From a virus: a DNA stretch of 37,115 bases. A program made the translations under genes and the position numbers. Shown here one piece after another: positions 1-37,115 of the stretch; position 1 is the stretch's first letter; the number at the start of each line of letters is the position of its first letter. The stretch covers positions 1-37,115 of the IMG/VR virus record IMGVR_UViG_3300037069_001222. One strand, 5' to 3'. The notes beneath the pieces were generated by a model, which was not told where the DNA came from, did no database searches, and was given only the letters and a program-made list of their open reading frames with translations.

Positions 1-221
1 CACTCACTCAAAGTGTTCCTAGTTGAATAGAAGTCAACCGCTTTCTGTGCCCTTTCAGGATCAGAGTAAGCTGGAACCTCTTGGACTATCCAGCTAGATT
101 CCAGCCCCGTCTTCTTAGACTTGAAGCGTGCCTCAATCAGCCACATACGCATATTTAGTTCCCCCTCTCCGCGCGTTTGCCCATAGCTTCCTTTCCGTCT
201 TCCATGATTGGTTACGCTCAT
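1..221 (-). CDS. hypothetical protein, 3' end outside window
   Basis: An open frame of 73 codons runs off the left edge without a stop. An ATG at 221 overlaps the TGA of the upstream gene (ATGA). Two further in-frame ATGs lie at 152 and 146, and the one at 152 has the better ribosome site (GGGGGA seven bases upstream), so the start is uncertain. The visible part is basic near the N terminus (HGRRKG) and then reads MWLIEARFKSKK, with a WIVQEVPAYSDPE stretch. I recognise no family. It is the last visible gene of the leftward early operon. Confidence 0.7.
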   Translation of the reverse strand, partial: MSVTNHGRRKGSYGQTRGEGELNMRMWLIEARFKSKKTGLESSWIVQEVPAYSDPERAQKAVDFYSTRNTLSE

Positions 222-466
222 AAAATGCGCTGCTTCAAGTAATTTTCTGTCAAGAACTGCCTTAGCCCCCTGCTGGCCGCGTGCAATTTGATTCCATTTA
301 TTTCAAGCTGATCAGCATATTCTCTGAGCGTGGAGAACTCCCGTTCTAAGTCCTCTATGTGGCCCAGCAGCTTAAGGATGTTGGCCCGACTGCACAAACA
401 GGCAAATTCTGTCGAATAGCTTGGTTGCTCAGCCGCTTCTCTCATTCTTGCAATTAGCTCTTGCAT
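218..466 (-). CDS. small helical hypothetical protein
   Basis: 82 codons. I chose the ATG at 466 because GGGAGG lies six bases upstream; a longer frame reaches 529 but has no ribosome site. The charged stretch LLGHIEDLEREFSTLREYA (about residues 33-51) looks like a short coiled coil. Its stop overlaps the next start by four bases. No family recognised. Confidence 0.75.
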   Translation of the reverse strand: MQELIARMREAAEQPSYSTEFACLCSRANILKLLGHIEDLEREFSTLREYADQLEINGIKLHAASRGLRQFLTENYLKQRIL

Positions 467-495
467 GTCTTGCCTCCCTTTGGTTACTCGCCGCA

Positions 496-1197
496 CTAAA
501 TGACACGAAATGTGTACTGCCAGGCCCACGGATTGCTTGAGAAAGGATAGCCCTTTTTGGCATAGCGGGCATCCCAGAGAATTGCATAGCTCTCTTGCGG
601 GGTTGCGAAGTTGTAGCTACGCGGCGGCCCATAGTTCATCCAGCCCTGCACGCCATGTGAAAAATCTCCGCCTCGGTGACGCACCATCTCCGCAGTTTCA
701 ATCCCTTCGGCAATCGCATCTTGCGGGCTTATTTCCATGACCCTCTGGGGGATGACCTCTTCTATCTCCACTACGAGGCGGCAGTATTCGCGGGGCATTG
801 AGCGCGGCGGCATCCATCTGGGGGCGTCTGGATCACCTTTGGCATCATCTTCGTACCATCCGCCCGGATAGTCGCGGCATCCCACTGGCAGGTCTGCGCG
901 ATACTCAATGTTGCATTCATGCAGGGGCACGGGTTCTACCCCGGGCCATACAGGACACCACGTTTCTTTTATCCACACGCGGTCTCCGGGCACGCCCAGC
1001 GGGGAACGCCGATTCTCTGAGTTATCTGCTAGCGGACTCCAAATGCCTGACTGGTTATCCAGCGTGAAAGGTTCCCTCTTTACCGTGTGCCATTTGGTGG
1101 GCTGAGGTTTGATCGGCACCCTTAGTTGCGTCTTCCGCCCCGCTAGAAGGGCCTGCACTTCCCATGCGCTGCAAATGTGCGGTCTCTCTTTAGACAT
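496..1197 (-). CDS. ASCH/PUA-like phage protein
   Basis: 233 aa. The N terminus (MSKERPHICSAWEVQALLAG, then RKTQLR) matches the conserved start of a widespread phage family with a KERPILFS...AILAGRKTQTRR pattern and an ASCH/PUA-like fold. These are thought to bind RNA or modified bases, but no activity is proven here. The C terminus (SYAILWDARYAKKG ... SNPWAWQYTFRVI) is the usual W-N-P-W ending of that family. The length is normal. The start overlaps the previous stop by eight bases, and the codons after the start carry a repeat shared with the next two upstream genes. Confidence 0.75.
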   Translation of the reverse strand: MSKERPHICSAWEVQALLAGRKTQLRVPIKPQPTKWHTVKREPFTLDNQSGIWSPLADNSENRRSPLGVPGDRVWIKETWCPVWPGVEPVPLHECNIEYRADLPVGCRDYPGGWYEDDAKGDPDAPRWMPPRSMPREYCRLVVEIEEVIPQRVMEISPQDAIAEGIETAEMVRHRGGDFSHGVQGWMNYGPPRSYNFATPQESYAILWDARYAKKGYPFSSNPWAWQYTFRVI

Positions 1198-1708
1198 ATT
1201 CCAAATCCTCTTCTTCCTTTTGGATAATCAGGAACTCCCGCGTTCTTATGCGGCGAATCGTGGACAGCAGCATCGATTTCTCGTTGGCGTGGCCGCTTAT
1301 GTCAAGGGTGCGTCGGGGCGCACTTACTGTCTCAGATATCTCTCTCCCGTCTACCTCTAGCAGCCCCCAGTGCTCTGGAATGTCGGTTGGGGTAAGTAGA
1401 CCTTTTGGGGCCATAAAGTAGCGTCTCTCGCCCATCCCTGTACCTGCAAGGCGCTGCGGCTTTTTCGCGTCAGCGAGGAAATCGCCCCGGCTCGTCTTGC
1501 ATTCGATCATCACAGAGCGCCCTTGGTACCAGCCGATGGCATCCGGAATATCCCCGACCACCGTAACTAGCTCCGATAGCACTACAGAACAGGCGAACCC
1601 GGCTTGTCGATACGGCTTGCCGCTGCGATAGGGCGATCTCTTTAGCACGGACATTGCTACCTCTCTTAGGCGTTCATGGGTAAGCGGTCTCTCTTTCATC
1701 GCAATCAT
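1190..1708 (-). CDS. PD-(D/E)XK nuclease-like protein
   Basis: 172 aa from the ATG at 1708, which overlaps the upstream TGA as ATGA; a frame reaching 1813 runs back over that upstream gene. The sequence PDAIGWYQGRSVMIECK (D56, E69, K71) gives the D...ExK active-site pattern of Holliday-junction-resolvase or RecB-type nucleases, with a possible helix Glu near residue 46. RRYFMAPKGLLTPTDIPEHW then WGLLEV is the usual trailing part of a phage and bacterial family of this fold. It may process replication or recombination intermediates. The substrate is unknown. Confidence 0.7.
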   Translation of the reverse strand: MIAMKERPLTHERLREVAMSVLKRSPYRSGKPYRQAGFACSVVLSELVTVVGDIPDAIGWYQGRSVMIECKTSRGDFLADAKKPQRLAGTGMGERRYFMAPKGLLTPTDIPEHWGLLEVDGREISETVSAPRRTLDISGHANEKSMLLSTIRRIRTREFLIIQKEEEDLEYV

Positions 1709-1884
1709 GCCAGATTCCCCAAAATGAAATACATAAACACGCACCATCCGATCACTGCTAACGCAATGACGACAACCTTTCCTAAAGATGTCATCCCCGT
1801 AGAATGCCGCCAATCTATAAGGACAATCGTGCCTGGCTTCGCTGTCAGTTTGCCATTAACTATCTTGAGCGGTCTCTCTTTCAC
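1705..1884 (-). CDS. small single-pass membrane protein
   Basis: 59 aa with a GTG start at 1884 that overlaps the upstream TGA (GTGA). Its own TGA overlaps the next ATG (ATGA), so both ends fit the operon exactly. Residues 1-34 are polar, starting VKERPLKIV. Residues 35-56 (GKVVVIALAVIGWCVFMYF and following) form one strongly hydrophobic helix. No family recognised. The exact fit between two coupled neighbours is the main argument that it is real. Confidence 0.7.
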   Translation of the reverse strand: MKERPLKIVNGKLTAKPGTIVLIDWRHSTGMTSLGKVVVIALAVIGWCVFMYFILGNLA

Positions 1885-2180
1885 TTGCTGGCCTCCAGTT
1901 CTTTCCTGTCTGCCGCCTTATCTGTTACCAGCCTGTAGCCGCCGCGCTTGCCTGTGAACCTATCCAGGCGTGCCCATGTGCGGCGGCCGCCGCCTTCAAT
2001 GCGGACATGAGGAACCAGCATTGTTCCTACTCCGCCGTTTATTCCATTTTGCGGCTTCCATGATTTGAAGTGGTCAAATGCGATTACTGTCACTCTGCGC
2101 GTGAACCGTGGGTCAACCTCTTCCCACGTCTGGCCGATATTTACTTCATCCCCGCTCGGGGCCATCCACCCTGAATTCAT
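1881..2180 (-). CDS. small protein, DUF6354-like
   Basis: 99 aa. The pattern GQTWEEVDPRFTRRVTVIAFD followed by RRTWARLDRFTG and GYRLV resembles small phage/actinobacterial proteins of the GQVWxDNDPR...RxRLxRLRPTxxGYxL type, which I recall as DUF6354. Function is unknown. AAGGAGG lies just before the ATG, and the start overlaps the upstream stop by four bases. The family name is recalled from pattern only. Confidence 0.65.
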   Translation of the reverse strand: MNSGWMAPSGDEVNIGQTWEEVDPRFTRRVTVIAFDHFKSWKPQNGINGGVGTMLVPHVRIEGGGRRTWARLDRFTGKRGGYRLVTDKAADRKELEASK

Positions 2181-2386
2181 GCTCCCTCCTTAAGTACTTC
2201 TTCTTTGTGCTGGCGGTGCCAACGCTTACGAGCAGCATCAGATGGGAGTTTCTCAGATAATGCGCCGCATGAGCATTTGCCGCATCCCATTCCTGATCGT
2301 CTTCCCCAGATGCGACTCCCATCCCCGAAGAATGACTCTCCTTCTCCGATCAAATAGTGCCCCTTTACTCTCATCTGCTCTTTCAT
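2177..2386 (-). CDS. small CxCG zinc-binding protein
   Basis: 69 aa. GCGKCSCGALSEKLPSDAAR (about residues 34-53) and then KRWHRQHKEEV hold Cys and His ligands fitting a small zinc site. Similar short proteins are common in phage early regions, with unknown function. AAAGGAG precedes the ATG. The stop overlaps the next gene by four bases. Confidence 0.7.
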   Translation of the reverse strand: MKEQMRVKGHYLIGEGESFFGDGSRIWGRRSGMGCGKCSCGALSEKLPSDAARKRWHRQHKEEVLKEGA

Positions 2387-2396
2387 GCTCTCTCCT

Positions 2397-2849
2397 TTAT
2401 TTGGGCAGGAACTTCCCGCCTATGGTCAAACGTCGTTTTACATCGGAAGCGGCGACCGGCTCGAATTCCCTTAGCAGATAAAGTAGATCAGTAAACTCGC
2501 ATCCAGTCAGCTTGCCCTTTTGGAAGTTACAAGGTTTACAGGTAAGAAATTGATTGCGCAGACAGTTAACGCCGCCTCTCACCAGTGGGCACCAGTGGTC
2601 AACCGTGAATGACTTTGCCGTAAGTTTTTCTGGGCAGTAATAGCAGCCTGCGGTTAATTGAGCTTCTGCCCATACCCGGAACTCTTCCAGCGTGTAATCC
2701 GGCAGCGGGAACTTTTCCCGCTCGGCGCGCTTCTTATTGGCGTTGTAAATGCTCAAAGTCCGCTGCATGAACACGCTTCTCTTCTGCTTCTCACGCATAG
2801 ACTTTCTTTCTTCAGTCAATGCCTTCTTCATCGCGGTCTTGGTAATCAT
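2397..2849 (-). CDS. HNH endonuclease
   Basis: 150 aa. A complete HNH beta-beta-alpha metal finger is visible: C69-Y-Y-C72, FTVDHWCPL with D84 and H85 (the catalytic His), an Asn at 96-99 and C104-K-P-C107, then NFQKGKLT. The first 65 residues are basic and helical and could hold DNA. It is either a free-standing mobile endonuclease or a phage replication/packaging nuclease; many phages need an HNH protein for terminase function, but this copy lies far from the terminase. The start overlaps the upstream TGA (ATGA). Confidence 0.85.
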   Translation of the reverse strand: MITKTAMKKALTEERKSMREKQKRSVFMQRTLSIYNANKKRAEREKFPLPDYTLEEFRVWAEAQLTAGCYYCPEKLTAKSFTVDHWCPLVRGGVNCLRNQFLTCKPCNFQKGKLTGCEFTDLLYLLREFEPVAASDVKRRLTIGGKFLPK

Positions 2850-3031
2850 TTGCTCTTGATCTCCTTGTAGCGGATGGCAAAGTTAAACACCGTCTTCCAT
2901 GCGTGGCCGTGCATCTTGGGATTGTCGAGCCGCCAATTCCTGATGGTCCGGGCGCTTAGCCGCTTGCGGGCCGCAGCCATGCGCTTCTTGTGCGCTGCCA
3001 TGACCTTTGCCCCATCGTATGGAATCATCAT
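2846..3031 (-). CDS. small basic hypothetical protein
   Basis: 61 aa from the ATG at 3031, which overlaps the upstream TGA; a frame reaching 3052 is also open. The protein is strongly basic (AAHKKRMAAARKRLSARTIR, then NWRLDNPKMHGHAWKTV), which suggests nucleic-acid contact. The run ARKRLSARTIRNWRLDNP looks like a short helix-turn-helix. No family recognised. It is coupled to the HNH gene downstream by a four-base overlap. Confidence 0.65.
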   Translation of the reverse strand: MMIPYDGAKVMAAHKKRMAAARKRLSARTIRNWRLDNPKMHGHAWKTVFNFAIRYKEIKSK

Positions 3032-3201
3032 TGCGCCTGCTCCCTCTGGCATATCTGGCAGTGGTTAAAGTGGTTTACCTCGATCCTGCCGCACACGAGG
3101 TGCAGTTGGGCATACATGGTGTCAACGTCAGTGTTTCTATTGCCTACTGACGCGATGCATACACGTTTCATGCGGTTGATTTCCTGCATCTGCTTGCACA
3201 T
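3028..3201 (-). CDS. small Cys/His protein
   Basis: 57 aa. The ATG at 3201 lies one base after the helicase stop, with GAGGGGG upstream. The end NHFNHCQICQRE carries a CxxC with nearby His residues, and further Cys lie near the N terminus (MCKQ) and in the middle (LVCGRIEV), so a zinc knuckle is plausible. It fills the space between the helicase and the next small gene with a four-base overlap at its end. No family recognised. Confidence 0.65.
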   Translation of the reverse strand: MCKQMQEINRMKRVCIASVGNRNTDVDTMYAQLHLVCGRIEVNHFNHCQICQREQAQ

Positions 3202-3202
3202 C

Positions 3203-4504
3203 TCACACCCCCTCGAATGTTAGTGTTCTGCGGTTGAATCTGGCCCGTAGAACTCCTGTTTCGCCGCGCCGCTGTTTCGGAATGATGATTTCCGCCTCGT
3301 CTGATATGCGGCTGCTTTCCTCATCCCAGCCGCGATGCAGCATGAGAATCACATGGGCTACGTTCTCCAACTTGCCGGACTCGATAAAATCCCCGACCAT
3401 TGGCGGCTTGTTGTAGCTCTCGCGGTTCATCTTCACGAGCTGCGAGAGAAGCATGAGGCTGGCTTTTTCGTGCTTAATCATCCCGGCCAGACCCTTTGCT
3501 ACGGCCATAACCTTCGTTCTCTCATCCCGGCCCTCGGCTGCAACTTCCTGCGCGTAGTCAACGGCCACAAACCGGGTTCCAAACCGCCGCATGGACACCC
3601 TTGCAAGTCCGATGATCTTCGACAGGTGAAGCTCGCTTTGATCGTGAATCCTCAAGGGCCATGTAGCGACTTGCGCAGCGGCGTTCTGAATCCTCTCCAC
3701 ATGGTCTGCGTTCGCTCGCCACGGCTCGGAGATGACTTTGTAGGGAACGCCGGAAACAATCGACCAGAGGCGCCGTAGAATCTGCGGGCGCGTCATTTCA
3801 AGAGAGAATATGTGGGACGGTATTTCTACGACGCAGTTAGCCGCTACCGCCTGACACATCTCCGATGTTTTCCCAACGCCCGATCTGGCCCCGACCAGGG
3901 TTACTTCGCCGTCCATCATTCCCCCGGTGAACTCATCAAGTTCAGGGTTCCCATAACTTAGCCCCGGAGACCTTTCCAGCTTCCGAGCTGCATGGAAGGC
4001 GTTGAGTGCATCTACGCTGTATGCCTGGACCAGCGGCTCGTCTGTCTGGCTGTCGTCCAAGACTTCCTGCAAGCCGTCTTGAATGCCATTTATGACCGAA
4101 AGAGCTTCGTCCTGATCCCCGGCCCGCGTAATGGCTGATTCGCAAATGCCAATCAACTGCCTAAGTTGGGACTTTTCCTTGACGATCTTCACGTATGCCC
4201 CAATGGAGATACGCCGCGGCAGACCTTCGGTTAGAGAGAACAAGTAAGCCATCCCGCCAACCGCCTCAATCTCTCCAGAATCAACCAAGGCCGCAGGTAG
4301 TGTTACCAAATCCACCGTCTTTTCCAGCCTTGAAAGCTTCAGCATGGCCCCAAAGATGCGGCGGTGCGAATCAAGCGCCAGGTCTGAGGCGTGAAGCACG
4401 CTCTGCGCTTCGTCTAAAGCCTTTTCGTCTAGCAGTATGGCCCCGAGAATCGACCGCTCTGCGTCGATGTTCGCCGGCAGTCCTCTTTCAAATCCTTCGC
4501 TCAC
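3203..4504 (-). CDS. dnaB: replicative DNA helicase (DnaB-like)
   Basis: 433 aa, close to the usual 430-470. It unwinds DNA at the phage replication fork as a hexamer. The N-terminal DnaB domain (about 1-110) starts PANIDAERSILGAILLD. The RecA-like domain carries Walker A GARSGVGKT (205-213), the SLEM motif (234-237), Walker B FVAVDYAQ (312-319), SQL (354-356), and the C-terminal DFIESGKLENVAHVILMLHR and KQRRGETG (410-417). The start is GTG and overlaps the upstream TGA. It sits just after a replication-initiator-like gene, a normal pairing in phages. No intein or frameshift is visible. Confidence 0.96.
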   Translation of the reverse strand: MSEGFERGLPANIDAERSILGAILLDEKALDEAQSVLHASDLALDSHRRIFGAMLKLSRLEKTVDLVTLPAALVDSGEIEAVGGMAYLFSLTEGLPRRISIGAYVKIVKEKSQLRQLIGICESAITRAGDQDEALSVINGIQDGLQEVLDDSQTDEPLVQAYSVDALNAFHAARKLERSPGLSYGNPELDEFTGGMMDGEVTLVGARSGVGKTSEMCQAVAANCVVEIPSHIFSLEMTRPQILRRLWSIVSGVPYKVISEPWRANADHVERIQNAAAQVATWPLRIHDQSELHLSKIIGLARVSMRRFGTRFVAVDYAQEVAAEGRDERTKVMAVAKGLAGMIKHEKASLMLLSQLVKMNRESYNKPPMVGDFIESGKLENVAHVILMLHRGWDEESSRISDEAEIIIPKQRRGETGVLRARFNRRTLTFEGV

Positions 4505-4698
4505 TTTTCATCCTTCCTGAAAGGAACCTCAAAAGCTCTGAACATCCTGGGGGCAGGAACCACCGCGCGTATGTAGCGCCGCTTATTCTCTTCACTGGAG
4601 CACTTGCAGCAGAGCGATGATTTGCGCTTCACCTGCCCCGGCGCAAACAACTGCCAGTCTTTTGCTTGGCCGCACTTACGGCACGTAATCAATCTCAT
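4501..4698 (-). CDS. small zinc-ribbon protein
   Basis: 65 aa from the ATG at 4698, overlapping the upstream TGA (ATGA); longer frames over this stretch belong to the antisense of the neighbour. CRKCGQAKDWQLFAP (residues 6-20) and CCKCSSEENKRRYIR hold two Cys pairs, the pattern of short phage zinc ribbons that sometimes form the N-terminal part of HNH proteins, although no HNH core follows. It sits between the replication protein and the helicase, so a role in replisome assembly is possible but unproven. Confidence 0.7.
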   Translation of the reverse strand: MRLITCRKCGQAKDWQLFAPGQVKRKSSLCCKCSSEENKRRYIRAVVPAPRMFRAFEVPFRKDEK

Positions 4699-5468
4699 CT
4701 GACCTCCACGTAACGCCGTTTGGGTTGGGGTGCTTGGCCTTCTTTCCATGGCCAGGCAGCAGTGTTTGACCACATCTGCCCAAAGAACTTCTCCGCCCCT
4801 GGGAACCAGATGAGGCGCGGTTTTGCTGCGATGAAGTCGTCCCACGCTTTGACCATGCGGTCGGCAAGTCCCTCCAAATCTTCGCCTGCATTCGCTGCTA
4901 ACTTGCATTGATCGTGAAGCACCACGCTCAAACCCATGCCTGACAAGCGGCATCGGTCCATGACTGCACGAGCGGCCATTTCCGGTAAAAGTGCTTCCGA
5001 AGGGGTAGGGGATTGTTCTGAAGATGAAGATGAAGATGAAGATACGTGTGAGGTCGGCGTTAGGTGGCCGTTAGGTTGGCCGTTATCTAACGCTTTGTGG
5101 TAATGACGGCGCTGTCTGTCCCGATTGCTGGCCCTGCTCTTTTCATCGCGGACCATTCTGCGAGAGTATATGGAGCCTGGTGTGCCAGTACTGTTGCCCT
5201 CGGCATCATCCCTACTTACCACGCCCTTACGCAGTAGTTCCTCGACGCACGATAATAGTTGTGATGGTTCGCCCGATATAGTCGCCGCGATCTCTCTTTC
5301 AGACCACGCCACTCCATTCGTAGCTAGCACCCCGCGTATCTCGCACTCGAACATAAGACACAACATATCGATGTAAACTCCCCTTGCCGCCAAACTGCAT
5401 CTGCGAAGGTTTGGGTCTTTCAACCAATCGCCTGTGTAAAATTGAAACGCGGGCAACTTAACACCCAT
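4695..5468 (-). CDS. DUF1376 replication-initiation protein
   Basis: 257 aa. PAFQFYTGDWLKDPNLRRCS (residues 6-25) followed by LAARGVYIDMLCLMFE is the signature of DUF1376, a winged-helix domain of phage replication initiators. It ends near IYSRRMVRDEKSR. The middle is a linker rich in Asn and Ser with eight consecutive serines. The C-terminal part (about 165-257) could be a helicase-loading domain because dnaB lies two genes downstream. AGGTAA lies before the ATG. The role as initiator or loader is inferred from family and position. Confidence 0.85.
   Translation of the reverse strand: MGVKLPAFQFYTGDWLKDPNLRRCSLAARGVYIDMLCLMFECEIRGVLATNGVAWSEREIAATISGEPSQLLSCVEELLRKGVVSRDDAEGNSTGTPGSIYSRRMVRDEKSRASNRDRQRRHYHKALDNGQPNGHLTPTSHVSSSSSSSSEQSPTPSEALLPEMAARAVMDRCRLSGMGLSVVLHDQCKLAANAGEDLEGLADRMVKAWDDFIAAKPRLIWFPGAEKFFGQMWSNTAAWPWKEGQAPQPKRRYVEVR
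5018..5042 (+). repeat. GAAGAT microsatellite coding a serine tract
   Basis: About four tandem copies of a six-base unit GAAGAT on the plus strand encode the run of eight serines in the linker of the DUF1376 protein on the minus strand. The length may vary by slippage in steps of two codons without breaking the frame. Confidence 0.75.
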
Positions 5469-5482
5469 TTACCTGTCCCCTC

Positions 5483-5692
5483 TTACTCTGCCAATCTGAC
5501 CCTCATGGCCCTCTTAAAGACTTTCCCCGGCTCCGGTTCCCGAGGATCGAACGACACCTTCAGGCCGATCTGTAGCAGGTCTTCGGGCATCTCAACATTG
5601 CTGACGTGGATGTAGAACTTCTCGTTATCATCCGTGTAGGCAAAGCAAAACCCTCTAATCAATTCGCTTTTGATGGTGGCCGTTATTCTCAA
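5483..5692 (-). CDS. cold-shock-domain-like small protein
   Basis: 69 aa starting with TTG at 5692, which overlaps the upstream TGA as TTGA. The pattern IRGFCFAYTDDNEKFYIHVSN (about residues 12-32) followed by LKVSFDPREPEPGKVFKRA fits an OB-fold cold-shock domain: an FGF-like RNP1 region, a conserved hydrophobic HVSN and a VSFD strand. It would bind single-stranded nucleic acid. Placement directly after the exonuclease and Erf genes suggests a helper in recombination or replication. Confidence 0.65.
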   Translation of the reverse strand: MRITATIKSELIRGFCFAYTDDNEKFYIHVSNVEMPEDLLQIGLKVSFDPREPEPGKVFKRAMRVRLAE

Positions 5693-6459
5693 GGGATCAT
5701 CTCCGCTACATCCAGGAATTCGCAGTTCTCAGAGAAGCTCTTCTCTTCGTCGTAGGCTTTGACCTCATCCTTCTTGTCGGGTCGTTTGTAGCCGTTGCCC
5801 AGCTTCAGGAAAGCCAGTCTGACAGCGGAGTCCCAGTTCATTTCGTCATCGGTTTTAGTGAAATCAACGAAATCGCGCGATTCCTGAAAGCTGCCGTCTT
5901 TCTTCAGGTGAAGGATCGCTCTCCCAAGCAAGTCTCCGGTTGCGCCGGCATCGTAGGCCCCGGTCCAGAACTTCTCATCCTGCTGGGTGCCCTCAAAGTA
6001 AGACTGGAGCTGAAGTCTCCAGCGAAGGTGTGTCTGTTTCTTTGCCGCGCCAGAATTGGGGTAAGTGCATTTTGGGTCTACGATGTAGAGTTTCCCTTTA
6101 ACGAAACCCCGGAGGTCGATGGTGGCCCCGATCATGCTCTCTGTCCCTGTGTGCTGATAGACCAGAGCGTGCTCCATTGAAAGCGGCTCGAAGTCCATAG
6201 CCGTGCGGAACTTCATGTAAGCCCGCAAGTAGGGCATGACTTCATCAGGAACGGCGTTGAAATCCAGGTCACCTTCCTCGAAGTAGTGAATGCACTTGTG
6301 AAGCTGTTCGCCTCTCCACCTGGCTTTCTCCAGAACCCCCGCCGGGACTGAGCCGTAATCGCACAGCCCGTTCATGGCGAGGATGTCTGAAGTCGCTAAG
6401 GTGTAATGACCGTCTACGCGGTAGCTATGGGTCGCCTGGTCGAACGTGAACGGAATCAT
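5689..6459 (-). CDS. RecB/Cas4-type PD-(D/E)XK exonuclease-like protein
   Basis: 256 aa from the ATG at 6459, overlapping the Erf stop (ATGA) and preceded by GGAGGGGAA. The nuclease core is MIGATIDLRGFVKG (D115), YIVDPK (D128, K130) and the helix RWRLQLQSYFEG (Q150 or Q152). This is the D...DxK...QxxxY order of RecB-family phage exonucleases. It would resect DNA ends to give the single strands used by the neighbouring Erf protein. The lysine sits in DPK rather than the more usual D-W-K; otherwise the site looks intact. Confidence 0.75.
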   Translation of the reverse strand: MIPFTFDQATHSYRVDGHYTLATSDILAMNGLCDYGSVPAGVLEKARWRGEQLHKCIHYFEEGDLDFNAVPDEVMPYLRAYMKFRTAMDFEPLSMEHALVYQHTGTESMIGATIDLRGFVKGKLYIVDPKCTYPNSGAAKKQTHLRWRLQLQSYFEGTQQDEKFWTGAYDAGATGDLLGRAILHLKKDGSFQESRDFVDFTKTDDEMNWDSAVRLAFLKLGNGYKRPDKKDEVKAYDEEKSFSENCEFLDVAEMIP

Positions 6460-7214
6460 TTCCCCTCCGCCCACAGAACCGCGTTCTCGTAGGTCTTGCC
6501 TTTCCAGGGGCAGTTCCTGATGTCATCCAGACCGATCCCGAATAGGTATTTGTTGATGTCCTCTTTTGATTTGCCTGCACTTAAGGCGACTGCCCAAAAC
6601 CTTTTCGCTTTGCCTTCAGAGATAGCCGCTTCGCCTGATACCGCGATGCTGGGGCCTTTCTTGATAGGCTCGGCTCCAAAGCTGATGATGTCGCCGTTCT
6701 CATCAAATATGGGTTCGGCGTCCATGTTTTCAGTGTGGCCGTTGGGCTTGGGTTGAGAATGACGTTTTACCTCTGGCCGGGCGTGATTCCATGAATCGTT
6801 TTCAGGGTCTAATTCGTCCGGTATCAGGAAGTTCATGCGGAGCGCGTATTTCAATGCTCCCGTCATGGCTTTGTAAGGTGCTTTGTCGCCTGAGTCCATG
6901 CCCCAGCCCAAGCCCTTTACGGTAGTCGAGTTGCCTGTTTCCGTGTCCGTAAACGTGGCCAGAATCTTCAGTTCGACAAAGAACAGCATCCCGCCGCTAT
7001 GTGTCTGCTTCTCCCAGCGTTCCGAGCTTTCTACGGAATAGCTGAATCCGATCCCGTTTGCAGCAAGAGCCCCCCTGACTTCGCGGGCGACATCTGTTGC
7101 CTTCACATAGTCATAGCTTTGTTTCTCATTCTTCCCACGTTTCTCGACCGCATCGACTGCGGTAAGGACGTGAAGGAGCTTCTTGTGCAGCTCCGGTGCT
7201 AATTCGGTAGACAT
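6456..7214 (-). CDS. erf: Erf-family single-strand annealing protein
   Basis: 252 aa from the ATG at 7214, chosen because AAAGGAAG lies just upstream. The hallmark of the ERF superfamily is clear: GLGWGMDSGDKAPYKAMTGA (residues 101-120) then LKYALRMNFLIPDE, with EKRGKNEKQSYDYVKATDV near residue 24. Erf proteins anneal complementary single strands and help circularise or recombine phage genomes. The linker around 140-190 is polar, and the C-terminal part (from about 195) contains EGKAKRFWAVALSAGKSKED, typical of a second small domain. It forms a module with the exonuclease downstream. Confidence 0.9.
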   Translation of the reverse strand: MSTELAPELHKKLLHVLTAVDAVEKRGKNEKQSYDYVKATDVAREVRGALAANGIGFSYSVESSERWEKQTHSGGMLFFVELKILATFTDTETGNSTTVKGLGWGMDSGDKAPYKAMTGALKYALRMNFLIPDELDPENDSWNHARPEVKRHSQPKPNGHTENMDAEPIFDENGDIISFGAEPIKKGPSIAVSGEAAISEGKAKRFWAVALSAGKSKEDINKYLFGIGLDDIRNCPWKGKTYENAVLWAEGK

Positions 7215-7504
7215 ACATCTTCCTTTCCTGGCTTGGGCGGGCATGGTTTGCCGCCTGCGTTGTGTCGTTTTGCGTGGCAGTTAATGCACCCGGTAGCAAG
7301 GTTTTCCATGGACCAATCGCCGCCCGATCCCTTGCTCTTGAGGTGCATCAAGTGCATGGATAACCACTCTCCCCGCTTAAGGGACACGCAAAACCCGCAG
7401 TCTACGCATTTCCCTTTGTCCCGCATATATACTCGTTGTCGAATACGCGCCTTCTCTGCATCAGAGGCCGGGAAGGTCTGCGCGTCCTTGGGCTTAGGGA
7501 TCAC
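7199..7504 (-). CDS. HNH endonuclease (McrA-like)
   Basis: 101 aa with a GTG start at 7504 overlapping the upstream TGA (a GTG at 7510 is possible). The core is C33-V-D-C36-G, then [17 protein letters not shown] (H51, H54, D63), the MENLATGC Asn at 68, and C73-I-N-C76-H-A-K-R-H81. This is a full HNH finger with the usual two Cys pairs. The short C-terminal tail is rich in Pro and Lys and overlaps the Erf start by 16 bases. It is the second HNH gene in the operon. It may act in recombination or be a mobile element; no target is known. Confidence 0.85.
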
Positions 7505-8184
7505 GCGCACTCCCGCTCAGCCATTTGGCGCATGTCCTCCAGCGCGGCTTCATTGCTGGCGTAGAAGTTGGGTATCTTTTCCAGTTTTGGGTCGCTCGCC
7601 ATATAGATAAACGCCGCCGCTGCTGGCGTTCCCATAGCCCACTCCAGCGCCCTCCCTCCGGGGCCAGCCAACGCTACAACCCATCCAGCGCGGCAATGCG
7701 TGGTGTCGCATGTGTGCCAAGTGCTCATGTTCAGAGCATCCGGCTGGCTGGCTGCTGCGTATACAGATTTGTGTATGTCCTGAATGGTAGGAATGCCTTC
7801 TAAGGAATCGCTCAGGTCGGCACCGCTCAGGTAGGCATCGCTCAGGTCGGCACCGCTCAGGTAGGCACCGCGCAGGTCGGCACCGCTCAGGTCGGCATCG
7901 CGCAGGTCGGCACCGCTCAGGTTGGCACCGCGCAGGTTGGCACCGCTCAGGTTGGCACCGCGCAGGTTGGCACCGCTCAGGTTGGCACCGCTCAGGTAGG
8001 CACCGCGCAGGTCGGCACCGCTCAGGTCGGCATCGCGCAGGTCGGCACCGCGCAGGTCGGCACCGCGCAGGTCGGCACCGCGCAGGGTTTTCTTGGCTGC
8101 CACAGCAGCGGTTACGAGTTCACAGATTGTCTTAGCACCTTCCAGTGCAAAGATAACGTCGCCGAAACTATTCTTAATTTCCAT
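7501..8184 (-). CDS. pentapeptide-repeat protein with C-terminal Cys/His domain
   Basis: 227 aa. Residues 37-126 form 18 consecutive pentapeptides of the A(D/N/Y)LxG type, which fold into a square right-handed beta-helix. About 95 residues follow, with [20 protein letters not shown] (from about 151), a conserved tail domain seen in other phage pentapeptide proteins. Pentapeptide helices can mimic DNA and inhibit gyrase, but many have no known role. A helix-forming 36-residue N terminus precedes the repeats. The stop overlaps the HNH start, and the GGAG serving this gene lies inside the end of the upstream gene. Confidence 0.9.
7807..8076 (-). repeat. 15-base tandem repeat array inside the pentapeptide gene
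   Basis: Eighteen near-identical 15-base units encode the pentapeptides. Identity between units is very high, with changes mostly limited to the D/N/Y codon, the S/R codon and one G/D codon. This suggests recent expansion by unequal recombination, so copy number probably varies between relatives. Confidence 0.9.
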
Positions 8185-8346
8185 TTATGCGCACTCCTTG
8201 CGATCCAGAATCTTTGCCACGCTGTACAAAGCCCTAGAACTGCATTGCGGGCACCATGAATAGCGGGTGTTAGAGATGCAGCCGCAGTCCTGACACCCTA
8301 CGGCTCGGTCAATGGGCACTATCTGTATCCCTCTTAGCTCCCTCAT
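8185..8346 (-). CDS. small zinc-ribbon protein
   Basis: 53 aa, from an ATG at 8346 that overlaps the upstream TGA, to a TAA directly before the pentapeptide start. Two Cys pairs, CQDCGCIS (about 18-25) and WCPQCSS (about 31-37), make a rubredoxin-like zinc ribbon; the end is ILDRKECA. No function can be assigned. It exactly fills the gap between two coupled genes. Confidence 0.75.
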   Translation of the reverse strand: MRELRGIQIVPIDRAVGCQDCGCISNTRYSWCPQCSSRALYSVAKILDRKECA

Positions 8347-8600
8347 GCGAGCCACCAGATAAGCAGGGCCGCTATGAAATACAGCGAAGCTCTAAGAAGG
8401 TTGGCAATCGTGAACCCTCTGCCCGGAGCCATCGGGTCTTCGCGGTACATGGAAGCGGCGGGGTAGACGTTGGGCAAAAGCGGTGAAGAGTGGATCGTCC
8501 AATGACCGCACTCGCACTGCTTCCAGATGGTGCCGTCGGCCATCATCCGATGGGGCGCAGTTGCTGAATAATAATGACTATGAATAGCTAAAGTGCTCAT
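8343..8600 (-). CDS. small protein with C-terminal membrane helix
   Basis: 85 aa. Residues 28-33 carry CECGHW, a possible metal site. The C terminus (about 66-85, NLLRASLYFIAALLIWWLA) is one membrane helix ending at the stop, as in tail-anchored proteins. The start directly follows the stop of the tiny upstream membrane gene, and the stop overlaps the next start by four bases. No family recognised. Confidence 0.7.
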   Translation of the reverse strand: MSTLAIHSHYYSATAPHRMMADGTIWKQCECGHWTIHSSPLLPNVYPAASMYREDPMAPGRGFTIANLLRASLYFIAALLIWWLA

Positions 8601-8681
8601 TTACTCCCCCCATATTGCGTCGGCTAATATAGCGATAACTATGAAGACAAAGAATAGGATTGGCACGATGTAGAAGCTCAT
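8601..8681 (-). CDS. 26-residue membrane peptide
   Basis: The frame reads MSFYIVPILFFVFIVIAILA then DAIWGE. It is a single membrane helix with a short acidic tail. The ATG overlaps the upstream TGA (ATGA) and the TAA abuts the next ATG, so it fits exactly between two genes. Such micropeptides are often missed. Translation would depend on coupling or on the modest GAGGGC before the start. No function can be assigned. Confidence 0.6.
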   Translation of the reverse strand: MSFYIVPILFFVFIVIAILADAIWGE

Positions 8682-8959
8682 AGGCCCTCTGCTTTGGCTA
8701 TGGCAGCGCGGGCTTCATGCAAATATGCTTCCGGGACGAGGCCGAGGCTGGCGAACCATAGCTCTTTCAGCGCATCCAGCAGTTCCTTGTGGCTCTCTCG
8801 GAGAGGATCAGGGACGGCGGCTGGCTCCGCGAAGGCATCTGGAGAGAAAGAGTTGCTGTTTAGCGCGTAAGCGCATCCGGAAAACTTCGGAGAAGGCGAA
8901 TGGACATACTCCCCTTCATCATCTAATTCGATTGGCAGGCCGCAGTTCTTGCACTTCAT
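8678..8959 (-). CDS. small CxxC protein
   Basis: 93 aa. It starts MKCKNCGLPIELDDEGEYVH, with a Cys pair and later Cys/His residues (SGCAYAL), so a zinc site is likely. The C-terminal half SHKELLDALKELWFASL and HEARAAIAKAEG is amphipathic helix. Similar two-part small proteins occur in phage early operons with unknown role. Both ends overlap neighbours by four bases. Confidence 0.7.
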   Translation of the reverse strand: MKCKNCGLPIELDDEGEYVHSPSPKFSGCAYALNSNSFSPDAFAEPAAVPDPLRESHKELLDALKELWFASLGLVPEAYLHEARAAIAKAEGL

Positions 8960-9267
8960 AGCAGCGCCTCCCGAATGTCAGAAGCTTCCCAGGCCCGGCA
9001 GAAGGAAACGAGGGCTTTTGCACTGAATGCGGCTGCCCGCTCATTTTTGTGGAGGATGTTGAGCTTCACCTGTTGCAGCAGAACGCCGCGTACATCCAAG
9101 CCGTTCAGCAGCCCGCAAGCTTCGCTGCAAAAGTCGATGGATTCAGTCCATGAAGGTTTGAAATCCCCACCACAATAAGCGCATACGAGCGGTTCGGGAT
9201 CATCTCCCATTGATTCAGGCAGCGGCACCATCTGCTCACCGTAGGGAACGTAAGTAAGGCTAGACAT
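8956..9267 (-). CDS. treble-clef-like zinc protein
   Basis: 103 aa from the ATG at 9267, preceded by GGAGGAGG; a longer frame upstream lies in the antisense of the neighbour and has no support. CAYCGGDFKP (about 28-37) and FCSEACGLLNG (about 46-56) form two Cys pairs typical of a small zinc finger. The rest is predicted helical. It overlaps the upstream gene by eight bases. No function assigned. Confidence 0.7.
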   Translation of the reverse strand: MSSLTYVPYGEQMVPLPESMGDDPEPLVCAYCGGDFKPSWTESIDFCSEACGLLNGLDVRGVLLQQVKLNILHKNERAAAFSAKALVSFCRAWEASDIREALL

Positions 9268-9655
9268 GGGCCTCCTCCTCCAAGAGAGAATGGCAGTGCC
9301 ACTCAACAATCTCTTCCACTTTTTCAGGGATGACGACCGCTGCTGCGCGGGCTGGCAACGTATAGGCTGGAATGATCTTGGTGCCGACAACCACACGCTC
9401 ACACACCTTGTCGCGCGGCGAGTCGTAGCGAACCATTAGGCCGCCGGGGAAGTAGAGGGCCACCTGAATTTCTGAGTCTGTATATTTCTTCTCAGCTTTT
9501 CCGGCTGCCTTTGCAAAAGTCCGCAAGGTCTCCTTAGCGTTGTCGGTGAAGTCATCCGCGAACAAGTAGGGTCTTGGCAGCACTTTAATTTCTGGGTGCT
9601 GCTCGTAAAAGTCCGCGCAGGATCTGAGGTCTGAAATGAATTGCTCTCTGGTCAT
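9260..9655 (-). CDS. conserved phage hypothetical protein, first gene of the early operon
   Basis: 131 aa from the ATG at 9655; AAGGAG lies six bases upstream, which decides against two other nearby in-frame ATGs. MTREQFISDLRSCADFYEQH at the start and SPRDKVCERVVVGTK followed by a C-terminal VEEIVEWHC match a family common in phages and actinobacteria, of unknown function. It is the promoter-proximal member of the dense leftward operon. Confidence 0.75.
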   Translation of the reverse strand: MTREQFISDLRSCADFYEQHPEIKVLPRPYLFADDFTDNAKETLRTFAKAAGKAEKKYTDSEIQVALYFPGGLMVRYDSPRDKVCERVVVGTKIIPAYTLPARAAAVVIPEKVEEIVEWHCHSLLEEEAHV

Positions 9656-9668
9656 AGACATCTCCTTC

Positions 9669-9689
9669 AAAAGGGGCGCCCGAAGGCGC
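9669..9689 (-). terminator. terminator-like hairpin before the early operon
   Basis: On the minus strand GCGCC, loop TTCG, GGCGC is followed by CCC and TTTT, ending 13 bases before the first start codon at 9655. The stem is short (5 bp) but has a stable UUCG loop. It could end leader transcripts early (attenuation) or set apart integrase-region transcripts from the early operon. Confidence 0.4.
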
Positions 9690-9757
9690 GTTGGGGTCGC
9701 GCCTAGGCCTGGGCCTGAGCAAAGGAATTGGAGATGTAGAGAGGAGAGAGGAGGTAA

Positions 9758-9779
9758 CCAAGAGGGTTTTCACCCTTGG
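9758..9779 (-). other. hairpin with GNRA loop in the leader region
   Basis: On the minus strand CCAAGGGT, loop GAAA, then ACCC-TC-TTGG pairs apart from a two-base bulge. It partly coincides with two copies of the CCTTGG(C/T)TGAA motif, so it may be an RNA leader structure, a pair of integrase sites in opposite orientation, or both. Confidence 0.4.
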
Positions 9780-9852
9780 CTGAACCATACAATACGCTAT
9801 GGATAGAAGCTGCCATCCCGAACTCCACATTCGGTTGTGGCTAGCTATGTTG

Positions 9853-9897
9853 TGGTGGGCCCGGAGGGATTTGAACCCCCAACCAAGGGATTATGAG
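9853..9897 (-). other. attP core: 3' half of a tRNA-Met(CAU)-like gene
   Basis: Read on the minus strand, the segment runs from an anticodon loop CTCATAA through variable loop, T arm (GGGGG TTCAAAT CCCTC), acceptor strand CGGGCCC, A and CCA. The T loop fits the GGTTCRANYCC consensus. Upstream, no matching 5' half exists: the bases before the loop do not pair with TCCCT, and no GGGCCCG lies at the right distance. It is therefore a phage-carried copy of a tRNA 3' end, the normal design of attP cores that restore the tRNA on integration. The predicted host target is a tRNA with anticodon CAU. Confidence 0.75.
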
Positions 9898-9949
9898 TGC
9901 TTTGGTTGAATCAAAAACACCCTTGGTTGAAAACCGACCACAATAAAAG

Positions 9950-10168
9950 CTAGCTCGCTTTGAGGAAAGTTCCCTCTTTTACGTGCTGATACTCGATGCC
10001 CAGGTAAGCCAATATGGCCGGACCAGGCAACCGATCACCACGCAGAACATCGCGCACATAGACTGGGCTCACGCCAATCTCTCTGGCCAGAGCAGCGACG
10101 TTGGAAGCCGAACTGCGCTTCTCAAGCTCCCGCAATACCTCTTGCCGAGTTACCTTTGTGAACTTCAT
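9950..10168 (-). CDS. Cro/CI-like helix-turn-helix regulator
   Basis: 72 aa from the ATG at 10168. VAALAREIGVSPVYVRDVLR (about 24-43) then GDRLPGPAILAYLGIE is a Cro/XRE-type helix-turn-helix with the usual trailing helix. A longer frame reaches 10228, but the promoter at 10176-10204 lies inside that extension and predicts transcription starting at the ATG. No ribosome site is present, which fits a leaderless message as for lambda cI from PRM. It probably represses its own promoter through the 13-base palindrome. Which lysis/lysogeny role it has is not shown. Confidence 0.75.
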   Translation of the reverse strand: MKFTKVTRQEVLRELEKRSSASNVAALAREIGVSPVYVRDVLRGDRLPGPAILAYLGIEYQHVKEGTFLKAS

Positions 10169-10175
10169 ATTCAAA

Positions 10176-10204
10176 AGATAAGCTATTAGCTTTTGGCGCG
10201 TCAA
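10176..10204 (-). promoter_or_regulatory. promoter and palindromic operator of the HTH gene
   Basis: On the minus strand TTGACG (10204-10199), a 17-base spacer and TTATCT (10181-10176) make a good sigma-70 promoter. A perfect 13-base palindrome AAGCTATTAGCTT (10180-10192) covers the spacer and the edge of the -10, the expected place for an autorepressor. The predicted transcription start is near 10169, directly before the ATG. Partial AGCTA matches lie at 9842-9847 and 9948-9955. Confidence 0.65.
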
Positions 10205-10234
10205 GGGGAAAATGAAATAGTTTTCCACATTCTT

Positions 10235-11395
10235 TTAGTACCCGACCAACCCTCTCCGGAGCTTGGCGGATTCAATGGAAATGACGGGCTGGCGTGAATT
10301 CATGCCCTTCATGGCGAATTGCTCGGCCTGAAAGGTGATGTGCGTGTAGTGAGCCGTCATCTTGGGGCTGGTATGCCCTACGCGGGCCTGGATGATGGAC
10401 ATGGGTATCCCGGCCTCAGCCATTCTTGTAATCGCCGTGTGGCGCCAGCCGTTGAGTTGGAACCAGCGCAGATTGGCCGCATCCCGTGCCTCTTCAAACC
10501 GCTTGCGAATGCCAAACTCAGTCATGGGTCTTGTGCCGTCCCAGCAGTTGATAGCGATGCGGAATGGGAAGATGTATTTCTCCGGGGATCTCCCGACCAA
10601 TTCATAGGAGCGATCTAAGAGTTGCTCCAACGCCCAGACCGCGCGGCCCTCCGTCAATGGGATCTCACGCCTTCTGTACTTGTTCTTCCCGAATTTTCGA
10701 TTCACGGCGAGAATCTGGTAAGCAATGTTCACATCGCCCTGGCGGATCGTGCGCAGCTCGTCTGAGCTAAAACCCGTGTGAAGGGCCAGTAGGCTATACC
10801 AATAGACGATGTGCCACTTTGTCTCGCTGGAGGAAACGTCGAGGAAATACTCCTGCTCTTCCGGGTTCAACGCTCGGGGGATTTCGCCCTCGTCTACCTG
10901 GAATGTCTCGTAAAACTGCTCCATTTCTGGAGTCCAGCATCCCGCCATGCTCTCTAGGCGCTTCAGCAGGCTTAATTCCCCGTTGACCTTCGAGGCGCAG
11001 GCAGTGTGGGCCCATTGATTATCCTCATTGAGAGTCCGGGCGCGCTGGTAATTACGAAAATGCCCTAGATGGATGTCTTGGAGGCGCAGGTCTCCGAAGA
11101 ATTTGCGGAGGGCTTTGATCTTCTTTTCATAGTCTTTAATGGTGTTCTTCGCTCGGTAGCGCGCTCGGGAGTGCGGAACTGGAGAGGTTAAGGCTTCGAG
11201 AAAATTCCCGGCAGCATCGCCAAAAAACATATCGGCGGAAATTGGAAACAGCATGGTGGCCCGATCCTGCTCACACGCAGGGCAGCTGATGTGCCCTAAC
11301 GTGTGTTTGAGCAATTTGTGTGGTTTGGTATTTCCACCCTCGACCATAAAAGCCGTGTCCTCAATCACACGAAAGTTGTAGTGCCGTAAATGCAA
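10235..11395 (-). CDS. int: tyrosine-recombinase integrase with unusual active site
   Basis: Up to 386 aa (TTG at 11395; an ATG at codon 17 is also possible). It would insert phage DNA at the tRNA-like att site. Residues 80-155 form the core-binding helical domain. The catalytic domain has K236 or K239 (NRKFGKNK), GWRHTAITRM with R318, VGH with H341, and the nucleophile Y350 in AHYTHI. The box I motif is TGFSSDELR (207-215), where the first catalytic Arg is Ser, and the HxxR His is Asn315 (NGWR). A CPAC near residue 38 may be half of a zinc site. The enzyme is otherwise full length. Confidence 0.88.
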   Translation of the reverse strand: MHLRHYNFRVIEDTAFMVEGGNTKPHKLLKHTLGHISCPACEQDRATMLFPISADMFFGDAAGNFLEALTSPVPHSRARYRAKNTIKDYEKKIKALRKFFGDLRLQDIHLGHFRNYQRARTLNEDNQWAHTACASKVNGELSLLKRLESMAGCWTPEMEQFYETFQVDEGEIPRALNPEEQEYFLDVSSSETKWHIVYWYSLLALHTGFSSDELRTIRQGDVNIAYQILAVNRKFGKNKYRRREIPLTEGRAVWALEQLLDRSYELVGRSPEKYIFPFRIAINCWDGTRPMTEFGIRKRFEEARDAANLRWFQLNGWRHTAITRMAEAGIPMSIIQARVGHTSPKMTAHYTHITFQAEQFAMKGMNSRQPVISIESAKLRRGLVGY

Positions 11396-11425
11396 CGTAT
11401 AACGACAGTTGCGGTTTGTTATACG
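11396..11425. promoter_or_regulatory. inverted-repeat operator between int and the RHH gene
   Basis: CGTATAAC (11396-11403) and GTTATACG (11418-11425) form a perfect 8-base inverted repeat with a 14-base spacer. It lies exactly between the two divergent genes. Each arm contains a -10-like TATAAC/TATACG, so binding there could silence one or both promoters. The RHH protein next to it is the natural candidate ligand. Confidence 0.6.
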
Positions 11426-11447
11426 AATTAGACCTTATGCTTTGCAT

Positions 11448-11594
11448 GTGACCCACAAGCAGATCATTGCCGTGCGTATGAGCGTGGAGCAGATGCGAGT
11501 GCTTCAGAAACTCTCTGTGAAGCTGAATCTTGATAGAACCAGCCTGATCCGGCTGGCCATCAGTCGCCTGGCCGAAATCGAGGGCGTTCGCTAG
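11448..11594 (+). CDS. ribbon-helix-helix regulator
   Basis: 48 aa from a GTG at 11448; a TTG at 11409 would give 61 aa but overlaps the inverted repeat. The layout is a beta strand KQIIAVRMSV, helix A EQMRVLQKLSVKLN and helix B RTSLIRLAISRLAEIE, the CopG/Arc fold at its usual length. Such dimers bind inverted or direct repeats and often control their own promoter. Placed divergently from int, it may act as an excision or lysogeny regulator. No strong ribosome site is visible. Confidence 0.7.
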   Translation: MTHKQIIAVRMSVEQMRVLQKLSVKLNLDRTSLIRLAISRLAEIEGVR

Positions 11595-11676
11595 GATTGT
11601 CACTGCTTTTCCAGGTAACTACTTAAACATCTTTTGGCATGTGCAATGGTTACCCAAAATATAGATAAATAAGTGC

Positions 11677-11704
11677 TTGACATACCCCCTGTGGGGTGTA
11701 TCCT
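11677..11704 (+). promoter_or_regulatory. strong rightward promoter with internal operator
   Basis: TTGACA (11677-11682), a 16-base spacer and TATCCT (11699-11704) make a near-consensus sigma-70 promoter. The spacer holds ACCCC-CTGT-GGGGT (11684-11697), a perfect 5-base inverted repeat, placed so that a bound protein would block polymerase. It drives the rightward middle genes from 11870. Confidence 0.75.
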
Positions 11705-11869
11705 GCATCTAACGGCCTACTCAGGGTCGTTTCTGTAGATGTCTGCGGTGAGGGCGCTTCCCTCCGTTGTGGCCCCAATAGGCGGCCACCCTCGGCACTA
11801 CACCGAGTGGCCGGATACGCAGCCGGTCGCCACACCCCGATAAGCACCCTCGTCTCTACAGGACAGCCA
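11705..11869 (+). promoter_or_regulatory. hairpin-rich 5' leader
   Basis: The leader of about 160 bases between promoter and first gene folds into three local stems: CTA/CAG with CTG/TAG (11717-11738), GAGGG-CGCTT-CCCTC (11750-11764), and a 10-pair stem GGCCA/CTCGG with CCGAG/TGGCC (11784-11812) with a seven-base loop. None is followed by a T-tract. AGGACAGCC before 11870 is the ribosome site. A 34-codon frame from 11739 has no ribosome site, so I treat it as non-coding. An untranslated regulatory RNA or antitermination site is possible. Confidence 0.5.
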
Positions 11870-12184
11870 ATGAAAGAACTGAAGCTGGTAAATGGCTATG
11901 GGCAGATGCTGTGCACGTTGACCAAGGCCGAGTCCATTGAGTTCAGGAACCGCGGCGAAATCGTCAAAGTGGGCCGTGACTGTTTCCGCCTCATTGAATC
12001 CGCTTCCCCCAGCAAAAGCCCAGAAAGCCCTTGTTCCTTGCATGCGGGCGACATGGCGAAGTTTGCGTCCCGGCTGTGGGAAGGCGGCGAGTTGAAGCCA
12101 CGCGAGCGTGAGCGATTTATCGGGCACGGCCTGATGTCAATGCCGCGTCGCACGATCCTTGAACGCTGGATGGAGCAGGGATGA
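11870..12184 (+). CDS. hypothetical protein, first gene of the rightward operon
   Basis: 104 aa from the ATG at 11870; a frame open from 11696 covers the structured leader and is not favoured. It starts MKELKLVNGYGQMLCTLTKA with a beta-rich look, has a polar Ser/Pro linker (about 45-58) and a basic helical end (RERERFIGHGLMSMPRRTIL, about 80-99). No family recognised. Its stop overlaps the next start as ATGA. Confidence 0.7.
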   Translation: MKELKLVNGYGQMLCTLTKAESIEFRNRGEIVKVGRDCFRLIESASPSKSPESPCSLHAGDMAKFASRLWEGGELKPRERERFIGHGLMSMPRRTILERWMEQG

Positions 12185-12393
12185 TAAGAGGATTTGGTTC
12201 CTTCAGCGTGCATCACGACACGCGCTCGTTTTTTCAGGCGGCTAGCTGTGAGTGGGTAGGCTCCAAGCTTGCCCACCAAAGGCGCGCTCACGCGAACGGC
12301 ACGGCACTGCAAGGCCACATTGAAGCCTGCCACAGCGGAGCGGTAGACCCATCGTGCCGGGCCTGCCAAGAGTTGAAGGCGAAGCTCGCGTGA
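12181..12393 (+). CDS. hypothetical protein
   Basis: 70 aa, coupled to its upstream neighbour by ATGA and to the next gene by GTGA. The C-terminal half has several Cys and His (LQGHIEACHSGAVDPSCRAC, about 43-62), which could bind zinc. No family recognised. Confidence 0.65.
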   Translation: MIRGFGSFSVHHDTRSFFQAASCEWVGSKLAHQRRAHANGTALQGHIEACHSGAVDPSCRACQELKAKLA

Positions 12394-12572
12394 TCTGCCA
12401 TTTCATCGTGGCTCACCGTACACCGATTGCGCTGGCTGCATTGTGGCTGTTCTCCGCGACGTGCTCATCTATGCCACCGCTCAGTAAAGACGCAGGCTAT
12501 TACACGACCTGGGCGCACGACCTGATGCAAGCTATCGCGGCAAACCTTAACAAGATACAAACAAAAGTCTGA
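12390..12572 (+). CDS. small exported or membrane protein, possible lipoprotein
   Basis: 60 aa with a GTG at 12390 overlapping the previous TGA. A hydrophobic segment PIALAALWLFSATC (about 11-24) ends in Cys, like a lipobox, but Thr at -1 is unusual. The remaining 36 residues are polar. In a lysis region a short lipoprotein could be an outer spanin, but no inner spanin partner is visible, so this is only a suggestion. Confidence 0.5.
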   Translation: MICHFIVAHRTPIALAALWLFSATCSSMPPLSKDAGYYTTWAHDLMQAIAANLNKIQTKV

Positions 12573-12590
12573 AAGTCACAGGAGACCAAA

Positions 12591-12965
12591 ATGAGTTTTT
12601 TGAGCACGCTGGGCGCGGATGTAAAAAAGGTGTTTGACTGGCTGGGCAGCAGCAAGGGGCAGGCAGTAATTGCGGCTGGCGAAGGCGTGGTGGAATCGGT
12701 CTATCCTCCAGCTACGGGCATCATCAATCTGGCCAACACGTGGCTGTCGGAGATCATCAAGAGCGAGGGGCTGGCGGCTGGCGCTGCTGCGCAGACTGGT
12801 ACAGGCGTGCAGAAGGCGGCTATTGCGATCAACGCTGTGACTCCGCAGGCCATCGCATTTGCTGCTGCACATGGACTTCCAGCGCCCGATGCGGAGGCGA
12901 TTTCCAAGGCCAATGACGCGCTGGTCGCGTTTCTCAATGCGTTCGGCTCACCGGCAAAGGGCTGA
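12591..12965 (+). CDS. hypothetical phage protein beside the endolysin
   Basis: 124 aa preceded by AGGAGACC. The N terminus MSFLSTLGADVKKVFDWLGS is amphipathic. The rest is rich in Ala, Gly and Ile (IINLANTWLSEIIKSEGLAA; QAIAFAAAHGLPAPDAEAIS) without a clear single membrane helix. The stop shares a base with the amidase start. The position suggests a lysis or membrane role, but I recognise no holin family. Confidence 0.7.
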   Translation: MSFLSTLGADVKKVFDWLGSSKGQAVIAAGEGVVESVYPPATGIINLANTWLSEIIKSEGLAAGAAAQTGTGVQKAAIAINAVTPQAIAFAAAHGLPAPDAEAISKANDALVAFLNAFGSPAKG

Positions 12966-13450
12966 TGTTCTGGATACTCCGCTTCATCGGCGAGCGCGAC
13001 TTCATTTCACGTGGGATAGAGAGCTGGACTGACTCACTCTATTCCCACGTTGAGATGGGTAACAATCCCAACGGTTCGATAATTTCGAATAGTTGGATGG
13101 GCGCACACGCTGATGGCGGATTCCAGGATCGCGCTTTGGATTACTGCAAGCCTGAGCACGAGAAGCGGTACGCGATACCTGTGACTCAAGAGCAGCATGC
13201 GGCGATCATGGCTTATGCACATGGACTTATCGGCACGCCGTACAACTTCTGGGACATCGCGGGGCTGTTATTGCACGACCGCAAGCTTAATAGTGCGCAC
13301 GGCCTGATCTGCTCACAGAGCATGTTGGAAGTGGGCGAAGCTGGCGGCTTAAAGCTTTTGAACGTGGAAAAGGGCTTTGAGTATTTGGTTACGCCGGAAA
13401 CGCTGCATTTAAGCCCGCTGCTTATAGGGGCTTGCATCTTTTCGGCTTAA
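12965..13450 (+). CDS. permuted papain-like (NlpC/P60, YiiX-type) amidase, probable endolysin
   Basis: 161 aa. The YSHVEMG motif gives H28 and E30, and GTPYNFWDIAG (90-100) followed by GLICSQSML gives C116. This His-first, Cys-later order is the permuted NlpC/P60 arrangement of YiiX-like enzymes, which cut amide bonds in peptidoglycan peptides or lipids. No signal peptide is seen, so release would depend on a holin. Its position before the packaging genes fits a lysis role. Substrate and timing are inferred. Confidence 0.7.
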   Translation: MFWILRFIGERDFISRGIESWTDSLYSHVEMGNNPNGSIISNSWMGAHADGGFQDRALDYCKPEHEKRYAIPVTQEQHAAIMAYAHGLIGTPYNFWDIAGLLLHDRKLNSAHGLICSQSMLEVGEAGGLKLLNVEKGFEYLVTPETLHLSPLLIGACIFSA

Positions 13451-13478
13451 ATTTGCAGCAGGCCGCAAAGGGGAAAAT

Positions 13479-13631
13479 ATGGAAGAATGCGATCTCAAGT
13501 ATCTAACCGATGATGAAATGGCGACATATCAACGCCTAGCCGACAAAAGTTTGTGGGCCGAGACGATTCCGTACCAGACCATAGCCAGATTGCGCCAACG
13601 TATTGCGGAATCGTGCCCCATCGAGGCGTAG
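13479..13631 (+). CDS. small acidic hypothetical protein
   Basis: 50 aa, start chosen because AAAGGGGAAAAT precedes the ATG. It starts MEECDLKYLTDDEMATYQRL and is helical and acidic, then basic (ARLRQRIAES). It directly precedes the structured RNA and its stop touches that region. No family recognised. Confidence 0.65.
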   Translation: MEECDLKYLTDDEMATYQRLADKSLWAETIPYQTIARLRQRIAESCPIEA

Positions 13632-13890
13632 CCGTAACCAAGTTGCCGCACCTCCCGGCAACGCGCTCCGCCTGTAGCGCTCAAAACACAGGCATAAATT
13701 CAACTGGTAAGCATTCCTTACTAGTTCAAGTTTGCAGTGGCGGCGTGGATGGACACGCACTGACGTAAAGTTGGTTGGCCCAGAGTAGGCGGAATCGAAG
13801 GGCCGTAAGGCTTTACCAGACTGGAGTCTTCGGTGCGCATCGAAGACGGCCCAGATGAAGACGCCTAACCCTCTGGGAAGCCGTAACCAA
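13631..13890 (+). repeat. direct repeat GCCGTAACCAA at both ends of the RNA
   Basis: The 11-base sequence GCCGTAACCAA occurs at 13631-13641 and 13880-13890, just before the first stem and just before the last. The second copy can pair locally (GCCG with CGGC at 13892-13895), which competes with the last stem. Confidence 0.7.
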
Positions 13891-13979
13891 TCGGCCCGCT
13901 GCAATTCAAGATTCATCACAAGCTCTCCGCAACGAGAGAAGGCAGATTGGGCCGCTCTAACCGGGTGGCCCTATTTTTT
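13632..13979 (+). ncRNA. candidate structured RNA with H-type pseudoknot
   Basis: No gene fits this stretch on the plus strand, but consecutive stems cover it. GTTGCCG/CGGCAAC pair at 13642-13662. A pseudoknot forms from GCGCT/AGCGC (13663-13667, 13676-13680) and GCCTGT/ACAGGC (13670-13675, 13688-13693). AACTGGTAAG/CTTACTAGTT is a 10-pair stem with one G-U at 13702-13726. CAGT/ACTG plus GCGTG/CACGC pair at 13735-13762. GTAAAG/CTTTAC around GGCCC/GGGCC pair at 13765-13816. CTGG/CCAG around GTCTTCG/CGAAGAC pair at 13821-13854. CCAATC/GATTGG around CTCTC/GAGAG pair at 13887-13950. A terminator ends it. I do not recognise it as tmRNA, RNase P or 6S RNA. Confidence 0.55.
13949..13979 (+). terminator. 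rho-independent terminator
   Basis: GGGCCGCTC (13949-13957), loop TAACC and GGGTGGCCC (13963-13971) make a nine-pair stem with two G-U pairs, followed by TATTTTTT. It is the strongest terminator in the rightward region and marks the 3' end of the structured RNA. The next gene's ribosome site GAGGAAAA follows at once. Confidence 0.85.
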
Positions 13980-13991
13980 GAGGAAAATCAA

Positions 13992-14165
13992 ATGCTCAAT
14001 ACTCTCTCCGACACGCGCCCGCGCTGTGAATGCCACGAATGCACGCAGGCGCGCTACAGGATGTCTGCGCAAGGACATATTTACGGCGGCACTCCAATAG
14101 GGCCGGCCCTTCATCAGATGACGTCAGGACCGATCCCTGATTTGGGTATTGGCCGCGCTGTTTGA
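13992..14165 (+). CDS. small hypothetical protein
   Basis: 57 aa from the ATG at 13992, preceded by GAGGAAAATCAA. CECHECTQARY near residue 12 has three Cys and one His close together, a possible metal site. The C-terminal half is rich in Gly and Pro. No family recognised. Confidence 0.6.
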   Translation: MLNTLSDTRPRCECHECTQARYRMSAQGHIYGGTPIGPALHQMTSGPIPDLGIGRAV

Positions 14166-14172
14166 GGACATT

Positions 14173-14343
14173 ATGGACATAAAGACCGTGACGCTGGGCG
14201 AACCGATGTTGGAACACGATCTTTCAACAGGTCAAATAAGGTTCATTCAAAGCGGCCTGCACATCCCAAACCAAGCGGCAGCAAAGCGAATGGCGCGCAT
14301 GATCCGCGTGCTGATGGGCGATAAAGCCCCGGACACGGTGTAA
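14173..14343 (+). CDS. small hypothetical protein
   Basis: 56 aa from the ATG at 14173 with GAGGAC upstream. It reads MDIKTVTLGEPMLEHDLSTG, then a basic helix AAAKRMARMIRVLMG. The stop shares a base with the next start. No family recognised. Confidence 0.65.
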   Translation: MDIKTVTLGEPMLEHDLSTGQIRFIQSGLHIPNQAAAKRMARMIRVLMGDKAPDTV

Positions 14344-14681
14344 TGCCGACAAGGACAACGCGAAAGGTCTCCGGGCCAAGAGGGGGAGACTTGCTCTTAC
14401 AAGTCCTGAGCGAGGTGCAGGGCTTGAAGAGCCAGGTGAGAGATTTAAGAACCGTGCTGATGGGCGACGGCGAAACCGAAACGCCTCACGGCAGACTGCC
14501 GCAAGTGGAAGCGAAGATCGAAGATCACAATTCGCGCCTCAAGGCTTTGGAAGAGTGGCACATCAAGCACGGCGTATGGGGCGCTGGGGCTGGGAAGTTA
14601 GGCACATGGGCCGCTGGGATTGTGGCTGCCGCCATCGTGGTGATACTCGAGCGCATCGTCTCCTATTTCGTGGGGCATTAA
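14343..14681 (+). CDS. holin-like protein: coiled coil and C-terminal membrane helix
   Basis: 112 aa. The N terminus is basic, then a helical region (LLLQVLSEVQGLKSQVRDLR, about 17-36) and a second heptad-like segment (PQVEAKIEDHNSRLKALEEW, about 53-72). One membrane helix (about 86-109, GTWAAGIVAAAIVVILERIV and beyond) ends the protein. This is the layout of XhlA-type or similar holin-associated proteins. The amidase gene lies about 900 bases upstream, which supports a lysis role, though one helix alone does not prove a holin. Confidence 0.6.
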   Translation: MPTRTTRKVSGPRGGDLLLQVLSEVQGLKSQVRDLRTVLMGDGETETPHGRLPQVEAKIEDHNSRLKALEEWHIKHGVWGAGAGKLGTWAAGIVAAAIVVILERIVSYFVGH

Positions 14682-14777
14682 ATGCGGAAATTATTGAATC
14701 GTGTTGCGCGCTGGTTCCTCGTGAAGAACAACCTCACACTCCGTGCGAATGTCGCCCTGCGGCAGTTTTTGAGGTAA
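14682..14777 (+). CDS. 31-residue cationic amphipathic peptide
   Basis: The frame directly follows the holin-like gene; GTGGGG lies eight bases before the ATG. The peptide (MRKLLNRVARWFLVKNNLTL and eleven more residues) carries six Arg and two Lys and no acidic residue. Such composition suits membrane or nucleic-acid binding. It fits exactly between its neighbours, but its small size keeps confidence moderate. Confidence 0.45.
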   Translation: MRKLLNRVARWFLVKNNLTLRANVALRQFLR

Positions 14778-14779
14778 CG

Positions 14780-14845
14780 ATGGCCATTGTTAGACCGCCG
14801 CAACCTGTGCCACAACCATACGTGCCTGAGATTCCTAAATGGTGA
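14780..14845 (+). CDS. 21-residue proline-rich peptide
   Basis: ATG at 14780 has GAGG five bases upstream. Seven of 21 residues are Pro (VRPPQPVPQPYVPEIPKW), and the stop overlaps the next start. The composition recalls proline-rich ribosome-binding antimicrobial peptides, but this similarity is compositional only. It may simply act as a coupling leader for the next gene. Confidence 0.4.
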   Translation: MAIVRPPQPVPQPYVPEIPKW

Positions 14846-15042
14846 TATTGAGCGAGCACGACCAGGCATTGCACTGCACGATATGCGGACGTGTGAAAGA
14901 GCTTAAACGCTGGCAGATGCGGCCTGATTTGTACATTGATTACCGTGGCGAGTTTGATCAACTGCACGCTGGCTGCGAAGAGTGGCACCAAATGTACTCA
15001 CGATTCATTCAAGCTTTCGAGGGGCCGGTTGCTCATGCTTAA
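14839..15042 (+). CDS. small zinc-finger-like protein
   Basis: 67 aa (a GTG at 14842 overlapping the previous TGA is an equal start candidate). HCTICGRVKELKRW near residue 12 and HAGCEEWHQMY near residue 47 supply Cys and His ligands for one zinc. Its 3' end overlaps the 3' end of the opposing small gene by 38 bases. No family recognised. Confidence 0.65.
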   Translation: MVILSEHDQALHCTICGRVKELKRWQMRPDLYIDYRGEFDQLHAGCEEWHQMYSRFIQAFEGPVAHA

Positions 15043-15175
15043 CGTGGGGGCATTTAAGGCGCTTGGCTCGCGCACTGACTGACTTCCCACATTTTGAGCA
15101 GATGGACAATTTAGGCTTAGGCCCGTGAGTTTTACGGAGGGCTGCGAGTTGGCGGGCTAGTTCGGATGGGTTCAT
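15005..15175 (-). CDS. small zinc-finger protein (minus-strand cassette, third gene)
   Basis: 56 aa. It starts MNPSELARQLAALRKTHGPK and has ICSKCGKSVSARAKRLKCPH (about 25-44), with three Cys and a His in zinc-ribbon spacing. The ATG overlaps the upstream TGA (ATGA), so it is coupled to the second cassette gene. The protein is strongly basic. No family recognised. Confidence 0.65.
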   Translation of the reverse strand: MNPSELARQLAALRKTHGPKPKLSICSKCGKSVSARAKRLKCPHVKHEQPAPRKLE

Positions 15176-15345
15176 GCCTGCTCCGCGCGTAGAGCTTCGA
15201 GTGTGGTGTCGTTGAGGTCTTGGCTGCCGTCGATCTCGTGGCCAAGCTGCTGTTCCAAGGCATTGAGTGTGCGCCAGAATGCAGCTTGTGTCTCTTGGGC
15301 CAGCTTGAACACGACGGCGGCCTCGTCAATCTTGTAGGCGCTCAT
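15172..15345 (-). CDS. small helical protein (minus-strand cassette, second gene)
   Basis: 57 aa from the ATG at 15345, overlapping the upstream TGA. It is entirely helical (VVFKLAQETQAAFWRTLNAL, about 11-30) and acidic in the second half. A longer frame to 15414 runs back over the upstream gene and is not favoured. No family recognised. Confidence 0.65.
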   Translation of the reverse strand: MSAYKIDEAAVVFKLAQETQAAFWRTLNALEQQLGHEIDGSQDLNDTTLEALRAEQA

Positions 15346-15515
15346 TTTGCTCCTTTTGGATCGAAGGCGAGTCTGTTCTGTACGCGCTGGAGCATGGCGA
15401 TGGTTTCTGCGCACTGATTGGCCGCTAGAGTGCTGATGCAGATTAACGCTGCTGCGCGTGCGGACATCCCTGCTTGCAGTGCATGGTCAACAGCTTTGCG
15501 TCCGTTGGGTTCCAT
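15342..15515 (-). CDS. small helical protein (minus-strand cassette, first gene)
   Basis: 57 aa from the ATG at 15515, chosen because AAGGAG lies seven bases upstream. It is Ala-rich and helical (HALQAGMSARAAALICISTL, about 11-30). A GCGGC-AATCA-GCCGC hairpin lies just before the ribosome site on the transcript. No family recognised. It is first in a three-gene unit that runs against the surrounding late genes. Confidence 0.65.
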   Translation of the reverse strand: MEPNGRKAVDHALQAGMSARAAALICISTLAANQCAETIAMLQRVQNRLAFDPKGAK

Positions 15516-15560
15516 TTTCTTGCTCCTTGCGGCTGATTGCCGCTCACAAAGATATGATGA

Positions 15561-15578
15561 CACAGTAACGCTACTGTG
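15561..15578. promoter_or_regulatory. 18-base palindromic operator before the minus-strand cassette
   Basis: CACAGTA-ACGC-TACTGTG is a perfect 7-base inverted repeat with a four-base spacer. On the minus strand a -35-like TTGCAC overlaps its right arm, and an A/T-rich stretch (TCATCATATC) follows at about -10 distance. The promoter call is weak; the palindrome itself is clear. It also lies upstream of the plus-strand gene at 15635. Confidence 0.55.
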
Positions 15579-15634
15579 CAACATCTATTTTCAATAAATA
15601 TGCTGTGGAAAACTCCTGAAACGGTGGAAAACTT

Positions 15635-15766
15635 ATGAGCGCATTAGATTCGTGCCTCGTGACGGCATTGTTTATTTCCGCGATCTTCAACCTCGCGCAA
15701 GCTATTGATTCCAAATGCTCTAAGCCTGCTCAAAAGAGAGATCGTCTGGGAAGGTTCACCAAGTAG
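15635..15766 (+). CDS. small membrane protein before terminase
   Basis: 43 aa. SCLVTALFISAIFNLAQAI (about 6-24) is one hydrophobic helix, followed by a basic tail ending DRLGRFTK. GGTGG lies upstream of the ATG. The TAG directly abuts the small terminase ATG, so the two genes are coupled. No family recognised. Confidence 0.6.
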   Translation: MSALDSCLVTALFISAIFNLAQAIDSKCSKPAQKRDRLGRFTK

Positions 15767-16156
15767 ATGGATACCAAGAAAGCACAGCGAGTTTGCGATC
15801 TTCTCGCGGCGCATGAGGAAGCAAAATCTTTACGGCAAGCGTGCAAGATTGTTGGGATTCCGCCGAGCAACTTCCTGTTCTGGTGCGACAAGAACCCGGA
15901 ACTGGCTGAACAGTACGCGCGCGCGGATAAGATTGCGACGGATTTGGCGTTTGAAGAGTTCGCGGAACTCAATGATGAAGCGCCTCCGAGGGTAAAAGGC
16001 TACACAGACGCTGGCTGGGCTGCATGGCAGAGAATGCGGCTGGACAACAAGAAGTGGGCTATGAGCAAGCGGAGGCCCAGCAAATACGGCGACAAGGTAG
16101 CGGTCGAGAACTCCGGCAGCATTGAAGTGGTTAAGCGGGTTGTGAGTGATCTGTGA
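15767..16156 (+). CDS. terS: terminase small subunit
   Basis: 129 aa. It recognises phage DNA and feeds it to the large terminase. The helix-turn-helix SLRQACKIVGIPPSNFLFWC (about 21-40), then NPELAEQYARADKIATDLAF, and the C-terminal NKKWAMSKRRPSKYGDKVAV match the terminase-small-subunit family in which RxxxxKWxxSKxxPxxYGdK is conserved. The length is near the family norm (about 130-170). The large subunit follows after 77 bases, in standard order. Confidence 0.85.
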   Translation: MDTKKAQRVCDLLAAHEEAKSLRQACKIVGIPPSNFLFWCDKNPELAEQYARADKIATDLAFEEFAELNDEAPPRVKGYTDAGWAAWQRMRLDNKKWAMSKRRPSKYGDKVAVENSGSIEVVKRVVSDL

Positions 16157-16165
16157 ATCCGTATC

Positions 16166-16188
16166 GAATCGTATTGAAATAACGATTC
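16166..16188 (+). other. hairpin between small and large terminase
   Basis: GAATCGT (16166-16172) and ACGATTC (16182-16188) form a perfect seven-base stem with a nine-base A/T-rich loop, without a T-tract. Two TATCGAAT copies (near 16162 and 16226) flank it. It lies in the only gap in the packaging pair, so it could be a packaging (pac/cos-side) or mRNA processing site. This is speculative. Confidence 0.35.
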
Positions 16189-16233
16189 AGATGTGCGATT
16201 TGCCGAGCAAGTATCGGCTGACCCATATCGAAT

Positions 16234-17751
16234 ATGCGATTTGAGGATGTTCGGCTATCGGAACTGATCAAGCCGACGCCCAAACAGCGCGAGTGCTTCG
16301 AGGCTACGGATCACTACAGGTTCACGCTGTATGGCGGCGCTGCTGGTGGTGGCAAGTCTTACACGCTGCGCTGGTGGTGCTTGAGGCAGTTGATACGGCG
16401 GTTTGCTGATACCGGCATCAAGGGATTAAGGGCTGGGCTGTTCTCAGTCGATTACCCAACGTTGCAGGATCGGCAGATAAGCAAGATTGAGCAGGAGTTT
16501 CCTGTCTGGCTTGGGCAGACGAAGCGCACGGAGAAAGATGGGCTGTGCTTCTTTGTTAAGGATGAGTTCGGCGGCGGCAGGATCGCTCTGCGCAATTTGC
16601 AAGATCCGAACAGCTACAAGTCGGCTGAGTTCTCAGATATCGCGGTCGAAGAGCTTTCGGAAAACAAGCGCGATGTATTTGAAGACCTCGTGCTCTTTCG
16701 CCTGAGGGCACCGGGGATTGACAGACCTGCATTCCTGGCAGGCACAAACCCGACAGGCGTGGGCGTGCAGTGGATCAAAGCTCTGTGGGTTGATCGGAAG
16801 TTCCCGGCTGAGTTGAAGCACCTTGAGCATGAGTTTAAATACGTTCCGGCGCTGCTTTCAGACAATCCGCATCTAGGCAACGATTACCGCGAGTCTTTGA
16901 AGGGCTTGCCGGACAAGAAACGCCGAGCATTGCTTGAGGGCGATTGGACTGTTCCGGAAGGGCAGTATTTCACCAACTTTGAGCCGGACGACAGGAAAGT
17001 CCATCCAGCGGTGCTGAGTCAGATAGTTCAGCCTTGGTGGTCACACTGGATCGGGCAGGATTGGGGATTCAAGCACCATTCTCCGGTTTACTGGCACGCG
17101 GTTGGCAATGTTATGCCGGACCAGGCAAAGCTATTAGGCCGTAGCTGGGATTCGCCTCGGCAATGCGTGTTTACCTACCGCGAGAAGATCGTATCGCTAG
17201 CAGATGCGAACATGACCGAGGCCGAGTTGGGCAGCGAGATTGTCAGACTTTCTGGCAAGCAGAAGATTTCACGCTACATCTTGTCGTCGGATGCGTTTGG
17301 TGAGAAGTCAAGCCAGCGAACACCGGCGAGCATGTTGGCAGGTGCGATTAGACCTCACGGCTTGCCTGCTCCTGTTCCTTGCAACATGTCACCCGGTTCG
17401 AGAGTGGCAGGCTGGCGGTTTATGTACCAGCTTATCCAGGATGACGCATGGTTCATCTCTGAGATGTGCCCTGAAGCATTAGCGGCTGTGCCGGCGTTGG
17501 AATACGACTCGGACAAGGGCGATGAAGACATCCTGAAGACAGATCACGTCTTTGACGACATCGCGGACTGCCTGCGGTACAGCTTGCAGGACATGCTTGG
17601 TAACAGTCGGAAGCCTAAAGACATTCTGCTGCATGAGACGTTATCGGCCATTCCCGACATGACGCAGAAGCATTTCGCGCATTTGAAGTTCGAGGCCGAG
17701 CACAAGAAGAGCACAGGCCCGGTCAAGAGGAGTTTGAGATGGCAGCGATAG
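16234..17751 (+). CDS. terL: terminase large subunit
   Basis: 505 aa, normal length. It is the ATPase and nuclease that packages DNA into the prohead. Walker A GGAAGGGKS (34-42) and Walker B IAVEE (136-140, with the catalytic Glu) form the motor. GTNPTG (170-175) fits the coupling motif. The RNase H-like nuclease has D276 (GQDWGF), D352 (SSDAFGE) and the DD-I-A-D cluster (440-444). There is no clear ribosome site before the ATG at 16234, but a stop at 16219 prevents a longer frame. No intron or frameshift is visible. Confidence 0.96.
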   Translation: MRFEDVRLSELIKPTPKQRECFEATDHYRFTLYGGAAGGGKSYTLRWWCLRQLIRRFADTGIKGLRAGLFSVDYPTLQDRQISKIEQEFPVWLGQTKRTEKDGLCFFVKDEFGGGRIALRNLQDPNSYKSAEFSDIAVEELSENKRDVFEDLVLFRLRAPGIDRPAFLAGTNPTGVGVQWIKALWVDRKFPAELKHLEHEFKYVPALLSDNPHLGNDYRESLKGLPDKKRRALLEGDWTVPEGQYFTNFEPDDRKVHPAVLSQIVQPWWSHWIGQDWGFKHHSPVYWHAVGNVMPDQAKLLGRSWDSPRQCVFTYREKIVSLADANMTEAELGSEIVRLSGKQKISRYILSSDAFGEKSSQRTPASMLAGAIRPHGLPAPVPCNMSPGSRVAGWRFMYQLIQDDAWFISEMCPEALAAVPALEYDSDKGDEDILKTDHVFDDIADCLRYSLQDMLGNSRKPKDILLHETLSAIPDMTQKHFAHLKFEAEHKKSTGPVKRSLRWQR

Positions 17752-18032
17752 GCGAACTGATCCTGCTGGTGTGGTGTATACGCAGGCTATACGCACTGGA
17801 GAAGCGCAACGCAGTGCTGTGGCGCAAGGTAAGGCAGATGCGCAAAGAACGAAGGCCGAAGCGCATTGTGGTCAAAGCCAAGCCGGTTGAGAAGCAGGAA
17901 GTGCCCGAGTTTCAAAGACCTTTGCGGACAGGGCGAAAGGGCTGGTCAACGATCCGCCACGAGCTGGAAACGGCAGTAAAGACAGAAGAAGAGCGGCTGG
18001 CAGCAGTCGCCGAAATCTACAAGGGAGCTTAA
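17739..18032 (+). CDS. small basic membrane-anchored protein
   Basis: 97 aa, overlapping terL by 13 bases with GAGGAG upstream. Residues 2-15 are hydrophobic (AAIGELILLVWCIR), and a strongly basic stretch follows (KVRQMRKERRPKRIVVKAKP, about 30-49). The helical end contains ELETAVKTEEERLAAVAE. It is either a membrane anchor or a buried helix. No family recognised. Confidence 0.7.
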   Translation: MAAIGELILLVWCIRRLYALEKRNAVLWRKVRQMRKERRPKRIVVKAKPVEKQEVPEFQRPLRTGRKGWSTIRHELETAVKTEEERLAAVAEIYKGA

Positions 18033-18194
18033 ATGACGATTGACGAAGCAATACAGCAGTTGGAGACACAGACACACGTTGACCTGAGCGGCGGTCGCAG
18101 AGATGCGGCTGTGGCCGTTCTGAACGAGTACGCGGAGTCATTCAAAGTGCCTGCCGAAGAAGAAAAGAAAGAGGAGTCGCACGATGCCGCTTAA
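18033..18194 (+). CDS. small acidic protein
   Basis: 53 aa whose ATG directly follows the previous TAA, with GGGAG upstream. It is helical and acidic, ending EEEKKEESHDAA. It overlaps the next start by 11 bases. No family recognised. Confidence 0.65.
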   Translation: MTIDEAIQQLETQTHVDLSGGRRDAAVAVLNEYAESFKVPAEEEKKEESHDAA

Positions 18195-18633
18195 CGCCGC
18201 TGGCAAGTTCTCAATCAATCCGCAGATGGGCAAGGCGACTGAATCGTTGCCCGAGAAACCGAAGATCGAAGCGCCGGGCGCACCTGCTGAATCTGGCGAC
18301 GTGCATGAGATCCACGATCACGGCGACGGCACCTTTCACACAGTTCACAAAGGCCAGCAGGAAGAGCACGCCTCGATTGGTCACCTGCACGCGCACATCT
18401 CCAAGACGCACGGAGCGGGCGAGAAACATGCTCACCTGCACCATGACGGCTTCTCCGCTCACTCGCACACGGTTGACGAGCAGGGCCAGACTCAGGAGCA
18501 AGAGCACGAGTCAGGGCAGGAAGCCGGACAACATGCAGGCAGCTTTCTCGACGGCGAACAGCAAGACGCTGGCGCACCTGGCGAGCAGTTGGGCGCGCAG
18601 CCTGCCGGTGATGATACGGGCCTGGGGGTCTAA
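18184..18633 (+). CDS. histidine-rich phage protein
   Basis: 149 aa. Between about residues 40 and 100 there are roughly 16 His, many as HxH (EIHDHGDGTFHTVHKG; GHLHAHISKTHG; KHAHLHHDGFSAHSH). The rest is polar and rich in Gln, Glu and Gly, so it is probably disordered. Proteins with an HDHGDGTFHT-like core occur between terminase and portal genes in other phages, with unknown function. The pattern would bind Zn, Ni or Cu; a virion or assembly role is inferred from position only. Confidence 0.7.
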   Translation: MPLNAAGKFSINPQMGKATESLPEKPKIEAPGAPAESGDVHEIHDHGDGTFHTVHKGQQEEHASIGHLHAHISKTHGAGEKHAHLHHDGFSAHSHTVDEQGQTQEQEHESGQEAGQHAGSFLDGEQQDAGAPGEQLGAQPAGDDTGLGV

Positions 18634-18995
18634 TGCCAGTCTACGGCACGGTTTCCCCCAGCATCGTTTCCATGTCGCCCGGCGATGTAGTTGAGTTGTT
18701 CAACGCCGAGACGCCCGCTATTCCCTCGAACTCGATTGTGATTACTCCGGGAGTTGGAGTGCGCAATCTTGAGTTCCAATCGCAGTTTGCGGCGGCGGCA
18801 ACGGCTTCGCTGCTGATCGAAGGCTCAAACGTGAGTCCAACGGCATCGTCTCCGCAGGACGGGCTGGTGCTGTACACCTCGACCAACAAACAGGCAGACA
18901 GCTACAACGATGCCAACGGGCTTGCATTCTACTGGGCGAATCTTTCCACGCAGACGGCAGGCGGCGCGGTATCGGTGATTGTGAGGGCTTACTAA
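18633..18995 (+). CDS. putative structural or decoration protein
   Basis: 120 aa, beta-rich (NSIVITPGVGVRNLEFQSQF; GGAVSVIVRAY at the end), with small hydroxylated residues and no Cys, as in head decoration or fibre-like proteins. It starts in a TAATG overlap. The assignment rests on composition and on its place between terminase and portal. Confidence 0.5.
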   Translation: MPVYGTVSPSIVSMSPGDVVELFNAETPAIPSNSIVITPGVGVRNLEFQSQFAAAATASLLIEGSNVSPTASSPQDGLVLYTSTNKQADSYNDANGLAFYWANLSTQTAGGAVSVIVRAY

Positions 18996-19168
18996 TGGCT
19001 GATAAGTGGATACAAGGCGCAGTCAAGCATCCAGGATCACTCACGGCGGCGGCGAAGCGTCACGGCGTTTCCAAGTTGCAAGAGGCTGAAAAGGAAGCCA
19101 AGTCGAAGAACCCGCACATTCGCGGGCGCGGGCTTTTAGGCGAGCGGTTCATAAAGAAATCAATATGA
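18995..19168 (+). CDS. small basic hypothetical protein
   Basis: 57 aa, ATG sharing a base with the previous TAA. MADKWIQGAVKHPGSLTAAA, then KRHGVSKLQEAEKEAKSKNP and RGRGLLGERFIKK. Short basic proteins with a WI...A.KHPG(A/S)L start are frequent in phage head regions, with unknown role. The stop overlaps the next ATG by four bases. Confidence 0.7.
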   Translation: MADKWIQGAVKHPGSLTAAAKRHGVSKLQEAEKEAKSKNPHIRGRGLLGERFIKKSI

Positions 19169-19386
19169 CCGCTGAGCAGAAGATTGATTCAATCCGTTCG
19201 CAGATGGACGCCGCTGTCCCTGTAGGCGGAACAATCGTGATTCGCTGCCCCTACTGCGACACCTTGAACTTCGAAGGGTTGCAGATGTGCTGCGACATGC
19301 TGAGAAATGCTTGTCTGGCCATTCTGGAGCGCGCGCAAGTGGAGAAGTTTATCGAGATGGTTCAGGACAAGATAGCCCATGCTTGA
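19165..19386 (+). CDS. small zinc-binding protein
   Basis: 73 aa. RCPYCDTLNFEGLQMCCDML (about 27-46) gives a Cys pair plus two adjacent Cys, and the end is helical. It overlaps the portal start by eight bases and its own start overlaps the previous stop. No family recognised. Confidence 0.65.
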   Translation: MTAEQKIDSIRSQMDAAVPVGGTIVIRCPYCDTLNFEGLQMCCDMLRNACLAILERAQVEKFIEMVQDKIAHA

Positions 19387-21643
19387 TACCGCAGTCGTGG
19401 ACAACGATGGATCGCAGGCAACGGAAGAGCAGGCGCAGGTTCAGTCGCAGTACGGCGACAAGAATGAGAAGCTGCCTGAAGTGCTTCAGAACACGCTCCG
19501 CGACCTCGTAAAGCACTACCAGGGCTTGGACAAGTTTGTACGCCGCTCTGAGGTCATGGAGGCCCGGCGTCAGCGGTTCTACGAGCGCGGCGACCAGTAC
19601 ATCTATTGGGATGCGCGGTCCATGATGTTCATGCCGGTGAATGGCGGAACAAGCGTGTCTTCCGGTTCAACGTCTGTGGACATGCCGCGCTACACAGACG
19701 TCTACAACATCTTCCAGCCGTACGAGCGGTCATTGATTGCGGTCCTTACGCAGAATCCTCCGGGTGTTGAGTTTGAACCGGATGACCCGAACGCTCCAAG
19801 CGATATTGGCGCGGCATCGACGGCGATGGTGTACAAGAGCGACTTCGACCGCGTGAATGACAGGCCTAGGCTACAGACGCAGGTTGCTAGACTGTTCTGC
19901 ACGGATGGGCGGGTCATCGCTCACACACACACCGTCGCAGATGAACAGAGATTCGGCACAGACCAGGACGGAACGCCAAAGCAGGCCGAGATTACCGAGA
20001 TTTACGGTGTGCTGGAATCTAAAGTCCCGATTATCGCGGAAGGCATTGAAGACTGGCCGTATTGCGTGCTCTCGAAAGAGTTGGACATCAATCTGGCCAA
20101 AAAGAACTACCCCGAAGCGGCTGCAAAGATCAAATCGGGATCAAGTTCAGTAGGGGAATCTGCTTACGAGAGAATGGCCCGGCTTGGCGTTTTGCAAGGC
20201 ACTCGGCTGATTCAACAGGCCGGGGATGCTTTCGCGCACATGGTCACGCGGCATCGTTGCTGGCTTCGCCCTGCGGCGTTCGAGCACTGCAAAGATCAGT
20301 CGCTCAAAGAGCAGCTATTGCAGATTTTCCCGAATGGATGTCACGTCATCTTCTGCGGCGATGCTTACTGCGGAAGCTGGGATGAGTCGATGGACGATTG
20401 CATAGGCGTGGCACATCCCATGCCCGGTGACGGTCAATACAGGCCGTCGATGATGAAGTCTATCGTGCCTGTCCAGGACGCTTTTAATGATCTGATGAAT
20501 CTTCGCAAGGAGATTTACGACTACTGCATACCTGCTACGTGGTGGGACAAGGCAATAGGCGATGAAGACGCGATCAGGGACCAGATCAGCGAGCCTGGAA
20601 ACCATATTCCTTGTGAGGCACCTGCTGGGAAGTCATTGGAGCAGTGCTTTTTTGTCGAACCGCCAGCGTCTGTGCCTGAAGACATGATTCAGGCCATGAA
20701 TGACCTGCAAGGTCAGCTGGCGCAGTTCATTACAGGCGCGATGCCTGCTTTGTTTGGCGGGTCGATGGAAGACCAAAAGACCGCGAGAGGCTATCAGATG
20801 GCCCGCGACCAGGCAATGGGGCAGCAGGGTATGCCGTGGGCCGCGATGAAGCAATTGTTCTCGAAGATTTACTATCAGGCTGCGTTGTCGGCTGGAAAGA
20901 ACCGCGATGAGTCGGTCAATGTGAAGATCGACAATCAAGTCCTTCCGCTGTCATTCACTGACCTCGAAAAAGGCAACTTCCACTGCCACCCGAATGCTGA
21001 TGGGAGCTTCCCTGAAACAGTAGCGATGAAGCGCGCTCAGTATCAGGCAGTGGCGGAGATGGCCAAGGGCGACCCGCAGTTGGCGCAGATACTTCAGTTG
21101 CCGGACAACATGGAATTCGGCAAAGAGATGCTGGGCTTACCTGAATTGGTGATTCCGCAGGCCGAGGCCAGAAATAAGCAGATGGAAGAGATTAACCAAC
21201 TGCTGAAGGAACAGCCGATTCCGCCTTCTCCGCAGGAACTTGAGCAAGCGGGCGCGCAGTATGCGATGACGGTGAAGCAGGCACAGATGCAAGGCGCTCC
21301 GCCGCCGCCGCAGCCTGACCCGAACCAAGTCATTCAGTCGATGATGCAGTCTTCCATTCCCATTGACGCGACCTACGACTTCCATCAGTGGGAGTTTGAG
21401 AAGGTGCAGGACTGGCTGAACTCAAAAGCTGGGCGCGACGTGATTGCAAGCGGGAATGTGGCTGGTATTCAGAACGTGAAACTGCATGGCGAGCTTCACA
21501 AGAAGGCAATGGAGGCCCAGCAGCAGGCACAGTCGAAACCGCCTTCGGAGAACATCAACTTCGCAGACTTGCCACCTGCCGGACAGATACAGATGGCGCA
21601 GCAGGCCGGTATTCAACTAACGCAAGGAGCACCGAATGCCTGA
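19379..21643 (+). CDS. portal protein (podovirus type)
   Basis: 754 aa, the size class of P22/podovirus portals. It forms the dodecameric ring for DNA entry and exit at one head vertex. It begins with an acidic, Gln-rich tail, then LVKHYQGLDKFVRRSEVMEA and RFYERGDQYIYWD. The phage-portal-like middle includes PVQDAFNDLMNLRKEIYDYC (about 363-382) and TARGYQMARDQAMGQQGMPW. The C-terminal part (about 600-754) is rich in Gln and Pro and helical, fitting the barrel region of large portals. Position between terminase and scaffold agrees. No single diagnostic motif exists, so family and position carry the call. Confidence 0.85.
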   Translation: MLDTAVVDNDGSQATEEQAQVQSQYGDKNEKLPEVLQNTLRDLVKHYQGLDKFVRRSEVMEARRQRFYERGDQYIYWDARSMMFMPVNGGTSVSSGSTSVDMPRYTDVYNIFQPYERSLIAVLTQNPPGVEFEPDDPNAPSDIGAASTAMVYKSDFDRVNDRPRLQTQVARLFCTDGRVIAHTHTVADEQRFGTDQDGTPKQAEITEIYGVLESKVPIIAEGIEDWPYCVLSKELDINLAKKNYPEAAAKIKSGSSSVGESAYERMARLGVLQGTRLIQQAGDAFAHMVTRHRCWLRPAAFEHCKDQSLKEQLLQIFPNGCHVIFCGDAYCGSWDESMDDCIGVAHPMPGDGQYRPSMMKSIVPVQDAFNDLMNLRKEIYDYCIPATWWDKAIGDEDAIRDQISEPGNHIPCEAPAGKSLEQCFFVEPPASVPEDMIQAMNDLQGQLAQFITGAMPALFGGSMEDQKTARGYQMARDQAMGQQGMPWAAMKQLFSKIYYQAALSAGKNRDESVNVKIDNQVLPLSFTDLEKGNFHCHPNADGSFPETVAMKRAQYQAVAEMAKGDPQLAQILQLPDNMEFGKEMLGLPELVIPQAEARNKQMEEINQLLKEQPIPPSPQELEQAGAQYAMTVKQAQMQGAPPPPQPDPNQVIQSMMQSSIPIDATYDFHQWEFEKVQDWLNSKAGRDVIASGNVAGIQNVKLHGELHKKAMEAQQQAQSKPPSENINFADLPPAGQIQMAQQAGIQLTQGAPNA

Positions 21644-22850
21644 AGAGGCCGTTATAGATGCACCCGCAGTAGAAACAAGCACAGTAGAGACGACACCGGA
21701 GCCTACGGAAGCTCCTGCGGTAGAAGCTCAGCCCGCTACGGAGACGCAGCCGAATGAGCCTGCCGATCCAGACCTTGAAGGCGATGGCCGCACCGTTCCC
21801 GCAGCGATTCGCCAGCACCTTGCGCAGTTAAAGGCGCAGAACCCCGCGCTTGCCAAGCAGTTGAAGGGCATTCTGTTCGCGGATCAGGCTCTGAAGAGAG
21901 AGTTTCCCGGCGGCGTCAAAGAGGCTCTGGAAGTAAAGCAGACCTTGGCTAAGTATGGCGGCCCCGAGGCGTTGCAGGAGATTCAGTCCGAGCGCGATGC
22001 GTGGTCGAAGCTGGACGAGTCGTTTATCAACGCCGACCCCTCGTTTGTGCAGACGATTGCGGAGAACAATCCCGAGTCGTTTGCCAAGCTTGCGCCTTCG
22101 GTGATCAGCAAGTTCGCCGAGATTGACCCTGAGACCTATCAGCACGTGATGGGCAAGGTGGTCTTCAACACCTTGTCCAATGCGCCGATCAATGAGATTT
22201 ACCAGGCATTGGCGGGGAATGAGCAGACCAAAGCTCTCGCCGGCAAACTGGCCGAGTGGTACAACGGCATTCACGACTTGGCCTCGAAAGTGCCGGAAAA
22301 GAAGATTGACCCGGAGCGCGAAAAGCTTCAGAAAGAGCGCGAAGCCTTTGAAGAAGAGAAAGGCAAAGCGTTTCAGGCGGAAGCGGCCCGAGAGATTGTG
22401 ACCACGCGAGATTCGATCATTACCCGCGAGCTTAACAAGCTGCTGAACGGCAAGAAAGTTCCCGAAGAGAAGATGCAGGCCGTCAAGCTTGAAGTCGTCC
22501 GCAGGATGGGCGCTTTGCTAAGGTCGCAGGAAGGATTCCAGGCAGCGCACGACAGGTTCCTCTCCGCGCGGGACAAAGCGGGGCTGCTGGGATTCATCAA
22601 ACCACGTCTGGAGCAGGTTCTGCCGCGCGCGGTCGATCAGGCGCACAAGCTGTTCTTTGCCGGCGAAGGCAAGCCAGTCGTAAAACCTGCGGTCCAGCAG
22701 CAGGCACAGAAAGCGGCGGTTGATCCGGGCTTCACTCGCGTCTCGGTTGCGCCGAACCCTGCTGATGTGGATCACAAGCAGACGCCGTTCGAGATGAAGT
22801 GGAAAAAGCAGGCTGTTCTCAAGGACGGACGGAAGGTTACTTGGGCATGA
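21636..22850 (+). CDS. putative scaffolding protein
   Basis: 404 aa, overlapping the portal by eight bases with AAGGAG upstream. The first 50 residues are Thr/Glu/Pro/Ala-rich and disordered. A long helical middle follows, with a charged coiled coil near 225-255 (EREKLQKEREAFEEEKGKAF). The C terminus is basic (EMKWKKQAVLKDGRKVTW), the typical coat-binding end of scaffolds. It directly precedes the capsid gene. There is no protease gene nearby, so it would be removed intact or by an unseen protease. Confidence 0.75.
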   Translation: MPEEAVIDAPAVETSTVETTPEPTEAPAVEAQPATETQPNEPADPDLEGDGRTVPAAIRQHLAQLKAQNPALAKQLKGILFADQALKREFPGGVKEALEVKQTLAKYGGPEALQEIQSERDAWSKLDESFINADPSFVQTIAENNPESFAKLAPSVISKFAEIDPETYQHVMGKVVFNTLSNAPINEIYQALAGNEQTKALAGKLAEWYNGIHDLASKVPEKKIDPEREKLQKEREAFEEEKGKAFQAEAAREIVTTRDSIITRELNKLLNGKKVPEEKMQAVKLEVVRRMGALLRSQEGFQAAHDRFLSARDKAGLLGFIKPRLEQVLPRAVDQAHKLFFAGEGKPVVKPAVQQQAQKAAVDPGFTRVSVAPNPADVDHKQTPFEMKWKKQAVLKDGRKVTWA

Positions 22851-22897
22851 ACTATAGAAACGGCTGCCCCATTCTGGACGAAGATTAAGCAGCATAC

Positions 22898-22973
22898 ATG
22901 AGCGTCGTATAGCGGCAATTATTCCGGTCTCCAAAACCGTGTGACGCAGGTTCGAGTCCTGCCGCTCATGCCA
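22898..22973 (+). tRNA. tRNA-Trp (CCA anticodon)
   Basis: 76 bases with CCA encoded. The acceptor ATGAGCG/CGCTCAT is seven perfect pairs. The T arm GCAGG-TTCGAGT-CCTGC is perfect. The anticodon loop CTCCAAA gives anticodon CCA at 22931-22933 on stem CCGGT/ACCGT (one C-U mismatch at its base). G73 and the CCGGTCTCCAAAACCG core match bacterial tRNA-Trp. The D stem is weak (GTAT with TTAT, three pairs including G-U) although the loop keeps GG. The gene is probably functional and lies alone between scaffold and capsid genes. Confidence 0.9.
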
Positions 22974-22989
22974 ACAAGTTTTGTAACAC

Positions 22990-23011
22990 GGGTCGCTTCG
23001 GTGGCCCTTTT
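22990..23011 (+). terminator. terminator after the tRNA
   Basis: GGGTCGC, loop TTCG, GTGGCCC pairs over all seven positions (two G-U), then TTTT. It can end the tRNA transcript or reduce read-through into the capsid gene. The 150 bases from here to the capsid start hold no convincing gene or promoter; AGGAAATTGTC before 23165 is the capsid ribosome site. Confidence 0.75.
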
Positions 23012-23164
23012 GCTTGCCCGAAAGCCTCTGGGATCGGACACCCAGCACACAAACCGGGGAAATAAGGGAAGGCACGTTTTACCTCCGTACTGCGAACGAC
23101 TCAGCACCGCTCAGGCTGACCAAACAACGAGCCGCATGACGAGATTCAATCTCAGGAAATTGTC

Positions 23165-24445
23165 ATGGCTGCTAATGCTGCGCAGGTTCTTGCGCTTCAG
23201 CACGAAAAAGTCCGCCCTGAACTCTCTTTGATGTATCAGACGGACGATACCCTGTGGGGTCAGATCAAGTCCCGGAGCGACCTCGAAGTCGTTTCTGGAC
23301 GCCCTACGCGCGTTCCTATGGAACTCCTCGCCGGTTCTAAGTTCCGTTCCGGCAACCCCGATGGTGGCGACCTGGGCCTTGGCTCCGGCGTAACCACGGA
23401 CTACGGCACGCTGGTCCCGACCTACTTCTTCCAGGCCAGCCAGTACACCAAAGCCACCGAGATCAACACGAACAGCGATGAGAAGGCAATTGAGAACTAC
23501 GCCCAACTCACCATGAAGCGTGCGATGGAGCAGTTCAACACCAACATGGAAGCGGCATTCTGTGTGGCGGACGGTTCCAACACCCTCGGCACGGTCGTTT
23601 CTACCGGAACCACTGGTGGCTCGCCGTACATCATCGTCAGCAACGCGAACTCGTTTTACGACAATCAGGATATCGATGATTGGTCGGCACTGTCGGGCAC
23701 GAATCGTGGCACGATCACGATCCAGTCTGTCGATGCGGCCAACAAGACCCTGTGGCTCGCAAACGGCGCTTCGCTGCCTGCCGGTATTGTGGCTGGCGAT
23801 TTGCTGCTCATCAACGGCTCTTCGGGCGTGGCCAACTCCGGCCTGTTCGGCGTGCTGACCTACCAGGTGAATGCGGCTACCGGTTCGGTCATGGGGCTCT
23901 CCCGTGCATCCTATCCCGGCAAACTCACCACTCCCTACGTCTCAGGCGGGAACAAGACGCTGACCCCAGCGTTTGCCCGTCTTTTGCTGTCGCGCTTGCA
24001 GGTTGCATTGGGCGCGAAGGCTGCGGACGAATCCGAACTGACATTCAACATGAACATCGACATGGTCGCGGCCTGGGAAAACACAGGTCTGGTCGTGTCG
24101 TCTGTGATTCAGAACCAGCTCACCGGTTCTAACGCGCAGGACATGTTGAAGAAGTCCGGCCCCAAGACCTTCGCCGGTCGTCCGATCATCGGCGACGGTG
24201 ATGGGAACATTCACGCCGTTCCGGGCAGGATTGACGGACTGGCGCTGAAGGAGTGGTTCCGCGTTGAAAACCAGCCAATTGACTACTACGAAGTTGGCGG
24301 GCAGACGCTGTTTCCCACCTATGGCGCTTCTGGGGGTCTGAGCGCGAACACGCTCTTCTATCTCTGGACTGGCGTAAACATCGGCAACGGCAATGTCCGC
24401 AAGGGCTGCTACGCCGATTCCATCGCAATCCCAACCGGGTACTAA
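23165..24445 (+). CDS. major capsid protein
   Basis: 426 aa. Position after the scaffold and overall pattern indicate an HK97-fold capsid: N-terminal helical arm (MAANAAQVLALQHEKVRPEL), GRPTRVPMELLAGSKF and TDYGTLVPTYFFQASQ strand region, a spine helix KAIENYAQLTMKRAMEQFNT (about 102-121), and a C-terminal GVNIGNGNVRKGCYADSIAI. Residues about 150-230 look like an inserted beta domain (ITIQSVDAANKTLWLANGA; AGDLLLINGSSG). There is no obvious propeptide. A terminator follows directly, fitting strong separate expression. Confidence 0.85.
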   Translation: MAANAAQVLALQHEKVRPELSLMYQTDDTLWGQIKSRSDLEVVSGRPTRVPMELLAGSKFRSGNPDGGDLGLGSGVTTDYGTLVPTYFFQASQYTKATEINTNSDEKAIENYAQLTMKRAMEQFNTNMEAAFCVADGSNTLGTVVSTGTTGGSPYIIVSNANSFYDNQDIDDWSALSGTNRGTITIQSVDAANKTLWLANGASLPAGIVAGDLLLINGSSGVANSGLFGVLTYQVNAATGSVMGLSRASYPGKLTTPYVSGGNKTLTPAFARLLLSRLQVALGAKAADESELTFNMNIDMVAAWENTGLVVSSVIQNQLTGSNAQDMLKKSGPKTFAGRPIIGDGDGNIHAVPGRIDGLALKEWFRVENQPIDYYEVGGQTLFPTYGASGGLSANTLFYLWTGVNIGNGNVRKGCYADSIAIPTGY

Positions 24446-24451
24446 CCAAGT

Positions 24452-24480
24452 GGGGCGGACTACCATCCGCCCCTTCTTTC
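24452..24480 (+). terminator. rho-independent terminator after the capsid gene
   Basis: GGGGCGGA (24452-24459), loop CTACCA and TCCGCCCC (24466-24473) form a perfect eight-base stem followed by TTCTTTC. It sits seven bases after the capsid stop and four bases before the next start, so it probably sets capsid in excess over the downstream tail genes. Confidence 0.85.
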
Positions 24481-24484
24481 CCTT

Positions 24485-25102
24485 ATGACAATTTCTCATC
24501 TTCCAGTTCCGATGAAGCGGTATGGAGTGAACCCTTACGGGGAGTCACTGTATCGCTGCGTGTGGTCAGATTCTCGCACCCATCTTGTAGGCGGTCGCTG
24601 GGGCGATAACCAGGCCTGCGAGTACAGACAAGCCCCGCTTTACCCCGGAGTCCATGCGTGGATTCTCGAAAAGTGGCTATCGCCTGAAGCTTACGCCGGA
24701 TCTCGTGATGACTGGCACCTTCAGAACTACGACATTGAATCCGGCCTTTATACCAGTGGCCCTTACCCCGAGCGCGGTGAGTACACGCAATGCTATGCGT
24801 TCCCCGCTGGCTTCATGCCGGGAGATTCGTCCATTTCATCCGTGATTGGCATGTTGAACGCCTCGCGGAATGTCTCGCTGTGGGACAAGAAAAGCGCATT
24901 GCTTGATAACCACGCGGCCAAGAAGAAAAAGCGCGAAACGCGGGTCGAAGACGTGTTTAGAAACGCTCAAGGGTCGTTTAGAGGCAATGCGGTCTCGGGA
25001 ATCCCAGGCAAAAGGACTGCTGAAAAAGTGCAGTTGCGCCACACAGCACAATCGCTCGGTAAGCCGGTGGGCGATAACAAGTTTTTCTCACAAGGAGCAT
25101 AA
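24485..25102 (+). CDS. hypothetical virion-region protein
   Basis: 205 aa. Aromatic-rich N-terminal half (RYGVNPYGESLYRCVWSDSR; GVHAWILEKW), then a very basic stretch AAKKKKRETRVEDVF near 144-158, and a polar end GKPVGDNKFFSQGA. No ribosome site precedes the ATG at 24485, which lies just beyond the terminator; an ATG at 24512 is an alternative with equally poor context. No family recognised; head position suggests an assembly role. Confidence 0.7.
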   Translation: MTISHLPVPMKRYGVNPYGESLYRCVWSDSRTHLVGGRWGDNQACEYRQAPLYPGVHAWILEKWLSPEAYAGSRDDWHLQNYDIESGLYTSGPYPERGEYTQCYAFPAGFMPGDSSISSVIGMLNASRNVSLWDKKSALLDNHAAKKKKRETRVEDVFRNAQGSFRGNAVSGIPGKRTAEKVQLRHTAQSLGKPVGDNKFFSQGA

Positions 25103-25810
25103 ATGATCTTCGCAAATGAAGTGCAGCGGACAATTTCAGCGGACGTGCGCGCCCGCAATGGGAAGGTGGTCGCCGCTATTCCTGACGTTCTGCGGCGAAT
25201 GGCGGAAGAGAACCCCATTCACGTCTTCAATGTCGGCCCATGGTCGTGGACTGTCTCTCTCGGCAGTCTGGGAGTCTTTACCGTGCCTGCGAACGAGGGC
25301 GAAGTCTCCAAGCCGCTGATCGTGAACCGCACCGTCTTCGAGACGATCTCGGTTGACATGAACAAGATGGAGCAAAGACCTGTAGACGGGATGGATGTCG
25401 TGCACGACATTCTCGGCGTCGGTCCTTACAAGCAGCCGGGGCAGTCATTGATTTCGCGCGGAGTCTTTATCGCGGAAGGTTCGACTCCGACCGCTAAAGA
25501 GAAGAAGGCTGCCTACGCGGAGTTGGACAAATACTACGGCTCTCTGGTTTCTGAAGCGGATAGGTATCACATGGCCGGGCCTTTGCAGATGCCGAACATC
25601 TGCGATGAGCACCGCGCCGCTGCAAGAGCGTTGAACCAGACCAGACCGTGGTGTGAGACTCCCCGACAGCAGGATAGCTGCCCAGGATGCGGAAGGTCAG
25701 TACCGCAGGGAATTGCAAGGTGTCCGCATGAGATGTGCGGCGCCATCCTTGACGAAGTGAAGGCAAAGAAGCTCTTTCCGCATCTGTTCCGCGAGGCGGT
25801 AAGTGCCTAG
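25103..25810 (+). CDS. hypothetical protein with C-terminal zinc ribbon
   Basis: 235 aa with AAGGAG upstream. Residues 1-150 are a mixed fold (FNVGPWSWTVSLGSLGVFTV; VVHDILGVGPYKQPGQSLIS). The C terminus has CPGCGRSVPQGIARCPHEMC (about 195-214), a four-Cys zinc ribbon with an extra His. It lies between capsid and adaptor genes, so a head-completion role is possible, but no family is recognised. Confidence 0.75.
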   Translation: MIFANEVQRTISADVRARNGKVVAAIPDVLRRMAEENPIHVFNVGPWSWTVSLGSLGVFTVPANEGEVSKPLIVNRTVFETISVDMNKMEQRPVDGMDVVHDILGVGPYKQPGQSLISRGVFIAEGSTPTAKEKKAAYAELDKYYGSLVSEADRYHMAGPLQMPNICDEHRAAARALNQTRPWCETPRQQDSCPGCGRSVPQGIARCPHEMCGAILDEVKAKKLFPHLFREAVSA

Positions 25811-26576
25811 CATCCCAGGCCCGGCACAGCCGCCCTACGATACAGCGGATTACGTTCTCAACCTCGCCCGCACGCGCATGAATGACGCTATTCAGACGCT
25901 GGCGGGCGATGTGATGAGCGACACCCAGCCTTACATGCTGACCGCGTTTAATGGGGCGTGGAGAAGGTTGCAGGAAGCCCTCGCCGACCAGGGAGCCGCG
26001 GCACTCACTAAGGAAGCGATCATCCCTTCCATTCCGGTAGTCGGCTCGATTGACCCCGCTTCGCAGGCTTACCTTTCGTGGTCGAACTACTTTGACGGGC
26101 TGAATCTTTGGCCGGGGCCTTTGCTGCCGCAGAACCTGATCCTTCCGCTTCGGCTGTGGGAAAGAATCTCCGGCACAACGCAGCAGTTTATTGAGATGTC
26201 GCCCGTCAATGACGGACTTCCATCCGATCCCAAGACGTTAAGGCTTCAGTATTGGGAATGGCGCGGCGACGCTATCTGGATGATAGGCGCGTTGCAGATC
26301 AATGACATTCGCCTGAGATATGCGGCCTACCTGCCCGACTTAGAGACTTTGGGAACTACGCGGGTGCCGATCATGCGCTGCGGGAATGCTTTGGCGTGGC
26401 TGGTGTGTTCGGAAGTCGCCAATGCTCGCGGCGATATAGACGGCTCAAGCTTCGATGCGAAAGCGGAAAACGCGATTGAGAAGATGTTGAACCGCGAGGC
26501 CCGCATGAAGCAGCGCGGCAGACATAGACGACAGCCCTACAGCAGCCGTGCACATAGCGGATGGGGAATCTTTTAA
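25803..26576 (+). CDS. head-tail adaptor (podovirus connector-like)
   Basis: 257 aa with GTG start overlapping the previous stop. VLNLARTRMNDAIQTLAGDV near 18-37 and LTAFNGAWRRLQEALADQG near 47-65, then the PVNDGLPSDPKTLRLQYWEW middle, are typical of adaptors that ring the portal in short-tailed phages (P22 gp4/T7 gp11 role). The C-terminal tail is basic (MKQRGRHRRQPYSSRAH), which fits contact with DNA or portal. The role is inferred from order and general fold pattern. Confidence 0.65.
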   Translation: MPSIPGPAQPPYDTADYVLNLARTRMNDAIQTLAGDVMSDTQPYMLTAFNGAWRRLQEALADQGAAALTKEAIIPSIPVVGSIDPASQAYLSWSNYFDGLNLWPGPLLPQNLILPLRLWERISGTTQQFIEMSPVNDGLPSDPKTLRLQYWEWRGDAIWMIGALQINDIRLRYAAYLPDLETLGTTRVPIMRCGNALAWLVCSEVANARGDIDGSSFDAKAENAIEKMLNREARMKQRGRHRRQPYSSRAHSGWGIF

Positions 26577-26588
26577 CCAGGAGAACTT

Positions 26589-26942
26589 ATGGCAATCGCA
26601 GCAGTGGAAACATCTCGGGATTACACGGCGAAGAATGAAATCGTCTACGGAACACTCACCTTCTCCGGCAGCTACGCGACCGGCGGAGACACGCTGAACT
26701 TCGACGCCATCAGCAAAGCCTCTCGGCAGTCTCCGATCTTTGTCGAGATTCACGAAACCGGCGTTCCATCTGGTTATTCCTACAGCTACGTCGCCAGTTC
26801 GGACGAAGGCACTGGCAAAGTCGCTGTGCTTGAGACCGGAGCCGCGGTAAGCACTCCGCAGACACAGATTGCCGCAGCCGCTTATCCTGCCGCGATCACC
26901 GGCGCGACGGTCATCTTCAAAGCGACGTTCCCCCGTCTATAA
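26589..26942 (+). CDS. small beta-rich structural protein
   Basis: 117 aa with CAGGAGA upstream. It alternates short hydrophobic strands and small residues (GTLTFSGSYATGGDTLNFDA; ITGATVIFKATFPRL), has no Cys, and lies between the adaptor and the large tail protein. A head decoration or stopper role is possible. No family recognised. Confidence 0.6.
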   Translation: MAIAAVETSRDYTAKNEIVYGTLTFSGSYATGGDTLNFDAISKASRQSPIFVEIHETGVPSGYSYSYVASSDEGTGKVAVLETGAAVSTPQTQIAAAAYPAAITGATVIFKATFPRL

Positions 26943-29900
26943 ATGGCGATCAACACTCAGGGAGCGGTAGAAGTACCGCTCTCGCTGTTCGGCGGAATCG
27001 ACACGGAGATGTCACCATCCGACCTGCCGGAAGGCGTGTCTCCCGACTGCGGAGACGTGGTGTTCCTTCCCGGCAGTGTAAGTACGCGCTTCGGCATGGA
27101 AAAGCGATTTACTGTGGCCTTTCCTGCTGATGTTGTGTATGAGGATAGCTTTGTCACGAATAACGGCGCAATCAAGAATCTCTACCTCTGTGCCGATGGT
27201 TCGTTTTGGGTAGAAGACCTGTCTTCTCCGGGCGTGAAGACTGAACTATTCACGACTTTCTCGGGGTCTTTCGGTCTGTCCTGCACAGCGTTTGGGCGGC
27301 AGTTCATTGCTCTTTCAGACGGAAGACACGGCCTGGATATTCCCCGTCAGTTCGACGGGGTGAACATCGACCGCGTGACGCAGGATGGACCCGGAGCACC
27401 GCCGTCGATTGCGAATTACATCATTCCGCAAGCCAATCTGGTCAATAACGTGGCTGGCACGGGAATTAGCGTGGTGTCTTCCACTCCGGGCGGCGCAGTC
27501 TATTATCCACCACCACCGCCGCCGCCTAATTACTATGGCGGTTATACCCCTCCGCAAGGTCAGGGATACACGGTCTATACGACTCTGACCATTGTTACCA
27601 GCACTCCGCATGGAGTGACTGTCGGGCAGACGGTTTCGCTTTCAGGCAGCACGGCCTATAACTTCAACTCCGCTTCCGTAGCCGTTGTTATTGACTCGAC
27701 CACGATTGAGATTTATCGCGCATCCCCGGACAGCACGGAGGCCACCGGAGGGACGCTAACTCCCTTCACCGCTGGGCTGATCCGCAGAAACGGCGTGGTC
27801 ACAGCCACTACCTCAACGGCTCATAATCTACAGCCGGGATTCCAGACACAGATTGCCGGAGTGCCTTTGGCGCTGGTAGGCAATGGCATTTCCTCCATAT
27901 CCATCTCGAACGAAAACAACCCCGGACTGGCGACGATCACCACTTATCAGGCGCATGGCCTTGTGCCTCAGAATGAAGTCGTCATCAAGAATGTGCCCAA
28001 CACCGCAGTAGGCGGGGCGATTACTGCCGCTGCGATTTCCGGTAACGTGGCGACCATTACCACCACGACCGCGCACACCCTGGGGATTGGCTCTGAAGTC
28101 GAAATAGCAGGTGTAACGGCGACGCAGTTCAATGGGCAGTTCACCGTTCTTTCCGTTCCGTCTTCGACCACGTTCACCTACGCCTTGGTGGATGCGGACA
28201 CCAGTTCAAGCGGCGGGACGGTTTCTTTAGTGTGGCCCATCGCCTCAACTGACCCCACGCAAGTCTATTTTCAAGTACAGACCGCCCCCAGCCCTACGAC
28301 CTTCACGGTGACGTTGAGTTATCCCGATGGCACATGGAATGGCGGTGGGCTCTACTTCGCATGGGAAGGGACGTTTTACGTCCAAACCATCCCGTCAGAT
28401 ACGACCTTCACTTATACGCAGCAAGGGCCGGACGCGAACTCTTCGACGGGCGGAACAAGCACGCCTTACGGCCAAGCTTCGCCGGGAGTGCATAATCTGG
28501 TCGTCATTTTCCAGACGCGCAAAGGCTATCTGACGATGCCGAGTCCTCCGGTGCAGTTCACCGCCCCCGGTGGGCAGTTTTTGACCGTCTCAAACATCCC
28601 GATTGGCCCTCCCAACACGGTTGCTAGGGTTCTGGCCTTCACCGGTGCCGGCGGAGCGTCGTATTTCTACATTCCTGTAGCGGCGCAGGAGAATTCTCAG
28701 GTTGTCTCGACCTCAACCGTGGTGCAGGACAACACCACGACCACCGCCATCGTTGATTTCTCGGACAATACCCTATTTGCTTCGCTGGGAATCTCGATAC
28801 CAGGAAATAACCTGTTCAACCAAGTAGTGCTCGGCCCGGTTTTGGGGTTCAAGTTCTACCGTGAGCGGCTGATTGCCTGGGGCGAGAGAAACAAGGTGCA
28901 AAACCTGCTGAATATGGGCTTTGAAGGCGGGTATGTCGCAGGAAAATTAGACACTCCGCTTGGCTGGACGGTCGTAACTTCAGGCGGAACGCTGGTAACG
29001 AATGCCGACGCCGGCATGGGCATGTCGTGGCAGATTACCGGAGATGGAACACAGAACCCGCTGGGGCAAATCTCTCAGAATGCCTACCAGGACACGTTCG
29101 GTGTACCGATCCTTCAGCCCAACACGCAATATACCTTTCGCTGCCTGCCGACTGGCGCAACTTCTGGGACTCTGATTGCGGACTTCTACAGCGCGAAAGA
29201 TGGAGTCTTGGCTACTGCCTCAATTGCGTTGAATACGGCGTCAGGCTTTGCGCAGGCTGACTTCTCGGCCAAAACACCCCTGTCTATACCGTATGACACG
29301 GTAATCAGGGTCTATGCAACGGGGCTAGCTTTAGGAGCAACTGTGACCGTCGATGAGATGGAGGGGCTGTACACGGATTTCCCCTATCTGGACACGGTAG
29401 GACGGTTTTCCTACATCAATAACCCGGAAGCCTTCGATGGAGTGACGGGATTACTTGGCCCAGCCACAGATACCACGCCGATCCGCAACTTTTCCGAGCT
29501 TCGGGACACGCTTTACATTCACACCGCCTCAAAACTGCACGAAACCAGCGATTCAGGGACTAATGAACCTTCTACTTGGACGGTTGAACAGGTGGCGGAC
29601 GATTGCGGCCTGATTTCGGCGTTTGGATTGGCGGAAGGTGAAGAATTCCTGACCTGGGCCTCCGATTCGGGAGTGAGAATCTTTGCCGGCGAGCAGCCGT
29701 GGAAGATTTCGCAGGAAATGCAGCCGGATTGGGAGCAGATCAACCCTTCCGCGACTAAAACCGTGTGGCTGGTGAACGATCCGGTTGCTAGGCAGATGTA
29801 TGTCGGCCTTCCGCTGGGAAATAGTACCTCTCCGAGCATGATTCGGATGATGAGCTACAAGGAATTGGACACAGCTAGACAAATCTCCACTTCGCCGCCC

Positions 29901-30446
29901 ATCCACATCAGCTTTACCGGGAAAATGATTGCCTCTGACCTCACCCGCAAGTGGGCGCCGTGGAATAGAGCGATTCCTTCGGCTGCCATCATGTGGACTT
30001 CATTGACGAAGAGAGAATTAGTCTTAGGCGCGGCGAATGTCTACACGCTGAACCCCTTGAAAGACTCGGACGATGATTTCGGGACAATCCCGAGTTATTA
30101 CACGACCTATTTCTTTGTGCCAACGGAGATGGAGCAGCAGTTACAGCTTCAGTGTCACAGGAAGATATATTGCTACCTGACGGCCCAGCTTTCCGGGGTT
30201 GGGACAGTCTCTGTCACGCCTTTGGCTAACTCGCTCGACAATCCTTACCCCTCAACGTCTTCGCGGACTCTGGTCAAAGACCCGATGTATGACCTTGAAT
30301 GGGGCTTGAATGTCGTGACTCCGCGGTGCGCGTTCAAGATCGTGCCCAGTCCTCTTCCTGGTTCTTTGGACTGTTCTTTCACGCTGCAAAAGCTGGTTAT
30401 TTCGATCAAGCCGGCGGCCCATCTGCCCATTAGGGGCGCGGCATGA
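26943..30446 (+). CDS. large tail-closure/tail-tube protein with FCCH-like repeats
   Basis: 1167 aa. The N terminus (LSLFGGIDTEMSPSDLPEGV) and the C-terminal third (IRNFSELRDTLYIHTASKLH; DSGVRIFAGEQPWKISQEMQ) look like the plug/propeller proteins closing short tails (P22 gp10 or T7 gp12 role). A proline run lies near residue 187. From about 210 to 500 there are four or five repeats of a beta domain with the pattern TTxxAHGLxxGxxVxIxG...NGxFxVxSVxSSTTFxY, the FCCH-like domain found in many phage proteins; the clearest copy spans about 368-427. No ribosome site is seen, so coupling to the previous gene is likely. Confidence 0.75.
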   Translation: MAINTQGAVEVPLSLFGGIDTEMSPSDLPEGVSPDCGDVVFLPGSVSTRFGMEKRFTVAFPADVVYEDSFVTNNGAIKNLYLCADGSFWVEDLSSPGVKTELFTTFSGSFGLSCTAFGRQFIALSDGRHGLDIPRQFDGVNIDRVTQDGPGAPPSIANYIIPQANLVNNVAGTGISVVSSTPGGAVYYPPPPPPPNYYGGYTPPQGQGYTVYTTLTIVTSTPHGVTVGQTVSLSGSTAYNFNSASVAVVIDSTTIEIYRASPDSTEATGGTLTPFTAGLIRRNGVVTATTSTAHNLQPGFQTQIAGVPLALVGNGISSISISNENNPGLATITTYQAHGLVPQNEVVIKNVPNTAVGGAITAAAISGNVATITTTTAHTLGIGSEVEIAGVTATQFNGQFTVLSVPSSTTFTYALVDADTSSSGGTVSLVWPIASTDPTQVYFQVQTAPSPTTFTVTLSYPDGTWNGGGLYFAWEGTFYVQTIPSDTTFTYTQQGPDANSSTGGTSTPYGQASPGVHNLVVIFQTRKGYLTMPSPPVQFTAPGGQFLTVSNIPIGPPNTVARVLAFTGAGGASYFYIPVAAQENSQVVSTSTVVQDNTTTTAIVDFSDNTLFASLGISIPGNNLFNQVVLGPVLGFKFYRERLIAWGERNKVQNLLNMGFEGGYVAGKLDTPLGWTVVTSGGTLVTNADAGMGMSWQITGDGTQNPLGQISQNAYQDTFGVPILQPNTQYTFRCLPTGATSGTLIADFYSAKDGVLATASIALNTASGFAQADFSAKTPLSIPYDTVIRVYATGLALGATVTVDEMEGLYTDFPYLDTVGRFSYINNPEAFDGVTGLLGPATDTTPIRNFSELRDTLYIHTASKLHETSDSGTNEPSTWTVEQVADDCGLISAFGLAEGEEFLTWASDSGVRIFAGEQPWKISQEMQPDWEQINPSATKTVWLVNDPVARQMYVGLPLGNSTSPSMIRMMSYKELDTARQISTSPPIHISFTGKMIASDLTRKWAPWNRAIPSAAIMWTSLTKRELVLGAANVYTLNPLKDSDDDFGTIPSYYTTYFFVPTEMEQQLQLQCHRKIYCYLTAQLSGVGTVSVTPLANSLDNPYPSTSSRTLVKDPMYDLEWGLNVVTPRCAFKIVPSPLPGSLDCSFTLQKLVISIKPAAHLPIRGAA

Positions 30447-30988
30447 AGCTAAAAGTCAGGAACCTCTCGGAGATTAGAGGGCAGGATGCAAAGCTTTACG
30501 AGGCCCTGACGGATATTGTTGCCGGGGTCAATGCTTCGAATCAATCAACAAATGCCGACCCGCACGGGCAGACCGCACCACCGCCTACTCCTAACGGGGT
30601 CAAGGTAACAGCGAAGGACGGCATATTTTCAGCGGAGATTCAGGACAAGAACCAGAGTCTTTATCGGGGAATCTCCTATTTTCTGGAGTACGACACCAGC
30701 CCACACTTTGCAAACCCGCAGCCTGTTCATCTTGGGCCTTCGCGTAATTGGAGAGGTCATCTGGGAAACCAGACTTTGCACTGGCGAGCTTATAGTTCTT
30801 ACCCGACTTCTACACCATCAGGAGCGGTCTATCACGGTGGCATCAATCCGACTCCGGTTGTAGGCGGCGGCCTTTCCGGCCCGGCGATAGGGGTTAGTCA
30901 AGGATCAGGGACTGGTCCTGCCGGTGAAGGTCTGCACGGCTACGGGAAACTGCCCTTCAGAGGGAATAATCCACCGGTGCGCGGATGA
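30443..30988 (+). CDS. putative fibronectin-III-like tail protein
   Basis: 181 aa, ATGA overlap with the large tail gene. Residues about 48-122 (PPTPNGVKVTAKDGIFSAEI; LYRGISYFLEYDTSPHF; NQTLHWRAYSSYPTS) have the strand pattern of a fibronectin-III-like domain. The C-terminal 55 residues are Gly/Pro-rich and disordered. It is likely a tail accessory or binding module; the domain call is by eye. Confidence 0.6.
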   Translation: MKLKVRNLSEIRGQDAKLYEALTDIVAGVNASNQSTNADPHGQTAPPPTPNGVKVTAKDGIFSAEIQDKNQSLYRGISYFLEYDTSPHFANPQPVHLGPSRNWRGHLGNQTLHWRAYSSYPTSTPSGAVYHGGINPTPVVGGGLSGPAIGVSQGSGTGPAGEGLHGYGKLPFRGNNPPVRG

Positions 30989-31359
30989 AGATTAGGCCGT
31001 TTGAAGAGAGAGATATTCGTTACCTCCAGTTGCTACATAACGGCTTTCATTGGGAACTTGACAGCAGTTTCATCGGAGCGGACGTGGTTGTAGACGAGGA
31101 CGACATACCGAGGATGATCGCGGGGGCTTGGGCTATAGCTGAAGTCCATCTCGTGGCTGACGGGCAATGGGACACACCTGCTTTTCGCGCCGAAGCGTTG
31201 CGTCTCCTCCATATCTCGATGAACCAGAGGCTTAAATCGCTTGGCATTCGACGTGGTGTGACGTGGTTTAACGAGCCGATGAGGGCATTTGAGAGAAGGT
31301 TACGCAAAATGGGATGGATTCGTAGCGAAGTTCCTAGTTACCACAAAGGGGTGAGATAG
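30985..31359 (+). CDS. GNAT-like acetyltransferase-fold protein
   Basis: 124 aa. It starts MKIRPFEERDIRYLQLLHNG, the usual first strand and helix of GNAT enzymes. AIAEVHLVADGQW fits the central strands, and LGIRRGVTWFNEPMRAFERR then LRKMGWIR fits the C-terminal strand-helix. A clear Q/RxxGxG/A acetyl-CoA loop is not visible, so it may be structural. T7 gp13, encoded in the internal virion gene set, also has an acetyltransferase-like fold, and this gene sits in the same place. Confidence 0.6.
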   Translation: MKIRPFEERDIRYLQLLHNGFHWELDSSFIGADVVVDEDDIPRMIAGAWAIAEVHLVADGQWDTPAFRAEALRLLHISMNQRLKSLGIRRGVTWFNEPMRAFERRLRKMGWIRSEVPSYHKGVR

Positions 31360-31911
31360 ATGCCAAGCGGATCGGGCACTAAGAAGGATGCGTTCGCCAA
31401 TAGTGGCACGGCCAATTCGCTTTCAGCGAGTTCTAACAATAACGCAAACGCGCTTTACGGCACGCTGGCGCCTGAACTGCAAAACGAGATGATAAACCCG
31501 CAAGGGTTTAGCCCAACAGAAAAGGCCGCGATGAACACCTCGTCGCAGCAGTCGGTTGGCGGAAGCATGGCTGGGGCGTTGGGCCAAGGGGCTTTAGAAG
31601 GTGCCAGAACTGGCAACCAGGGCGCTTCTACTGTGGCGTTGGATGACGCGGCGCGCGGCGGCCAGCAGGCGCTTTCGAGTGACGCCCTAAAGACTGAGAT
31701 GTCCGATGCCAACCTGAAGGCGAAGCAGCAGCAGGAAGGCGCGCAAGGGCTTGGAGACCTTTACGACACGAATGCGCATGACACGCTTGGAGCTTTGGGC
31801 TTGAGCAATCAGGCGTTGGGCGTGGCGAACAATGCCAAGCCTACCTTCTGGCAGAACTTCGCGGGGCAGGCAACGGGCGATGCTCTCGGGGCCATCACGG
31901 GAGCGAAATAA
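31360..31911 (+). CDS. putative ejection/internal virion protein
   Basis: 183 aa, starting directly after the previous TAG. It is made of small polar residues (Ala, Gly, Ser, Asn, Gln) with amphipathic helices (TAALGQGALE-like; TEMSDANLKAKQQQEGAQGL, about 111-130) and ends in a Gly/Ala helix (GQATGDALGAITGAK). This low-complexity, Ala/Gly-rich helical composition is typical of podovirus ejection proteins that are carried in the head and injected with DNA. No sequence family recognised. Confidence 0.55.
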   Translation: MPSGSGTKKDAFANSGTANSLSASSNNNANALYGTLAPELQNEMINPQGFSPTEKAAMNTSSQQSVGGSMAGALGQGALEGARTGNQGASTVALDDAARGGQQALSSDALKTEMSDANLKAKQQQEGAQGLGDLYDTNAHDTLGALGLSNQALGVANNAKPTFWQNFAGQATGDALGAITGAK

Positions 31912-33323
31912 TGTCCACAATCAACATTACCCCCGACCAGACAGCCGCTCTCTTGCGTGGTTATGGCAGCATCATGAACCCCGCGCCGACACCTGCACCC
32001 GCAGCACAGCCTTTGATTGCCAAACCAGACGCACCTTCGACGCCTAATTTCCCTGGCGTGAATGTTCCCACTCAAAACCCAGCGGTTGCGGGTCTACAGC
32101 AGCAGCGGCAGCAGATGATTTCCAGCGGAGCAGGTGTTGACCAGATCAAGAACCCTATCCTTCACGGAATTGCGAAAGTCGGTGACGTGATCGGCGGAAT
32201 GGTCGCGCCTGGCTTGATGGCCGCTATCCCCGGAACAGAAGCGCATCACGGGCTGGTGTTGAATCAGAATGCCAATGAGATCGGCCTGGACCAGAAGCAG
32301 GATCAGCAGACGGCGGAAACTGGCTTGAAGCAGTCACAGGCCAATATGGAGCAGGCAGACGCGGGGAAAGAGAATGCGGACACTTATTTGTTGCAGCACC
32401 CGCAGCCTAAACCTGCACCAACGCAACCTCCGCATATCCTTCAGACGGACCAGGGTTATTTTTCCTACGACCCCGCGACCAAAACGACGGAGCCGATTTC
32501 GTTTAACAATCAGCCGCTGAAGCCGTTCGTTAAGCCCACTGCCGCGAGTCACACGCCGTTCGATGAATACATGGCGAACCCCGGCAGCTACATCGGCTTT
32601 CAGAAGGCTTTGGAAGAGACGAAGGCGCAAGTCGCGGCAGAACATCCGCAGCTAGCAAAAAACGCTGGAGTCATGCAACTCTATGCGGCCCAGAAGTTTT
32701 TGAATGAGGCATACACGCGCAATCCGAAACTCCTGCCTGTCATAGCGCCGATGATCGGGAAGATTCTTGGGCTTTCCCCGGAAGATATCGCCGTACTTGG
32801 GCAAGTGCCTACAGACCAGCCTCTCAGCCCTACAACGGGAGATCCCATCGGCACAAGTATGCCCGGAGCGCCTACCGGATCAACGCGCACGCAGGCACAG
32901 ACCGCAGACCGCGTGCTCACGGAAATCCCTAACATCCGCAAGGGCATTTCCGCTATTTCAAACGAGCTTGGGCCGGAGATGGGCCGCTGGAATGAGTTTA
33001 TGACCGGAAGCTACGGCGCTGGCGATCCTCGATTCGAGAACCTGCGAGCAAATATGCAGTTCCTTAATTCGGCTGCTGCGAAATTCCACCTTAATTCGGT
33101 GGAAGCGGTGAAGGAGTTTAACCAGTTGGCCAGCGCCGGGAAGATGACACCGGGCGTGCTCAATGCTTACATCGACGCGGTGAGCAATTGGGCGAACACA
33201 GCGCGCAATCAGGAGCTTGGCGCGGGAGAAAAGCAGCCGAAGAGTGGCACGCCTGATACCGAGACGCGCACCTATCAAGGCCACACATACAAGAAAGGGC
33301 CGAACGGATGGCAGCTCCAGTAG
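31911..33323 (+). CDS. putative ejection/internal virion protein
   Basis: 470 aa, TAATG overlap with the previous gene. The first 60 residues are Pro/Ala-rich. Helical blocks follow (GLQQQRQQMISSGAGVDQIK; QKQDQQTAETGLKQSQANME), then a Pro-rich linker, a helical domain from about 205, and a long helical region 345-445 (RENLR-like; EAVKEFNQLASAGKMTPGVL). It ends with TYQGHTYKKGPNGWQ. As with its neighbours, composition and position before the tailspike suggest an injected virion protein. Confidence 0.55.
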   Translation: MSTINITPDQTAALLRGYGSIMNPAPTPAPAAQPLIAKPDAPSTPNFPGVNVPTQNPAVAGLQQQRQQMISSGAGVDQIKNPILHGIAKVGDVIGGMVAPGLMAAIPGTEAHHGLVLNQNANEIGLDQKQDQQTAETGLKQSQANMEQADAGKENADTYLLQHPQPKPAPTQPPHILQTDQGYFSYDPATKTTEPISFNNQPLKPFVKPTAASHTPFDEYMANPGSYIGFQKALEETKAQVAAEHPQLAKNAGVMQLYAAQKFLNEAYTRNPKLLPVIAPMIGKILGLSPEDIAVLGQVPTDQPLSPTTGDPIGTSMPGAPTGSTRTQAQTADRVLTEIPNIRKGISAISNELGPEMGRWNEFMTGSYGAGDPRFENLRANMQFLNSAAAKFHLNSVEAVKEFNQLASAGKMTPGVLNAYIDAVSNWANTARNQELGAGEKQPKSGTPDTETRTYQGHTYKKGPNGWQLQ

Positions 33324-34786
33324 TAGTTCCGAAGACTCTCCCGCTGGACTTTAACGGCTGGGACAATGCGCAGGTACACACCGGGGCAAACGCCTCGGGT
33401 GCGCAGACCACAGGCTATGCTCAGGGTGTTTCTAATCCTCCGAATGATGGCCAAGTCGAGAACGTTAATAATCCGCCCGCTACACTCCCGGCGGACTTCA
33501 ATGGATGGGACAAGCCCGCACCCCAACCTTCGCTTACACAGCGTCTCGGACAAGGCGCGGAAGACTTAGGCAAAGGCGCTCTGGAGGGAATCGGCTCCGA
33601 TGTCTACAACGCTGGCAACGCTGCCGGCGAATTGCCACTTATTGGCAAGTACCTTCAGCCATCTCCGGAAGCACAGGAGCATTTACGCTCGCTGATCACC
33701 CCCGCTGACACGACGCAGAAAGTTGGCAGGGGATTGGAGCAGGCAGGCGAATTCCTGATTCCCGGCCTTGGGGAAGAACGCGCTGCGGGATTGGCAGCCG
33801 AACATCTTCCGCAACTGGGCAAAGCTGCTGCACCGCTGGCCAGAATGGGCGCACAGGCGCTTGGCGCAGGGGCGGTGAATAAGGCGCAAGGTGGGGATTT
33901 CAAAACGGGCGCGATGATGGGCGGCGCAACGGGTGCGGTTGGCGAAGGGCTGCGGACCATGGCCCCCGGCTTGGCCGAGACTTCGTTGCGTATTGGCAAG
34001 CCAGACCGTATTCGCGGGCGCCAGATCGGGCAGGCAGTCCTTGACCATACAAAAGGCTTTCTGCCTGAAACGGTCGGGAAAAGTGCTGGGGAGAAAATCG
34101 GCACGCTCGAATCGGATGCGCTGGCTCAATCCGACCCTAACGCCGCCATGTCTCTATTGCCTGTGAGAGCAGCAGCTCGGCAGGGGATGGGAAAGCTGGA
34201 AGGCGAGAACGTTCCATCCGTCATCGAAGCCGGACGGGGCCTCGAAGACCTGGTTCATACCCGCTATGCCACCGGAGAACCAATCCCAGACGAACTGCCA
34301 CTTTCCGAAGCTCTTCCGCTCCGGCGCGGCCTCGGGAAATACCTGGCCCCCGGAACATGGAACCCTGAGACGAGCAGCAGGATTGCCCCGCTTCGGAATC
34401 AGATGTACGGGGCCATGAACGAGCAGATTGGGCAGCATTTCCCGGCTATCAGGGCTGCGGATGAACAGATCAAATCCCTTATCCCTGTCGTCCGTGCAGG
34501 CGAGTCAGCTTCTCGCAATGCGGGGATTGGTCAGAGGATTGCCGGGAGAATGGCCGCGCATACGGGCGCTCTTGCTGGTGGAGTGGGAGCGGGGATTCTC
34601 GGCTATGAAAAGGGTGGGCCAACCAAGGCGCTTGAGTATGGGCTTACCGGACTTGCGTTGCCTGAATTATTAGCCAGTCCGGGAACGCAGATGGTAGCGG
34701 CACGCGCTCTACACAGCGGCTTGCCAGCAACAGCCGCGCGTGGCCTGATCGGTGGGTCTATGTCAGCAAAGCGACAAGACCAATAA
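33308..34786 (+). CDS. putative ejection/internal virion protein with DFNGWD repeats
   Basis: 492 aa, overlapping the previous gene by 16 bases. The motif LPLDFNGWDN (about 12-21) recurs as LPADFNGWDK (about 61-70), suggesting two short binding peptides. Gly/Ala-rich helical segments follow (GALEGIGSDVYNAGNAAGEL; GAVNKAQGGDFKTGAMMGGA), some hydrophobic enough to enter membranes (AHTGALAGGVGAGILGYEKG near 420). This suits a protein that forms part of a DNA-ejection channel. No family recognised. Confidence 0.55.
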   Translation: MAAPVVVPKTLPLDFNGWDNAQVHTGANASGAQTTGYAQGVSNPPNDGQVENVNNPPATLPADFNGWDKPAPQPSLTQRLGQGAEDLGKGALEGIGSDVYNAGNAAGELPLIGKYLQPSPEAQEHLRSLITPADTTQKVGRGLEQAGEFLIPGLGEERAAGLAAEHLPQLGKAAAPLARMGAQALGAGAVNKAQGGDFKTGAMMGGATGAVGEGLRTMAPGLAETSLRIGKPDRIRGRQIGQAVLDHTKGFLPETVGKSAGEKIGTLESDALAQSDPNAAMSLLPVRAAARQGMGKLEGENVPSVIEAGRGLEDLVHTRYATGEPIPDELPLSEALPLRRGLGKYLAPGTWNPETSSRIAPLRNQMYGAMNEQIGQHFPAIRAADEQIKSLIPVVRAGESASRNAGIGQRIAGRMAAHTGALAGGVGAGILGYEKGGPTKALEYGLTGLALPELLASPGTQMVAARALHSGLPATAARGLIGGSMSAKRQDQ

Positions 34787-34907
34787 CCATCAGCAGGCCG
34801 CTGCCCCAGAATACTGACCACACGAACTCTTTTTGGCTAACACTCATCACGAGATGGCCAAAGAAAACAAAAGCGCCCACGAGTACAGCTATTAGCGGGA
34901 TGAGCAT
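34758..34907 (-). CDS. antisense two-helix membrane peptide
   Basis: 49 aa on the opposite strand to all neighbouring late genes. GGAGG lies nine bases before the ATG at 34907. Helix 1 is about residues 2-22 (LIPLIAVLVGAFVFFGHLVM), a short polar turn SVSQKE follows, and helix 2 runs about 28-48 (FVWSVFWGSGLLMVIGLVAL). This is the layout of small class II holins or superinfection membrane proteins. It overlaps the end of the ejection-type gene by 29 bases; the rest lies in a gap, so it is not a coding shadow. Confidence 0.5.
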   Translation of the reverse strand: MLIPLIAVLVGAFVFFGHLVMSVSQKEFVWSVFWGSGLLMVIGLVALLT

Positions 34908-34921
34908 CGAGTGATGCCTCC

Positions 34922-34939
34922 AAGTTGATCGATCAAGTT
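34922..34939. promoter_or_regulatory. imperfect palindrome in the intergenic gap
   Basis: TTGATCGATCAA (34925-34936) is a perfect 12-base palindrome, extended by AA/TT outside one mismatch. It lies between the antisense membrane ORF start and the tailspike terminator, where an operator for either strand could sit. Confidence 0.3.
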
Positions 34940-34946
34940 TATCACC

Positions 34947-34971
34947 GCCGCCCTTCCGGGGCGGCTTTTTA
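34947..34971 (+). terminator. rho-independent terminator before the tailspike
   Basis: GCCGCCC (34947-34953), loop TTCCG and GGGCGGC (34959-34965) form a perfect seven-base stem followed by TTTTTA. It ends the virion-protein transcript 12 bases before the tailspike ATG, so the tailspike is either expressed by read-through or from a promoter I could not identify. Confidence 0.85.
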
Positions 34972-34982
34972 TTGGAGAAATA

Positions 34983-37115
34983 ATGAAGAAGCTCGCCCTC
35001 CTGTTCTTGTTTTTCGCAGTTCCGGCCATTGCGCAAACGGCTGCACGTTTTGATGCCCCGCCGCTCTCGACTGTCCCAGCGGGAGATACGAGCGGGCTTC
35101 CGCCCATGTACGCCATCCCCAACGCCACCATTTCAGTCTGTTCTTACCCGGCGAGTGGGAATCCCTGCACCAACAAGATCACGACCTACACGGATTCGAC
35201 ACTGACCACGGCTTGCCCTTCTTCTTCACAGATTACGCAGGCCGGAAGTTCTATATGCACGGTAAAGACCGACTCTCAGGGTAATTTCGGATTTTGGTAC
35301 AACGCCACCGCGAATGCGCACCTGCAATATACCGTTCAGACCACCTGGGGCAACTTTGGGCCGTTCGACATTATGAATCCAGGGGCGCAAGTCTGCGGCC
35401 TGTCAGACTGCGCCATGAAGCTCCCTCGTGTGGACGCGCGCAATTCTGACTTTGCGGGCGGCGCCGACCCTACCGGAGCGAAGGACTCGACGGCGGCATT
35501 TCAGGCGGCGATTGACTTTGCGGTGGCCCAGGAATCATCGCATGTTGGTAATCCTGCCGTTTATTGCGCGCCGGGCACCTACAAGATCAACGGCACGCTG
35601 AAGCTGCCGGATTACATCAACTTCGTGGGCGATGGGCGGTCAACCTGCACTCTGACTGAGACCAATGCGACGGCCAACCTGATTACGGTGGGCGCAGCCG
35701 CCGTTTCAAATCCCACCTCTGGAAGCATTCGCAACCTCACGCTGCAAGGCTCTGGATCATCGACTACCGGAACGCTGCTCGAAGTAGACAACACGCCCGG
35801 ATACACGCTCGAAAACGTGCAGCTTGTCAATAACGGCGGTCGTGGGCTTCAGTTGAACGGCCACTCGGAAAGGCTTTCTTCTCACAATCTGCGCATTGAT
35901 TTTGTGCGCTGGCCTATCGTCATGCCCGCGGATGAAAACGAGAGCTATTTTGTCAACACGCAGATCACCTATCCCGGCGACGCTTATGGTTACTGCTACA
36001 GCATCAATTGCGTGAACGGAGTAGCACCGGGGCCAAACCAGGGATCAGGCGGGGCAGCTACACCTATCAGCCCGGACACCCACGCAGCTATCTATGTGGA
36101 TGATGCTGTGAACTTTCGCTTTTTGGGTGGATCAATCAAGCCGCTAGGCCACGCTGTTGGAATTCAGGACTTTAATAGCGAAGTTGGCACGGTAGACAGC
36201 TTCTATTTTGAAGGATTGTACGACCAGCCATGGGCAAGCGACAGCCCAGCCATTGCAGTAGGCGGCGCAGCGCCCATGACCACTCTTTCTGCGTCACTCA
36301 GCGGCACAGGCACGACCGTAGCAGTTGCCTCTACAGACTGGCAGCCCGAGTTTTATGAAGACACGTCACAGATGCCGACTAGCGGTGACGAAGATGGCGT
36401 TATCTATGTCCTGATGCCCGCTGATTACCTTGCGGGGAGCACTCAAGCATCGGCAGACGTTCCGGGAGTCCAGCGCGGGCAGTTTGAGAAGGTCACAATC
36501 GAGGGTTTCGCTGGCGACGGCAACCTGCACATCTATCAGAGAAACATCGGCGGCAGCACCGCGCCAGCAGGTACGGTGTGGACTATAGGTACGGTCGTAG
36601 AAGAGGTCCCCCAGCCTTTCGGAGGGTATGGCGCGGTCACGATTGCCAGCGACCACTTTCACTCACAGGAAACTGCAAGCTCTGGATACGCAAAGAACTG
36701 CAACCAGCTAAACACGCTTACCTGCGCGGAGATTGTTGCCGGGTACGAGCCGGACGGCTACTGGATTGACCCTTCGGGAGGCCCTAACTCCAACCTGACG
36801 GCAAAGCTCGTACTGAATAACGATGCGATGTTCAGTAGCTCTGATCAATACTTTGGCCAGATCGCCACGCATGACACCGCCTACATAACTATCGAAGGGT
36901 ATGCGGCTCTCACTGGCCCAGAAACCAGCGAAGTAGTAACCAGTCCGTTTAAGTACAACATTTCTCCTTCGCTTGGCGGTTCTTACATCACCGTGCCAAC
37001 TTACGGCACTGGAGTCGCCGCGAACGTCAACGTTGTGAATGCTTCGAATCACAGCGATTGGTCACCCGCAACTCGAATCTACTCCGGCGATGCCGCTATT
37101 TATGGTCAGGGCCCT
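34983..37115 (+). CDS. tailspike/pectate-lyase-fold protein with signal peptide, 3' end outside window
   Basis: 711 codons are open to the right edge with no stop; GGAG precedes the ATG. The first 17 residues (MKKLALLFLFFAVPAIA, then QTA) are a classical signal peptide with an AxA cleavage site, which is unusual for a tail protein. Residues about 159-177 (GADPTGAKDSTAAFQAAID) and CAPGTYKINGTLKLP are the entry motif of right-handed beta-helix (pectate lyase 3-type) tailspikes. Twelve Cys are present, many in the first 250 residues, suggesting disulphides. It probably binds or cuts a surface polysaccharide. It could also be a secreted enzyme rather than a virion part. Confidence 0.8.
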   Translation, partial: MKKLALLFLFFAVPAIAQTAARFDAPPLSTVPAGDTSGLPPMYAIPNATISVCSYPASGNPCTNKITTYTDSTLTTACPSSSQITQAGSSICTVKTDSQGNFGFWYNATANAHLQYTVQTTWGNFGPFDIMNPGAQVCGLSDCAMKLPRVDARNSDFAGGADPTGAKDSTAAFQAAIDFAVAQESSHVGNPAVYCAPGTYKINGTLKLPDYINFVGDGRSTCTLTETNATANLITVGAAAVSNPTSGSIRNLTLQGSGSSTTGTLLEVDNTPGYTLENVQLVNNGGRGLQLNGHSERLSSHNLRIDFVRWPIVMPADENESYFVNTQITYPGDAYGYCYSINCVNGVAPGPNQGSGGAATPISPDTHAAIYVDDAVNFRFLGGSIKPLGHAVGIQDFNSEVGTVDSFYFEGLYDQPWASDSPAIAVGGAAPMTTLSASLSGTGTTVAVASTDWQPEFYEDTSQMPTSGDEDGVIYVLMPADYLAGSTQASADVPGVQRGQFEKVTIEGFAGDGNLHIYQRNIGGSTAPAGTVWTIGTVVEEVPQPFGGYGAVTIASDHFHSQETASSGYAKNCNQLNTLTCAEIVAGYEPDGYWIDPSGGPNSNLTAKLVLNNDAMFSSSDQYFGQIATHDTAYITIEGYAALTGPETSEVVTSPFKYNISPSLGGSYITVPTYGTGVAANVNVVNASNHSDWSPATRIYSGDAAIYGQGP

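What the first reader, a model, noticed from the sequence alone, without database searches (positions are those of the whole stretch)
13632..13979. Candidate novel phage structured RNA with an H-type pseudoknot and its own terminator
A 350-base plus-strand stretch without a gene is almost fully covered by seven consecutive stems of 4 to 10 pairs. They include an H-type pseudoknot of near-ideal geometry (5-bp stem, 2-base loop, 6-bp stem, 7-base loop) at 13663-13693, and the stretch ends in a strong terminator. I do not recognise a known class. Large structured RNAs in phages (for example GOLLD and ROOL) are often found in late or tRNA-rich regions, so this could be a small member of that kind or a regulatory leader.
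Basis: partly seen in the sequence, partly recalled or inferred. Interest (0 to 1): 0.78.

Follow-up and report, generated by a model that had tools for sequence, protein, structure and literature searches.

The report
Widespread phage RNA with tRNA-like elbow
The stretch holds one copy of a large, apparently undescribed family of phage RNAs that copy the bent 'elbow' of transfer RNA but replace its anticodon arm with a variable insert; it is widespread in phages and prophages, and its job is unknown.

Summary
The plus strand folds better than every shuffle (z -3.8) and the minus strand does not. The featured H-type pseudoknot (13663-13693) is real sequence but statistically ordinary, and lies outside the conserved part. 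The conserved core is 13732-13904: a 9-bp closing stem P1, a 2-nt linker, a D-arm-like hairpin with loop GAUGGA, a 121-nt centre, and a T-arm-like hairpin that abuts P1. The same architecture recurs in 192 distinct elements from IMG/VR, prophages and isolated phages (Iodobacter PhiPLPE, Caulobacter DMCA, Pseudanabaena Pan3, Komagataeibacter phiKX1/2, Alcaligenes QDWS595). All three stems covary heavily. Without requiring pairing, P1 has at least 7 of 8 pairs in 88% of loci, against 12% when partners are shuffled. A covariance model built without the window finds the window full length (50.8 bits, E 2e-6). Rfam 15 has no match. The loops match tRNA: the T-loop equals UUCRAGY plus one purine, and the D-loop keeps A14, G18, G19 and A21. 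Some copies have a promoter placed to start at P1, many lie near tRNA genes, and a few enclose a whole tRNA. Best reading: a new phage ncRNA family that mimics the tRNA elbow; function untested.

The parts
13732..13740 (+). P1 5' strand TTGCAGTGG (acceptor-stem-like closing stem)
   Evidence: 9 bp with 13896-13904; covaries across the family; descriptor hit; CM hit
13741..13742 (+). 2-nt linker CG, same place as tRNA positions 8-9
   Evidence: C in 129/129 and G in 120/129 aligned members, not required by the search
13743..13758 (+). D-arm-like hairpin: stem GCGTG/CACGC, loop GATGGA (13748-13753)
   Evidence: 17-mer in more than 119 IMG/VR contigs; stem covaries and loop is GANGGA in members found by the T-arm alone
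13759..13879 (+). variable centre (121 nt here; 43-200 nt in the family)
   Evidence: centre lengths; no sequence conservation except A before the T-stem (13879)
13779..13785 (+). centre helix b CCCAGAG, pairs with b' 13871-13877 CTCTGGG
   Evidence: helix ending next to the T-arm is stronger than shuffles in three length classes, z about 4 each; also in the MFE fold
13871..13877 (+). b' strand
   Evidence: as above
13765..13772 (+). possible pseudoknot strand a GTAAAGTT with a' 13809-13816 GGCTTTAC
   Evidence: family trend to a-b-a'-b'; in this copy 16 of 300 shuffles do as well, so suggestive only
13809..13816 (+). a' strand of the possible centre pseudoknot
13880..13895 (+). T-arm-like hairpin: stem GCCG/CGGC, loop TAACCAAT (13884-13891)
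   Evidence: same loop in other members (L259); full-length CM match
13896..13904 (+). P1 3' strand CCGCTGCAA, directly after the T-arm (0-nt linker as in tRNA)
13702..13726 (+). 5' flanking hairpin, 10 bp, immediately upstream of P1
   Evidence: direct sequence; fold; some other members also have a hairpin here
13642..13662 (+). 5' flanking hairpin, 7 bp
   Evidence: direct sequence, fold; no homologues found
13663..13693 (+).
   Evidence: present but expected by chance in about 1 of 10 shuffles; outside the conserved core
13921..13979 (+). 3' hairpin plus intrinsic terminator; probable 3' end of the transcript
   Evidence: terminator scan; the same cassette follows another gene in a related phage, L006 8374-8445

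Best explanation
SHOWN: 13732-13904 is a member of a large phage RNA family. Its core is a tRNA-like frame: acceptor-like P1, 2-nt linker, D-arm-like hairpin with loop GANGGA, a variable centre in place of the anticodon arm and variable loop, and a T-arm-like hairpin with an 8-nt loop that abuts P1. INFERRED: the D- and T-type loops dock to form a tRNA elbow, because the residues that make the elbow in tRNA (A14, G18, G19 and A21; U54, U55/C, C56, R57 and A58) are the conserved ones. INFERRED: the RNA is a stable phage transcript of about 150-350 nt, starting at or shortly before P1 and ending at a terminator, that acts in trans. The most likely mechanism is that the elbow engages host machinery that reads tRNA elbows (RNase P, RNase Z or CCA enzyme, T-loop modification enzymes, ribosome A/P/E sites, or tRNA-targeting defence nucleases) as a handle, decoy or stabiliser, while the variable centre carries the phage-specific part. 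The family and the tRNA-like frame I hold at about 0.95; a trans-acting RNA at about 0.65; engagement of tRNA-elbow machinery at about 0.35.
For: Fold z -3.79 on the plus strand only. The 17-mer of the D-arm recurs in more than 119 IMG/VR contigs, and most of those independently carry the T-arm and a complementary P1. Non-circular covariation: with both arms anchored by sequence only, P1 has >=7/8 pairs in 88% of 119 loci against 12% (maximum 23%) with shuffled partners; anchored on the T-arm, 87 of 99 against 10.7 (maximum 19). Per-pair counts: all 18 pairs have changes on both sides, covariation score 0.82 against 0.18 shuffled (partly circular, because rows were chosen by the descriptor). 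Descriptor background: 2 hits in 5.2 Mb of shuffled sequence. A CM built without the window matches it full length at 50.8 bits, E 1.8e-6, its only hit. Loop invariants not demanded by the search: linker C 129/129, A before the T-stem 129/129. Own promoter in a subset: -10 hexamer exactly 12 nt upstream of P1 in 18 elements against 2.4 expected, with better-than-chance -35 boxes. tRNA genes within 200 nt for 18 of 192 elements against 3.5 (maximum 8) for random placement, mostly same strand. Canonical T-arms inside the centre in 7 elements against 0.08 expected, several as whole cloverleafs. No match in Rfam 15.
Against: No transcript, binding partner or phenotype is known. The T-loop is one nucleotide longer than a tRNA T-loop, the window copy has only 4 T-stem pairs, and no CCA end follows P1, so real elbow docking is not proven. 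Most members are not next to tRNAs. Only about a tenth have a promoter that this scan can see, and the window copy has none. Terminator enrichment downstream of P1 is modest (13 of 187 against 2-8 shuffled). The element moves between gene neighbourhoods even among related phages (L221, L236, window), so gene context gives no function.
Confidence: 0.6

Rival explanations
1. Cis-acting processing or leader element: the tRNA-like fold sits in phage operons and recruits RNase P/RNase Z, or shields RNA ends, to punctuate or stabilise polycistronic mRNA, as tRNAs and the yjdF tRNA-like leader do.
For: The window copy lies in line between small plus-strand ORFs (13479-13631 and 13992-14165) with no visible sigma-70 promoter. 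tRNA-like leaders can regulate translation (PMC9142559). P1 plus T-stem is close to the 12-bp coaxial stack that RNase P measures.
Against: In a subset the promoter starts the RNA at P1, leaving no 5' leader to cleave. The window copy is followed by a strong terminator before the next gene. Flanking genes differ from copy to copy.
Confidence: 0.2
2. Regulatory or scaffold ncRNA whose tRNA-like frame is only a folding and stability device; the variable centre acts by base pairing or protein binding specific to each phage.
For: The centre is highly variable in length and sequence while the frame is conserved; the elbow is a known stabiliser of tRNA folds (PMC4810234).
Against: The loop residues conserved are exactly those that present the elbow surface for recognition, and association with tRNA genes and nested tRNAs points to tRNA biology.
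Confidence: 0.25
3. tRNA decay product or attachment-site remnant: degenerate phage or host tRNAs, or tRNA 3' ends captured at integration sites.
For: T-loop identical to tRNA T-loops apart from one inserted purine; tRNA genes nearby.
Against: Decay cannot keep P1, D-stem and T-stem perfectly paired through wholly different sequences, nor keep invariant 2-nt and 0-nt linkers in distantly related phages.
Confidence: 0.03
4. Chance structure plus a terminator at the end of an operon.
Against: CM match E 1.8e-6 and family covariation; fold z -3.79.
Confidence: 0.01

Closest known systems
tRNA (Rfam RF00005)
   Same: Same order of helices, 2-nt linker before the D-arm, 0-nt linker after the T-arm, D-loop A-N-G-G-A core, T-loop UUCRAGY, G53-C61 closing pair in most members
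   Different: No anticodon arm, 8-9 nt T-loop (one inserted purine), P1 of 6-20 bp, no CCA; the window core does not match the tRNA model
tmRNA
   Same: tRNA-like frame with the anticodon arm replaced by a long insert that can hold a pseudoknot
   Different: No CCA, no reading frame or tag, different loops; ARAGORN reports no tmRNA in the window and Rfam gives no tmRNA match in the loci scanned
yjdF riboswitch (PMC9142559) and bacterial Y RNA (YrlA) tRNA-like modules
   Same: Use of D-loop/T-loop elbow mimicry in a non-tRNA RNA
   Different: Sequence, helix lengths and genomic setting differ; no Rfam match to either family
GOLLD and ROOL ornate RNAs (PMC12286853)
   Same: Phage or prophage RNAs of unknown function, often near tRNA genes, GOLLD linkers sometimes carrying a tRNA
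   Different: Far smaller (core about 100-250 nt against about 600-800), different fold, no Rfam hit even at E<=10

Membership tests
The new tRNA-elbow phage RNA family described here | P1 - CG - D-hairpin with GANGGA loop - centre - A - T-hairpin with 8-nt loop - P1' | tested here: met
   Window 13732-13904; independent CM hit 50.8 bits, E 1.8e-6; one T-stem pair fewer than most members
tRNA | Covariance-model match and full cloverleaf with anticodon arm | tested here: not met
   Only tRNA-Trp at 22898 found in the window
tRNA | 3' CCA or discriminator end after the acceptor stem | tested here: not met
   Sequence after P1 is TTCAAG in the window and varied elsewhere
tmRNA | tmRNA model match with tag reading frame | tested here: not met
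   ARAGORN; Rfam
GOLLD / ROOL | Rfam model match | tested here: not met
   No match at gathering or at E<=10; no such match in member loci
yjdF riboswitch / YrlA | Rfam model match | tested here: not met
   No match at gathering or at E<=10
tRNA-elbow mimic (as a way of working) | D-loop/T-loop docking in three dimensions | not testable with these tools
   Conserved loop residues are consistent; needs SHAPE or cryo-EM
Independent ncRNA | Own promoter and terminator | tested here: inconclusive
   Promoter peak in a subset; none seen for the window copy; terminator present in the window

The most novel reading that the evidence does not exclude
A previously undescribed, globally widespread class of phage noncoding RNA that mimics the tRNA elbow and swaps the anticodon arm for a variable payload (sometimes a whole tRNA), used by unrelated phages to capture or blunt host tRNA-reading machinery such as RNase P, the ribosome or tRNA-targeting defences.
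Probability: 0.35. Interest if true: 0.9.

Novelty: new variant of a known kind. Interest (0 to 1): 0.76.

Why it matters
A family with this much covariation, spread over phages of Proteobacteria, Acidobacteria, Cyanobacteria and others, yet absent from Rfam 15, is a gap in the annotation of phage genomes: every isolate copy examined lies in sequence annotated as empty. Because isolates exist (Caulobacter, Iodobacter, Komagataeibacter, Alcaligenes, Pseudanabaena phages), its transcript, partners and effect can be tested directly. If it engages tRNA-reading machinery it would add a phage strategy next to phage tRNAs, tRNA repair and the still unexplained GOLLD and ROOL RNAs.

Tried and rejected
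blastn of the region in phages and plasmids found nothing, because only short motifs are conserved. The neighbouring gene 12965-13450 has no relatives found in IMG/VR, and the terminase profile found none in genome contigs. A terminator-motif scan returned only L006 (the same contig again as L077) as a true relative of the 3' cassette, and the CTCTC..GAGAG motif scan gave nothing clearly related; that cassette is not part of the core. First-reader pseudoknot: at chance level. First CM (short centres, R1) aligned only the D-half of the window (25.8 bits, E 0.001); a model from members with centres of matching size (R2) gave the full-length hit. Centre pseudoknot: trend significant in the family but not decisive for this copy. 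Myxococcus phage Mx1 looked like a member inside a tRNA cluster, but its D-loop is GATCGA and neither CM matches it, so it is not counted. Actinobacterial hits to the 18-mer (Nocardiopsis, Streptomyces, Nonomuraea) do not pass the full descriptor and are taken as chance matches. E. coli genomes hold only short chance matches in coding genes among the hits listed. A sequence search of the literature for the 17-mer gave no paper; only open-licence papers are searchable, so a prior description in a subscription journal cannot be excluded.

Full report
OBSERVATION. The plus strand of 13632-13985 folds at -135.1 kcal/mol; 100 dinucleotide shuffles average -115.1 (sd 5.3), z -3.79, none as good. The minus strand is ordinary, z -0.70. 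The terminator at 13949-13979 is real. ORFs in the stretch have no Pfam match, and the 127-aa minus-strand ORF and the flanking small ORFs have no PHROG match. Rfam 15 gives only a distant tRNA-Trp gene in the window, and nothing meaningful at E<=10 over the region.

FINDING THE FAMILY. blastn against phages and plasmids found nothing. I collected relatives of the phage's terminase from IMG/VR and compared them with the stretch. Two short matches appeared. One is a terminator cassette in L006 after another gene. The other is GGCGGCGTGGATGGACACGC in L236 (21 of 21) and L221 (20 of 21), in different places of their genomes. A 25-mer variant occurs in 30 contigs, 10 of which were among the 119, so the first scan covered about a third and roughly 360 contigs carry the exact 17-mer (an estimate). 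Reading the contexts showed a shared frame.

ANATOMY. Outer stem P1; 2-nt linker CG; hairpin GCGUG-GAUGGA-CACGC; a centre of 43-200 nt without sequence conservation; an A; a 5-bp hairpin with loop UAUCAAGC or variants; then the 3' strand of P1 with no linker. The linker pattern is the same in 134 of 145 elements first tested. In all, 192 distinct elements were collected, against 2 descriptor hits in 5.2 Mb of shuffled sequence. In the window: P1 13732-13740/13896-13904, D-hairpin 13743-13758, T-hairpin 13880-13895 (4 bp, loop UAACCAAU, as in L259).

COVARIATION. To avoid circularity I anchored both arms by sequence only. P1 then has at least 7 of 8 pairs in 88% of 119 loci, against 12% (maximum 23% of 500 shuffles) when 3' strands are dealt out at random. 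Anchoring on an exact T-arm instead, 87 of 99 loci have P1 and 82 of those have a perfect D-stem, although D-stem sequences vary (GCGCU/AGCGC, GCACG/CGUGC, ACCGC/GCGGU and others); shuffling gives 10.7, maximum 19. On 30 diverse members all 18 pairs show changes on both sides and the score is 0.82 against 0.18 shuffled and at most 0.13 slid (these rows were chosen by the descriptor). A covariance model from 23 members with centres like the window's, built without the window, finds 13734-13902 full length at 50.8 bits, E 1.8e-6, its only hit. Membership of the window is therefore settled. Models also find relatives in L221, L236 and weakly L218, phages with terminases related to the window's.

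LIKENESS TO tRNA. The helix order, the 2-nt linker before the D-arm and the 0-nt linker after the T-arm are those of tRNA. The D-type loop is GANGGA in the members: A14, N, G18, G19, A21 in tRNA terms (established knowledge of tRNA; PMC4810234, for the 18-55 and 19-56 contacts). The T-type loop is UAUCAAGC (most) or UGUCGAGU. Remove the purine at loop position 2 and these are UUCAAGC and UUCGAGU, ordinary tRNA T-loops, closed by G-C as in tRNA. There is no anticodon arm and no CCA. Docking of the loops is inferred, not shown.

CENTRE. A helix whose 3' strand ends just before the T-arm is stronger than in shuffles in three length classes (z about 4 each), and an H-type arrangement a-b-a'-b' is favoured (z 4.0, 3.3, 2.5). 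In the window b is 13779-13785/13871-13877 and a is 13765-13772/13809-13816; alone this copy is only at 16 of 300 shuffles. Canonical tRNA T-arms lie inside the centre of 7 elements against 0.08 expected. By reading the folds, at least L541, L468 and L485 hold cloverleaf-like tRNAs with acceptor stems.

TRANSCRIPTION AND SETTING. A -10 hexamer stands exactly 12 nt upstream of P1 in 18 of 191 elements against 2.4 expected and at no other enriched position, with -35 boxes better than control (3.8 against 2.4 matches). This places the start at the first base of P1. Terminators within 130 nt downstream are somewhat enriched (13 of 187 against 2-8). The window copy has a strong terminator but no visible promoter. 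Elements avoid long ORFs (30% covered by ORFs of 130 aa or more against 72% for random placement). tRNA genes lie within 200 nt of 18 of 192 elements against 3.5 for random placement. Isolated phages with a copy are Caulobacter DMCA, Iodobacter PhiPLPE, Pseudanabaena Pan3, Komagataeibacter phiKX1/phiKX2 and Alcaligenes QDWS595. For five of the six the region was read and is annotated as empty; phiKX1 rests on the two motif matches, also in unannotated sequence. CM E-values are 1e-7 to 2e-10 for DMCA, PhiPLPE, Pan3 and phiKX2 and 0.0035 for QDWS595. Hosts of genome-contig copies include Acetobacter, Duganella, Sphingomonas, Acidobacteria, Humidesulfovibrio and a Puniceicoccales MAG; in all six loci sampled at least one gene matches a phage protein family.

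INTERPRETATION. The family and its tRNA-like frame are well supported. A free-standing RNA is likely for at least the subset with promoters. What it does is unknown. The conserved loop residues are the ones that make the elbow surface read by RNase P, the ribosome, RNase Z, modification enzymes and T-boxes (PMC4810234), so the leading mechanism is engagement of that machinery, with the centre as payload. Rivals are a cis processing or leader element (compare yjdF, PMC9142559) and a stable scaffold for a phage-specific centre. It is not a member of tRNA, tmRNA, yjdF, YrlA, GOLLD or ROOL by model, but shares phage setting and tRNA proximity with the last two (PMC12286853).

LIMITS. Literature cover is open-licence only. 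No experiment was available.

Noticed in passing
window 13921-13979; L006 8374-8445 (same contig also as L214, L077): A cassette of a CTCTC/GAGAG hairpin followed by a terminator with CGCTC..ACCGGGTG recurs after a different gene in a related phage, with a compensatory C-G to G-C change; looks like a lineage-specific terminator module independent of the RNA core.
   Followed up: partly
window 13630-13641 and 13879-13890: Exact 12-nt direct repeat AGCCGTAACCAA: the 5' half of the T-arm is duplicated 249 nt upstream, where it could compete for the same partner strand. Possible switch or duplication remnant.
   Followed up: no
L274, L285, L304, L347, L370, L384, L472, L484, L613: Subclass with a 5' hairpin (several with a GGAAAGACGG-type loop) and P1 ending ATGATGGT-like; L274, L289 and L472 continue GTGAATGCGCAGGCTGATGCGC, which resembles a tRNA D-arm. 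The RNA may be longer in these phages (about 500-800 nt without genes in L484 and L613).
   Followed up: partly
L541, L468, L485, L295, L301, L484, L578: The centre of the element contains a canonical tRNA T-arm, in several a whole degenerate tRNA cloverleaf, as also reported for GOLLD linkers.
   Followed up: partly
L433 358-1257: The prophage-like region carrying an element in an Acidobacteriales genome encodes a tRNA-His guanylyltransferase-like protein (phrog_4717), a tRNA 5'-end enzyme.
   Followed up: no
L254 1542-1615, L288 9017-9090: Rfam Burkholderiales-2 RNA lies about 0.8-0.9 kb from the element on the opposite strand in two phage contigs.
   Followed up: no
L487 about 4000-4260 (Myxococcus phage Mx1): A divergent look-alike between tRNA-Asp and tRNA-Phe with D-loop GATCGA; not matched by the models but possibly a distant relative.
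   Followed up: partly
window 22898-22973: tRNA-Trp (CCA) gene between two late-region ORFs of the phage.
   Followed up: no
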